NCBI GenBank assembly: GCA_018303075.1
Contig: JAGVYW010000043.1
Span: forward strand, 7,189-56,995
Direction of reading: 5' to 3'
DNA: 49,807 bases
DNA from: Candidatus Woesearchaeota archaeon
GTDB taxonomy: Archaea; Nanobdellota; Nanobdellia; Woesearchaeales; DSVV01
The translations under genes and the position numbers were made by a program. Numbering within the stretch: the stretch's first letter is position 1; every line of letters begins with the position of its first letter. Below, one piece after another: positions 1-49,807 of the stretch. Below the pieces are notes generated by a model. It was not told the origin of the DNA. It worked only from the letters and a program-made list of their open reading frames with translations, and did not search any database.

Positions 1-99
1 AATACCCCGCAGCTCTGCTGCGACCCATTTTTAAGAGTAAAAATCCCTTTTTTGTTATTGAATGCCCCGCAGCTTGCTGCGATTGGGATTTTTACTTAT
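1..99 (+). repeat. 99-bp structured dispersed repeat, copy 1
   Basis: AATACCCCGCAGCTCTGCTGCGACCC...GGGATTTTTACTTAT; identical to the reverse complement of 32673-32771 and one mismatch from 49220-49318. Internal 12-bp stem AGTAAAAATCCC/GGGATTTTTACT plus CGCAGC/GCTGCG hairpins. Confidence 0.95.
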
Positions 100-154
100 G
101 TTTTGGATAAAAATATAGAAAGAGAAAATATAAAAAAATATAGGAAAATCGCTC

Positions 155-970
155 CTAATTCTTCACTAAAAGAGCAGCTTTCTTTCCATCCCATACTTGG
201 TTGAACATGTTCTGCAATGCTTTTGCAAAAAACTCTGTGCATACCCAAATGCCTACATCATAAGCTGGAATTGCTTTTTCATCGTCTATTAAACTGAATG
301 TAATCTCTTTGCCATCAACAATACAGAATCTTGCCTTGAAAGATGAAATATCTTTAACTTCACCAAACTGACGCAGTTTTTCTGCTGCTGCTGCTGATTT
401 CTTTGTAATTGGAGCAGCTATCCTTAACTTTACTCCTCGTTTCTTTGCTTTTTCTAATGTCTTTCGCAAAGCATCAGCTTTTCTGATCAAACCTTCTTCA
501 GTTGTCATTAATTCAATGCTTTCTTGAGCATCATTAATCATCTTGTTTAAGTTGTTGTAAACATTTACTCTATCACGAAGTGAAGCTGATAATTCACTTG
601 GTTCAATAATCTCAACGCCATTTGTATACAATGATTCTAATTGTGAGAAAATGTCGTCTTTCTTAACATCATCTAATAATTGCGCTTGTGTCTCTGCTTC
701 TTCTTTTACAGTCTTTTTGACACGTTCAATGACTTCTACAGGTTTTACTGCAATATATTTAATAGGCTTTCCTATCTTCATAACAATAAAACCTTTCTTT
801 TCTAAACTTTCAAGAACATCATATGCACGTGATCGAGGTACGTTTGAGATGTCAGATAATTCGCCTGCACTTGATACGCCTCTAGAAAGTAATGCAACCC
901 AGATTTTTGCTTCATAGCTGTTTAATCCAAAGTCCTTTAATTTATTTAAAATCCTGTCTCCAACAATCAT
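155..970 (-). CDS. TrmB-family transcriptional regulator
   Basis: N-terminal winged HTH (LNSYEAKIWVALLSRGVSSAGELSDISNVPRSRAYDVLESLEKKGFI) and C-terminal PLD-like TrmB region. Confidence 0.85.
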   Translation of the reverse strand: MIVGDRILNKLKDFGLNSYEAKIWVALLSRGVSSAGELSDISNVPRSRAYDVLESLEKKGFIVMKIGKPIKYIAVKPVEVIERVKKTVKEEAETQAQLLDDVKKDDIFSQLESLYTNGVEIIEPSELSASLRDRVNVYNNLNKMINDAQESIELMTTEEGLIRKADALRKTLEKAKKRGVKLRIAAPITKKSAAAAEKLRQFGEVKDISSFKARFCIVDGKEITFSLIDDEKAIPAYDVGIWVCTEFFAKALQNMFNQVWDGKKAALLVKN

Positions 971-1185
971 TGAAAATACCCCCTATCTTATAATTATAAA
1001 TAAATAGTACAATATAATTAACACCAAATATACTACTAAACAATAAGGAACAGGTAATCATTTATAAAGCTTTCTATCATATTCACTTAGAAGTAACTAT
1101 TACTTAGATTATTGATGGCGAAATGTTTATAAATAATAAAACTTAGAGATTAATTAGATTAAAAAGAAGCAAAAAGAGGCTGACA

Positions 1186-2235
1186 ATGAAAAATAATGAA
1201 AGAAACATGCTCCTGATTATTGTAATAGCTGTTCTTGTTTATCTATCATACAGCATCATAAAAGATTTTATACTTGTTTTGTTAACTGGATTAATATTAA
1301 CATATCTTTTTTATCCATTGTTTAGTTTAGTTCATAAAAAAATAAATAGCAGGAGAATAGCTTCATTTGTGTCTATTCTTATTGTTCTATTGCTATTTAC
1401 AATACCAACTGCTATACTTGTTACTAAACTTGTGAAAGAAACAAATAATGCATATAGCAACATCATAAATATGGTTGATGAATCTTCTTTACAAAATTGC
1501 AATAATAGAATCTGTATGAGTTATAATAAATTATACAATATAACAGCACAATACAATCTTCATGAAAGAATAGCTGTATTTATTACGAACATTGGTACTA
1601 AGCTATCGTCTAGCAGTATTAACTATGTTCTTAACTTACCATCATTTATAATAAATCTTATTGTAATATTATTTATTATGTATTATTTCTTTATAGACGG
1701 TAAACTAATATTAGAAGAATTCAAAAAAATACTGCCGCTAAAAGAAAAAAGTAAACAATTAATGTTTGAGAAAATAAAGAATATTACTTCTGGAGTTTTT
1801 TATGGACAGATGATTACAGCAATAATTCAAGGAATCCTTGGTACAATCGGATTTTATATTCTTGGAATACCTAATGCATTATTGCTTGGATTGTTAATGA
1901 CATTAGTTGCATTAGTGCCATTAGTTGGAACATTTCTTGTGTGGGGGCCAACTGCATTTATTCTGCTGACATTAGGGATAATTCAAGACAAAAATATACT
2001 TATTATAAAAGCAATAATTCTTTTTGTTTATGGATTGTTAATCATAAGCACTGTCGATAATATAATAAAACCAAAAATAATCGGAAAGAAAACAAATGTT
2101 CATCCATTAGTTATATTACTTGGGATCTTAGGAGGAGTGAGTTTTTTTGGATTGATCGGAATAATTTTAGGCCCATTGATAATAAGCATGACGATAACAT
2201 TAATTAAGATGTATAATGAAGGAATATTAACATAA
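1186..2235 (+). CDS. AI-2E family transporter-like membrane protein
   Basis: Multi-TM protein with PerM/AI-2E-like C-terminus (LGIPNALLLGLLMTLVALVPLVGTFLVWGPTA...DNIIKPKIIGKKTNVHPLVILLGILGG). Confidence 0.85.
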   Translation: MKNNERNMLLIIVIAVLVYLSYSIIKDFILVLLTGLILTYLFYPLFSLVHKKINSRRIASFVSILIVLLLFTIPTAILVTKLVKETNNAYSNIINMVDESSLQNCNNRICMSYNKLYNITAQYNLHERIAVFITNIGTKLSSSSINYVLNLPSFIINLIVILFIMYYFFIDGKLILEEFKKILPLKEKSKQLMFEKIKNITSGVFYGQMITAIIQGILGTIGFYILGIPNALLLGLLMTLVALVPLVGTFLVWGPTAFILLTLGIIQDKNILIIKAIILFVYGLLIISTVDNIIKPKIIGKKTNVHPLVILLGILGGVSFFGLIGIILGPLIISMTITLIKMYNEGILT

Positions 2236-2246
2236 CTACCAAATCG

Positions 2247-3749
2247 GTGAAAAGAATGAGATTAAAAGTAAAGAAGATTCATATCAATACAGGAAATACA
2301 TTAATTGCAGTCATCAATAAAGAGGATGCAAAACAATTAGATATCTATTCTTTAGATAGAATAACAATAACCTGCAAAAATAAAAAGATTATTGCAACTA
2401 TTGATATAACTGACTCTGAGAATGTTGTGAAAAAAGGAGAGATTGGATTATTCGAGGAGACAATTGATGCATTATATTGTAAAGTAAATCAGTTAGTTGA
2501 TATTTCATTAGAGAGAAAACCACGTTCTGTTGGATTTATACTCAAAAAATTAAAAGGAGAACGATTAAACAAAGAAGAAATTTTTGAAATTGTAAAAGAT
2601 ATCAATGAAGGCAAACTTAGCGATATTGAACTGACTTATTTTGTTGCAGCGGGATATATCAGAGAATTATCACTGCAAGAAACTGTTTCTTTGACAAAGG
2701 CAATGATTGCATCTGGAGCAACATTGAAACTAAATAGAAAGATAATCGTTGATAAGCATTGCATCGGCGGAGTTGCAGGAAATAGAACAACAATGATTGT
2801 TGTACCAATTCTTGCTGCAGCTGGCTTAACAATTCCAAAAACAAGCTCAAGATCAATCACAAGCGCAGCAGGTACAGCTGATACTGTAGAAGTACTGTGC
2901 AATGTTACATTCTCTGTAAAAGATATGAAAAAGATCGTTGAGAAAACAAATGCCTGCTTTGCATGGGGAGGAGCTGTAAATCTTGCACCTGCTGACGACA
3001 AGATAATAAAAGTTGAAAGCCCTATGTCACTTGATCCTGTTGGACAACTAATCGCAAGTATTTTAGCAAAAAAGAAAAGCGTCTGCGCAACACACGTATT
3101 AATCGATATTCCTGTTGGAAGAAGTGCAAAAATTGAGAGCAGGAAACAGGCAAATATGCTTAAGAAAAAGTTCTTGGATATTGGCCATGAACTTGGACTG
3201 AAAATGAAAGTGATTCTCACTGATGGAACCCAGCCAATCGGCAATGGAATCGGACCTGCGTTAGAGGCAAAAGATGTTATTGAAACTCTAAAAAATAGCC
3301 CTAATGAATGCAGACTATTACGAAAGAAATCATTATTTGTTGCTGGATTACTTCTTGAGATGTGCGGCAAAGCTAGAATAGGAGAGGGTAGAAAACTTGC
3401 TGAGAATATATTAAACTCTGGAAAAGCATATAAAAAGTTTTTTGAGATAATCAAAGCACAAGGAGGCAAAGAAGTTACAGCTGATGAAATACCCATAGCA
3501 AAAAATTTTAAAGATATACATACAGACAACAAAGGAATTGTAAGACACGTTGATAATAAGATAATAAATAAACTTGCACGGTTAGCAGGAGCTCCACATG
3601 ACAAAGAAGCAGGCATTTATCTTTTTGTGCATAAAGGCTGTAAAGTAAAAAAAGGAGATAAATTGTTTAGGATTTATTCTGACAATAAAGAAAGATTAGA
3701 ATTTACTTATCAAGAATATAAGAGAAAAGATGGGATTGTGGTGGAGTGA
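2247..3749 (+). CDS. deoA: AMP phosphorylase (thymidine phosphorylase family)
   Basis: KHCIGGVAGNRTTMIVVPILAAAGLTIPKTSSRSITSAAGTADTVEVL signature and archaeal N-terminal extension. Confidence 0.9.
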   Translation: MKRMRLKVKKIHINTGNTLIAVINKEDAKQLDIYSLDRITITCKNKKIIATIDITDSENVVKKGEIGLFEETIDALYCKVNQLVDISLERKPRSVGFILKKLKGERLNKEEIFEIVKDINEGKLSDIELTYFVAAGYIRELSLQETVSLTKAMIASGATLKLNRKIIVDKHCIGGVAGNRTTMIVVPILAAAGLTIPKTSSRSITSAAGTADTVEVLCNVTFSVKDMKKIVEKTNACFAWGGAVNLAPADDKIIKVESPMSLDPVGQLIASILAKKKSVCATHVLIDIPVGRSAKIESRKQANMLKKKFLDIGHELGLKMKVILTDGTQPIGNGIGPALEAKDVIETLKNSPNECRLLRKKSLFVAGLLLEMCGKARIGEGRKLAENILNSGKAYKKFFEIIKAQGGKEVTADEIPIAKNFKDIHTDNKGIVRHVDNKIINKLARLAGAPHDKEAGIYLFVHKGCKVKKGDKLFRIYSDNKERLEFTYQEYKRKDGIVVE

Positions 3750-3817
3750 TGAACAAACAATTAGTTATTATGATATTTTGATAAAAGTTTTTATATTACT
3801 TAGATTTACTTATAGTA

Positions 3818-4396
3818 ATGCAATTAATCAATAGAAACATGATTATATTAAATAAAGAGATTAATGAACTAGACAAATTTGTATTAGAATTCGTTGATAT
3901 CATCAAGAAATATACTAATTACATAATTATTTCAGGTTATGTTGCAATATTATTAGGAAGAACCAGAGGAACTGATGATATTGATATGATTATTCCAATA
4001 ATTTCATTTGAATCGTTTTCTTTACTTTATAAAGAACTTCTTGAAAAAGGTTTTTGGAGTTTGAATTCTTCTAAAGCGACTGATTTATATGAATTACTGT
4101 TACATAGATCCAGCGTGCGTTTTGCTATGGAGCCGTTGATTTCTCCAAATATGGAAATTAAATTCTCAAAAAATATGTATGATCAGATTTCTTTGAAAAG
4201 TCCTGTAATTATAAAATTAGGAGAGTATGAATTAAAGACTTCACAGTTAGAATTACAAATTGCTTACAAAGAAGAAGTGCTTAAAAGTAATAAGGATATG
4301 GAAGATGCAAAACATATACGATTAATTGGAAAACAAATTCTTGATGAGAGTTTGATTAGACAATATAAACAGCAATTGAGGGATTTTGATGGCTAA
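3818..4396 (+). CDS. nucleotidyltransferase-like protein
   Basis: IIISGYVAILLGRTRGTDDIDMIIPI resembles the NTase-fold G-x-A...R-x-T-x-DID motif; overlaps the next ORF by 11 nt. Confidence 0.55.
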   Translation: MQLINRNMIILNKEINELDKFVLEFVDIIKKYTNYIIISGYVAILLGRTRGTDDIDMIIPIISFESFSLLYKELLEKGFWSLNSSKATDLYELLLHRSSVRFAMEPLISPNMEIKFSKNMYDQISLKSPVIIKLGEYELKTSQLELQIAYKEEVLKSNKDMEDAKHIRLIGKQILDESLIRQYKQQLRDFDG

Positions 4397-4610
4397 AACA
4401 AATACAATTGTGCAATTAAAACAAGAAAATGATAATGAGAGAATGTGGTACGTTGAATATTGGGCAAATTATGTTAATTCACATACAGATAAAGAATGGA
4501 GCAGCCAACAAAAAGTAATTATTAATTCTCAGCTACAAAATGCAAAGCATTATCGATTAACTCCAAAAGAGTATCTCTCAATAAAAGGGGAAAAGTGTTT
4601 TCGAGACTAA
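4386..4610 (+). CDS. hypothetical protein, partner of the NTase-like gene
   Basis: 74-aa ORF overlapping the upstream gene. Confidence 0.5.
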   Translation: MMAKTNTIVQLKQENDNERMWYVEYWANYVNSHTDKEWSSQQKVIINSQLQNAKHYRLTPKEYLSIKGEKCFRD

Positions 4611-4622
4611 TCTATTAAAAAT

Positions 4623-6206
4623 TTACTTTTTCCTCACACTTTTCAGCAGATATTGAATAGATTTCTTAGCATAATTCTCTTTCTCGTCTTTATAATTAGA
4701 ATAATTTAAACTGCTTCCTTTTGTTTCCTGCTGGATGTTTTCTTGATTAAAAAATAAATGTCTTTTCTCATGCAATAAAAGTCTAGAATCAAGCATTTTC
4801 TTCTGCGTTCTTTTATCGTAATGACCTATTGTTTCTGGAATAAATCCTTGCACATGCTTAATAGCGACAAATTTTGCAAAGAAACCTTTTTCTAATGGAA
4901 TCTCAATCAATCGCATCTCTTTGAGCGTTGGAATAAAAATAATTGCTGTTAATAACCGCAGTATTCCTGAAATAATAATAACTGTAAGTATATTTCTTTC
5001 AAGAGAATTGAAAGGAAGGTATTCTATCAATAATCCACCAACTAATGAGCCTAAAAGCAGAAATAATGTATGAAACAGATTAAAATAACTGACATGATCA
5101 AGTATATCATTTTTTGTGCTGCAATCATAAAGATAATTTGAAGTGCTTAAGTTGAAACCTGCCCAGACAAAACCTGAAAATGCTTCTATTAAAAAAAGAA
5201 TGTAGAAATTTTTTGTAAATATCCATAGAACAGGAATTAAAGGAATCAGAAAACCACAAATAAATAATACATTTTTACTTCCTGAAGTATCGCCATATTT
5301 ACCAAATATCTTCATACCAATAACACTTGTAACAACAGAAGCTAATGTAATAAGCGCAAACTGAAGATAGCTAAAATGCAGCACTTTCAGCATGTATACT
5401 GCGAAAAATGGCGATGCTATGAACACAGCAAACTTGAAAAAGGAGATAAACAAGACATATCTTCCAAAACTTTCTTTTCGAATATGAGTAATAAATGAAA
5501 TAAATGTCTGCAAATCCTGCTTAAATGAGAAATTGCTGGTGTTAATATTTTCTGGCTCATACATCTTGGATAAAAAAAGTGTAGAAATTATTCTTGAAAA
5601 AGCTGCTATAATAAAAAGAATTGAGAACCCAAGAAATTTATTCTCAGTTGTAAATTGATTCAGAATAAGACCACCTATGATTGTAGCAAGAAAAGCAGTA
5701 ACTGCTATCACTATATTTCTTTTTCCAAAATAACTTCCTCTATGATGTTCTGGAACAAGATCTAACATTAAACCATTCCATAAAGGGCTAATAATTGCTG
5801 AACAAAGAGCAATTAGGCAGAGAAAAAACAGCAGAACATATGAAGGATGCAATAGCTGGAATTTTGGCAGAAACAGCAAAGGAAGCCAAAGCAATGACTG
5901 CAGAAATGCAAGAATAACAATTATTTTTTTCCGAGAATAAGATACTAAGAATAATTTCTTGGTAAAAAACTGTAATAATGCTCCTAATAATTCAGGGAAA
6001 GTACCAAGAATACCTAATACTATTGTAGATGCCTGCAAAAGAATAGCATAAGGTACAAGAAATGAAGAGGTTATACCCTGCATTATTGAATAGAATGCAC
6101 CATCACTTATTGAATATTTCAAACTTTTTTCTATCTTTGCGTGATATTGTTCTGGAGATAGTTTTTCTTTTTTTTCTTTTTTGAAAACCTCTTGTTTTGA
6201 TTCCAT
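4623..6206 (-). CDS. MFS transporter
   Basis: About 12 TM segments, motif LVPEHHRGSYFGKRN and charged C-terminus. Confidence 0.8.
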   Translation of the reverse strand: MESKQEVFKKEKKEKLSPEQYHAKIEKSLKYSISDGAFYSIMQGITSSFLVPYAILLQASTIVLGILGTFPELLGALLQFFTKKLFLVSYSRKKIIVILAFLQSLLWLPLLFLPKFQLLHPSYVLLFFLCLIALCSAIISPLWNGLMLDLVPEHHRGSYFGKRNIVIAVTAFLATIIGGLILNQFTTENKFLGFSILFIIAAFSRIISTLFLSKMYEPENINTSNFSFKQDLQTFISFITHIRKESFGRYVLFISFFKFAVFIASPFFAVYMLKVLHFSYLQFALITLASVVTSVIGMKIFGKYGDTSGSKNVLFICGFLIPLIPVLWIFTKNFYILFLIEAFSGFVWAGFNLSTSNYLYDCSTKNDILDHVSYFNLFHTLFLLLGSLVGGLLIEYLPFNSLERNILTVIIISGILRLLTAIIFIPTLKEMRLIEIPLEKGFFAKFVAIKHVQGFIPETIGHYDKRTQKKMLDSRLLLHEKRHLFFNQENIQQETKGSSLNYSNYKDEKENYAKKSIQYLLKSVRKK

Positions 6207-6289
6207 CAGATAAATTTGAGAAAGGAAGAGAAATATAAAGGTTTGGGAAAAGGAAAAGATATTTAATTAAGTGAATAGTCCCAATAACT

Positions 6290-6620
6290 TATGTTCAAAG
6301 AACTTATCACCAAATGATTAGGAATAGGACAAACACTTAAAACAGAAGATTGTTAAATTTTGGCAACCTTGAGGAAAAAATTGAAAGAGATGGATTACAT
6401 ATATAGTAATGGTGAACAGTTTGCGGACAATATTGCCTAAGAATGGATATCCTACTGTTGATACATATAAAAATGATTCATAAAATAAGTGATAGATATT
6501 GTTCCATATAATTGTAGACCACATGATTTGTTTAAATCTATGAAACCAAAAATAGAAAAGCTTGCTGAAATATGCTTAAGAACAACAACACATAGAACTT
6601 CACTAGAGCTTTTGAGATAA
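6290..6620 (+). pseudogene. decayed coding remnant, family unknown
   Basis: Protein-like pieces broken by stops and frame changes, e.g. HDLFKSMKPKIEKLAEICLRTTTHRTSLELL. Confidence 0.3.
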
Positions 6621-6631
6621 AGAAGAAAAAA

Positions 6632-6647
6632 CGCCGCCGCCCAGATT
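6632..6647 (-). repeat. duplicated 3' end of tRNA-Ser
   Basis: CGCCGCCGCCCAGATT is identical to 6766-6781 (tRNA-Ser 3' end), with the adjoining A6 also shared. Confidence 0.9.
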
Positions 6648-6652
6648 CTCAC

Positions 6653-6722
6653 CAACTTTTTTAAGAAAAACCTTGACTAAAAACACGTTAAGTAAGGCAT
6701 TCACTTCGTTCAGCCTTACGAA
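6653..6722 (-). repeat. two-hairpin element, copy C (downstream of tRNA-Ser)
   Basis: Minus strand AGTTCGTAAGGC-tgaacgaagtgaat-GCCTTACTTAACGTGTTTTTAGTCAAGGTTTTTCTTAAAAAAGTTGG; parallels copies A and B. Confidence 0.75.
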
Positions 6723-6765
6723 CTAGAGGAGCTTCGCTCTCAGTTGCTAAAATATGAAAAAAAAA

Positions 6766-6849
6766 CGCCGCCGCCCAGATTTGAACTGGGATATCCTTTC
6801 GGAAACTAGCTCTCAAGGCTAGCGCATTACCAGGTTGTGCCACGGCGGC
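6766..6849 (-). tRNA. tRNA-Ser(UGA)
   Basis: GCCGCCG acceptor, anticodon loop CTTGAGA within CTAGC/GCTAG stem, long variable arm, TTCAAAT T-loop, G73. Confidence 0.92.
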
Positions 6850-7088
6850 ATGTATATGAATTACAACTAATTTTATTGTTGAAGTGGATGATATATAAAG
6901 TTAATCTTAAAATAAACTGTAACTCCTCTCAAGACAATACAGTCACAATATATACAGATTTCCTCATTTTTTTAGAGAATAACCAAAAATTTTATAAATA
7001 GATGTTGATTCCTATTTATAAATTTAATGCTGATTCAAAATATAGTTTTTATTGGATAAATAGTTATCCTGAAGTTGGGGGTTAGAAT

Positions 7089-8015
7089 ATGCATCAAGTC
7101 GTTAGAAAATGTCCTGAGTGCGGGGGCAGCAATTTATTCTGGAATAAAGAAAAAGGCGAAGTCATCTGTAAAGACTGCGGGTTAGTCGTAGAAGAGAAAA
7201 TGGTCGATTTTGGCCAGGAATGGAGAGAATTCGACGACGACAAAGCAAAGGCTCACAGAAGAACAGGAGCACCAATGACATATACACAATATGATAAAGG
7301 TCTTGGTACTGAAGTCGGACGGAAATCTGATTTATACTCATTAGGAAGCAAAGATAGAAATAAATTCTACAGATTAAGAAAATGGCAGTATAGAATATCA
7401 ACTGCTATCGAAAGAAACCTTAAATTAGCTTTAGCTGAACTGAAAAGAGTGAGTTCTTACTTAAAACTGCCAGAAAGCGTTGAAGAGGAATCTGCACGAA
7501 TTTACACGTTAGCTGTGCAGCGAGGATTAGTTCGTGGAAGAAGCATGGAATCTGTTGTGGCTGGAGCATTATATGCTGCATGCAGAAGACATGATGTTCC
7601 AAGAACATTAGATGAATTATCAGAAGCGTCTGGCATTGAAAAAAAGGAAATCGGCAGAACTTATAGATTTGTGACAAGAGAATTAGGAATTACAATACTG
7701 CCAAGCAATCCTGCTGATTATATTGCAAGATTTGCATCTGCATTAAAGCTAAGTGCAGAAACACAATCAAGAGCAATTGAAATATTAGAATCAGCACAGA
7801 AATCAGAATTAACATCAGGCAGAGGTCCAACAGGAATTGCGGCTGCTGCTCTTTATGTGAGTGCTTTAATTCATGGAGAAAAAAGAACACAAAGAGAAGT
7901 TGCAGATGTTGCTGGCGTTACAGAAGTAACTATCAGAAACAGATACAAAGAATTGCTTGATGAATTAAAGTTAGAGAAAGAGATCAAGAAGACTAAGAAG
8001 AAGAAAAAGGAATAA
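7089..8015 (+). CDS. tfb: transcription initiation factor TFB
   Basis: Zn ribbon CPECGGSNLFWNKEKGEVICKDCGLV and two cyclin folds. Confidence 0.97.
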   Translation: MHQVVRKCPECGGSNLFWNKEKGEVICKDCGLVVEEKMVDFGQEWREFDDDKAKAHRRTGAPMTYTQYDKGLGTEVGRKSDLYSLGSKDRNKFYRLRKWQYRISTAIERNLKLALAELKRVSSYLKLPESVEEESARIYTLAVQRGLVRGRSMESVVAGALYAACRRHDVPRTLDELSEASGIEKKEIGRTYRFVTRELGITILPSNPADYIARFASALKLSAETQSRAIEILESAQKSELTSGRGPTGIAAAALYVSALIHGEKRTQREVADVAGVTEVTIRNRYKELLDELKLEKEIKKTKKKKKE

Positions 8016-8070
8016 AAAAAGAAAAATTCAGCAGAATTTTTCATCAGATTTTATTTTGAACAATCTTCTT

Positions 8071-9240
8071 TTACGAGAATAATGTAATTATTTGTTTATA
8101 CACTATATTTCTATTTTCTTTTTTATATTGTCTTGCTAAATCAATTATCTGCTGCTTTTGTATTATGATATTCTTATTTTGTAACAATTCTGAGACATTG
8201 CCTGAAGAAATGAACTGACAGAACTGTGTCAGATTCTTTGGATTTTCAGTGTAAGATGCACGTTCGTAATCAATCAGCCTTGGTTTGTTATTTGATTGAA
8301 CAATTATATGTTTCAAAGGATGATGCATCTCTTCTTTGTTTATTCCAAGTTCATCCAATCTGTAAACTATTGCAAATAACTCTTTAATTACTGCTAAAGT
8401 AACTTCTCTTGAAGCTGATTCTAAAAAATCAAATATTTTTTTACCTTCAATGAGTTCAAGCAATAAAATTTCATCAGTTAGCATAATTACTTTTGGTGCA
8501 AAATGATATTTCTCGAGGATTCTGAGCCATTTTGCCTCTTTCTTGAGTACATCAATTAACTCTGCCCTTTCTTTTGCAATCTTAATTGCAACTTTTCTCT
8601 TATTAAAATTACCTTGATAAACTATTCCTCTTGTGCCTTTATCAAGATATGAAATGTTATTGACCACTATTTTTTTGAGTTTTTTAAGAACAGTAGTTCT
8701 TTCGATTAAATATACATATAACTGTTCAAAATCCAATTTTTTACTATCTAATTGTTTGAAATTGTACAACAACTCTGTAATTGTGCTGTCTATCTTTTCT
8801 TTCTGAGTTAATGAACTGAATAATAACAAAATCTTTCCATCTGGCTTGAGAAATTTATCAGCCTGCTTGAGAAATTCTACTGTAAACTCATAACCATGTT
8901 TTCCACCATCTAATGCTAGATCAGGAGCTTTTTTATCTGCTTGTAAGTATGGTGGATTGCAGATAATCAAATCAAATTCTCCGTGTATTGTAGAGAATGT
9001 ATTTGAAAACTTTACAATGATATTGTCAATATTTTTTGTATTTTTTTTAGCAAGCTTCAATGCTTTTTGATTGATATCAACAGCAATAACATTATTTGCA
9101 TATTTGGAAGCTTCTGAAGCTAAGATTCCAGAGCCAGTACACATATCAAGAACATCACCTTTTGCATAGTCTTTGATGTGCTTTTGTATTAGAAATGAAT
9201 CCTCTCTTGGTTCGTATGGTTGATTGTTGATTTGCTGCAT
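8071..9240 (-). CDS. HemK/Mtq2-like methyltransferase fused to a predicted protein kinase (COG2112-like)
   Basis: N-term VLDMCTGSGILASEASKY and NPPYLQ; C-term GTRGIVYQGNFNKRKVAIKIA, HHPLKHIIV, PRLIDYERA. Confidence 0.85.
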   Translation of the reverse strand: MQQINNQPYEPREDSFLIQKHIKDYAKGDVLDMCTGSGILASEASKYANNVIAVDINQKALKLAKKNTKNIDNIIVKFSNTFSTIHGEFDLIICNPPYLQADKKAPDLALDGGKHGYEFTVEFLKQADKFLKPDGKILLLFSSLTQKEKIDSTITELLYNFKQLDSKKLDFEQLYVYLIERTTVLKKLKKIVVNNISYLDKGTRGIVYQGNFNKRKVAIKIAKERAELIDVLKKEAKWLRILEKYHFAPKVIMLTDEILLLELIEGKKIFDFLESASREVTLAVIKELFAIVYRLDELGINKEEMHHPLKHIIVQSNNKPRLIDYERASYTENPKNLTQFCQFISSGNVSELLQNKNIIIQKQQIIDLARQYKKENRNIVYKQIITLFS

Positions 9241-9328
9241 GTATTAAGAAAGAAAGTACTTATTTATTAATATATAGTCTAGAAGTTAAAAGAAGATTCT
9301 TGGCAGCACTTTTTTAATTAAATTAATG

Positions 9329-9348
9329 GAGAACTTTGCAAAGTTCTC
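9329..9348. promoter_or_regulatory. 20-bp perfect palindrome
   Basis: GAGAACTTTGCAAAGTTCTC, flanked by AATTAA/TTAATT. Confidence 0.6.
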
Positions 9349-9533
9349 TTTAATTATTCCATAGTGATGATATAGGCTTCTTAAAAAGACACTTTTATTA
9401 TGAAAATCAAAAACTTTATATATTATAAACAATGCCTGAACTACTATAGAAATTAATTATAATAATTCAGAAGTGATTACAAAAAGTGATTGCAAGAATT
9501 AAATTACGAAAACAAAAAAATGAGGTATAAAAA

Positions 9534-9956
9534 ATGAGTGGCTTCCTTTCAAAATTTAAGAAAACATTTGGTGCAGGCGATGATAAAGAAAGAGATGACG
9601 ATATGGGAATGGAAGATGAATATGTTGAACTAGATTCTCTTGGTGTTACTGACAAAAAATCAAAAGTGATTGTACGTTCATTTATTATTAATGATTTCTC
9701 AGATATTAAGTTAGTATTAGATTCTTTACGTGAAGGCATGACTATTGCATTAGTTAACATCAAGCCATTAAAAAGCAAAGATCTTGTTGAATTAAAACGT
9801 GCAATAAATAAATTAAAGAAAACATGCGAAGCAATAGATGGCGATATCGCAGGTTTTGGCGATGATTATTTAATTGTAGTTCCAACATTTGCTGAAATCT
9901 ACAGATCAAAAGACACTCCAGCAGTTGGAGCAGCATCAATGAATGAGATGGAATAG
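9534..9956 (+). CDS. sepF: SepF-like cell division protein
   Basis: VIVRSFIINDFSDIKLVLDSLREGMTIALVNIKPLKSKDLVELKRAINKLKKTCEAIDGDIAGFGDDYLIVVP matches archaeal SepF/DUF552. Confidence 0.88.
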   Translation: MSGFLSKFKKTFGAGDDKERDDDMGMEDEYVELDSLGVTDKKSKVIVRSFIINDFSDIKLVLDSLREGMTIALVNIKPLKSKDLVELKRAINKLKKTCEAIDGDIAGFGDDYLIVVPTFAEIYRSKDTPAVGAASMNEME

Positions 9957-9998
9957 AAATCAAAAACTATATAAACAAATTCCATTTCTTAAATCTTT

Positions 9999-10622
9999 AT
10001 GTCTAAACAAAATAAAGATAACAATTTTAAAGATGATAATGATAATAAGCAGAATATATTATCGCATGACAAACAAGATAATCCATCGCAAGATGACTTT
10101 AATTCTGAAGAATTTGAACATCAAAAATGTCCAATGTGTCTTAAAGAAACATTGCAGTTGACAGAAGCAGAGCGTGACATTCCTTATTTTGGCAAAGTCT
10201 TTTTATATTCTATGGATTGCAACAATGAAGAATGCAGATATCATAAAGCAGATGTTGAATCAGCAGAGCAGCATGAGCCGACAAAGTTTGTGATTGAAGT
10301 TTCAGGAGAGCATGATATGAGCATCCGTGTTGTAAAATCAGCAGAAGCAACTGTAAAACTTCCTCATATCATGAACATTGAGCCAGGTACAGCTTCAAAT
10401 GGCTATGTAACAAATATTGAAGGAATTCTAAATAGAGCAAAAGTAATGTTAGAAAAAGTTCGTGACACATCTGATGAGGATGATGATCGTCAAAAAGCAA
10501 AAAACATGATTAAAAAATTACAAAGAATTATGTGGGGTAGTGATAAGATAAAAATCACAATCGAAGATCCATCTGGGAATTCTGCAATTATTTCTGATAA
10601 GGCAATAAAAAGTAAATTATGA
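9999..10622 (+). CDS. ZPR1 zinc-finger domain protein
   Basis: CPMC...C-x4-C zinc finger and RVVKSAEATVKLPHIMNIEPGTASNGYVTNIEGIL. Confidence 0.88.
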   Translation: MSKQNKDNNFKDDNDNKQNILSHDKQDNPSQDDFNSEEFEHQKCPMCLKETLQLTEAERDIPYFGKVFLYSMDCNNEECRYHKADVESAEQHEPTKFVIEVSGEHDMSIRVVKSAEATVKLPHIMNIEPGTASNGYVTNIEGILNRAKVMLEKVRDTSDEDDDRQKAKNMIKKLQRIMWGSDKIKITIEDPSGNSAIISDKAIKSKL

Positions 10623-10709
10623 AAAATTGTAAAAGTAAGCTTTATATATAACCTCTTTTGAATCAATTCTTTTGATAAATTTAAAGAAAATTTACGAAGG
10701 TGGTATAAT

Positions 10710-11162
10710 ATGGTAGTTGATGATAAAGTTATAGAAGAGCAAGGATTTAATGAACGAATGTTTATTGGTGCTAATCTAGAAAGACTTTATGGTATATATG
10801 GAAGAAGGGTTTTAATAAGACATGGTCCAATTGCTCCAAAATATACATCTGGAGAAGATATTGTTGGTGTTCTTAAGCCAGGAGATGATTATGATTCGTG
10901 CAGATTAGCTTATGTTGATAGGGATGGAACTGTACGTCATCGATTCTATTATTCAAAAGATTTAAGTGTAGTTGAACCTGAACCAGGAGATGTTTTTTTA
11001 CAAGCAAGAGCTGTAATCACTGATCAACCTATTCGCCAAGCTAGTGGGCTTGTACCTCAATCATTTACTAATGCTTTTGTTAAATTAGGACTTTATACAG
11101 CGGGTATAAGGGATTTTTATGGTGGCACAGTTTTTGATAGACCATTTGACAGGCAATTATAA
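10710..11162 (+). CDS. hypothetical protein
   Basis: 150-aa ORF preceded by an aaggtgg RBS-like motif. Confidence 0.6.
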   Translation: MVVDDKVIEEQGFNERMFIGANLERLYGIYGRRVLIRHGPIAPKYTSGEDIVGVLKPGDDYDSCRLAYVDRDGTVRHRFYYSKDLSVVEPEPGDVFLQARAVITDQPIRQASGLVPQSFTNAFVKLGLYTAGIRDFYGGTVFDRPFDRQL

Positions 11163-11270
11163 ATCAGGCAGCAATATCCATAATACTAATGCTTAGTATT
11201 AGATTTTTATCTTTTTTTCAATTAGCTTTTTAAATCTTTAAGCAATTCCATCTTTATTAGAGGTGTTTCA

Positions 11271-12023
11271 ATGATAAGAGTTGGAATTATAGGTGGTTCT
11301 GGATTAGACAATCCTAATATTATTCAGGATGCAAAAGATGTTGAAGTAACAACAAAATATGGCAGTCCTAGTTCTCTCTTAAAGACAGGCAAGATTGCAG
11401 GCATTGATGTTGTACTTCTGGCACGTCATGGCAGAGAACATACAATTCCTCCAACATTTGTAAACAACAAGGCAAATATTTCAGCGTTGAAAGAAATTGG
11501 CTGCACACATATTATTGCAACAACTGCAGTTGGCAGTCTGCGAAAAGAGATTGGCAGAGGGGATTTGGTTATCATTGACCAATTTATTGATTTCACACGG
11601 CGAAGAGATGTTTCTTTTTTTCAGCAGTATGAGTCGCATAAGTCAATCCATACACCAATGGCAGAACCATTTTCAAAACAATTGCGAGAGTTATTAAATC
11701 AAACATGTGAAGAATTGAAACTAAAGCATCATAAAAGTGGAACAGTTATTACAATCGAAGGCTCTAGATTTTCAACAAAAGCAGAGAGCAGGATGTTTCG
11801 TTCATGGGGTGCTGACATTATAAACATGTCAATTTCACCAGAAGCAATACTTGCAAATGAATTACAAATACCATATGCAGTAATTGCAATGTCAACAGAT
11901 TATGATTGCTTGTTTGATGATGTTCCTCCTGTAACATGGGAAGAAGTACTGCATGTGTTTAAGCAGAATGCAGACAAAGTTACAAATCTGCTTATAACAG
12001 CAATTCCGAAAATAAATGTATAA
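11271..12023 (+). CDS. mtnP: S-methyl-5'-thioadenosine phosphorylase
   Basis: GIIGGSGLD, RHGREHTIPP, TEG-like TIEGSRFSTKAESRMFRSWGADIINMS. Confidence 0.93.
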   Translation: MIRVGIIGGSGLDNPNIIQDAKDVEVTTKYGSPSSLLKTGKIAGIDVVLLARHGREHTIPPTFVNNKANISALKEIGCTHIIATTAVGSLRKEIGRGDLVIIDQFIDFTRRRDVSFFQQYESHKSIHTPMAEPFSKQLRELLNQTCEELKLKHHKSGTVITIEGSRFSTKAESRMFRSWGADIINMSISPEAILANELQIPYAVIAMSTDYDCLFDDVPPVTWEEVLHVFKQNADKVTNLLITAIPKINV

Positions 12024-12041
12024 AAACTCAGGTCGTTTTTT

Positions 12042-12566
12042 ATGATAAAATCTAAGATAAGAACAATTCCAGATTTTCCAAAACAAGGGATTATGTTCAG
12101 AGATATAACAACATTGTTAAAAGATGCAGAAGGATTTCACACCTGTATTTATGACCTAAAAGAGCGCTACAAGCATTATGACATTGATATAATTGTTGGC
12201 ATTGAATCAAGAGGGTTCATCCTTGGTGGAGCATTAGCATATGCATTAGGCAAAGGTTTTGTACCGATCAGAAAACCAGGCAAATTGCCAGGCGAGAAGA
12301 TCTCATTTGAGTATGAATTAGAATATGGTAAAGATAAGATAGAAATCCACAAGGATGCGATTACGCAAGGGATGAAAGTTCTGCTTGTCGACGATCTGAT
12401 TGCAACTGGCGGAACAGCAGCAGCAGCAGCAAAATTGATTGAACAATTAGGCGGCAAGGTTGTTGAGTGCGCATTTATTGTTGATCTACCTAGAGTAGGT
12501 GGAAGAAAGAATTTAGAATCTGCTGGTTATACAGTTTATGCGCAGGTTGAATTTGAAGGAGAATAG
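12042..12566 (+). CDS. apt: adenine phosphoribosyltransferase
   Basis: IRTIPDFPKQGIMFRDITTLL, GIESRGFILG, VLLVDDLIATGGTAAAA. Confidence 0.95.
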   Translation: MIKSKIRTIPDFPKQGIMFRDITTLLKDAEGFHTCIYDLKERYKHYDIDIIVGIESRGFILGGALAYALGKGFVPIRKPGKLPGEKISFEYELEYGKDKIEIHKDAITQGMKVLLVDDLIATGGTAAAAAKLIEQLGGKVVECAFIVDLPRVGGRKNLESAGYTVYAQVEFEGE

Positions 12567-12572
12567 ATTATT

Positions 12573-12725
12573 TTAGAAATAATTCTTTTTATCTTTTTTT
12601 ATATGCATCACATCGTCTGTGAGTTCGAGTTCTTCTTCATCAATCAGTTCTTTCACTCGTTCTAGCCTTTTTAATCGAACATATTCTCTATTTAAAATTT
12701 TTGAAATTAATATTAGAAAAATCAA
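12573..12725 (-). CDS. possible 50-aa small protein with N-terminal TM, TTG start
   Basis: Read by eye: LLIFLILISKILNREYVRLKRLERVKELIDEEELELTDDVMHIKKDKKNYF*, directly after the HAD gene. Not in the ORF track. Confidence 0.3.
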   Translation of the reverse strand: MIFLILISKILNREYVRLKRLERVKELIDEEELELTDDVMHIKKDKKNYF

Positions 12726-12735
12726 TAGCTATAGG

Positions 12736-13416
12736 CTATAACTTTTCTTTTCCAATAATCTCCAGCAATTCCTCAAAAGAATGCAGCACAAAATCAGCTC
12801 CATGATTTTCTATTGTTCTTGCGCAGCCGTATTTAGCAAAGCATGCTTTCATTCCAACAGCTTTTGCACCAGCAATGTCTCGCTCTGGCCAATCTCCTAC
12901 CATCAAACATTCTCCTGCAGATAATTCCAGTTTCTCAAGCGCTTTTTGAAATGGCAATCCAGATGGTTTGCATTCTTTTGTATCATCAAATGTAACAACA
13001 ACATCAAATAAATGATCGATATGCATGCTGCACAACCGCATCCAAGCATTCAATTGAGGAGCATCTGTCACAATCCCTAACTTATACCTTTTCATTTTTA
13101 ATTCATGCAGTGTTTCTCTTACACGAGGATAAGGTGCTAAATAACCATCTCTCACTCGGCGATAAGCAAGTATTGCTTTTGCAATTATTCTTATTTCAAC
13201 TTTTCCAGTACTTCTCAACAGAAATTTCTGAAATATCTCCTGATCTTCCATACCTTTTTCTTTATAGAGTTCATAGATTAATTCAACAGCCTGTTTTTTG
13301 TCTAACTTTAATCCAGCATCAATCATAGCTTCAACTGCTTCTTCAATTGCCATTCTCTTCATTTTCAGAAAATCAATCAATGTATTGTCTAGATCAAAAA
13401 GGATTGCTTTTATCAT
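12736..13416 (-). CDS. HAD-superfamily hydrolase
   Basis: ILFDLDNTLID, GIVTDAP, MVGDWPERDIAGAKAVGM. Confidence 0.92.
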   Translation of the reverse strand: MIKAILFDLDNTLIDFLKMKRMAIEEAVEAMIDAGLKLDKKQAVELIYELYKEKGMEDQEIFQKFLLRSTGKVEIRIIAKAILAYRRVRDGYLAPYPRVRETLHELKMKRYKLGIVTDAPQLNAWMRLCSMHIDHLFDVVVTFDDTKECKPSGLPFQKALEKLELSAGECLMVGDWPERDIAGAKAVGMKACFAKYGCARTIENHGADFVLHSFEELLEIIGKEKL

Positions 13417-13502
13417 TTATTTAAGAAATCATTATTGTTTTAAAAAAGTTGTTGTTCTTAGAATAAATAACTAAGAAAATAAAAAATAATGAAATTATTT
13501 TT

Positions 13503-14690
13503 TTATTTTAGTCCAGCATCCTTTCTCAGCAATTCTGCTTTATCTATTCTTTCCCATGTGAAATCTGGGTCATTTCTTCCAAAGTGTCCATATGCTGCTG
13601 TTTTTCTATAAATTGGTCGTCTTAAGTTTAATGATTGAATTATTCCTCTGGGCGTCAATGAAAAATGCTTTATTACTAATTCTGAAATCTTCTCCTCAGG
13701 AATTTTGTTAGTGCCAAAGCAGTCAACGTTTACTGATGTTGGTTTTGCAACACCGATTGCATATGACAACTGCACTTCACATTTATCAGCTAATCCTGCT
13801 GCAACAATATTCTTTGCAACATATCTTGCAATATAAGCTCCTGATCTGTCAACTTTGCTTGGATCTTTGCCGGAGAAAGCTCCGCCGCCGTGTCTGCCTA
13901 CTCCGCCATAAGTATCGACAATTATCTTTCTTCCAGTTACTCCAGTATCTCCCTCTGGTCCGCCGATGACAAATTTTCCAGTCGCATTGATATGTACTTT
14001 TGTATTCTCGTCCATCATTTTACTGCAGACTGGTTTGATTACTTTATCCAAGATTTCTTTTTTCAGTTCTTCTTCTGTTGTATTTTCTTTATGCTGCTGT
14101 GCAATAACAATTGCGTCAATTCTTTGCGGTTTTCCATCAACATATTCAATAGTAACTTGTGATTTTCCGTCTGGGCCAAGATCTTCGACAATATTATTTT
14201 TTCGCACCTCAGCCAAACGTTGCGTCAATCGATGCGCTAAAACAATAGGCATAGGCATTAACTCAGCTGTTTCATTTGTTGCAAACCCATACATCATTCC
14301 TTGATCGCCAGCGCCTTGTTCTTTTCCAGTTGATTCATTTACTCCCTGTGCAATATCAGGAGACTGTCCATGAATCGAAACCAACACACCTGCGTCTTCG
14401 CAGTCAATTCCAAACTGTGGATCAGTATATCCAATATCTCTTAAGACAGAACGCACAATTGACTGTACATCTGCATAACCATGTGTTGTAACTTCTCCAG
14501 CAACAACAACCAATCCTGTTGTAGTCATTGTCTCAACAGCTACACGAGAATATGGATCTTGTGCATATAATGCATCTAAGATTGCATCGCTTACCTGGTC
14601 GCATATCTTATCAGGATGCCCTTCAGTAACACTCTCGCTTGTTATAAATCGTTTTCCTTTTTCATTCATTGCAAACACCTCGCATCTCAT
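13503..14690 (-). CDS. metK: S-adenosylmethionine synthetase, bacterial type
   Basis: [50 protein letters not shown]. True start may be the internal MNEKGKRF. Confidence 0.96.
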
Positions 14691-14826
14691 TTAATATGTA
14701 ATTTAATAGGTAATAATAACTTAAAAATTGATTTTGTTTATAAAGAGTTTTGATAAAAATATTCCAAATGGAATAAAGTGGTCAATTAAACCAAATATTT
14801 AAAAACAAACATGGTTTTTATTCATC

Positions 14827-16626
14827 ATGCTCCGCAAACCAATCGTTACAATCTTAGGTCATGTTGATCATGGAAAAACAAAATTACTAGATTCTATTAG
14901 AAAAACAACTGTTGTTGACAGAGAAGCAGGTGCAATAACGCAGGCTATTGGCGCTTCTTTAGTTCCTCTTGAAACTATTCAAAGAGTTTGTGGAGATCTT
15001 TTAAAGAAGCTAAACCTAAAATTCACAATTCCAGGATTATTATTTATAGATACTCCAGGACATGCTGCTTTTGCAAATCTCAGAAAACGTGGTGGAAATT
15101 TAGCAGATATTGCAATTGTTGTAGTTGATATCAATGAAGGTTTTATGCCGCAGACATTAGAAGCAATTGAGATTCTCAAGAAATACAAGACTCCATTTGT
15201 TGTTGCAGCAAACAAGATTGATTTAGTCAATGGTTGGAAAATAGAATCAAAAAATCTGCTGGAAGATATAAGTAAACAACAGCAGCATACAACAACTGCA
15301 TTTGAGACAAAATTCTACGAACTTGTTGGTAAATTATATGAATTGGGTTTTCAGGCAGATAGATTTGACAGAGTTAGTGATTACACAAAACAGATTGCAA
15401 TTATTCCGATTTCTGCAAAACAAAGCCATGGATTGGCAGAATTATTAATGGTTGTTTCAGGATTGGCGCAGAAATATCTTAATGAAAATCTCAAGCATGA
15501 TGTAAATAGTCCAGCAAAAGGAATAATTCTAGAGGTAAAAGAAGAGCATGGTTTAGGAAAAACAATTGATGTAATCATTTATGATGGCTCTATCCAGATA
15601 AATGATACGATTATAATCGGCGCAATTGACGCTCCAATTATAACAAAAGTAAAAGCATTATTTGAACCGCAGCCATTGCAGGAGATGCGGGATAAAAAAA
15701 GCAAGTTTCTTTCAGTCAAGAAAGCAGCTTCTGCTACAGGAGTAAAGATTTCTGCACAAGAACTAGACAATGCAGTTGCAGGAATGCCAATAAGAGTTTG
15801 TAGAGATGAAACAGAAGATGCAAGACAAAAGATAATAGAAGAGATAAAAAACGAGATTGATGAAGTGTTGATTGAAACAGATAAAGACGGCATTATAATA
15901 AAAGCAGACACTCTTGGTTCATTGGAAGCTTTGATTTATTTGCTGAGAGAGAAAAAGATACAGATAAGAAAAGCATCAATTGGAGAGATTATGCGGAAAG
16001 ATATTACTGAAGCAGAAACAAATAAAGAGGTTTCTCCATTATTCACTGTTATTCTTGGGTTTAATACAAGAATCTCAGCTGATGCTGAAGACTATGCCAA
16101 CAACTCTCCTGTGAAAATATTTGTCAATCAAGTGATATACAAATTATTGGAAGATTTTGACAGATGGGTTGAGCTGGAAAAAAAGAATTTAGATAAGCAA
16201 GAATTAACAAAAATAACCGCTCCCTGCAAAGCAAGAATCATGCCAAATCATATATTCCGCCAGAATAATCCGGCAATTGTTGGTATGGATATTCTTGCTG
16301 GAACATTGCGGGTAAATATGCCATTAATGAAAGAAAAAACAGCAAATGCTGAAACTGAAGGAAAGTCAATCACTTTTGTAAAATCTATGAAACATGATAA
16401 AGATGCAGTACAGGAAGCAAAAGCAGGAACGCAGTTAGCGGTTGCTTTAGAAAATGTTACAGTTGGAAGGCAGATATTCGAAAATGATATTCTATATTCC
16501 GCAATGAGTGAAGATGATTTTCGTAAATTAAAAGAGCACAAAAAACATTTAAAAAAAGATGAGCTTGAAACAATGAAAGAAATTGCTTTAATCATGAGAA
16601 AAAAGAATCCTTTGTGGGGTATATAA
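14827..16626 (+). CDS. infB: translation initiation factor aIF5B
   Basis: LGHVDHGKTKLLDSIR, DTPGHAAF, NKID; full archaeal IF2/eIF5B layout. Confidence 0.97.
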   Translation: MLRKPIVTILGHVDHGKTKLLDSIRKTTVVDREAGAITQAIGASLVPLETIQRVCGDLLKKLNLKFTIPGLLFIDTPGHAAFANLRKRGGNLADIAIVVVDINEGFMPQTLEAIEILKKYKTPFVVAANKIDLVNGWKIESKNLLEDISKQQQHTTTAFETKFYELVGKLYELGFQADRFDRVSDYTKQIAIIPISAKQSHGLAELLMVVSGLAQKYLNENLKHDVNSPAKGIILEVKEEHGLGKTIDVIIYDGSIQINDTIIIGAIDAPIITKVKALFEPQPLQEMRDKKSKFLSVKKAASATGVKISAQELDNAVAGMPIRVCRDETEDARQKIIEEIKNEIDEVLIETDKDGIIIKADTLGSLEALIYLLREKKIQIRKASIGEIMRKDITEAETNKEVSPLFTVILGFNTRISADAEDYANNSPVKIFVNQVIYKLLEDFDRWVELEKKNLDKQELTKITAPCKARIMPNHIFRQNNPAIVGMDILAGTLRVNMPLMKEKTANAETEGKSITFVKSMKHDKDAVQEAKAGTQLAVALENVTVGRQIFENDILYSAMSEDDFRKLKEHKKHLKKDELETMKEIALIMRKKNPLWGI

Positions 16627-16636
16627 GGAGATAGAA

Positions 16637-17131
16637 ATGCAGCACCTCAAAATACTCAACAAAAAAGAAAAAAAACAGATTACTGTAATATTAGAAGAGC
16701 AATATGGAATTACGCAAGAGCTCGATCTTGTTTTTTTATTGAGCAAAAAAAACAAAATATATATCATTAATAATGATTTAGCAAGGATAGACCTGGTAAA
16801 ATTAAAGATTGATTCAATTGGTATGTACTTAGGAGAGCTTGTTGGCAGTCAGATACGATTGAGCATTGAAGGTTCGCAACTGCTAGGCAGATATGCAACA
16901 AAAAACATAATTAATCTAGACAAGAATATCACAAGACTCTGGATGCACGGCTATGATTTAGAATTATCAGCAATAAAAAATGCAATCAATAATAACTCTG
17001 ATGTAAAATCAGAAATGCAAGGTTTTGTAATAATTAAATCAAATGATGATTATCTTGGCTGCGGAAAACTAGGTGCAGAAAAATTGTTCAACTATGTTTC
17101 AAAATCAAGAAGATTAAGAATTATCCCCTAA
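16637..17131 (+). CDS. PUA-like domain protein (NIP7/RNA-modification-like)
   Basis: C-terminal PUA-type sequence GFVIIKSNDDYLGCGKLGAEKLFNYVSKSRRLRIIP. Confidence 0.5.
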   Translation: MQHLKILNKKEKKQITVILEEQYGITQELDLVFLLSKKNKIYIINNDLARIDLVKLKIDSIGMYLGELVGSQIRLSIEGSQLLGRYATKNIINLDKNITRLWMHGYDLELSAIKNAINNNSDVKSEMQGFVIIKSNDDYLGCGKLGAEKLFNYVSKSRRLRIIP

Positions 17132-19221
17132 ATTCCATATTTCACAGACGGATCTGAAAAACAATGCATCTCATATAATGGCTGTAATATTCCAATTCTT
17201 CTTCTGAAATCTGCAAATTCATTTGGTGAGATCAATAATTCTTCACTTGCTTTTTTTCTCATAACATTTTCTGCAATATTATCTATTGTCTGAAGAATCC
17301 AGACAATTGCTTCATTATATTTATTCAGCACAAGTGAATCCTTTTCTTTATCCATTTCATTCACAAGCTGTGGAACATATAATTGTATCATATTGAAAAA
17401 AGGTTTTACATCTTTATATGCAGTAAACGTGATAAATGGCGCAACTTTATCAATGCAATATAATCTTTCACATAGAGAATTCAGACTTTTGATAGTTTCT
17501 GAATAAGATGCAATAATTTGTTCAATATTATTTGCAGCCATAGTGGCAAGTTTACTAGACGCTGTATGCATAGTTATCAAAAAATCTAGTTCAAGAATAA
17601 TTCTTAAAGGATGCTTGCCAATTCTGTATCTGTCATTAGTTGTAGAAACTGCATCAATTAGTCCAATTATCTGAGTTGACTCAACAGTCTTCTCGAAAAG
17701 ACTGACATAATTTAATATTAATGAGTGTAAGTTTTGATGAAAACCATCTTTTCGATGCGCTGGAATATCATTATAACATCTGCGAACATATTTTCTTAGA
17801 TCAGTGCTTGGTTTTATTTTCTTTAATACTGTATACTGCTCTTTAATCATAATCCTAACAGCATCGCTGATTCCAAAAGAACTGCAGAAATTAGTTGTCT
17901 CTTGTGATAAAACAGCTAATGCTTTATCCTGCTGCTGTGATTTTCTCCAATAACTTAATCTATTTGGCTGCAGGCTAGGTACAGAAGCCTCACTAATTAT
18001 CTCTTTTACTGCTTCGTATATTGCACGATAAAGCTTGCCATATCTTTTGTCAGCAAGATAAGAGTTATGCCTTCGTATTGCGTAAATAAGATGTGCTCTT
18101 TCCGACGAGAATTCTGCTGTTATATAATCATCAAGTGATGGAATCGTATGATAATCTAACATCACACCACTTTTAGGGTTGATTAGTTTTGATATTCTTC
18201 TTCTAAAGCCATGACTTTTAATACTACGATGAACAATCTGCCGAGCATCACATAATTCACCTCTGTAAAAATCAGCAGGTTCAATTTTTTGTGAAGTCCA
18301 CCTATCATTGAGAATTATTGCTACGCCAAGAATATCTGTAATTAAGAGATCCTCTAGCGTTGCTTGCCTAATATCACCATTACTTCTAATAAACAATGCG
18401 TTTTCATTACCTTCACTTTCCATCAATTTCTTTTTACTGTGAATACCGCTTACTGTTTTCATATCATTATACCCTCTGAGAAGATTTACCCAGTAGCGTG
18501 CAATCTTTTGCGGAAGGCTTTCGTAGAAATCTTTAATCCTTACAATAATCACGTCAATAGGGTTGTCTTTTATTCCACCATCTGGCCGTGTATAAAGTGC
18601 AAGATTTATGCTATCTAATATATTTAGGTTTTTATTTCCTTGTGCAGAAAAAATGCGCAGTGATTCAAGATTTCTTCTCCTCTGCATGCTTGTTGCAAAT
18701 CTTTCAACACCTCTTTGTAATTCTTTAAGTGTTGAATAAGCACTAAAGTTGTAATCCTCCTGATAATTAATACAATTTGGAAGAAAAACAGATACACCTC
18801 TTGATACTTCTCCTAAAAAACTGTCAAGGTGAAGTTCAAAGGCTGCTGCAATCCATTGCCGCATATAACTTATATCTGAAACTGATGAAGGTATACAAGG
18901 TATTTCTTCAGGCCGTATTCTTTTCTTTCCCATAATTAAATTAAATCTAGCAATACAATCTTTTATTAATGACAAATGCGGTTCAGCAAACGGAAGATCA
19001 AATAGAAATCCATTATTTTCACATCCATCACCTCTATCACTACTATTTCCACTTTTGGAGAACTGAACATCATGCTGCAATACTGCAAGATCCAAGCTTA
19101 ATGGAGGATAAGATAGACCTTTATCACGCAGCTTTAAATCAAATACATCTTCTCTTCCAAATAACGGAGAGAACATCATCTCTAAAAGATGTGTTGTTTC
19201 TGTTTCTATATTAGCTACCAT
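17128..19221 (-). CDS. large hypothetical protein with possible degenerate RelA/SpoT synthetase-like segment
   Basis: 697 aa, same strand and 85 bp downstream of the HD gene. Segment TLEDLLITDILGVAIILND is faintly like the RSH DLLGxRIIL motif. Confidence 0.5.
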   Translation of the reverse strand: MVANIETETTHLLEMMFSPLFGREDVFDLKLRDKGLSYPPLSLDLAVLQHDVQFSKSGNSSDRGDGCENNGFLFDLPFAEPHLSLIKDCIARFNLIMGKKRIRPEEIPCIPSSVSDISYMRQWIAAAFELHLDSFLGEVSRGVSVFLPNCINYQEDYNFSAYSTLKELQRGVERFATSMQRRRNLESLRIFSAQGNKNLNILDSINLALYTRPDGGIKDNPIDVIIVRIKDFYESLPQKIARYWVNLLRGYNDMKTVSGIHSKKKLMESEGNENALFIRSNGDIRQATLEDLLITDILGVAIILNDRWTSQKIEPADFYRGELCDARQIVHRSIKSHGFRRRISKLINPKSGVMLDYHTIPSLDDYITAEFSSERAHLIYAIRRHNSYLADKRYGKLYRAIYEAVKEIISEASVPSLQPNRLSYWRKSQQQDKALAVLSQETTNFCSSFGISDAVRIMIKEQYTVLKKIKPSTDLRKYVRRCYNDIPAHRKDGFHQNLHSLILNYVSLFEKTVESTQIIGLIDAVSTTNDRYRIGKHPLRIILELDFLITMHTASSKLATMAANNIEQIIASYSETIKSLNSLCERLYCIDKVAPFITFTAYKDVKPFFNMIQLYVPQLVNEMDKEKDSLVLNKYNEAIVWILQTIDNIAENVMRKKASEELLISPNEFADFRRRIGILQPLYEMHCFSDPSVKYGI

Positions 19222-19306
19222 AAATCATCATTACCATAAATCATTCTAAAATATTGTAAATTATCATAAATAACTGCATTTATAATATATATTATAATAT
19301 CAATTG

Positions 19307-20533
19307 TTATAATTTTTTTATTCCTAACAATGATGGGATAAATACTTCCTGCCTAAAATATTCACCAAATAAATATGCATCACGATATTGGAGAGCAAAA
19401 GATCTCTCTCCGTATGCAATTTTCTCTCCTTTAAATCTAGGCAGATAAACACCTGTTACAGTTCCTTCAAACTCATGCCCTTCTTCAGGAGGATTGATTC
19501 TTGTTGCATCAGCAGTAGAAATATATTCCAATACTTTTTTTTTAATCCCTTCTCTTTCTGTTTTTGAGATTAAATCTTTATTGTCGTAATAGCGTACAAT
19601 ACCATGCAGCACATAACTGCTGATCTGGCGTAAGAGTTCATTCACTTGCCTTAGCCGTTGAAATTGCGCCGAATGCTTATTATCTTCAGACATTTTTTTT
19701 AATTTAAACTCAACAAGATTCCAATAATACATATTTTTAAAGGCGCTATAATTGACATGACCAACTGTAAATCTTCCTTCTTCATTTATGATTGAATTAT
19801 AGAGATCAATATAGTTGTCAATCCTATCCATAAGCTTTACATTTGCTGATCTTCCAATTGAATCTCTTGTAGCATTGTTCATTTTTCGTTTGCTTTGGCC
19901 AATACCCAATAATTCATTTAGATAGAGAAAGTATGTTTCTTTTTCATGAGGTCTTCTTGTCATTCTTGCGATAACTTCACAGCTGGTTTCAAGACCTTCT
20001 TCAAACTTAAGATCAATATATCCTTTTTTATCAAATAATGAATCAGAAAATAATCTATACTCTACTCTAAATTGTATTATCAATTCTTTAAACCATTGAT
20101 CCCATCTGTTTTTTGCAGGCCTATCAAGATCTTCTCTTTCTTCTACCCAGTCATGCAGCAATCCTCCTATAATTGAAACATATCCCGCAGGAATCCAACC
20201 TAATAATTTAGCAACCCTATAAGGATGAACAAAATAAGGCGAGCCATTTTTTCTATCTTTATGCGCATAGCCTCGCAGTGCAAACTCTAAACTAAATCTC
20301 AGGAATTCTTTATCTAACTCAGAAAATGCAGATTCTCTTTCTTCAATAATCTTTGAAGTAAGACATCTCAACTCTCTAGGATCTATCTGCTGTTTATAAT
20401 TATTCCTGATCATACTGGTCAATCTAAGAATTGTCTGTTTTTCACGTTCAGAAAGCTCTCTTCGCAGAATAAGCTCTGCAGCATCATCACTTAGTTCAAC
20501 ATAAGACTTAAGTTGTTCGTCGATTGAAAGCAT
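19307..20533 (-). CDS. RelA/SpoT-type HD-domain protein
   Basis: H-x-DRKNGSPYFVHPYRVAKLL, GGLLHDWVEE, NVKLMDRIDNYIDL match the RSH hydrolase motifs HP, HDxxED and KxxDRxxN. Confidence 0.8.
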   Translation of the reverse strand: MLSIDEQLKSYVELSDDAAELILRRELSEREKQTILRLTSMIRNNYKQQIDPRELRCLTSKIIEERESAFSELDKEFLRFSLEFALRGYAHKDRKNGSPYFVHPYRVAKLLGWIPAGYVSIIGGLLHDWVEEREDLDRPAKNRWDQWFKELIIQFRVEYRLFSDSLFDKKGYIDLKFEEGLETSCEVIARMTRRPHEKETYFLYLNELLGIGQSKRKMNNATRDSIGRSANVKLMDRIDNYIDLYNSIINEEGRFTVGHVNYSAFKNMYYWNLVEFKLKKMSEDNKHSAQFQRLRQVNELLRQISSYVLHGIVRYYDNKDLISKTEREGIKKKVLEYISTADATRINPPEEGHEFEGTVTGVYLPRFKGEKIAYGERSFALQYRDAYLFGEYFRQEVFIPSLLGIKKL

Positions 20534-20599
20534 ATAATGAGAAGAATAATGAGATTTATAAAGTTTATCAAGATTCTTACTATTTAGTAATCAATTTCC

Positions 20600-21049
20600 T
20601 TATTTCCAGATAGCATCCCCAACATAATGAATATTTTTTACAACTCTTCCTTTTTCAAGCTGCTGCATCTCTTCTGTAGAATACAATACTCTTCCAATTG
20701 CAAGGTTCTTTTTATGTTGCACATCGATAATAAGAACAAAATCATCTTTTTTAATTCCTTGTTCAATATTTATTATTCCTGGTCTCATAATATCTGCTCC
20801 TTTGATGACAAAAGGTATTGCACCCATATCAACAGTTATTTTCTTAAACAGAAATACTTCTTTTTTCATCAGCAATCGTAATGTTGGCAGTATTAAATCC
20901 TCGTTTCTAAAAAGTAGTTTCTCATCATTAATCAGAATGATATTTTCATTAATCTCAACTTTGTCATTCTTTGATACGAAGTTCTCTATATTATAGCTTT
21001 TGCTAATCTTGTCATTTATTTCTTTAATCTCTGAATTGCTTAGTCTCAT
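20600..21049 (-). CDS. PUA-domain RNA-binding protein (MCT-1-like)
   Basis: VDMGAIPFVIKGADIMRPGIINIEQGIKKDDFVLIIDVQHKKNLAIGRVLYS. Confidence 0.8.
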   Translation of the reverse strand: MRLSNSEIKEINDKISKSYNIENFVSKNDKVEINENIILINDEKLLFRNEDLILPTLRLLMKKEVFLFKKITVDMGAIPFVIKGADIMRPGIINIEQGIKKDDFVLIIDVQHKKNLAIGRVLYSTEEMQQLEKGRVVKNIHYVGDAIWK

Positions 21050-21097
21050 AAAAATCTCACTCGTATGTTAGAAATATATCACTATATTTCCAACATA

Positions 21098-22579
21098 TCA
21101 ACTAATCCCTATATTTTTAACAATCATCTCTTTATCAAACTCCTGCAAATCTTGATAATTTTGTCCAATACCTAAATACAATATTGGTTTTTTTGTAACA
21201 TAACTGATAGAAAGAGCAGCTCCTCCTTTATCGTCTACATCTGCTTTGCATAATATGATAGCATCAATGCCAATTGCAGAATCAAACTCTTTTGCTTGTT
21301 CAACACAATCATTGCCAGTAATTGCTTCACCGATGAAAAGCTTTAGATCTGGCTTTGCTACACGAATAATCTTTTTCATCTCATCCATCAAGTTAGTGTT
21401 TGAATGCATCCTGCCAGCTGTGTCAACTAAAACAACATCAATTGCTTTTGCCTCTGCATATTTGATTGCATCAAATGCAACTGCAGCTGGATCTGCACCA
21501 TAATCTTGTTTGATCAGACGAATGTTTAATTTTTGTGTGTGTTCTTCCATCTGTTGTATAGCTGCTGCTCTGAATGTGTCACCCGCAGCAATTACACAGC
21601 TGAGATTATGCTGTTTTAAGAGATATGCAACTTTTGCAATTGTTGTTGTTTTACCAGAGCCATTTATTCCAAAAAAAGCAATTACAAATGGCTTTTTTGT
21701 TTTTACTCTGCTTAAAAAATCGATTTTCTGAACATCAAATAAATCATTTACTGTTCTCTTTAGTGTTTCTGTGATTATTTCCTCAACAGTGCCTCTTTTT
21801 ACTTTTATGTCAACCAATTCTTTCTTTAAATCATCTTTTATCTTATCAATAACTTCAACTGCAACATTGTTTTCCATCAAAATAATCTCTAATTCCCAAA
21901 AAATTTCATTAAATTTTTCATCAGTAAGATTTGTCTTTGTGATAGTATCTGTTAATTTTGAGAAAAATCCTTTTGATTCTGATTCTGCAGCTTTTTCTTG
22001 TTTTTTTAGTTCAATTTTTTCTGGTTGTAATTCTTCTTTTTGTGCTAATTCTTCTGTTAGTGTCTTTTCTTCAGCTTTCTTTTTTGTAAACTTTTCTTTT
22101 AATTTAGAGAAAAAACCTTTTTTTTCAGCAAATTCTTCTTTAAAATCTTCGTCTTCTATCTCAATTTTGGCATTATTTTGATTTTGTTTATTAGTAGAAT
22201 CAATTGTTATATATTCTGTATGCTTTTCAGAATCTTCTTTTGAAGGCTTCGTATGACTTTCTTTTTTGCTCTCAATTTCTTTGCGTTTGCTAGTCTGTTG
22301 ACTCTGTAATTCTCTGAGTTTTTCTTTTGAACTATCTTCAACTTCTTTTTGAATTGTTTTTGCATTGTCAATCTCTCGCCAAATAATCTCTTCTTTTTCA
22401 GCTGATATTGGAGCTGCATGAACTTCTTGCACAGCTTTTTTCTGAATCTTTTGTTCAGTCTCTTGGATATCAACTATAGTTTCTTCTTTTTTTATTACAG
22501 TTGTTTCAGCATCTTTTTCTACATCTTTGCTGAACTTATGCAGTGCTGTCTTTAGCTTATCTTTTAAAAAACCGAACAT
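21098..22579 (-). CDS. ftsY: SRP receptor FtsY
   Basis: GINGSGKTTTIAKVAYLL, AAGDTFRAAAIQQ, VDTAGRMHSN; long charged N-terminus. Confidence 0.96.
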   Translation of the reverse strand: MFGFLKDKLKTALHKFSKDVEKDAETTVIKKEETIVDIQETEQKIQKKAVQEVHAAPISAEKEEIIWREIDNAKTIQKEVEDSSKEKLRELQSQQTSKRKEIESKKESHTKPSKEDSEKHTEYITIDSTNKQNQNNAKIEIEDEDFKEEFAEKKGFFSKLKEKFTKKKAEEKTLTEELAQKEELQPEKIELKKQEKAAESESKGFFSKLTDTITKTNLTDEKFNEIFWELEIILMENNVAVEVIDKIKDDLKKELVDIKVKRGTVEEIITETLKRTVNDLFDVQKIDFLSRVKTKKPFVIAFFGINGSGKTTTIAKVAYLLKQHNLSCVIAAGDTFRAAAIQQMEEHTQKLNIRLIKQDYGADPAAVAFDAIKYAEAKAIDVVLVDTAGRMHSNTNLMDEMKKIIRVAKPDLKLFIGEAITGNDCVEQAKEFDSAIGIDAIILCKADVDDKGGAALSISYVTKKPILYLGIGQNYQDLQEFDKEMIVKNIGIS

Positions 22580-22597
22580 TTGTATCCTCTTTTTGAT

Positions 22598-23035
22598 TTA
22601 ATTGTTTGATGCCATATCAGTAAGTTCTTTTTCAATGCCTGCTGCATGGTTGACTAATAATTGCATCTGTTCCATTAACCTAACGCGGTATTGCAGTATT
22701 TCCTGTTGCTGCACAGCAATTAGTTGTTTTGTTTCATCGATTGATTTCTCAACTGTGACATTTGCTCCAACATTGATTAATAATTCTTTTGTATCTTTTA
22801 TTTCTGCTTTTACAAATATTCCTGAACTCATTGGCACTAAAATCTCTGTGTTTTCCTTTACTTGTTTTAGTTCTTCTAATGAATAATTAATGCTTGATAA
22901 TTCCTGAACTTGCTGATCAAACTTTTCAAGCTGCTGCTGCATCTGCTTCATTTGTTGGTCAATTATTTGATATTCTTGGTATTTCTTTTGCATTTGTTCT
23001 TGTTTTTGTTTGTTTATTGCTTTGTTTTCTGGCAT
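22598..23035 (-). CDS. pfdA: prefoldin subunit alpha
   Basis: Coiled-coil termini and ILVPMSSGIFVKAEIKDTKELLINVGANVTVEKS. Confidence 0.92.
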   Translation of the reverse strand: MPENKAINKQKQEQMQKKYQEYQIIDQQMKQMQQQLEKFDQQVQELSSINYSLEELKQVKENTEILVPMSSGIFVKAEIKDTKELLINVGANVTVEKSIDETKQLIAVQQQEILQYRVRLMEQMQLLVNHAAGIEKELTDMASNN

Positions 23036-23197
23036 TTAATGCACCAATACTAGAGATTAGTTGTTTATTTATAAAGTTTTATACATAACTTTGTAAAAAC
23101 TATGACTTTTACAAGATTGTTAAAACTTTGTCAAAAAAGGAAAAGAAGTTACAATCACTCCAGAAAGCAAAAACAGGATTGTGATTACTGTATAATT

Positions 23198-24550
23198 TCA
23201 CATTCCCATACCAGGAATGCCTTTTAATTTGCCTATCATCTTCTCCATGTTTTTTGGATTTGTTCCTTTGAACATTTTCATCATTTTCTTGCTTTGCCTG
23301 TATTGTTTAAGCAGCTCTCGCACATCTGTCTCATTGCTGCCTGAGCCTTTTGCAATTCTTGCAATTCTTTGAGAATCTATTACATCTGGATCTTCTAGTT
23401 CTTGCTGCGTACAAGAATCAATGATAAACTTCCACTTTTTGAGCTTTTCCTGCTGCACATCAATCATTTCTTTTGGCAGTTTTAATTGTCCAAATCCTGG
23501 AACCATCTCTAAAACTTTTCCTAATGGCCCCATTTTGTTCATTGCTTCCATTTGTGAGTATAAATCTAAAAGGTTGAATTTGCCAGACAAGAATTTCTCC
23601 CCTAGATCTTCTGCTTCTTCTTCAGTAATTGCTTCTTTTGCCTTAGCTAACAGTGCTTCTAAATCACCCATACCAAGCAATCTTCCTACAAAATTCTTTG
23701 GTTTAAACTCCTCGAGATCATCAACTTTTTCTCCAACTCCAATTAATTTAACATAAGTTTTTGTTGCAGAACAAGCAGACAATGCTCCTCCGCCTTTTGC
23801 AGTACCATCTAATTTTGTGATAACTACTCCAGTTACTTTGCATGATCTGCTAAAAGCCTCAGCTTGTTTTTGCGCTGCCTGACCAATATCAGCTGCCATA
23901 ACAAGCAATGCTTCATCTGGCTTAACAATAGAATTAAGATTCTGTAATTCCTTGATTAAATCATCGCTTAATGCATCTCTTCCAGCAGTATCAATGATGA
24001 CAATATCATATCTGCTGAGATCTTTCTGATAAGTAGTATAAATCTTTGAAGCATCTTTTTCTCCTTTTATACCATAAAAGTCAACTTGCAGTTGTTTTGC
24101 TAATTGCTGCAATTGTTCATAAGCAGCAGGACGCCATGTATCTGTCTGGATAACAGCTATTTTATTGCCTCGTTTCTGAAAGAATTTAGCCAATTTTCCA
24201 GCTGTTGTTGTCTTTCCGTTTCCGAATAATCCTACAAGCATTATCTTAAAAGGTTTGTTTGTTATTTCTATTCTTGTATTTTCGCCGCCTAAAAAAACAG
24301 TGAGTTCCTCGTAAACAATATTAACAAGATGCTCTTTTTTAGTCAATCCTTTTGGTGAATCTTCTTTTAATGCTCTCTCTTTGATTTTCTTTGATAATTC
24401 AAAAACTAATTGTACATTAACATCTGCCTGCAATAAAGAACGTTGAATATCCTTGACAAGTTCATTGATTAGTTTTTCATCTACAAATAATGCATTTGTA
24501 ATCTTAGTTAATGTTTCTTTTAATGAACTGCTTAGCTTTTCTAGTACCAT
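23198..24550 (-). CDS. ffh: signal recognition particle 54 kDa protein
   Basis: GLFGNGKTTTAGKLAKFF, QTDTWRPAAYEQL, DTAGRD, TKLDGTAKGGGALS and M domain. Confidence 0.97.
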   Translation of the reverse strand: MVLEKLSSSLKETLTKITNALFVDEKLINELVKDIQRSLLQADVNVQLVFELSKKIKERALKEDSPKGLTKKEHLVNIVYEELTVFLGGENTRIEITNKPFKIMLVGLFGNGKTTTAGKLAKFFQKRGNKIAVIQTDTWRPAAYEQLQQLAKQLQVDFYGIKGEKDASKIYTTYQKDLSRYDIVIIDTAGRDALSDDLIKELQNLNSIVKPDEALLVMAADIGQAAQKQAEAFSRSCKVTGVVITKLDGTAKGGGALSACSATKTYVKLIGVGEKVDDLEEFKPKNFVGRLLGMGDLEALLAKAKEAITEEEAEDLGEKFLSGKFNLLDLYSQMEAMNKMGPLGKVLEMVPGFGQLKLPKEMIDVQQEKLKKWKFIIDSCTQQELEDPDVIDSQRIARIAKGSGSNETDVRELLKQYRQSKKMMKMFKGTNPKNMEKMIGKLKGIPGMGM

Positions 24551-24618
24551 AAATTAAAGAAAAAGAATATATGATTTATATAGTTTTGTATAAACTAATT
24601 TCTGAATTATACAATAAA

Positions 24619-25314
24619 CTAATTTAACCTATGTAATCCACTATCTTCTGGTATAGGGTTTCTCTGAATGAATGTGTGTAATTGTGGTTGTCCCTTTTGT
24701 GAGTGAAATTCAGTATAATCTTTAGTTAATCCACCTCTTAACAGGTAGTTAGGTAATGTTAACCTATCAACAAATCTATAAGCACCTAATTGTTGATATA
24801 ATTGTTCAACTGTTAAATTAATAAAATTTCTTCTTACTGCGGTACATGGAGAAGATTGGTAAAAATCACTCAAGTTTATATCTAAATTACAAACTGGTGT
24901 ATCATGTTTATGTCCAGAAATTGCTATTATTAATGGAACTCTTGTTTTCTTGCATTGCGTACTTTCATCAGCAACAAGCATAGGTCTTGCTGAGGATAAA
25001 TCGTGACAACTATGATATCCTGGAAGATATATTCCTCTAATTAAACCATATACAAGATGAAATCCACTCTCCAAACCCATTTCAGTATCAGTAAAAATTA
25101 CTTTTGTTCTTTCTTCTCCTAGAACAATCTCTTGCTTTAATTTTAATAATGCTTCGCGTACAGTATATGCTGTATTTATATTTCTATACCAACCACATTC
25201 TAACAAATCAAGAGTTAACTGCATATCCATTTCATCATTATCTACAACTAAAATTTTATGGTCAACTAAACATCTGACTGAATCATCAATTGTATTTCTA
25301 CTATTAACTACCAT
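24619..25314 (-). CDS. divergent response-regulator receiver-like protein
   Basis: HKILVVDNDEMDMQLTLDLLE...KVIFTDTEMGLESGFHLV...IIAISGH (acidic pair, phosphoacceptor D, S position). Confidence 0.6.
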   Translation of the reverse strand: MVVNSRNTIDDSVRCLVDHKILVVDNDEMDMQLTLDLLECGWYRNINTAYTVREALLKLKQEIVLGEERTKVIFTDTEMGLESGFHLVYGLIRGIYLPGYHSCHDLSSARPMLVADESTQCKKTRVPLIIAISGHKHDTPVCNLDINLSDFYQSSPCTAVRRNFINLTVEQLYQQLGAYRFVDRLTLPNYLLRGGLTKDYTEFHSQKGQPQLHTFIQRNPIPEDSGLHRLN

Positions 25315-25480
25315 CTCTAACTACCTCCAATATAAAAATCCACATTATTAACTATATATTTGGACTGTTATGTTATATATAAAACTTTGCTTTTTTTGAG
25401 AATTTGACATCACTTATGAGTGATATTTCTATATGTCTAAGTTGTCGTCTTATAGATCATGTAAAAACAAAAAAAGGCTT

Positions 25481-25541
25481 AGTGGCTTTTTACTGTTATG
25501 GGGGTTGAGTATGAGAATAAGGATGATAGTAAAAAGCCACT
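25481..25541. promoter_or_regulatory. 14-bp inverted repeat upstream of the synthetase-like gene
   Basis: AGTGGCTTTTTACT (25481-25494) / AGTAAAAAGCCACT (25528-25541); interlocked with AAGGATGA (25519-25526) / TCATCCTT (25543-25550). Confidence 0.7.
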
Positions 25542-25825
25542 TTCATCCTTTATACAATTATATAAGTGCAACTAGTATATAAATGTTACGTTTTTGTATA
25601 CTGGTTGGGTGGACTAAAAAGGTTTTGCTATAAAAATGAATTTATGCGGTGGTGTGATTACTATGTTCTAATCAATTTTATGTCAGTAATCTTATAAAGA
25701 TGTCATTATTCTTATAATTACTCTGTTTTTGTCACATCATTTATATACTATCTTGAACTACATAGTAATTTATAATTTATATAAGTAGTTTAGACTACAA
25801 GAATAATAAAAAATTTGTTTGTGGG

Positions 25826-26683
25826 TTGATGGTAATGCAAAGAAATAGTTGTAGTAATAATAGTTTATGTCAGGTATTACAAAGAGAAGGAATAAGATTA
25901 CAGCCAAACATTTCTGTTTCATCAATAGTAGATTTTTCTCAGGTTACACCACAGCATGATGCATTAATGTCACATTTAGGCAGAGGAGTAGCAGCAGCTG
26001 TTTTGAATCTTCCTTATGAAAGAGGATTTCATAGAACTGCAGCAAAACAAATCCTTGATGCAGGCAATGTTACTCTTGATCATTTTACAGAGCTACTTGC
26101 AAAACAATTTTTTAGCGATGGTTATATTAGAGAAATAGTTGATGCTGGACAAAATGAAGCAGTTTATCTTCCGATTAGTCCTAATAATAGGGTTGTTTCA
26201 GTATCTCAAAGAACTAAATCAGTTTCTCGCCTAGTCACTAAAGTTTTAGATTATGAAACATTATCTCCTGAAAATGAACAAAAAGCAAGAATAAGAGATG
26301 GAAAACAGATAAGATATCATATTTCAGGAGATGATGCACCATGCAAGAAGGTGTTTGTCCAAGATGCTTATGGTGTAAGACTAGTAGTTGATGATTCAAA
26401 AGATTGGGATTATATATATGATACAGTTATCCCTTTTGTTGAAAATAATTTCCATGTCGCTGATGGAAAGAGCTATAGAAGAAATGGAAGATTTTCTGGA
26501 GGAAAAGCAAAAAGAAATGGGTATGAAACAGAACATTTGATTGTATTTTACTCATTTCCTGGTTTGAATAATCCAATTGTTATAGAATTGCAGATTCGAG
26601 ATAAAAAGGCAGATTATGTTGCAAACAGAGGAAGTGCTGCTCATTATCATGATAAGAGACCTTTAAGAATGTTTTTCAATTAG
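25826..26683 (+). CDS. stand-alone RelA/SpoT synthetase-domain-like protein
   Basis: RTKSVSRLVTKV, VQDAYGVRLVVDD, KRNGYETEHLIVFY, PIVIELQIRDKKADYVANRGSAAHYHDKRP match RSH synthetase motifs RxKS, DxxGxR, NGYxSxH, EhQIR and GxAAHw in order. Confidence 0.8.
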   Translation: MMVMQRNSCSNNSLCQVLQREGIRLQPNISVSSIVDFSQVTPQHDALMSHLGRGVAAAVLNLPYERGFHRTAAKQILDAGNVTLDHFTELLAKQFFSDGYIREIVDAGQNEAVYLPISPNNRVVSVSQRTKSVSRLVTKVLDYETLSPENEQKARIRDGKQIRYHISGDDAPCKKVFVQDAYGVRLVVDDSKDWDYIYDTVIPFVENNFHVADGKSYRRNGRFSGGKAKRNGYETEHLIVFYSFPGLNNPIVIELQIRDKKADYVANRGSAAHYHDKRPLRMFFN

Positions 26684-26737
26684 TTTTTTTAATTTCTTTA
26701 ATAATGCAAAATTCTCATTACTTCTTTATCACATGCT

Positions 26738-27382
26738 TCATTGCAGTTCCATAATACTTTTTTGTGCTTCAATTAAGTCTTTTTCGTCGACATAGAATAA
26801 TATTTCAGGCATACAAAGAATTGTATCATAAATATTAACATTATGCAATGCCAATTCTGCTGTAATTTTAGCAAGTATCCCTTTAGTGTTGTTATAATCT
26901 TTGCTTAAGACAAGACGTATCTCACATAAATTTTGTTTTACCTCGAGAATATCCTCTCTTTGAAATACGCTCATCTTATCCTCAAAATCTTTCTGGCTTA
27001 AAAGAACTTTAATATACTCTTTTGTTTTTATCAATCTAAGATTTTTTTTGAGTTTCTGACCATTAACAAAATCTTTTGCAATATCACTGAATGCATTATC
27101 TTTTAATTTAATACTTACCATGTTGTTTTTTGTCAGAATTATAATCTCTTTGAATACATTCTGCAGTTCTTTGCTCTCTGTAAAAGTTTCATCTGTCTGA
27201 AATCTTCTAATTGCACTGATTACTGCATCAAGTGATGTTTGTAATGCATAATTCTTGATAAGATAGCTTGCTAATGCCCGTATGTTGATGATATTGCGCT
27301 GCAGATCTTTCTGAATAGAAATATCTTTCTGGAGAATATTGTTGACTGTTTTTTGGATGATTTGCTTTATTTGATTTGGCAT
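26738..27382 (-). CDS. protein with C-terminal ACT-like domain
   Basis: LVLSKDYNNTKGILAKITAELALHNVNIYDTILCMPEILFYVDEKDLIEAQKSI. Confidence 0.65.
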   Translation of the reverse strand: MPNQIKQIIQKTVNNILQKDISIQKDLQRNIINIRALASYLIKNYALQTSLDAVISAIRRFQTDETFTESKELQNVFKEIIILTKNNMVSIKLKDNAFSDIAKDFVNGQKLKKNLRLIKTKEYIKVLLSQKDFEDKMSVFQREDILEVKQNLCEIRLVLSKDYNNTKGILAKITAELALHNVNIYDTILCMPEILFYVDEKDLIEAQKSIMELQ

Positions 27383-27452
27383 TACTATGTTATTTATAAG
27401 GTAATTTATATAATTATCTTAAATGTATATTTTATCATTAAAAAAATTAACT

Positions 27453-29360
27453 TCATTTCAACCTAACAGCTTCAAGATTCTTTGGTGCAGTTGTTTCGAT
27501 TCCGTACATCTTATAGATCGATGATGCAAAATCTAGGCATCGTGAAGCTTCTCCGTGATTAATTATTATTTTTTTTGGTTTTGGAGTGCATTTATAGATA
27601 AAGTTCATCAATTGTCTTCTGTCAGAATGCCCTGTAAATCCTTCAAGAGTTTGCACTTCAAGCTTTAATGCAACTGTTTCAATTTTGTTTGAACCTGTTG
27701 GGAATGTTATTTCTCTATCTCCACGTTGAATCCTACGTCCAAGAGTATTTTCTGCTTGGTATGAGACAAACAAAAGCATATTTTTTTCAGAATCTGCAAG
27801 CTCTTTCAGATATTGCACAGAAGATCCTCCCATTAACATACCAGATGTTGCCATTATGATGCAAGCACCTGTATCTTCAAGAACTTCTTTTCTTTCTTTT
27901 GCTGAAGCTATCCTGCGAAATAAAGGAGACAAAAATGGATTTTCATTTTTGTGAAAGATTAGTTTTCTGATATCAGAATTTAAAAACTCCGGATATGCTG
28001 AATGAATTGCAGTAACATCCCATATCATACCCTCTATAAAGAGTGGTATTTCTGGAATATACTTTGCTTTAATTAGCTCACTAATAATCATCATTACTTC
28101 CTGTGCTCTTCCTACACCTAATACAGGTACAAGGATTTTCCCTTTTCGTTCAACAACGCTTTTAATAAACTCAGCAAATTGCATTTCACATTCTTTTCGT
28201 GACGGTACAATATTTGTCTTTCCACCATATGTTGCTTCAATCATTAATGTTTCTAATCGTGGGAATTCTGTAACTGATGGTTCAAGCAATTGAGTTCTTG
28301 CAAACTTCATATCAGCAGTATATAATATATTGTGTAAACCATTGCCTACGTGCAAATGCACCATACTGCTTCCGAGAATATGTCCGGCATTGTATAATGT
28401 GATTCTTACATCAGGAGTTATATCACTTACTTCTTCATAATCAATGCAAATAGTATGCATAACCATTTGCTTTACATCATCTACATCAAAAACAGGCTCT
28501 CGATTATCACTTTTCATAATTTTGATATAATCAAGCAGCAATAATGCCATTGTATCTCGAGTTGGAGCTGTACAATACACTGGTCCACGATAACCATACT
28601 TGAATAAATAGGGAACAAAACCGCAATGATCTAAGTGACTGTGACTTATGATAACTGCATCTAATTCATCAATCTTAAATTCAGGTGCATCTAAATAAGG
28701 ATATGCGTTTTCATCATTTGCTGAAACATCTACACCAACATCAAGCAAAATACGTGATTCAGGTGTTTGCAAGAAAATGCATGATTTTCCAACATGCCTT
28801 CCAGATCCTAAGTATGTTATCCTTACCCACTCATGTTTTTTCTCACGAATCCATCCATCATATATACGATGTCCTGTCTTATCAAGAAATTTTCGTCTAT
28901 ATTCACTATTTTCATAGAGAACATTTCTAATATTAGTAATTAATTTTGATTTTATTGGCGGAGCTCTTCTTACCAAAGGAACCCATAATGTCTGTGTTTT
29001 AATATCTCTTAATAATGAGCCTTGTTTTCCAATTGCAACACCTGGCTTTTCTGTTTCAATAATTACCCGCGAACGCCTTGTATCAAATATGATCTCAGAT
29101 ATCCCTGCTTCTTCAGGAATTATTTTTCTAATCATTTCTTCTGCTTTTTCTTTTGGCAATGTTATATCTGGATCAGGTCGAAGTTCAATTCTTTTTTTTA
29201 GTGCATCAACTATCTGTTTTATAGAATCTCCATTACTTAAAAAAAATTCCTTGTCTTTTGTATAAAGAACAATGTTAGCTGCTTCAAATGCAATCTCGCT
29301 AATCTTATCTTCAGGTAAATATTTTAAAATTTCTTTACTTATCTTATTTAGTGTAGCCAT
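27453..29360 (-). CDS. aCPSF1, KH + beta-CASP metallo-beta-lactamase ribonuclease
   Basis: KH segment VAIGKQGSLLRDIKTQT, HSHLDHCG, SGMLMGGSSVQYL, GFTGHSDRRQL. Confidence 0.95.
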   Translation of the reverse strand: MATLNKISKEILKYLPEDKISEIAFEAANIVLYTKDKEFFLSNGDSIKQIVDALKKRIELRPDPDITLPKEKAEEMIRKIIPEEAGISEIIFDTRRSRVIIETEKPGVAIGKQGSLLRDIKTQTLWVPLVRRAPPIKSKLITNIRNVLYENSEYRRKFLDKTGHRIYDGWIREKKHEWVRITYLGSGRHVGKSCIFLQTPESRILLDVGVDVSANDENAYPYLDAPEFKIDELDAVIISHSHLDHCGFVPYLFKYGYRGPVYCTAPTRDTMALLLLDYIKIMKSDNREPVFDVDDVKQMVMHTICIDYEEVSDITPDVRITLYNAGHILGSSMVHLHVGNGLHNILYTADMKFARTQLLEPSVTEFPRLETLMIEATYGGKTNIVPSRKECEMQFAEFIKSVVERKGKILVPVLGVGRAQEVMMIISELIKAKYIPEIPLFIEGMIWDVTAIHSAYPEFLNSDIRKLIFHKNENPFLSPLFRRIASAKERKEVLEDTGACIIMATSGMLMGGSSVQYLKELADSEKNMLLFVSYQAENTLGRRIQRGDREITFPTGSNKIETVALKLEVQTLEGFTGHSDRRQLMNFIYKCTPKPKKIIINHGEASRCLDFASSIYKMYGIETTAPKNLEAVRLK

Positions 29361-29425
29361 ATTTATTTCTCCTCAAAATCTGCTTATATTATTGCCTTAT
29401 TAAGAATAGAATAATCTGTTTAGTC

Positions 29426-30073
29426 CTAGATTGTAAGTTGTGTATTCAATATTTTTTCAACAACTTTCTTAACACCTTTTTTTGTTATTGTTACAACATT
29501 AATTCCGTTTCCCGAATAGGTATCACGCTGTAATGCTGCATTGACTGCTTTAACTACCAAATTAACACCTTCATCAACTGATAAATTAGAATCATATCCA
29601 TTTTCTAAAACACCATAAGCAAATACACTTCCTGAGCCAGAGCTTACATAATCATCAACTAATGTTAATGAACCATCAGGAAAAATATCATAAACGTAAA
29701 AGCCAGTTGAATCTTTTCCACCAAGTATAAAATGACTAATCCCTGGAATCATTGACATCCGTCTAATATTTCCATACACTAATCCTGCAAGCAGGTTTGC
29801 AGATTCTTTTACATTAGGTTCAAATCCAGAACGAATTTTCTTTAATGAGATTTCTGCTTTAATTAACCGTGCCATTAATTGCGCATCAGATACTGTTCCT
29901 GCCATTGTCACAATCATATTGTCAGCAATTGGAATTATTTTGTCAGTTTTCTTATTAACTATTAAACTGCCTGCTGTTGCTCGCATATCTGCCGCTAGCA
30001 CTAATCCGTCTTTACAAACTAATGCAACTGTTGTTGTACCTGTCTTCATAAGATCACTTTGATTTTCACTCAT
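29426..30073 (-). CDS. psmB: proteasome subunit beta
   Basis: TGTTTVALVCKDGLVLAADMRAT with propeptide MSENQSDLMK. Confidence 0.95.
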   Translation of the reverse strand: MSENQSDLMKTGTTTVALVCKDGLVLAADMRATAGSLIVNKKTDKIIPIADNMIVTMAGTVSDAQLMARLIKAEISLKKIRSGFEPNVKESANLLAGLVYGNIRRMSMIPGISHFILGGKDSTGFYVYDIFPDGSLTLVDDYVSSGSGSVFAYGVLENGYDSNLSVDEGVNLVVKAVNAALQRDTYSGNGINVVTITKKGVKKVVEKILNTQLTI

Positions 30074-30237
30074 ATTGATAACACCCTTCCTTTATCCAAT
30101 GTTTTTATTTTGATTGATTATGATATTTGAGATTTTATAGAAATTAACTATTTCACCTTATTTTCTGAAAGAATGAGGTAGTATATAAATATTTTGTTTA
30201 GAAACGGAATATTTATTAATTACTCTTAATAATATCA

Positions 30238-31446
30238 TTGAATATGCAGAATAATAAATCAATTATATCTCAAAGAGCTTCACAGATTTCTCCAAGTTTA
30301 ACATTATCATTATCTGCAAAAGCTGCTAGCTTAAAAAAACAAGGCTTGCCTGTTGTATCTTTTACTGCTGGAGAGCCTGATTTTGACACGCCAGAACACA
30401 TCAAGGATGCTGCGAAGCTTGCATTGGATAAAGGCTTAACTAAATATACAAATAACTCAGGAATAGCAGAGTTAAAGCAAGCGATTATCCAAAAATTTAA
30501 AGAAGAAAATAACTTAGATTATTCAGCTGATGAAATCATTGTTTCTTGTGGTGGAAAACATTCATTGACAAATATATTTTTGGCAACCATTAATGCAGGA
30601 GATGATGTTATTCTTCCATCACCTTATTGGGTAAGTTATGAAGAACAGATAAAACTTGCACAAGGAAAAGTTGTATTTACTCATCTTCCAGAGTTAAAGT
30701 TCTCTGCTGATGTAATTGCTGAGAAATTAACAGCCAAAACAAAAATGATTGTCTTAAATTCACCAAGCAATCCAACAGGAGCTGTAATCACAAAAAAAGA
30801 ACTGAAAAGATTAGCTGATCTTGCAATTGAAAAAAATATATTAATATTATCAGATGAAGTATATGAACATTTTGTCTATGAAAATGATGATGAACATAAG
30901 TCTAGAAGCATTGCTTCACTTGGTGAAGAGATAAAAAAATTAACAATTACAATGAATTCTTTCTCTAAAACATATGCAATGACTGGTTGGAGAATAGGAT
31001 ATTGCGCTTCAGAAAAGAAAATAGCAGCTGCAATGGATGCTTTACAAAGTCACATGACTAGCAATCCTACAACATTTGCGCAATATGGAGCTGTTGCAGC
31101 ACTTACAATGAAAGAAAAATCTTCTGCATTTGTCAATACAATGATAAAAGAATTCAAAAAAAGAAGAGAAGTAATGGTCAATAGATTAAATGAATGTGAT
31201 GGTGTTGAGTGTGCAATGCCATCAGGAGCATTTTATGCATTTCCAGATATCAGCAACTGCAAATTAAATGAAAAGCAACTGAATGGTATGAAACTTTCCG
31301 AGTTATTATTAGAAAAAGAGAACGTAGCAGTTGTCCCTGGTATTGCATTTGGCGATGATAATTATGTGCGATTGAGTTATGCAACGTCAATGGAGCAGAT
31401 TGGACAAGGGATGGAGAGGATTGAGAAGTTTTGCAGAGGGAATTAA
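30238..31446 (+). CDS. PLP-dependent aspartate-family aminotransferase
   Basis: FTAGEPDFDTPEHI, NSPSNPTGAVI, SFSKTYAMTGWRIGY. Confidence 0.95.
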   Translation: MNMQNNKSIISQRASQISPSLTLSLSAKAASLKKQGLPVVSFTAGEPDFDTPEHIKDAAKLALDKGLTKYTNNSGIAELKQAIIQKFKEENNLDYSADEIIVSCGGKHSLTNIFLATINAGDDVILPSPYWVSYEEQIKLAQGKVVFTHLPELKFSADVIAEKLTAKTKMIVLNSPSNPTGAVITKKELKRLADLAIEKNILILSDEVYEHFVYENDDEHKSRSIASLGEEIKKLTITMNSFSKTYAMTGWRIGYCASEKKIAAAMDALQSHMTSNPTTFAQYGAVAALTMKEKSSAFVNTMIKEFKKRREVMVNRLNECDGVECAMPSGAFYAFPDISNCKLNEKQLNGMKLSELLLEKENVAVVPGIAFGDDNYVRLSYATSMEQIGQGMERIEKFCRGN

Positions 31447-31452
31447 TTCTCT

Positions 31453-31526
31453 TAAATCAGACGGACAGAAATCTCCACAATTTATAGTTGGAGATGAATG
31501 TTCGTTCACTGTCCGTTTGATTTGCT
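31453..31526. repeat. nested inverted repeats (hairpin)
   Basis: AAATCAgACGGACAG...CTGTCCGTttGATTT enclosing ATCTCCA/TGGAGAT. Confidence 0.7.
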
Positions 31527-31527
31527 A

Positions 31528-31585
31528 AAAATCCGAGCTTGGAATCCTCACTATTTATGGTTTGGGAGTCACTCGGATTTTTTTC
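31528..31585. repeat. inverted repeat (hairpin)
   Basis: AAAAATCCGAG...CTCGGATTTTT, 11-bp perfect arms. Confidence 0.7.
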
Positions 31586-31593
31586 AAGTTCTC

Positions 31594-31782
31594 GTAGTTT
31601 ACCTTATTTCTTATACCTGAATTTGTATTTTTCTGAATGAGTGGTAAAAGCCATAATTTGTTGCGACAAATAAAAATCCCAATAACAGCAAGTTGCGGGG
31701 CATAAAACAACTTTTTTTTGAATTAATTTGCCGCAAATTCGAAAATACTAAGGAGAAAATTTAAAAATACAAGGTAAACTAC
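31594..31782. repeat. 189-bp segment bounded by 12-bp inverted repeat
   Basis: GTAGTTTACCTT (31594-31605) and AAGGTAAACTAC (31771-31782); contains a half copy of the 99-bp repeat. Confidence 0.7.
31669..31712 (-). repeat. diverged partial copy of the 99-bp repeat
   Basis: aataaaaatcccaataacagcaagttgcggggcataaaacaac versus ..gtaaaaatcccaatcgcagcaagctgcggggcattcaataac. Confidence 0.7.
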
Positions 31783-31798
31783 TTCTATTTTATTATAA

Positions 31799-31903
31799 GG
31801 GCCTATAGTTCAGCGGTAGAATGACGCCCTTACAAGGCATTCCTTATAAGGGATTTTTGCTTCAGAGAGGCGTAGGTCACCGGTTCGATCCCGGTTGGGC
31901 CCA
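31799..31903 (+). tRNA. tRNA-Val(UAC) with anticodon-loop intron
   Basis: GGGCCTA/TGGGCCC acceptor, ACGCC-CTTACA | about 33-nt insert | A-GGCGT, T-arm ACCGGTTCGATCCCGGT. Confidence 0.9.
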
Positions 31904-31986
31904 TTTTATATTAATTAAATGTTTCCAACCTCATCGAAGGTGAAGCAAAAATTAGTTTTAGCTGATCAATAGATTATATTCAATAT

Positions 31987-32093
31987 GCGGCTGTAGTATA
32001 ATGGTTAGTATTCCGCCTTGCCAAGAATTGCAGAGATAATGCAGATCATTCCGCAAGCAGGCGGTAGTTCGGGTTCGAATCCCGGCAGCCGCA
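31987..32093 (+). tRNA. tRNA-Gly(GCC) with anticodon-loop intron
   Basis: GCGGCTG/CAGCCGC acceptor, CCGCC-TTGCCA | about 35-nt insert | A-GGCGG, T-arm CGGGTTCGAATCCCG. Confidence 0.92.
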
Positions 32094-32109
32094 TTTTATT
32101 TCTTTTTTT

Positions 32110-32178
32110 AGTCGTACAACTGAAACGAAGTGGAAGTTGTACTTAGTTTGTTTTTGCCAGCTTTTTCTTAAAAAGCTG
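32110..32178 (+). repeat. two-hairpin element, copy A (downstream of tRNA-Gly)
   Basis: AGTCGTACAAC-tgaaacgaagtggaa-GTTGTACTTAGTTTGTTTTTGCCAGCTTTTTCTTAAAAAGCTG. Confidence 0.8.
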
Positions 32179-32204
32179 TTCGGGTTCGAATCCCGGCAGC
32201 CGCA
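32178..32204 (+). repeat. duplicated 27-nt 3' end of tRNA-Gly
   Basis: GTTCGGGTTCGAATCCCGGCAGCCGCA is identical to 32067-32093. Confidence 0.97.
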
Positions 32205-32221
32205 TTTTTTCTTTAAACAAG

Positions 32222-32332
32222 ACGAATTCCACTTGTCTATTGACAGGTGGTGGAATTCGTAAGCGTCAAGAACCACCTTAGGTGTTATCGATAAGCATGC
32301 CACTGGTAGTGGTTCTTGACAAAACAGAAATC
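32222..32332. repeat. two consecutive long-stem hairpins
   Basis: ACGAATTCCAC...GTGGAATTCGT and GTCAAGAACCAC...GTGGTTCTTGAC. Confidence 0.75.
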
Positions 32333-32362
32333 AATATAAAGATTCTTATTCCTATCATTAAA

Positions 32363-32680
32363 ATGCGCTCAAAACAAAAATATTCAGTAAAGGATGAATA
32401 TAAGGAAATTGCTCTTGGAAGAATTCATGAATTATTTAAGCAAGCTGATATTCAATTTCATGATAATGAGAAAGAACTTGCAAATAGATATATGTATTTA
32501 GTTAGAAGACTAGCGATGAAATATAAAGTTAAAATTCCTTCTGAATTAAAAAGACAAATATGCAAGAAATGTTTGCATTATCTTGTTGCTGGGGAAAATG
32601 CACGCGTAAGAACTACTGGAAAAGTAATTGTTTATAGCTGCAAAGACTGCGGACATCAGAATAGGATTGGATATAAGTAA
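32363..32680 (+). CDS. rnp4: RNase P protein component 4 (Rpp21)
   Basis: ALGRIHELFKQAD...RYMYLVRRLAMKYKVKIPSELKRQICKKCLHYLVAGENARVR, C-x2-C zinc ribbon. Start at MRSKQKYS preferred; the upstream 27 codons overlap a hairpin. Confidence 0.9.
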   Translation: MRSKQKYSVKDEYKEIALGRIHELFKQADIQFHDNEKELANRYMYLVRRLAMKYKVKIPSELKRQICKKCLHYLVAGENARVRTTGKVIVYSCKDCGHQNRIGYK

Positions 32681-32771
32681 AAATCCCAATCGCAGCAAGC
32701 TGCGGGGCATTCAATAACAAAAAAGGGATTTTTACTCTTAAAAATGGGTCGCAGCAGAGCTGCGGGGTATT
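32673..32771 (-). repeat. 99-bp structured dispersed repeat, copy 2
   Basis: Exact reverse complement of 1-99; its first bases overlap the Rpp21 stop codon. Confidence 0.95.
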
Positions 32772-32792
32772 AGAAAATGAGATTAATAAAAA

Positions 32793-33491
32793 TTATCTCA
32801 GCAGTTCTTCTTCTGCTTTTTTATTTTTCTGCTTGTTTCTAATATGATGGTAGATATAATAGCTTCCACCAATTATTAGAAGAATAATTACAGGGATTGT
32901 GAAATATTCTGAATAATGTTTGACTTCATTCCAGCGCTGGCCAAGAAGATATCCTAAATAAATAAGAAAAGCATTCCAAAGTGTTGCGCCTGCAATTGTA
33001 TATAAGCAGAACTTTTTAAGATCCATTTTTCCAATGCCTGCAGGAATAGAGATCAAATGCCTGACAACTGGAATAAACCTGCTGATGAAAACTGTCTTTT
33101 CGCCTTTTTTTGCAAACCATTCTTCTGTTTTTTGCAAATCTGCAGGATCAACAAAGAAATATTTGCCGTACTTGACAATCAATTTATTGCCGCCATACAA
33201 TCCCATGTAATATGAGATCAATGAACCTATTAAACTTCCAAGAGATGCTGCTATGATCACGAGAAATAGATTGAACTCGCCAGTTGCAGCTAAAAAACCA
33301 GCAAAAGGCAGGACTAATTCTGACGGAACAGGTACTACCATGCTTTCGAAGATCATCAGGATGAAAATTCCAAAATAACCAAAAGATGATATTATTTTGG
33401 TTATCCATATTCCTATTGATGAAAGTAATTCTGAAATTAATGCCATTACGTGATAAGAATTGTGGTGGTTTATATTGATTTTGGAAAACAT
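32793..33491 (-). CDS. DedA-family membrane protein
   Basis: ESMVVPVPSELVLPFAGFLA, FISRFIPVVRHLISIPAGIGKM. Confidence 0.92.
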   Translation of the reverse strand: MFSKININHHNSYHVMALISELLSSIGIWITKIISSFGYFGIFILMIFESMVVPVPSELVLPFAGFLAATGEFNLFLVIIAASLGSLIGSLISYYMGLYGGNKLIVKYGKYFFVDPADLQKTEEWFAKKGEKTVFISRFIPVVRHLISIPAGIGKMDLKKFCLYTIAGATLWNAFLIYLGYLLGQRWNEVKHYSEYFTIPVIILLIIGGSYYIYHHIRNKQKNKKAEEELLR

Positions 33492-33570
33492 CTATAGAAT
33501 AGATACTATAAATTGTATAACTCATTCCAAAAGCATAATATTTAATAATAAGCAATTCTTTCTCAATACA

Positions 33571-34008
33571 ATGGCAGACACAGTACAAAAAGGCGATAGA
33601 ATAAGGATTCTTTATGTTGCAAAGAAAGAAGATGGGACTATCTTTGATTACACGCCAAAAGAAAAACCTATTGAGTTTACTGTTGGCAGCAAACAAGTTC
33701 TTTCAGGAATTGATGTAGCTGTTGAAGGAATGATTGTCGGTGAGAGAAGATCTTTTCAGATTGCTCCAGATAATGCTTTTGGTTATCGCAATGAAGAATT
33801 AAAACAAGTCATTCCACGAAAAGCTTTGCCAGCAGAAATTGAAGTTAAAGAAGGAAAAGTTATCTCTGTAAAAACGCAGAAAGGATTTCAGTTTCAAGCT
33901 GTAATAACTCAATTTGATGATGAGAATGTTACTCTTGATATGAACCATCCATTAGCTGGGCATACGATTACTTTTGAGATACAGGTGCTTGGAAAAGTGA
34001 AAACCTAA
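33571..34008 (+). CDS. FKBP-type peptidyl-prolyl isomerase
   Basis: From MADTVQKGDRIRILYVAKKEDGTIFD; VGERRSFQIAPDNAFGYRNEEL, LDMNHPLAGHTITFEIQVL. Confidence 0.93.
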   Translation: MADTVQKGDRIRILYVAKKEDGTIFDYTPKEKPIEFTVGSKQVLSGIDVAVEGMIVGERRSFQIAPDNAFGYRNEELKQVIPRKALPAEIEVKEGKVISVKTQKGFQFQAVITQFDDENVTLDMNHPLAGHTITFEIQVLGKVKT

Positions 34009-34621
34009 AGCAGCTCACTTCTATTCTTTTTATCCTGCTTTTATGCATCTTCATTGTTTGTTTTAATGGAAATTGATATTTGAATTCATGCGTTATTTTA
34101 TAATGATGATCTTTTGCAATTGCTTCTATAAATTTTGCAGTTGATGATTTATGAAATGAATAAATTATTGGAGCAATAGTAAATGCTTTTTGCAGAAAGA
34201 ATTTGTCAGCATTTTCAGTTTTTGTTCCAAATGGTGGATTCTGAAGAATAACCTGAACAGGAAAATCTTTTTGGAAATCTTTCTTAAGTACATCATTAAT
34301 ATCTTTATGAATTATCCTATATTTTTTCTTTGTTATGTTTATTGCTTCTAGATTTTCTTGCAGCTTTTCAAGTGCTAACTGATCAATATCAACAAAGATT
34401 AGGTTCTTTGCACCAAGCATTAATGCGCCAATTCCTAAAATACCTGTACCTGCTCCTAAGTCAGCAATTGTTTTATTTTCAATATCACCAAACATATATG
34501 CATGCCATAAAATATCTGCTGCTATTTCAGAATCTGTTGGATATTGTTCTTTGTCTAGCAGTGGATTTTCAAATAATAATAACCTTGATAATTGTATTGC
34601 TAGTTGTGATTTACTTAACAT
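33968..34621 (-). CDS. METTL5-like RNA methyltransferase
   Basis: ADLGAGTGILGIGALMLGA, VILQNPPFGTK; overlaps the convergent FKBP 3' end by 41 nt. Confidence 0.85.
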   Translation of the reverse strand: MLSKSQLAIQLSRLLLFENPLLDKEQYPTDSEIAADILWHAYMFGDIENKTIADLGAGTGILGIGALMLGAKNLIFVDIDQLALEKLQENLEAINITKKKYRIIHKDINDVLKKDFQKDFPVQVILQNPPFGTKTENADKFFLQKAFTIAPIIYSFHKSSTAKFIEAIAKDHHYKITHEFKYQFPLKQTMKMHKSRIKRIEVSCFRFSLFQAPVSQK

Positions 34622-34778
34622 TATATTTTCAAAGTTATTTGAATTTATTAATATATCGTTTTAAGGTTAACACCGTAGTAATCAGTAAAATATATATATA
34701 TAGTTATGTTATAAAGAATCATTAATTACAATTAATTAAAATGCCATGCGCTTTATGGATTATTAATTAGATGATAAA

Positions 34779-35636
34779 ATGGGAATGCAGCAAGATGAGT
34801 TATTTGATGTACTTTTTAACAAGGATGACATTACTTGGCAGACTATGATTTATGAATTAGTCAGAAAAGAACAGATGGATCCGTGGGATATTGATATTGC
34901 AACATTATCACAAAGATTTCTTGATACACTTCGAAAATTGAAAGAGATGGATTTTCGGATATCTGGAAAGATCATACTTGCAGCTGCGATACTGCTGCGT
35001 TTAAAATCGCACAAACTTGTAACTGAAGATCTCTCTGAACTTGACAGATTAATATCAATGTCAGAACAGACAGAGCAGGAGTTTTATGACGAGCTTGAAC
35101 AAAACATTAACGAGAACAATATTAAGATAAATATTGATGGTAATGATTTTACACTTACTCCGAGAACACCTCAGCCGCGAAAGAGAAAAGTAAGTGTTTA
35201 TGATCTAGTAGAAGCATTACAAAAAGCTTTGGAAGTCAAGAAAAGAAGAATGGCTCGTATAAGAGGAGACGACATCCAGATGGAAATTCCTAAGAAAGTT
35301 GTCGACATGAATTTATTGATACAGCAGACATACAATCAAATTGCTGCACACTTTCTGCAGAAAAAAGATGCTAAAATCATGACATTTAGCGAATTGATTA
35401 ATAACAGCCAAGAAAGAAATGAGAAAATCTATGCTTTTGTTCCATTGCTTCATTTAACGACTTACAGAAAAATAGATATTGACCAAGAAGCACATTTGTC
35501 TGAAATAAATATAACACTTTCTGATGTACATAGTAAATTAGAGCAAGAACGTGAAGATAAAAAAGGAGAGAAAATAGATGTTAGCAGAGAAGATGATAAA
35601 CCTTTTAAAAAAAAAGTTAAGAATAAAGCAGTATAA
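34779..35636 (+). CDS. scpA: segregation and condensation protein A-like
   Basis: YELVRKEQMDPWDIDIATLSQRFLDTLRKLKEMDFRISGKIILAAAILLRLKSHKL. Confidence 0.9.
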   Translation: MGMQQDELFDVLFNKDDITWQTMIYELVRKEQMDPWDIDIATLSQRFLDTLRKLKEMDFRISGKIILAAAILLRLKSHKLVTEDLSELDRLISMSEQTEQEFYDELEQNINENNIKINIDGNDFTLTPRTPQPRKRKVSVYDLVEALQKALEVKKRRMARIRGDDIQMEIPKKVVDMNLLIQQTYNQIAAHFLQKKDAKIMTFSELINNSQERNEKIYAFVPLLHLTTYRKIDIDQEAHLSEINITLSDVHSKLEQEREDKKGEKIDVSREDDKPFKKKVKNKAV

Positions 35637-35732
35637 TATTTACCTCAACAATTCTTCATAACCTTTCAAATTGAGAATTTATGAATTCTGGGTGTATCTT
35701 TTTCCATCAAGTTTATTGCAAGATTGATTAAT

Positions 35733-36902
35733 TTATACATTTTGTCTGCCCTCCATAATATCTAAGATTCTCTGGGCTACAAAAAGCTTTCTGGTTTTCT
35801 TGCCAGTTATCTCTTTTAAAACGCCTTTTTGCTCTAACTTATGAACAAGATTTGATGCACCTGGCAAAGTCATGCCTATTTCATCAGCAACATCTTTAAT
35901 AGTAATAAATGGGTTTTTAAAAATTAATTCAACCACTAAGTGCATTTTTGGGCTTTGCGAAACTCCTGCCATTGCCTCTTGCAAGTATTTTTTGTATGAC
36001 TCTAATTCCTGAATCAATTGCAGAGAGCTATTTGCCTGAACTTCTAAGGCTTTCAAGAAAAACAATATCCACTCTTCTATTTTATTTTTTGAACTGACAT
36101 CAAAAAGAGAGTCTGTATAGGTGCTTCTATTTCTGTTAAAAAATTCGCTGATATACAAAAGTGGCTGGCATAAAATTTTTTCCTTGCATAAAATGAGCAT
36201 AATCAAAAGCCTTCCAACTCTTCCATTCCCATCTCTGAACGGATGAACTGCTTCAAATTGATAATGTGCTATTGCTATCTTATAAAGGGCATTTAAAGTT
36301 TTATCATTATTCACAAACTCGACAAAGTTCTTCATTAAAAGAGGAGTATTTTGTGGAGATGCAGGAACAAATTTTGCAGTTTCTAAAGTATCCAGCCTTT
36401 TTCCTATTGCATTTTGGCTTATTTTATATTCACCTGGCTGTTTGTTAGAACCCCTAACCCCTTGCAAAAGAATTTTATGCATTTCTTTGATAATCTCTTC
36501 TGTTACTCCTTGGTTAATATTTTTTAATCCATACTCGAGTGCCTGTGCGTAATTTCTAATTTCTTCATTATCTAATGCTTTTTGCACATCTGTTTCTTTT
36601 TGTTTTTCATCTTTGTAAACATCGGTTAATGTAGATCTTGTTCCTTCTATCTCTGAGCTTAAAGTTGCTTCTTTTAAAATGAATGGCATCCTAAGCAAAG
36701 TTACTTCTTCAGGAGAAAGTTTTTGAGTTTGCCCATCTACCCTTCCCAAAACTAAAGCAGTATTTAACAAAGAATTTATTAGATTTTGACTAGGCATAAA
36801 CTCTCTGAAAGGTAGATGAATTGGCTCAAATCTGTAATACATCCCATTCTGTTCCCAAACTAATTTTCCGGTTTTTGAATTTGTAAATTCTCTTTCATCC
36901 AT
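35733..36902 (-). CDS. Fic-family protein with C-terminal HTH
   Basis: HPFRDGNGRVGRLL catalytic motif; SSEIEG matches the inhibitory S/TxxxE(G/N) motif. Confidence 0.95.
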   Translation of the reverse strand: MDEREFTNSKTGKLVWEQNGMYYRFEPIHLPFREFMPSQNLINSLLNTALVLGRVDGQTQKLSPEEVTLLRMPFILKEATLSSEIEGTRSTLTDVYKDEKQKETDVQKALDNEEIRNYAQALEYGLKNINQGVTEEIIKEMHKILLQGVRGSNKQPGEYKISQNAIGKRLDTLETAKFVPASPQNTPLLMKNFVEFVNNDKTLNALYKIAIAHYQFEAVHPFRDGNGRVGRLLIMLILCKEKILCQPLLYISEFFNRNRSTYTDSLFDVSSKNKIEEWILFFLKALEVQANSSLQLIQELESYKKYLQEAMAGVSQSPKMHLVVELIFKNPFITIKDVADEIGMTLPGASNLVHKLEQKGVLKEITGKKTRKLFVAQRILDIMEGRQNV

Positions 36903-37196
36903 ATTGTAAACTATTACAAGGTTCTAGTTTATAAATCTTTCTAAAAGTAAGTGATATTTATAAAGATAGTTTAGTTAGTTTAAGAAAGTTAAATCTTGTT
37001 TAACAAGGTAGGTGAAAGTAAAGTTAGTATATAAAGACAGTTTAGTGGAGTTTATCAGAAAAGTGTTTTTTGAATTTGATTATAATTATTTTTTAGGATT
37101 GTAAGACAACCTGCGAACTCTTCCTGAAGAAATTGCTACAAATCCTGAGATAATACTATATAAAGCTTTATATACATCCCATCTAATCTTACATTT

Positions 37197-37865
37197 ATGC
37201 ACGTCACTAAAACAAGTTATAATGGAGATCCAAACATTGGTTTGATGGTGTTTGCTAATGATAAGTTTTGTTTAGTTGGCAGTATGGCAACTGATAAATT
37301 AGTTAAAGAATTGCAACAATCATTAAATGTTCCTGTGTATAAAATAACATTATGCGGCACTGACCTAATCGGTGTATTTTGTGTTGGCAATAACCATATG
37401 ATTCTATTGCCAAGCATTGTATTTGATTATGAACTTGAGATATTAGATGAGCTTAAGATTAAATATACAATAATTGACAGCAGATTGACTGCATTAGGAA
37501 ATGATATACTTTGCAATGATAGTGTTGCATTTGTCAATCCTGAGTTCTCTGATGAAACAAAAAAAAAGATAAAGAAGGCATTGAAAGTAGAGCTGAAAGA
37601 AGGTATGATTGCAGAACTTGAGAATGTTGGTTCATTGGCAGTTATCAGCAAGAATAAGATAGTTGTACACTCAGATGCAGCAGATGAAGAGATACAATTG
37701 CTTGAAAAATTATTTAATGCAGAAATAACAAAAGGATCTGTTAATTTTGGCTCTCCATACATCAGATCTGGATGTGTTGCTAATAAACATGGATTTGCAA
37801 TTGGAAAACTATCAACAGGTGTTGAAATAGCAACAATGGATGAAGGATTGGGATTCTTATCCTAA
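37197..37865 (+). CDS. eif6: translation initiation factor aIF6
   Basis: GDPNIGLMVFANDKFCLVG...LCGTDLIGVFCVGNNHMILLP...GSPYIRSGCVANKHG. Confidence 0.95.
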   Translation: MHVTKTSYNGDPNIGLMVFANDKFCLVGSMATDKLVKELQQSLNVPVYKITLCGTDLIGVFCVGNNHMILLPSIVFDYELEILDELKIKYTIIDSRLTALGNDILCNDSVAFVNPEFSDETKKKIKKALKVELKEGMIAELENVGSLAVISKNKIVVHSDAADEEIQLLEKLFNAEITKGSVNFGSPYIRSGCVANKHGFAIGKLSTGVEIATMDEGLGFLS

Positions 37866-37898
37866 AGTTTTATATACAAATTCTTTCTAAAATAAGTT

Positions 37899-38429
37899 AT
37901 GCATAATAAAACACTTCAAAAAAATGCTCAGTTTTCAATGGAATACTTGATGGTCATAGCTTTTGTATTGGTATTATTTGTACCAGCACTTGCTTATCTT
38001 ATGTCTAGCTCTAGTGAAACTGAAATTGAATTCACGAGAATGAAAGTCAATGTACTTGCTAATACTATACTTGATGAAGCAAAAGTATTATATTATTCTG
38101 GAGGTTATGGAAAAAGAAGCATCAGATATATACTCCCAGAGAGAATAATTGCATTTTATTTAACTGGAGAAAACAAAGAACAATTAGTTTTTGAGATGAA
38201 CACACCATTAGGGAAAAGAGATCTTGTTTATTTTCCAGAAACACCTTTATCATTTCCAAATCCCATTAAAGATGAAGGTGGAGAGAATAAAATTACAAAT
38301 CTTAATACAATCTATTTATTAAAACAGGAAAATGAAACAAATATTATTATTTGCACTAATCTATATATGGTAGATCCACCTTGTTTGGGGCTAGCAGAAG
38401 AAGTTACTGAGCCTGAAGTGATTTCATAA
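37899..38429 (+). CDS. class III signal peptide (pilin-like) protein
   Basis: N-terminus KNAQFSMEYLMVIAFVLVLFVPAL fits the QxSxEYL class III signal. Confidence 0.75.
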   Translation: MHNKTLQKNAQFSMEYLMVIAFVLVLFVPALAYLMSSSSETEIEFTRMKVNVLANTILDEAKVLYYSGGYGKRSIRYILPERIIAFYLTGENKEQLVFEMNTPLGKRDLVYFPETPLSFPNPIKDEGGENKITNLNTIYLLKQENETNIIICTNLYMVDPPCLGLAEEVTEPEVIS

Positions 38430-38452
38430 CCTATTTAAATAATAACTATATT

Positions 38453-39484
38453 ATGAGGCAAATGATAACAATAAAAAACAAAGAAGGCATTGATCCAGGT
38501 AATATGAGGAAAATTATTCTTGATATGTATAATCAGATTAATCAGGGATTAAAGATTGCAGGAAGCTTTTCTGTTGCAGAAACAATAAATAAAGTTTATA
38601 TTGTTGGCATGGGTGGATCAGCAATTGCTGGAGAAATTCTAAAAACATACATTACAAATGACCAAAAACAAATATTGCTCAAAGGATTAGAGATTATTGT
38701 TGTAAGAGACTATATAATGCCTGAAAATGCAGATGAACATAGTTTAGCGATAATTATTTCTTACTCAGGCAATACTGAAGAAACAATCTCTGCATATAGA
38801 GATGCAATAAAAAAGAAATGCGTTTGTATAGCAATGACAACAGGAGGTAAAATAGAAGAATTGTTTAGAAAACAAAATCTGCCTTATCTATTGATGCCAA
38901 AAGGTTTTCAACCTAGAGCTTCTTTAGTTGTACAATTCTTTGCATTATTAAGGGTGCTAGAAAACTCCAGATATATCAAAAAACAAGACGAAGCAATCCA
39001 TGAAACATTAATTGCTATAAAAAGTACTGAAAAAATAGAACAGACAGCACAGCAATTAGCTCTATCATTAAATGGAAAGATTCCATTGTTATATGCATCA
39101 AACAGATTGTACGGGCTTGCTTACCGATGGAAATGCCAGATTAATGAAAATGCCAAACTCCATGCTTTTGTTGGCTTGCTAAGCGAGTTAAATCACAACG
39201 AAATTGTTGGATTTACTACAAAGCTAGCTCCTTTTCATATAGTATTCTTAACTGATGAATTTGATCATCAGCAGATTAAGAAAAGAATTACTATTATGAA
39301 AGACCTTGTTAAAGGAAAGAACTATTCAACAACTGAAATTGCAATAAAAGGAAATACTGAATTATCAAGATTGTTCTCTGGTATTTTATTAGGAGATTTA
39401 TTGAGTTATTATCTAGCTGTTAATAATAATATTAATCCAACTCCTGTTGATATTATTGAGGAATTGAAAAAGAGATTAATTTAG
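38453..39484 (+). CDS. bifunctional phosphoglucose/phosphomannose isomerase
   Basis: SIS domain VGMGGSAIAGEIL, ISYSGNTEETI, ELNHNEIVGF. Confidence 0.92.
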   Translation: MRQMITIKNKEGIDPGNMRKIILDMYNQINQGLKIAGSFSVAETINKVYIVGMGGSAIAGEILKTYITNDQKQILLKGLEIIVVRDYIMPENADEHSLAIIISYSGNTEETISAYRDAIKKKCVCIAMTTGGKIEELFRKQNLPYLLMPKGFQPRASLVVQFFALLRVLENSRYIKKQDEAIHETLIAIKSTEKIEQTAQQLALSLNGKIPLLYASNRLYGLAYRWKCQINENAKLHAFVGLLSELNHNEIVGFTTKLAPFHIVFLTDEFDHQQIKKRITIMKDLVKGKNYSTTEIAIKGNTELSRLFSGILLGDLLSYYLAVNNNINPTPVDIIEELKKRLI

Positions 39485-39652
39485 TATTAAAGCTAGGAAA
39501 TTCTGACGATTGTAACGACGGGAAAAGAGAAACTTTATATAATAAATATACTTAATAATACATATGATTGAAAATGAAATGACTAATGAAAAATTTTGGA
39601 AAACTATAGAAAAAATGTTTAACCTGAAAAATCTCTATAAACATGGCAAAAA

Positions 39653-40258
39653 ATGGAAAACGACAACATGATGAAAAGATTGATGAAGAATAATATTAAT
39701 AAAAATGTCGTCGAAATTTTCTGTTTATTACTATTCTTCTCGTTAATTGGATGCATTATTGAAAAAGAAACTATTACAAATAAAGGTGAGACCATGAGAA
39801 TAACCAGCAAATCATTTGAACATGGAAAATCAATTCCTTCAGAATTTACATGCGATGGAAATAATACAAATCCAGCTTTAGAATTTAAAGATGTTCCAGA
39901 AAATGCGAAAAGCTTAGTACTGATAATGGATGATCCAGATATTCCAGCGTTTGTCAAAGAAAAGTATAGCATTCAAGTTTGGGATCATTGGATTGTGTTT
40001 AATATTCCTCCAGAAACAAGAGAAGTAACTGAAGGAAATAATCCAAAAGGATTGCTTGGTGTAAATACAGCTGGGAAAAAAGCTTATGGCAGTCCTTGTC
40101 CACCAGATAGAGAACATCATTATTTCTTTAAATTGTATGCATTAGATACAATGCTTTCTCTAAAAGAAGGTTCAACTAAAAAAGAAGTTGAAACTGCTAT
40201 GGAAGAACATATTCTTGCAAAAGCTGAGTTGATTGGATTGTATGAGAGGAAAAAATGA
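39653..40258 (+). CDS. YbhB/YbcL (PEBP) family lipoprotein
   Basis: FSLIGC lipobox; FTCDGNNTNPALEF, DPDIPA, WDHWIVFNIPP, YGSPCPP. Confidence 0.93.
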   Translation: MENDNMMKRLMKNNINKNVVEIFCLLLFFSLIGCIIEKETITNKGETMRITSKSFEHGKSIPSEFTCDGNNTNPALEFKDVPENAKSLVLIMDDPDIPAFVKEKYSIQVWDHWIVFNIPPETREVTEGNNPKGLLGVNTAGKKAYGSPCPPDREHHYFFKLYALDTMLSLKEGSTKKEVETAMEEHILAKAELIGLYERKK

Positions 40259-40399
40259 TTAAAGTGCGCCTTTCTTATAATAATTCTATCCCCTAAATAA
40301 ATTATCAATTCTTGATTCATTGTAAGAATAGTAAGTATGGTATACTAATAAATTTTTTGACAATAACATATTTATAATCAACAATATTCCCCATTTTCC

Positions 40400-42868
40400 A
40401 TGATACTTCGTTGGCTAAAACTGCAGAATATTCGCTCCTATCTTGAAGAAGAGATTGTTTTTCCAGAAGGCTCTGTACTGCTGTCTGGAGATATTGGCTC
40501 TGGAAAGACTACAATTTTGCTTGCAATAGAATTTGCACTGTTTGGGTTTAATAAAAATGATCTTACTGGAGATTCCCTCTTAAGACATGGAAAACATGAA
40601 GGAAATATTGAACTTTGTTTTGATATTGAACAAAAAAAGATTGTTGTCAAGCGATTCTTACGAAGATCAAATGCAGTTAAGCAGGAGCAAGGTTATATTA
40701 TGATTAATAATGAACGTATTGATTGTACAGCTGTTGAATTGAAGACTAAGATTCTTGAATTGCTTGGTTATCCTTTATCATTGGTTTCTAAAAGCAGAGA
40801 TATTTTATTTCGATATACTGTTTATACACCGCAAGATGCAATGAAGATGATTCTGCAGGAAGATAAAGAATATAGATTAGAAACACTCAGAAAACTGTTT
40901 AATCTTGACAAGTATAAAAAAGTGAGAGAGAATCTGCAGATAGTGATTAAGGATTATAAAACTCATAAGCAGCTATATGAGCAACAAGTAGAGTATCTAT
41001 TTGAGAAACAGAGTTTGCTGCAACAATATATAGTAAAGAAAAGCAATCTTGTTTCAGATATTGTTGTGTTGAAAAAAAAACTAAAAGAAATAACTGATAT
41101 AATACAATTGCAGAATAAAGCTGTTGAGGAATGTTTGCTTATAATTAATGAACAGAAGAGACTTGCAAACGAAATTGCAGTTGAGAAAGAAAAGCTGAAT
41201 AATCTGCATTCTTTGATAAAAAAAGATAAACAGCATATTCAAGAAACATCTCAGCAGCTGACTGAGTTAGAAAAGAAAAAGAAGGAAATAAAGATTGAAA
41301 AAATAACTAAAAAAAGTAAAGATGAGATAATAACTGAAATAAAAAGAGATGAAGCTGAATTAATGCAGATAAAAGAGCAATTGATTAAACTCCAGCAGCA
41401 GCAGGAATTTGCAGAAAAAAGGCTGCTATATGCAGACAGTGAAATTGGAAAATATAAGCAGCAGATTGTTGTTTTCAGCAAGAAGAAAGAAAGAAAAGAT
41501 ACACTCCAGAAAAATATTGAACAAAAAGAACAGCTACAGGATGAGATTGCTGCGAGAGAGCAGATGCTGCAGAAGCTGTTGCTGCAATTATCAGAGGTTG
41601 AAACAACAGCAGCTATCATCCAGACAAGTATTGATAATATCAAAGCTCTTAACAAATGTTTTACATGCCTGCAGACAATCACTGATGATTATAAAGAAAA
41701 AGCAGCTCTTGATGCAGAGCAGAAAAAGAAAGAGCTGCTTGAGAGAAAAGAGATATTATTGCAGCAGAAAACAAAAAATCAGAAATCTTTTGGAGAGTTA
41801 CAGGAAAGAATGAAGCAGCTGCTGATAGATGAGAGGGAATATATTCTATTGAATCAAGAGATAAGGCAATTAGAGGAGAAAACTGCTCTTCTTCATGAAA
41901 AAGAAAAAGAAGTTATGCAGATAGAAAGAGAAAGAAAAGAGATAAAGATTCTTATTGAACAAATTTTTAATGGAGAGGTTCTATATGAAAAGATAATTGA
42001 GAACAACAAATTATTAGAGCTTGTAAGAAAGTATGAACAATCACTGCAGGAGCTGCAGCTTATCTCTGCAATGATCACTGAAAAGCAGGTGTTTGTCTCA
42101 AAAATAAATGAACTATTGCAGCAATATGAAAAACAAGAAAAAGATCTGCATTTATTTATTGAACAAAAACAACTGCTGATCAAAGATATTGACAAATTAA
42201 ACAGTGAGTTCTTAGAAAAGAGAAAATTACTTGAAAAAATGATTATTGACGAAAAAACAGTTTCATCAGAATTGACAAAGCAAACAACTGAAGCGCAATT
42301 TCTTGACAAAGATATTGAACGAATCAACAAAGAGATTGAGGACAAAAATAAAATTAAAGAGAAAATTGCTGCAGTTAACAATCTTATCAATTGGTTTTCT
42401 GATAAATTCACACCTCTTACAGTATTGCTTGAAAAACAGATCATGCTTACAATTTATAGAGAATTCAATGAATGCTTTATTACATGGTTCACTACACTTA
42501 TGGATGATGAATCAGTTACAATTAGATTAGATGAAGATTTCACACCAATAATCCACCAAAATGGTTATGATACAAGCTTTGAATATTTATCTGGCGGAGA
42601 AAAAACTGCAGTTGCTCTTGCATATAGATTAGCATTAAATAAAGTAGTGAATGATTATGTAAGTTCAGTGATGACAAAAGATATAATTATCTTAGACGAA
42701 CCAACAGAAGGCTTTAGCTATGAACAATTGGATAAAATGAAAGATGTTCTTGATCAGATCAATGTTAAGCAAGTAATCATTGTAAGCCATGAAGCAAAGA
42801 TTGAGAGTTTTGTTCAGAATATCATTCGTCTAAATAAATCTGGACATGTGAGTAAGGTAGTGAGTTGA
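40400..42868 (+). CDS. rad50: Rad50/SbcC-like SMC ATPase
   Basis: Walker A GDIGSGKTTIL, CFTC zinc-hook, signature YLSGGEKTAVALAYRLAL, Walker B DIIILDEPTEG. Confidence 0.93.
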   Translation: MILRWLKLQNIRSYLEEEIVFPEGSVLLSGDIGSGKTTILLAIEFALFGFNKNDLTGDSLLRHGKHEGNIELCFDIEQKKIVVKRFLRRSNAVKQEQGYIMINNERIDCTAVELKTKILELLGYPLSLVSKSRDILFRYTVYTPQDAMKMILQEDKEYRLETLRKLFNLDKYKKVRENLQIVIKDYKTHKQLYEQQVEYLFEKQSLLQQYIVKKSNLVSDIVVLKKKLKEITDIIQLQNKAVEECLLIINEQKRLANEIAVEKEKLNNLHSLIKKDKQHIQETSQQLTELEKKKKEIKIEKITKKSKDEIITEIKRDEAELMQIKEQLIKLQQQQEFAEKRLLYADSEIGKYKQQIVVFSKKKERKDTLQKNIEQKEQLQDEIAAREQMLQKLLLQLSEVETTAAIIQTSIDNIKALNKCFTCLQTITDDYKEKAALDAEQKKKELLERKEILLQQKTKNQKSFGELQERMKQLLIDEREYILLNQEIRQLEEKTALLHEKEKEVMQIERERKEIKILIEQIFNGEVLYEKIIENNKLLELVRKYEQSLQELQLISAMITEKQVFVSKINELLQQYEKQEKDLHLFIEQKQLLIKDIDKLNSEFLEKRKLLEKMIIDEKTVSSELTKQTTEAQFLDKDIERINKEIEDKNKIKEKIAAVNNLINWFSDKFTPLTVLLEKQIMLTIYREFNECFITWFTTLMDDESVTIRLDEDFTPIIHQNGYDTSFEYLSGGEKTAVALAYRLALNKVVNDYVSSVMTKDIIILDEPTEGFSYEQLDKMKDVLDQINVKQVIIVSHEAKIESFVQNIIRLNKSGHVSKVVS

Positions 42869-43051
42869 GGTGTTTGGTAATTGGTTAGTCGCACAACTTT
42901 TTTTTGAAAAGTTGTGCTTAGTTTCTTTTTGGCCAGACTTTTTTGTAAAAAGGCTGGTGATGTTCAAAATATCATTCGTCTAAATAAATCTGGACATGTG
43001 AGTAAGGTAGTGAGTTGAGGTGTTTGGTAATTGGTTAGTCGCACAACTTTT
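42811..43051 (+). repeat. 150-bp period tandem duplication of the rad50 3' end
   Basis: 42811-42901 repeated at 42961-43051 with one mismatch; includes the last 18 codons plus stop. Confidence 0.95.
42887..42957 (+). repeat. two-hairpin element, copy B (downstream of rad50)
   Basis: AGTCGCACAACTTTTttttgAAAAGTTGTGCTTAGTTTCTTTTTGGCCAGACTTTTTTGTAAAAAGGCTGG. Confidence 0.8.
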
Positions 43052-43188
43052 CAAAAAAAAGTGAGTTAGAACTGCAGTTATGAGTCCTTATGAGTAGTGT
43101 ACAACATGTTTGAAACATAAGATCATTATTCTCATTCGAAAGCTATTTAAATAAGTAAGACTAGAAAAAATAAATTGCAGGTGATTGA

Positions 43189-44667
43189 ATGTCTTTCAAA
43201 AAGATGAGGTTGTTTGTTGGAAGTATTTTTCTGCTAATTATACTTATAATATCTTCAATCAGCGTATCTGCAGCTCTTAATTTTGATATACAAGTTAATC
43301 CAATTATAAAGAACTTTTATCCAACTCAGCAGGGAAAATATGAAATAACAATTATCAACAAACAAGCAATTGAAGATCAATATACACTTTCATTTACAAA
43401 TACACCAAGATGGAGTGTTGAAACAGACCCTATGTCTTATCTCTCAGGAATTACATTGAAGGCAAATACATCTGTTAAGTTCTTTTTATATATAACACCT
43501 GTTCCTGAATATGAGTTTGGACCGCATGATTTTAATATCATTGCAGTATCAAAGAACACAGGTTCAAGTATTGTAGACATTTTGCCAGTGTTATTGCGAA
43601 ATCCTTCAAAAGATTTTACTGAATATTCGCCTGTAATCAATCTTGATGTTGACATACCATATAAAATAAATCCAAAAGAAGAAGCAACAATTGAGATTGA
43701 CTTTTTGAATAGAAACAAGCTTGATATAAAGAATTTAACTATTGTTGTAACAAGTATGCATTTCTCAACTGTAAAAGAAACAACACTTGGTCCGTTAGAA
43801 AAAAAAACAGAAAGGATTTCTGTGAAATATGATCCATTGATGCAGCCAACTAAAGATACAATAACTGTAACAGTTTTTGCGAATGGCGTTGATTTCAAAC
43901 CTACTGCAAAAGATATTGAGATTATCGGATATTCAAATCTCAAAGAAAATGTTCAGAAAGATGATTCTTTTTTGAAATATACTCGTTCAATTACATATAC
44001 TAATGAAGGCAATGTTGCAAATAAGAAAAAGCTAATAGTATCAACATCTGTACTGGAACAATTATTTTCATCAACAACTCCTGATGCAGTTAAAGTTGTT
44101 GAAAATGGAGTGAGAGAATATGTATGGGAGATTACTGTACATCCGCAAGGATCTGTAACAATAACAATGGTCACTAATTACAGATATATTGTTCTAATAA
44201 TTCTTATACTTATCTTATTGATTGTAAGTTATTATGTCTTTAGAAGCCCTATGTTAATCACTAAAGAATCACGCATTGTCAGAGCTTCAAAAAATGATGA
44301 AGGAATTTCACATCTAAAAGTACTTATCCATATAAAAAACAGAACAAATAAATTAATAGAGCATGTTAAAGTAATTGATAGAGTGCCGCATATAGCTGAA
44401 TTAGAGAAAGAATATGTTGTTGGTACATTGCATCCTGACAAAGTTGTAAATCATGAATTAAAAGGAACATTAGTTAAATGGGAGCTTCCTGTTGTTGAAC
44501 CATATGAAGAAAGAATCATCAGTTATAATATCAAATCAAAACTCAAGATTTTAGGTACACTTACATTGCCTGCTGCAACACTTAAATATAAAAATAATAA
44601 AGGCAATGAAGTAAAAATTAGTTCTAACAGATTTATAGCTGGTAGTGATGAAGAATATGGAAAATGA
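43189..44667 (+). CDS. secreted membrane-anchored protein with Ig-like repeats
   Basis: N-terminal signal peptide, C-terminal TM YIVLIILILILLIVSYYVF, beta-rich repeats. Confidence 0.7.
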   Translation: MSFKKMRLFVGSIFLLIILIISSISVSAALNFDIQVNPIIKNFYPTQQGKYEITIINKQAIEDQYTLSFTNTPRWSVETDPMSYLSGITLKANTSVKFFLYITPVPEYEFGPHDFNIIAVSKNTGSSIVDILPVLLRNPSKDFTEYSPVINLDVDIPYKINPKEEATIEIDFLNRNKLDIKNLTIVVTSMHFSTVKETTLGPLEKKTERISVKYDPLMQPTKDTITVTVFANGVDFKPTAKDIEIIGYSNLKENVQKDDSFLKYTRSITYTNEGNVANKKKLIVSTSVLEQLFSSTTPDAVKVVENGVREYVWEITVHPQGSVTITMVTNYRYIVLIILILILLIVSYYVFRSPMLITKESRIVRASKNDEGISHLKVLIHIKNRTNKLIEHVKVIDRVPHIAELEKEYVVGTLHPDKVVNHELKGTLVKWELPVVEPYEERIISYNIKSKLKILGTLTLPAATLKYKNNKGNEVKISSNRFIAGSDEEYGK

Positions 44668-44697
44668 ATTTGTGAAATAATTAACTTTAAGAGAAGA

Positions 44698-44805
44698 ATG
44701 AAAGAAGGTTATTTAACGATATGTGAATATTATTTAGGATCATTACATGAATTGCAGCAAAAAACGTTGATTCCTGAGAGATATAGTCTACAAGATTATT
44801 TCTGA
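44698..44805 (+). CDS. possible 35-aa small protein
   Basis: Read by eye: MKEGYLTICEYYLGSLHELQQKTLIPERYSLQDYF*. Confidence 0.25.
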   Translation: MKEGYLTICEYYLGSLHELQQKTLIPERYSLQDYF

Positions 44806-44855
44806 CTTGATTTCACAATTACATTTATATACCTCTTCTTTATCTACGATAGTAA

Positions 44856-46187
44856 ATGGTTAAGAAAAACAAGAAAAATGCAAAAGAACAAAAACAACCT
44901 GAAAATGTGGTTGAAACTAAGGATTCTTTAATATTAAAAAAGCCAAAAGTTCTTACTGAAGAAGAAATTGTCAACGGTCAGCCTGTTGTTAATATTGGGC
45001 TTGTTGGACATGTTGATCATGGAAAAACAACATTGACTGAAAGATTAACAGGAAAGTGGACAGATACTCATTCAGAAGAGATTAAGCGTGGAATCACAAT
45101 CAGATTAGGATATGCAAATTCTATATTTAGAAAATGTGTACAATGCAATATGTTTGCAACACAACAAAAATGTGAATGCGGCGGAGAAACTAAACCAATT
45201 AGAAAAGTTAGTTTTGTTGATGCACCTGGACACGAAAGTTTGATGGCAACAATGCTGTCTGGAGCTACTATCATGGATGGTGCATTGCTTCTTATTGCAG
45301 CAAATGAAAATTGTCCTCAGCCGCAAACTCGAGAACATTTAATGGCACTTGAGATTATAGGAATCAAAAATATTGTTATTGTACAAAATAAAATCGATCT
45401 GATTGATAAAGAAAAAGCATTAAAAAATTATAAACAGATAAAAGAGCTATTAAAAGGTACTTTTTTTGAAAATGCTCCAATTATCCCAATATCTGCGCAA
45501 AAAGGAGTAAATGTTGATAGATTAATTGCAGCAATTGAAGAGATTGTCCCAACACCATATCGCGATGAAACAAAAGATCCTGTAATGTTTGTAGCACGAA
45601 GTTTTGATATAAACAAACCAGGAGCTGATCTGATGAAACTAATTGGTGGAGTTCTTGGCGGCAGTTTAATACAGGGAAAATTAGCAATTGGCGATCAAAT
45701 CGAGATAAAACCAGGATATGAAGTTGAAGAAAGAAACCAAAAGGTATACAAACCAATACGCACGAAAATAATCTCTTTGATGACAGGCGAGCAGGCAATT
45801 CAAGAGGCATATCCAGGAGGATCAATTGCAGTACAAACAACATTGGATCCATCAATTGTAAAATCTGATAAATTAACAGGAAATGTTGTCGGATATTCAG
45901 ATAAGCTGCCAATTACACTAAGTGAAATAAAATTAGAAGTTCATCTGCTAGAAAGAGTTGTTGGAACAAAAGATGATGTTGTAGTAGAGCCGATCAAGAA
46001 ATTAGAGCCATTGATGTTAAATGTAAATTCAGCTGCAACAGTTGGTATTGTTACAGAATTCGGAAAGAACTCAATCACCTGCAAATTAAAGCTGCCGATC
46101 TGCTGCGAATATGGTTCAAGAATAACTATTTCTCGGAGATTAGATAATAGGTTTAGATTAATTGGATATGGTATATTGAAAAAGTAA
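44856..46187 (+). CDS. eif2g: translation initiation factor aIF2 gamma
   Basis: GLVGHVDHGKTTLTERLTGKWTDTHSEEIKRGITIRLGYA, DAPGHESLMATMLSGA. Confidence 0.97.
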   Translation: MVKKNKKNAKEQKQPENVVETKDSLILKKPKVLTEEEIVNGQPVVNIGLVGHVDHGKTTLTERLTGKWTDTHSEEIKRGITIRLGYANSIFRKCVQCNMFATQQKCECGGETKPIRKVSFVDAPGHESLMATMLSGATIMDGALLLIAANENCPQPQTREHLMALEIIGIKNIVIVQNKIDLIDKEKALKNYKQIKELLKGTFFENAPIIPISAQKGVNVDRLIAAIEEIVPTPYRDETKDPVMFVARSFDINKPGADLMKLIGGVLGGSLIQGKLAIGDQIEIKPGYEVEERNQKVYKPIRTKIISLMTGEQAIQEAYPGGSIAVQTTLDPSIVKSDKLTGNVVGYSDKLPITLSEIKLEVHLLERVVGTKDDVVVEPIKKLEPLMLNVNSAATVGIVTEFGKNSITCKLKLPICCEYGSRITISRRLDNRFRLIGYGILKK

Positions 46188-46415
46188 ATCAAAAGTAAAT
46201 CTATTGAATAAATGAAGAAAAATTAAGTGGTATATTCTTATCTGTTTTTATCTCCTTACAATATTGCCTGAAACCGTTGTTATTGTATAATCATTGCCAG
46301 TTCTATGAAAAGTAAAAGGTAATCCTGTATAAAACTAATCTCCACAATTTAATCCTGAAATCATTATCGAAACATTTAAATAATCTAATCTAAATTAGAC
46401 TAATTGTGATTAGAT

Positions 46416-47783
46416 ATGTTTGTAAACAGAACTAAAGAAATGCAATTGTTAGATGAAGAATTTACTCATAAAGGAGCTCGCTTTATTGTTATCTATGGGA
46501 GAAGAAGAGTTGGAAAGACGCGTCTTATTGAGGAGTTTATCAAGGATAAGGATTCAGTTTATTATTTAGCTGCGCTGGAATCAGAAGCGCAGCAAATTAA
46601 AGAATTAAAAACACTCATAGGTAGAAAATTAAATGATGAACTTATTTTAACTCTTGAACTAACTGATTGGAAGCAATTATTCTCTTATCTAGAAAAGATT
46701 CTTCCGAAAGATAAAAAGATGATTATCGTTATTGATGAAGTTACTTTTCTTATTAAAAATAATTCTTCTTTTGTTTCATATCTGCAGAAATTCTGGGATC
46801 AATTTTTATCAAAAACAAATATCATACTTATCCTTTCTGGTTCATTAGTGGGATTAATTATCAAAGAAATATTAGCTGAGGAATCTCCTCTTTATGGAAG
46901 AAGAACAGCGCAGATTCAATTAGAACCATTATTATTTTCACATTCTATTGAATTCATGAAAACAACTTTTGAAGAATCAATTGCCCTATATTCAGTTACA
47001 GGAGGAATCCCACAATATCTTCTTCAAATAGATCAACCTTTTATTCAGTTTCTAAAGAAAAAGTTTTTTTATAAAGATGGTTTTTTTTATCAAGAAGGTC
47101 AATTTTTACTCAGCCAAGAATTTAAAGATCCTTCAACATATATTGACATATTAAAGGCAATATCTTTTGGCAACACAAAATTAAATGAAATCTCTAATTT
47201 TACAGGTATTGAAACAAAAATACTTAGCAGATATGTTGATATTCTTATTGAATTACGCCTTATGAAAAGAATAGTTCCAATTACAGAGGATAAAGATTCA
47301 TATAGAGGTGCAATTTACAAAATTAATGACAATTTCTTATCTTTCTGGCATCATTTTGTATTTCCAAATCGTTCTTCGATAGAAATTGAAAATGAAGAAG
47401 ATATTAAAAGAATTATGAGAGAAGTAAACTCCTATATTGGATTTGTATTTGAAGATATTTGTAAACAATTTCTTATTACAAATCAACCAATATCATTTAC
47501 AAATATAGGAACATGGTGGGATAAAGAAAATGAGATTGATATTGTTGCTTACCATCATACAAATAAAGAGATATTCTTTTGCGAATGTAAATGGAAAGAA
47601 TCGGTTAACAGTGATGAAATTTTATTCAAACTGCAGCAAAAATCAACGTTAGTGCAATGGAATAACCAATCAAGGAAAGAATATTTTGTTATTTTTGCAA
47701 AATCATTTAAAAACAAAAATCAACATAAAAATGTGTTTTTATTTGATCTTAAAGATATAGAAAAAAAGATGAAAAGAAATTAA
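46416..47783 (+). CDS. archaeal AAA ATPase with DUF234-like C-terminus
   Basis: FVNRTKEMQLLDEEF, VIYGRRRVGKTRLIEEF, C-terminal EIDIVAYHHTNKEIFFCECKW nuclease-like strand. Confidence 0.9.
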   Translation: MFVNRTKEMQLLDEEFTHKGARFIVIYGRRRVGKTRLIEEFIKDKDSVYYLAALESEAQQIKELKTLIGRKLNDELILTLELTDWKQLFSYLEKILPKDKKMIIVIDEVTFLIKNNSSFVSYLQKFWDQFLSKTNIILILSGSLVGLIIKEILAEESPLYGRRTAQIQLEPLLFSHSIEFMKTTFEESIALYSVTGGIPQYLLQIDQPFIQFLKKKFFYKDGFFYQEGQFLLSQEFKDPSTYIDILKAISFGNTKLNEISNFTGIETKILSRYVDILIELRLMKRIVPITEDKDSYRGAIYKINDNFLSFWHHFVFPNRSSIEIENEEDIKRIMREVNSYIGFVFEDICKQFLITNQPISFTNIGTWWDKENEIDIVAYHHTNKEIFFCECKWKESVNSDEILFKLQQKSTLVQWNNQSRKEYFVIFAKSFKNKNQHKNVFLFDLKDIEKKMKRN

Positions 47784-47793
47784 TTGCAAGCAA

Positions 47794-47949
47794 TTATGGC
47801 TTTTTTGCATACCCTATTATTTTTATTTTAGCAATTATATCAGCAGAAATGCCCTTCCCAATTTTTTCAGCATAAAATTCTGCGTTATTAAGTTGATAGT
47901 CTATAGACATAACATCTCCTTTATTTGCGTAATCTATGCTAATTGTCAT
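47794..47949 (-). CDS. 51-aa hypothetical small protein
   Basis: Read by eye: MTISIDYANKGDVMSIDYQLNNAEFYAEKIGKGISADIIAKIKIIGYAKKP*; same strand, 6 nt past the MarC gene. Confidence 0.5.
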   Translation of the reverse strand: MTISIDYANKGDVMSIDYQLNNAEFYAEKIGKGISADIIAKIKIIGYAKKP

Positions 47950-47955
47950 TTTAGA

Positions 47956-48546
47956 TTATCCCAGCCATCCAGACGTAATAAATGAAACACCTATAGCTAG
48001 GATAATTAAGCCCATTAATCTAGAAATTGCATCACTTCCCTGTTTGCCAAATATTCTAAATAATAATTCTGTATTTCTCAAAGCAAACCAGGTAAATAAT
48101 AAATTAGCAAGCGCTGCTAATAATGGAATAAAAAAGCCATATTGCTGAACCAGAATAATTGCAGTTGTTATTGTGCCTGGACCAACAATCAATGGAATTG
48201 CCATCGGAACAACAGCTATGTCATAGCTCTTAGCTCTTTCCTCTTTAAGATGGATGCCTAAGCAAATCTTCAAGCCTATCAATAGAATCAAAATCCCTCC
48301 GCCAATCTTGAAGTCACTCAAAGAGATGTTAAACAAATTAAGGATTCCCATTCCAAAAAAGAGGAATAATATTAAAATTAATGTTGCAACATAAAACGCC
48401 TCATTTGCACTCTTTACTCGATGTTTCTTAGTATATTTTTCAGTAAATAGCATAAATATAGGTACATTGCCAAGAGTGTCCATTATAACAAAGATTGCCA
48501 GAAATGATTTTATGAATGTCGACCAGTCAAATGATAGTTCTAACAT
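47956..48546 (-). CDS. MarC family integral membrane protein
   Basis: MDTLGNVPIFMLFT, VPMAIPLIVGPGTITTAIIL. Confidence 0.93.
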   Translation of the reverse strand: MLELSFDWSTFIKSFLAIFVIMDTLGNVPIFMLFTEKYTKKHRVKSANEAFYVATLILILFLFFGMGILNLFNISLSDFKIGGGILILLIGLKICLGIHLKEERAKSYDIAVVPMAIPLIVGPGTITTAIILVQQYGFFIPLLAALANLLFTWFALRNTELLFRIFGKQGSDAISRLMGLIILAIGVSFITSGWLG

Positions 48547-48587
48547 ATTTAGCCTCTTTTTTTATTATTGTTGATGAAATGTTAATA

Positions 48588-48971
48588 TCATATCATCATT
48601 ACATTTGTTTCATTTCTGAAATCATTATCTGCTGTAATGAATATTGCTCCTTCTTTAATTGAAGTTGTTAAGTGAATTGCATCAGCTAATCTAAATTTAG
48701 GATATTTTGCTCTTTTTATCTTTTTTGTTTTTGCTGCCTGTATACAGATATCAATTGTTAGCGGCAATATTGCAGCCCTGCTTTGTATAAATAAGAGAAA
48801 TTGCTCAAAACTCTTATTGTCTCTTTCAAATCTATCGGCTAATTCAGCAATTGCTAAAACTGATGTTGCAATCATCTCATTCTCTATAATATCTTTAACG
48901 CTTAAACCTTTGCTGCTAGCAATCGAATATTCAAGCCATGCTGAACTGTCAATCAGATATTTATAGCTCAT
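48588..48971 (-). CDS. vapC: PIN-domain toxin, VapC-like
   Basis: LIDSSAWLEY...FRLADAIHLTTSIKEGAIFITADNDF. Confidence 0.92.
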   Translation of the reverse strand: MSYKYLIDSSAWLEYSIASSKGLSVKDIIENEMIATSVLAIAELADRFERDNKSFEQFLLFIQSRAAILPLTIDICIQAAKTKKIKRAKYPKFRLADAIHLTTSIKEGAIFITADNDFRNETNVMMI

Positions 48972-49161
48972 TAAGCATCATCCTATCTTTTTTTGACCAA
49001 GATTTCATCCCTTTTCCGCAACCAAACATTGTTTTTGGTACATTTGTATATTTCTGAAGAAGTTTCTTAATTACTTCATCATAACTTGAAGCATCTTCTT
49101 CTGCTTTTGCTCTCTCAAGCAATTGCTTTGTTCCGTCTGATATCTGTATTGTTGTAGCCAT
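48961..49161 (-). CDS. vapB: VapB-like antitoxin
   Basis: MATTIQISDGTKQLLERAKAEEDASSYDEVIKKLLQK; ATG at 49161 preferred; overlaps vapC by 11 nt. Confidence 0.85.
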   Translation of the reverse strand: MATTIQISDGTKQLLERAKAEEDASSYDEVIKKLLQKYTNVPKTMFGCGKGMKSWSKKDRMMLNEL

Positions 49162-49219
49162 ATTATAATTATAGTTATATTTATATTTATAAAGTTTTTG
49201 ATTCAAAAAAAATGGGTTT

Positions 49220-49318
49220 AATACCACGCAGCTCTGCTGCGACCCATTTTTAAGAGTAAAAATCCCTTTTTTGTTATTGAATGCCCCGCAGCTTGCTGCG
49301 ATTGGGATTTTTACTTAT
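49220..49318 (+). repeat. 99-bp structured dispersed repeat, copy 3
   Basis: 98/99 identical to 1-99 (single C to A change). Confidence 0.95.
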
Positions 49319-49406
49319 TAGTAAGCGACAAAAGTAAATCACAAAATAAATCGCTTACTAATGTTTGCTGGACATAACAATTCATATGAGTTACTTATGT
49401 CCAGCA
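49318..49406. repeat. two consecutive long-stem hairpins
   Basis: TTAGTAAGCGA...TCGCTTACTAA and TGCTGGACATAA...TTATGTCCAGCA. Confidence 0.75.
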
Positions 49407-49424
49407 TTATATATGATTGTTTAA

Positions 49425-49729
49425 GGATTTTGTTTCGAAATTTTTATATTAAATAAGAAATATAAACAAAAGCAAAAAAGTGATATAGATTTGTTAATAG
49501 AGATTAAAAATAAAAGTGTAAGTCTACTTGATATAGTTAAATTACAGCAGGAATTAGAGAAAAACCTAAAAAAGAAAGTGGATATTGTGGAATATAAGCA
49601 GATTCATCCACTACTCAGAAAGAGAATTCTTCAAGAAGAGGCAAGGATAATATAAATAAAGATCCTTTTATGTTTATATTGCATATTCAAGAGGAAATTG
49701 AAAAAATAATTCAAAAAGAACAGAAATAA
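49425..49729 (+). pseudogene. truncated MNT-type nucleotidyltransferase and start of HEPN partner
   Basis: KSDIDLLIEIKNKSVSLLDIVKLQQELEKNLKKKVDIVEYKQIHPLLRKRILQEEARII* lacks the N-terminal GSxARG part; then DPFMFILHIQEEIEKIIQKEQK*. Confidence 0.7.
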
Positions 49730-49740
49730 CTATAAAAAAA

Positions 49741-49763
49741 CGAGCCAGGGAAGATTTGAACTC
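49741..49763 (-). repeat. tRNA 3'-end fragment
   Basis: Minus strand GAGTTCAAATCTTCCCTGGCTCG: T-loop plus acceptor strand, but the 5' T-stem arm does not pair. Confidence 0.75.
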
Positions 49764-49764
49764 G

Positions 49765-49807
49765 CCGCAAACTTTTACAAAAAGTTTGATCAAAAGACAT
49801 AGATCGG
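49765..49807 (-). repeat. two-hairpin element, copy D (truncated by window edge)
   Basis: Minus strand TCTATGTCTTTTGATCAAACTTTTTGTAAAAGTTTGCGG; 9-bp stem CAAACTTTT/AAAAGTTTG with TGT loop as in copy B. Confidence 0.6.

Follow-up and report, generated by a model that had tools for sequence, protein, structure and literature searches.

A gene-end-duplicating element of about 70 nt with two hairpins in Woesearchaeales archaea

The window, that is, the whole 49,807-nt stretch of DNA that was analysed, belongs to a 1.24-Mb assembly of a Candidatus Woesearchaeota archaeon in 44 contigs (genome G000). Between a tRNA-Gly gene and an exact copy of its end, two hairpins and a T-rich linker span positions 32098–32177. 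The features of this locus, all on the forward strand, are as follows.

31987–32093 (+): tRNA-Gly(GCC), intact and with an intron, on the hairpin-1 side (Rfam RF00005, 53.1 bits)
32067–32097 (+): left copy of a 31-nt direct repeat, the tRNA 3' end plus TTTT (repeat search, family D4, 100%)
32098–32113 (+): T-rich spacer from the left repeat copy to hairpin 1 (from the sequence)
32114–32142 (+): hairpin 1 (GTACAACT/AGTTGTAC) with an apical C-GAA-G mini-hairpin (from the sequence and fold)
32143–32157 (+): T-rich linker TTAGTTTGTTTTTGC (from the sequence)
32158–32178 (+): hairpin 2 (CAGCTTTTT-CTT-AAAAAGCTG), the fixed 3' end of the element (from the sequence and fold)
32178–32208 (+): right copy of the 31-nt direct repeat, a dead copy of the tRNA 3' end (family D4)

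All parts of the two-hairpin layout that the first-pass annotation had described between tRNA-Gly and the copied tRNA end are present. The copy, which it had put at 27 nt, is perfect as claimed but 31 nt long: the repeat GTTCGGGTTCGAATCCCGGCAGCCGCATTTT, made up of 27 nt of the tRNA and TTTT, is identical at 32067–32097 and 32178–32208. The arms of hairpin 1, GTACAACT (32114–32121) and AGTTGTAC (32135–32142), enclose the loop GAAACGAAGTGGA, and the final base of hairpin 2, a G, is at the same time the first base of the right repeat copy. A covariance model of the element (R1) matches positions 32111–32179 with 60.6 bits. Beyond the right copy lies an ORF (32282–32680) whose translation looks like an RNase P protein of the Rpr2/Rpp21 type. 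Two further repeats lie in the window. A separate palindromic repeat of ∼96–113 nt directly follows the right copy of the 31-nt repeat (32212–32324); it has more than 20 near-identical copies in its own genome and single weaker copies in genomes G001 and G002. The other, 99 nt long and with ends that resemble GCAGC/GCTGC hairpins, occurs at 1–99, 32673–32771 and 49220–49318 with 99–100% identity.

The same architecture had been proposed for three other loci of the window, and it was recovered at each of them, at 6653–6722 (−), 42888–42956 (+) and 49768–49795 (−), the last with only hairpin 2 inside the window. Their features are as follows.

6625–6653 (−): partial copy of a tRNA-Ser 3' end, beyond the second element copy (family D7; mismatches at copy positions 3–5)
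6653–6722 (−): second element copy, after tRNA-Ser (covariance model R1, 89.7 bits)
6766–6849 (−): tRNA-Ser, intact, on the hairpin-1 side of the second copy (Rfam RF00005)
42811–42912 (+): left duplicate at the third copy, the 3' end of a Rad50-like ORF (40400–42868) with a hairpin-1 arm (family D1, 94%)
42888–42956 (+): third element copy, after the Rad50-like gene (covariance model R1, 50.2 bits)
42961–43062 (+): right duplicate of the Rad50 3' end at the third copy (families D1 and I22)
49768–49795 (−): fourth element copy, hairpin 2 near a tRNA (covariance model R1, positions 41–70)

The remainder of the fourth copy (L022) lies past the window edge, across an assembly gap. At the third copy, the repeat search indicated that the hairpin-1 loop in the right duplicate is inverted relative to that in the left duplicate. 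ARAGORN called one tRNA in the window versus three by Rfam.

A self-BLAST of the region against its own genome returned further copies, mostly spanning hairpin 1 to hairpin 2. A first structural alignment yielded no consensus fold because short and long types of hairpin 1 could not be aligned, and a consensus pattern for hairpin 2 was too strict and missed copies; it was replaced by a covariance model built from eight unaltered copies. The covariance-model search for further genomic copies that the first-pass annotation had suggested returned 18 in G000, and there are 17 in its sister G001, the only other genome of the genus. Across the order, 45 of 120 genomes contain matches at E ≤ 0.1, the weakest of which may be chance. 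The contigs of G000 end or have N gaps within tandem element units (at the ends of C7 and C20 and at C15:56990–57030), so the true copy number exceeds the assembled one. The hairpin-2 motif with its T-run also has matches in Methanosarcina, Methanovirga, Diapherotrites, Micrarchaeota and Woesearchaeota, and the archaeal motif is often tandem (L202 consists of five units of 83 nt); in Clostridia and Cloacimonadota, a possibly homologous motif has no direct repeats in most of the inspected copies. Three IMG/VR viral contigs (L185, L186 and L187) carry the hairpin-2 motif as well. Rfam holds no family for the element, with only tRNA and one SSU rRNA locus reaching threshold, and the literature searched, which covered few subscription papers, yielded no account of either the element or its sequence. 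One covariance-model match (L120, G096:C59:28200–28850) is located inside a locus with a match to archaeal 16S rRNA and may sit in an intron of the rRNA.

Two other hairpin types were also seen. At L104, L176:11449–11570 and L025, another 3' hairpin (CAATTNNCGCTTCCAATTGGCGAAAGAATTGG) replaces hairpin 2 after hairpin 1, and these loci also show gene-end duplication or a tandem unit. Hairpins with the same GAACGAAGTGA loop and other arms (for example, ATAAAAATT-GAACAAAGTGA-AATTTTTATG) lie over presumed start codons at L148, L162, L165, L170, L171, L174, L177, L178 and L181, and are possibly translation-start hairpins that expose a Shine-Dalgarno-like GTGA.

Comparison with the sister genome revealed empty sites of both polarities. 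The orthologous site of the focal locus in G001 contains a single tRNA-Gly end, with neither the element nor the right copy of the 31-nt repeat, and homology extends to both sides (79% over 383 nt on the tRNA-Val/tRNA-Gly side and 88% over 363 nt on the Rpr2 side); an empty site in a sister genome was what the first-pass annotation had proposed to look for. The tRNA-Asp site shows the reverse: in G001, the tRNA is followed by the element and a copy of the tRNA end, and in G000 the site is empty, with tRNA-Asp running directly into the flank that comes after the right copy in G001. A tRNA-Ser locus of G000 (C7) contains the element, with the repeated unit running off the contig end, and its G001 orthologue is without it. 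Since the focal site is empty in G001 and the tRNA-Asp site has the opposite polarity, these differences are read as insertions. Precise loss by recombination between the repeats could also give an empty site, and the direction at any single site is unproven; given polarity both ways and the many copies, mobility is the simplest reading. The empty site with two-sided synteny, the reverse polarity at a second tRNA and the many further copies bear out the earlier suggestion of a tiny non-autonomous element, for which the absence of an empty-site junction and of further copies had been named as contrary findings; both the junction and the copies were found.

Insertion is accompanied by duplication of the target. 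Flanking direct repeats (score ≥14) were detected for 40 of 70 copies in comparison with 2 of 400 random positions, an excess that excludes chance; no repeat could be detected at the remaining 30 copies. In 36 of the 40 repeat-flanked copies, the repeat begins 0–7 nt after hairpin 2, and the duplication, which is 15–108 nt long, ends 0–63 nt ahead of the conserved part of hairpin 1. Therefore, the element is fixed at its hairpin-2 end and ragged at the other, and the length of the duplication is free. Wherever it could be assigned in repeat-flanked copies, the intact gene is on the hairpin-1 side and the dead copy of its end on the hairpin-2 side. In every case, a conserved core of only ∼70 nt lies between the repeats, and no copy with more than ∼100 nt between them was seen.

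The targets are varied. They include tRNA 3' ends, tRNA 5' ends in antisense (L087, L117, L139 and L143), the 5' end of a protein gene (L010) and the 3' ends of protein genes, named here from their translations as TFS-like (L013), RFC-like (L015) and Rad50-like (in the window), together with L089 and L092. Other copies are located inside tRNA D- or T-loops and have no long repeat (L012, L115, L116, L118, L125 and L128), and at L137, L138, L140 and L141, four weak copies that lack a repeat adjoin a tRNA on the hairpin-2 side. Introns occur in the tRNAs of this lineage at the T-loop (GTTCAAA^...TGAAAG^TCC), at the D-loop and at the anticodon loop (for example, L166:2612–2791). An origin of the element from tRNA introns was considered and set aside, as the T- and D-loop copies look inserted into introns that were already present (compare the tRNA-Asp empty site). 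At L089, the left copy of a protein-gene end has silent changes at four sites, and at each of these the right copy is identical to the G000 orthologue, which indicates that the two copies parted after duplication in place, with the left copy staying functional. This in-place copy weakens another candidate, the acquisition of foreign gene ends by Campbell-type integration. At the orthologous site L010/L100, hairpin 1 is present in both genomes, and hairpin 2 with the copied gene end, which matches the gene of G000 itself, is found only in G000; thus, the second half can join a resident hairpin 1 later.

In alignments of the right and left repeat copies that start at the base of hairpin 2, the mismatches are concentrated close to the junction. 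The mismatch rate is 6% at positions 1–2, 32% at positions 3–6, 8% at positions 7–12 and 5% at positions 13–45; the excess at positions 3–6 over positions 13–45 has a Fisher p of 4e-22 (3e-7 when tRNA 3' ends are excluded). At least one change at positions 3–6 is present in 31 of 41 copies, including L011, L094 and L096, whose repeats are otherwise identical over 40–60 nt. The focal copy has zero changes there and looks young. This scar may stem from synthesis restarting with errors, from a short tail that the element brings along (a GTGA tail is common to eight copies) or from survivorship, in which changes next to the hairpin would stop deletion by slippage. Random filler in the first six bases was rejected, as the control predicts 43% mismatch at positions 1–2 and the observed value is 6%. 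RNA-guided homing with the right copy as guide was likewise rejected: the hotspot spares positions 1–2, and no TnpB-type zinc ribbon passed the cut-off in the 20 genomes searched.

The arms of hairpin 1 vary extensively, with 55 distinct 5' arms among 70 copies, while their complementarity is kept and the loop is conserved. Its pairs comprise 499 Watson-Crick versus 44 G-T pairs, counts that include a minority of copies in which the stem finder chose a different stem. Of the 55 copies with a scored triloop, 36 have an apical C-GNA-G triloop. The same apical loop occurs in the ultra-stable mini-hairpins of the d(GCGAAGC) type, known as a chemical structure and not as a repeat family; GNA loops form extraordinarily stable DNA mini-hairpins, and d(GCGAAGC) melts at 78°C (PMC4686876). 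The GNA loop favours a role of the hairpins as single-stranded DNA, with which a role as RNA would still be compatible. A relation to integron attC sites was discarded, as the arms, judged by eye only, do not fit the R' and R'' boxes.

We searched the genomes for an enzyme that might move the element. Y1 transposases are present in 26 of 61 relatives, and PF01797 is absent from G001 and G046, which have 17 and 14 copies, respectively. Reverse transcriptase is present in G001, G002, G046 and G115 and was not found in the incomplete assemblies of G000, G076, G092, G096, G040 and G018. In 20 genomes, there was no TnpB-type zinc ribbon (PF07282) over cut-off and no Cas1 (PF01867). Single absences mean little in assemblies that are variably incomplete; the overall pattern means more, and in the genomes tested the element does not follow the distribution of Y1 transposase, reverse transcriptase, TnpB or Cas1. 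The element may move by itself or through a viral enzyme that is missing from these genomes.

With modest confidence, we lean towards a non-autonomous DNA hairpin element of ∼70 nt that is inserted by a DNA-synthesis (templated-insertion) process, a mechanism that we infer from the pattern. Hairpins 1 and 2 would work as single-stranded DNA, and the element would be added during DNA synthesis or repair, when a strand leaves its target in the AT-rich flank of a gene. The departed strand would copy or capture the element, stopping exactly once hairpin 2 folds, and synthesis would restart 15–108 nt back along the target, so that the gene end is copied a second time. Such templated insertion would involve no cut-and-paste by an integrase or transposase, and its sole scar would be the mutation-prone junction beside hairpin 2. 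What templated insertion leads one to expect is found at these loci, namely junction errors by the switch point and donor copies elsewhere in the same genome, and template switching at a hairpin would give an inversion such as that of the hairpin-1 loop in the third copy. Against it, the conservation of the two-hairpin layout across the order suggests that a dedicated machine could recognize this layout, and the side of the duplication is fixed relative to the orientation of the element, for which template switching needs the added assumption that strands leave in intergenic DNA; the copies without a detectable repeat also count against it, as does the fact that the searches yielded no enzyme or pathway. 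It is a tentative possibility that the element is a selfish hairpin without an enzyme of its own, with its two hairpins causing the host DNA polymerase to drop off at the base of hairpin 2 and restart behind it, thereby planting a copy and duplicating the gene end.

Reverse transcription of a structured element RNA at a nicked target would make the element SINE-like, and the classical hallmarks of SINEs and target-primed retroelements are all observed: the 3' end is fixed, the 5' end ragged and the target duplication variable in length. Folded hairpins with covarying arms are found as well. We nevertheless consider this unlikely: G000 and five other carriers yielded no reverse transcriptase, the sharp mismatch cluster at positions 3–6 of the 3' junction is unexpected, and the loop is of the DNA-stable GNA type. 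The paired hairpins and the palindromic character of the family are typical of mobilization in trans by a transposase or by a single-strand transposase (IS200/IS605, REP/RAYT-like), and Y1 transposases do occur among the relatives; the copy-rich G001 and G046 lack them, however, PF07282 and Cas1 matches are missing as described above, and duplications are present. IS200/IS605 insertion is not known to leave a target duplication, and we regard mobilization of this kind as rather improbable.

Less credible again is a minimal integrative element, in which a tyrosine recombinase inserts a tiny circle with a gene end (attP) into an attB gene and so creates attL and attR, the pair that the first-pass annotation had seen in the repeats. 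In its favour, tRNA genes are often hit, one particular side always keeps the gene intact, and the left and right copies do differ, by silent changes where the target is a protein gene. Archaeal tRNA-targeted elements (SSV, pTN3 and pT26-2 integrases) likewise leave an intact tRNA on one side and a truncated copy on the other; archaeal integrases are known to use tRNA 3' and sometimes 5' halves (PMC8371274). In contrast to these, the element is only ∼70 nt long, has no integrase and no constant att core, and also hits all kinds of protein genes. The variety of targets, which extends over tRNA 3' and 5' ends, introns and protein-gene ends, argues against one integrase attL/attR pair: dozens of unrelated genes are targets of one element, every locus duplicates a different sequence, the duplications of 15–108 nt have no shared core or common overlap sequence, the repeat starts at the hairpin base, the right copy at L089 was made in place and is not foreign, and no insert longer than ∼100 nt was seen between the repeats. 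The attL/attR claim is thus not upheld in the integrase sense. If the element were instead a structured RNA module with a function downstream of tRNAs, as had also been raised, or a terminator there, the repeat would be incidental; we judge this very improbable as the main explanation. Many copies directly follow tRNA genes, a hairpin with a T-run is terminator-like, and L137, L138, L140 and L141 adjoin a tRNA without a repeat. A secondary role of this kind may exist; yet it would leave unexplained the presence or absence at orthologous tRNAs, the exact duplication of the gene end and the DNA-type GNA loop, as well as those copies that are oriented away from tRNA 5' ends, lie in antisense, are found where protein genes start or interrupt tRNA introns.

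The element resembles several known classes without coinciding with any. Like MITEs and REP/BIME sequences, it is short, protein-free, dispersed, hairpin-forming, intergenic and present or absent between relatives. MITEs, however, have terminal inverted repeats, short fixed target duplications and a recognizable transposase, whereas the element starts with a TTCGT-hairpin and ends with hairpin 2, its ends are not mutual inverted repeats, its duplications vary from 15 to 108 nt, and the searches turned up no matching transposase; in REPs, long duplications are absent. Casposons and Cas1 integrases share with it insertion at tRNA 3' ends, target duplication and the placement of new units next to the gene, but Cas1 is absent from the 20 genomes searched. 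Casposon duplications are ∼14–15 nt long. Overall, no prokaryotic transposition system among those tested matches the duplication pattern or supplies a candidate enzyme. Copied inserts, local duplications and junction mutations are also shared with Pol theta templated insertions; Pol theta and microhomology-mediated repair produce short inserts copied from elsewhere, local duplications, junction mutations and synthesis on stem-loops (PMC11292364). Pol theta insertions are one-off scars of any sequence, whereas here the same sequence goes in again and again, and it is for this reason that it behaves as an element.

These copies belong to an insertion element that has been active recently and extends across an order of archaea with tiny genomes. 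It accounts for a large number of partial tRNA copies, which automated pipelines would list as tRNA fragments, and is a source of tandem duplication and of assembly breaks at gene ends in these genomes. Its insertions provide a clean set of sites for testing whether hairpins alone can drive insertion. If the enzyme-free reading is true, the element would spread through errors of replication or repair and not by transposition.
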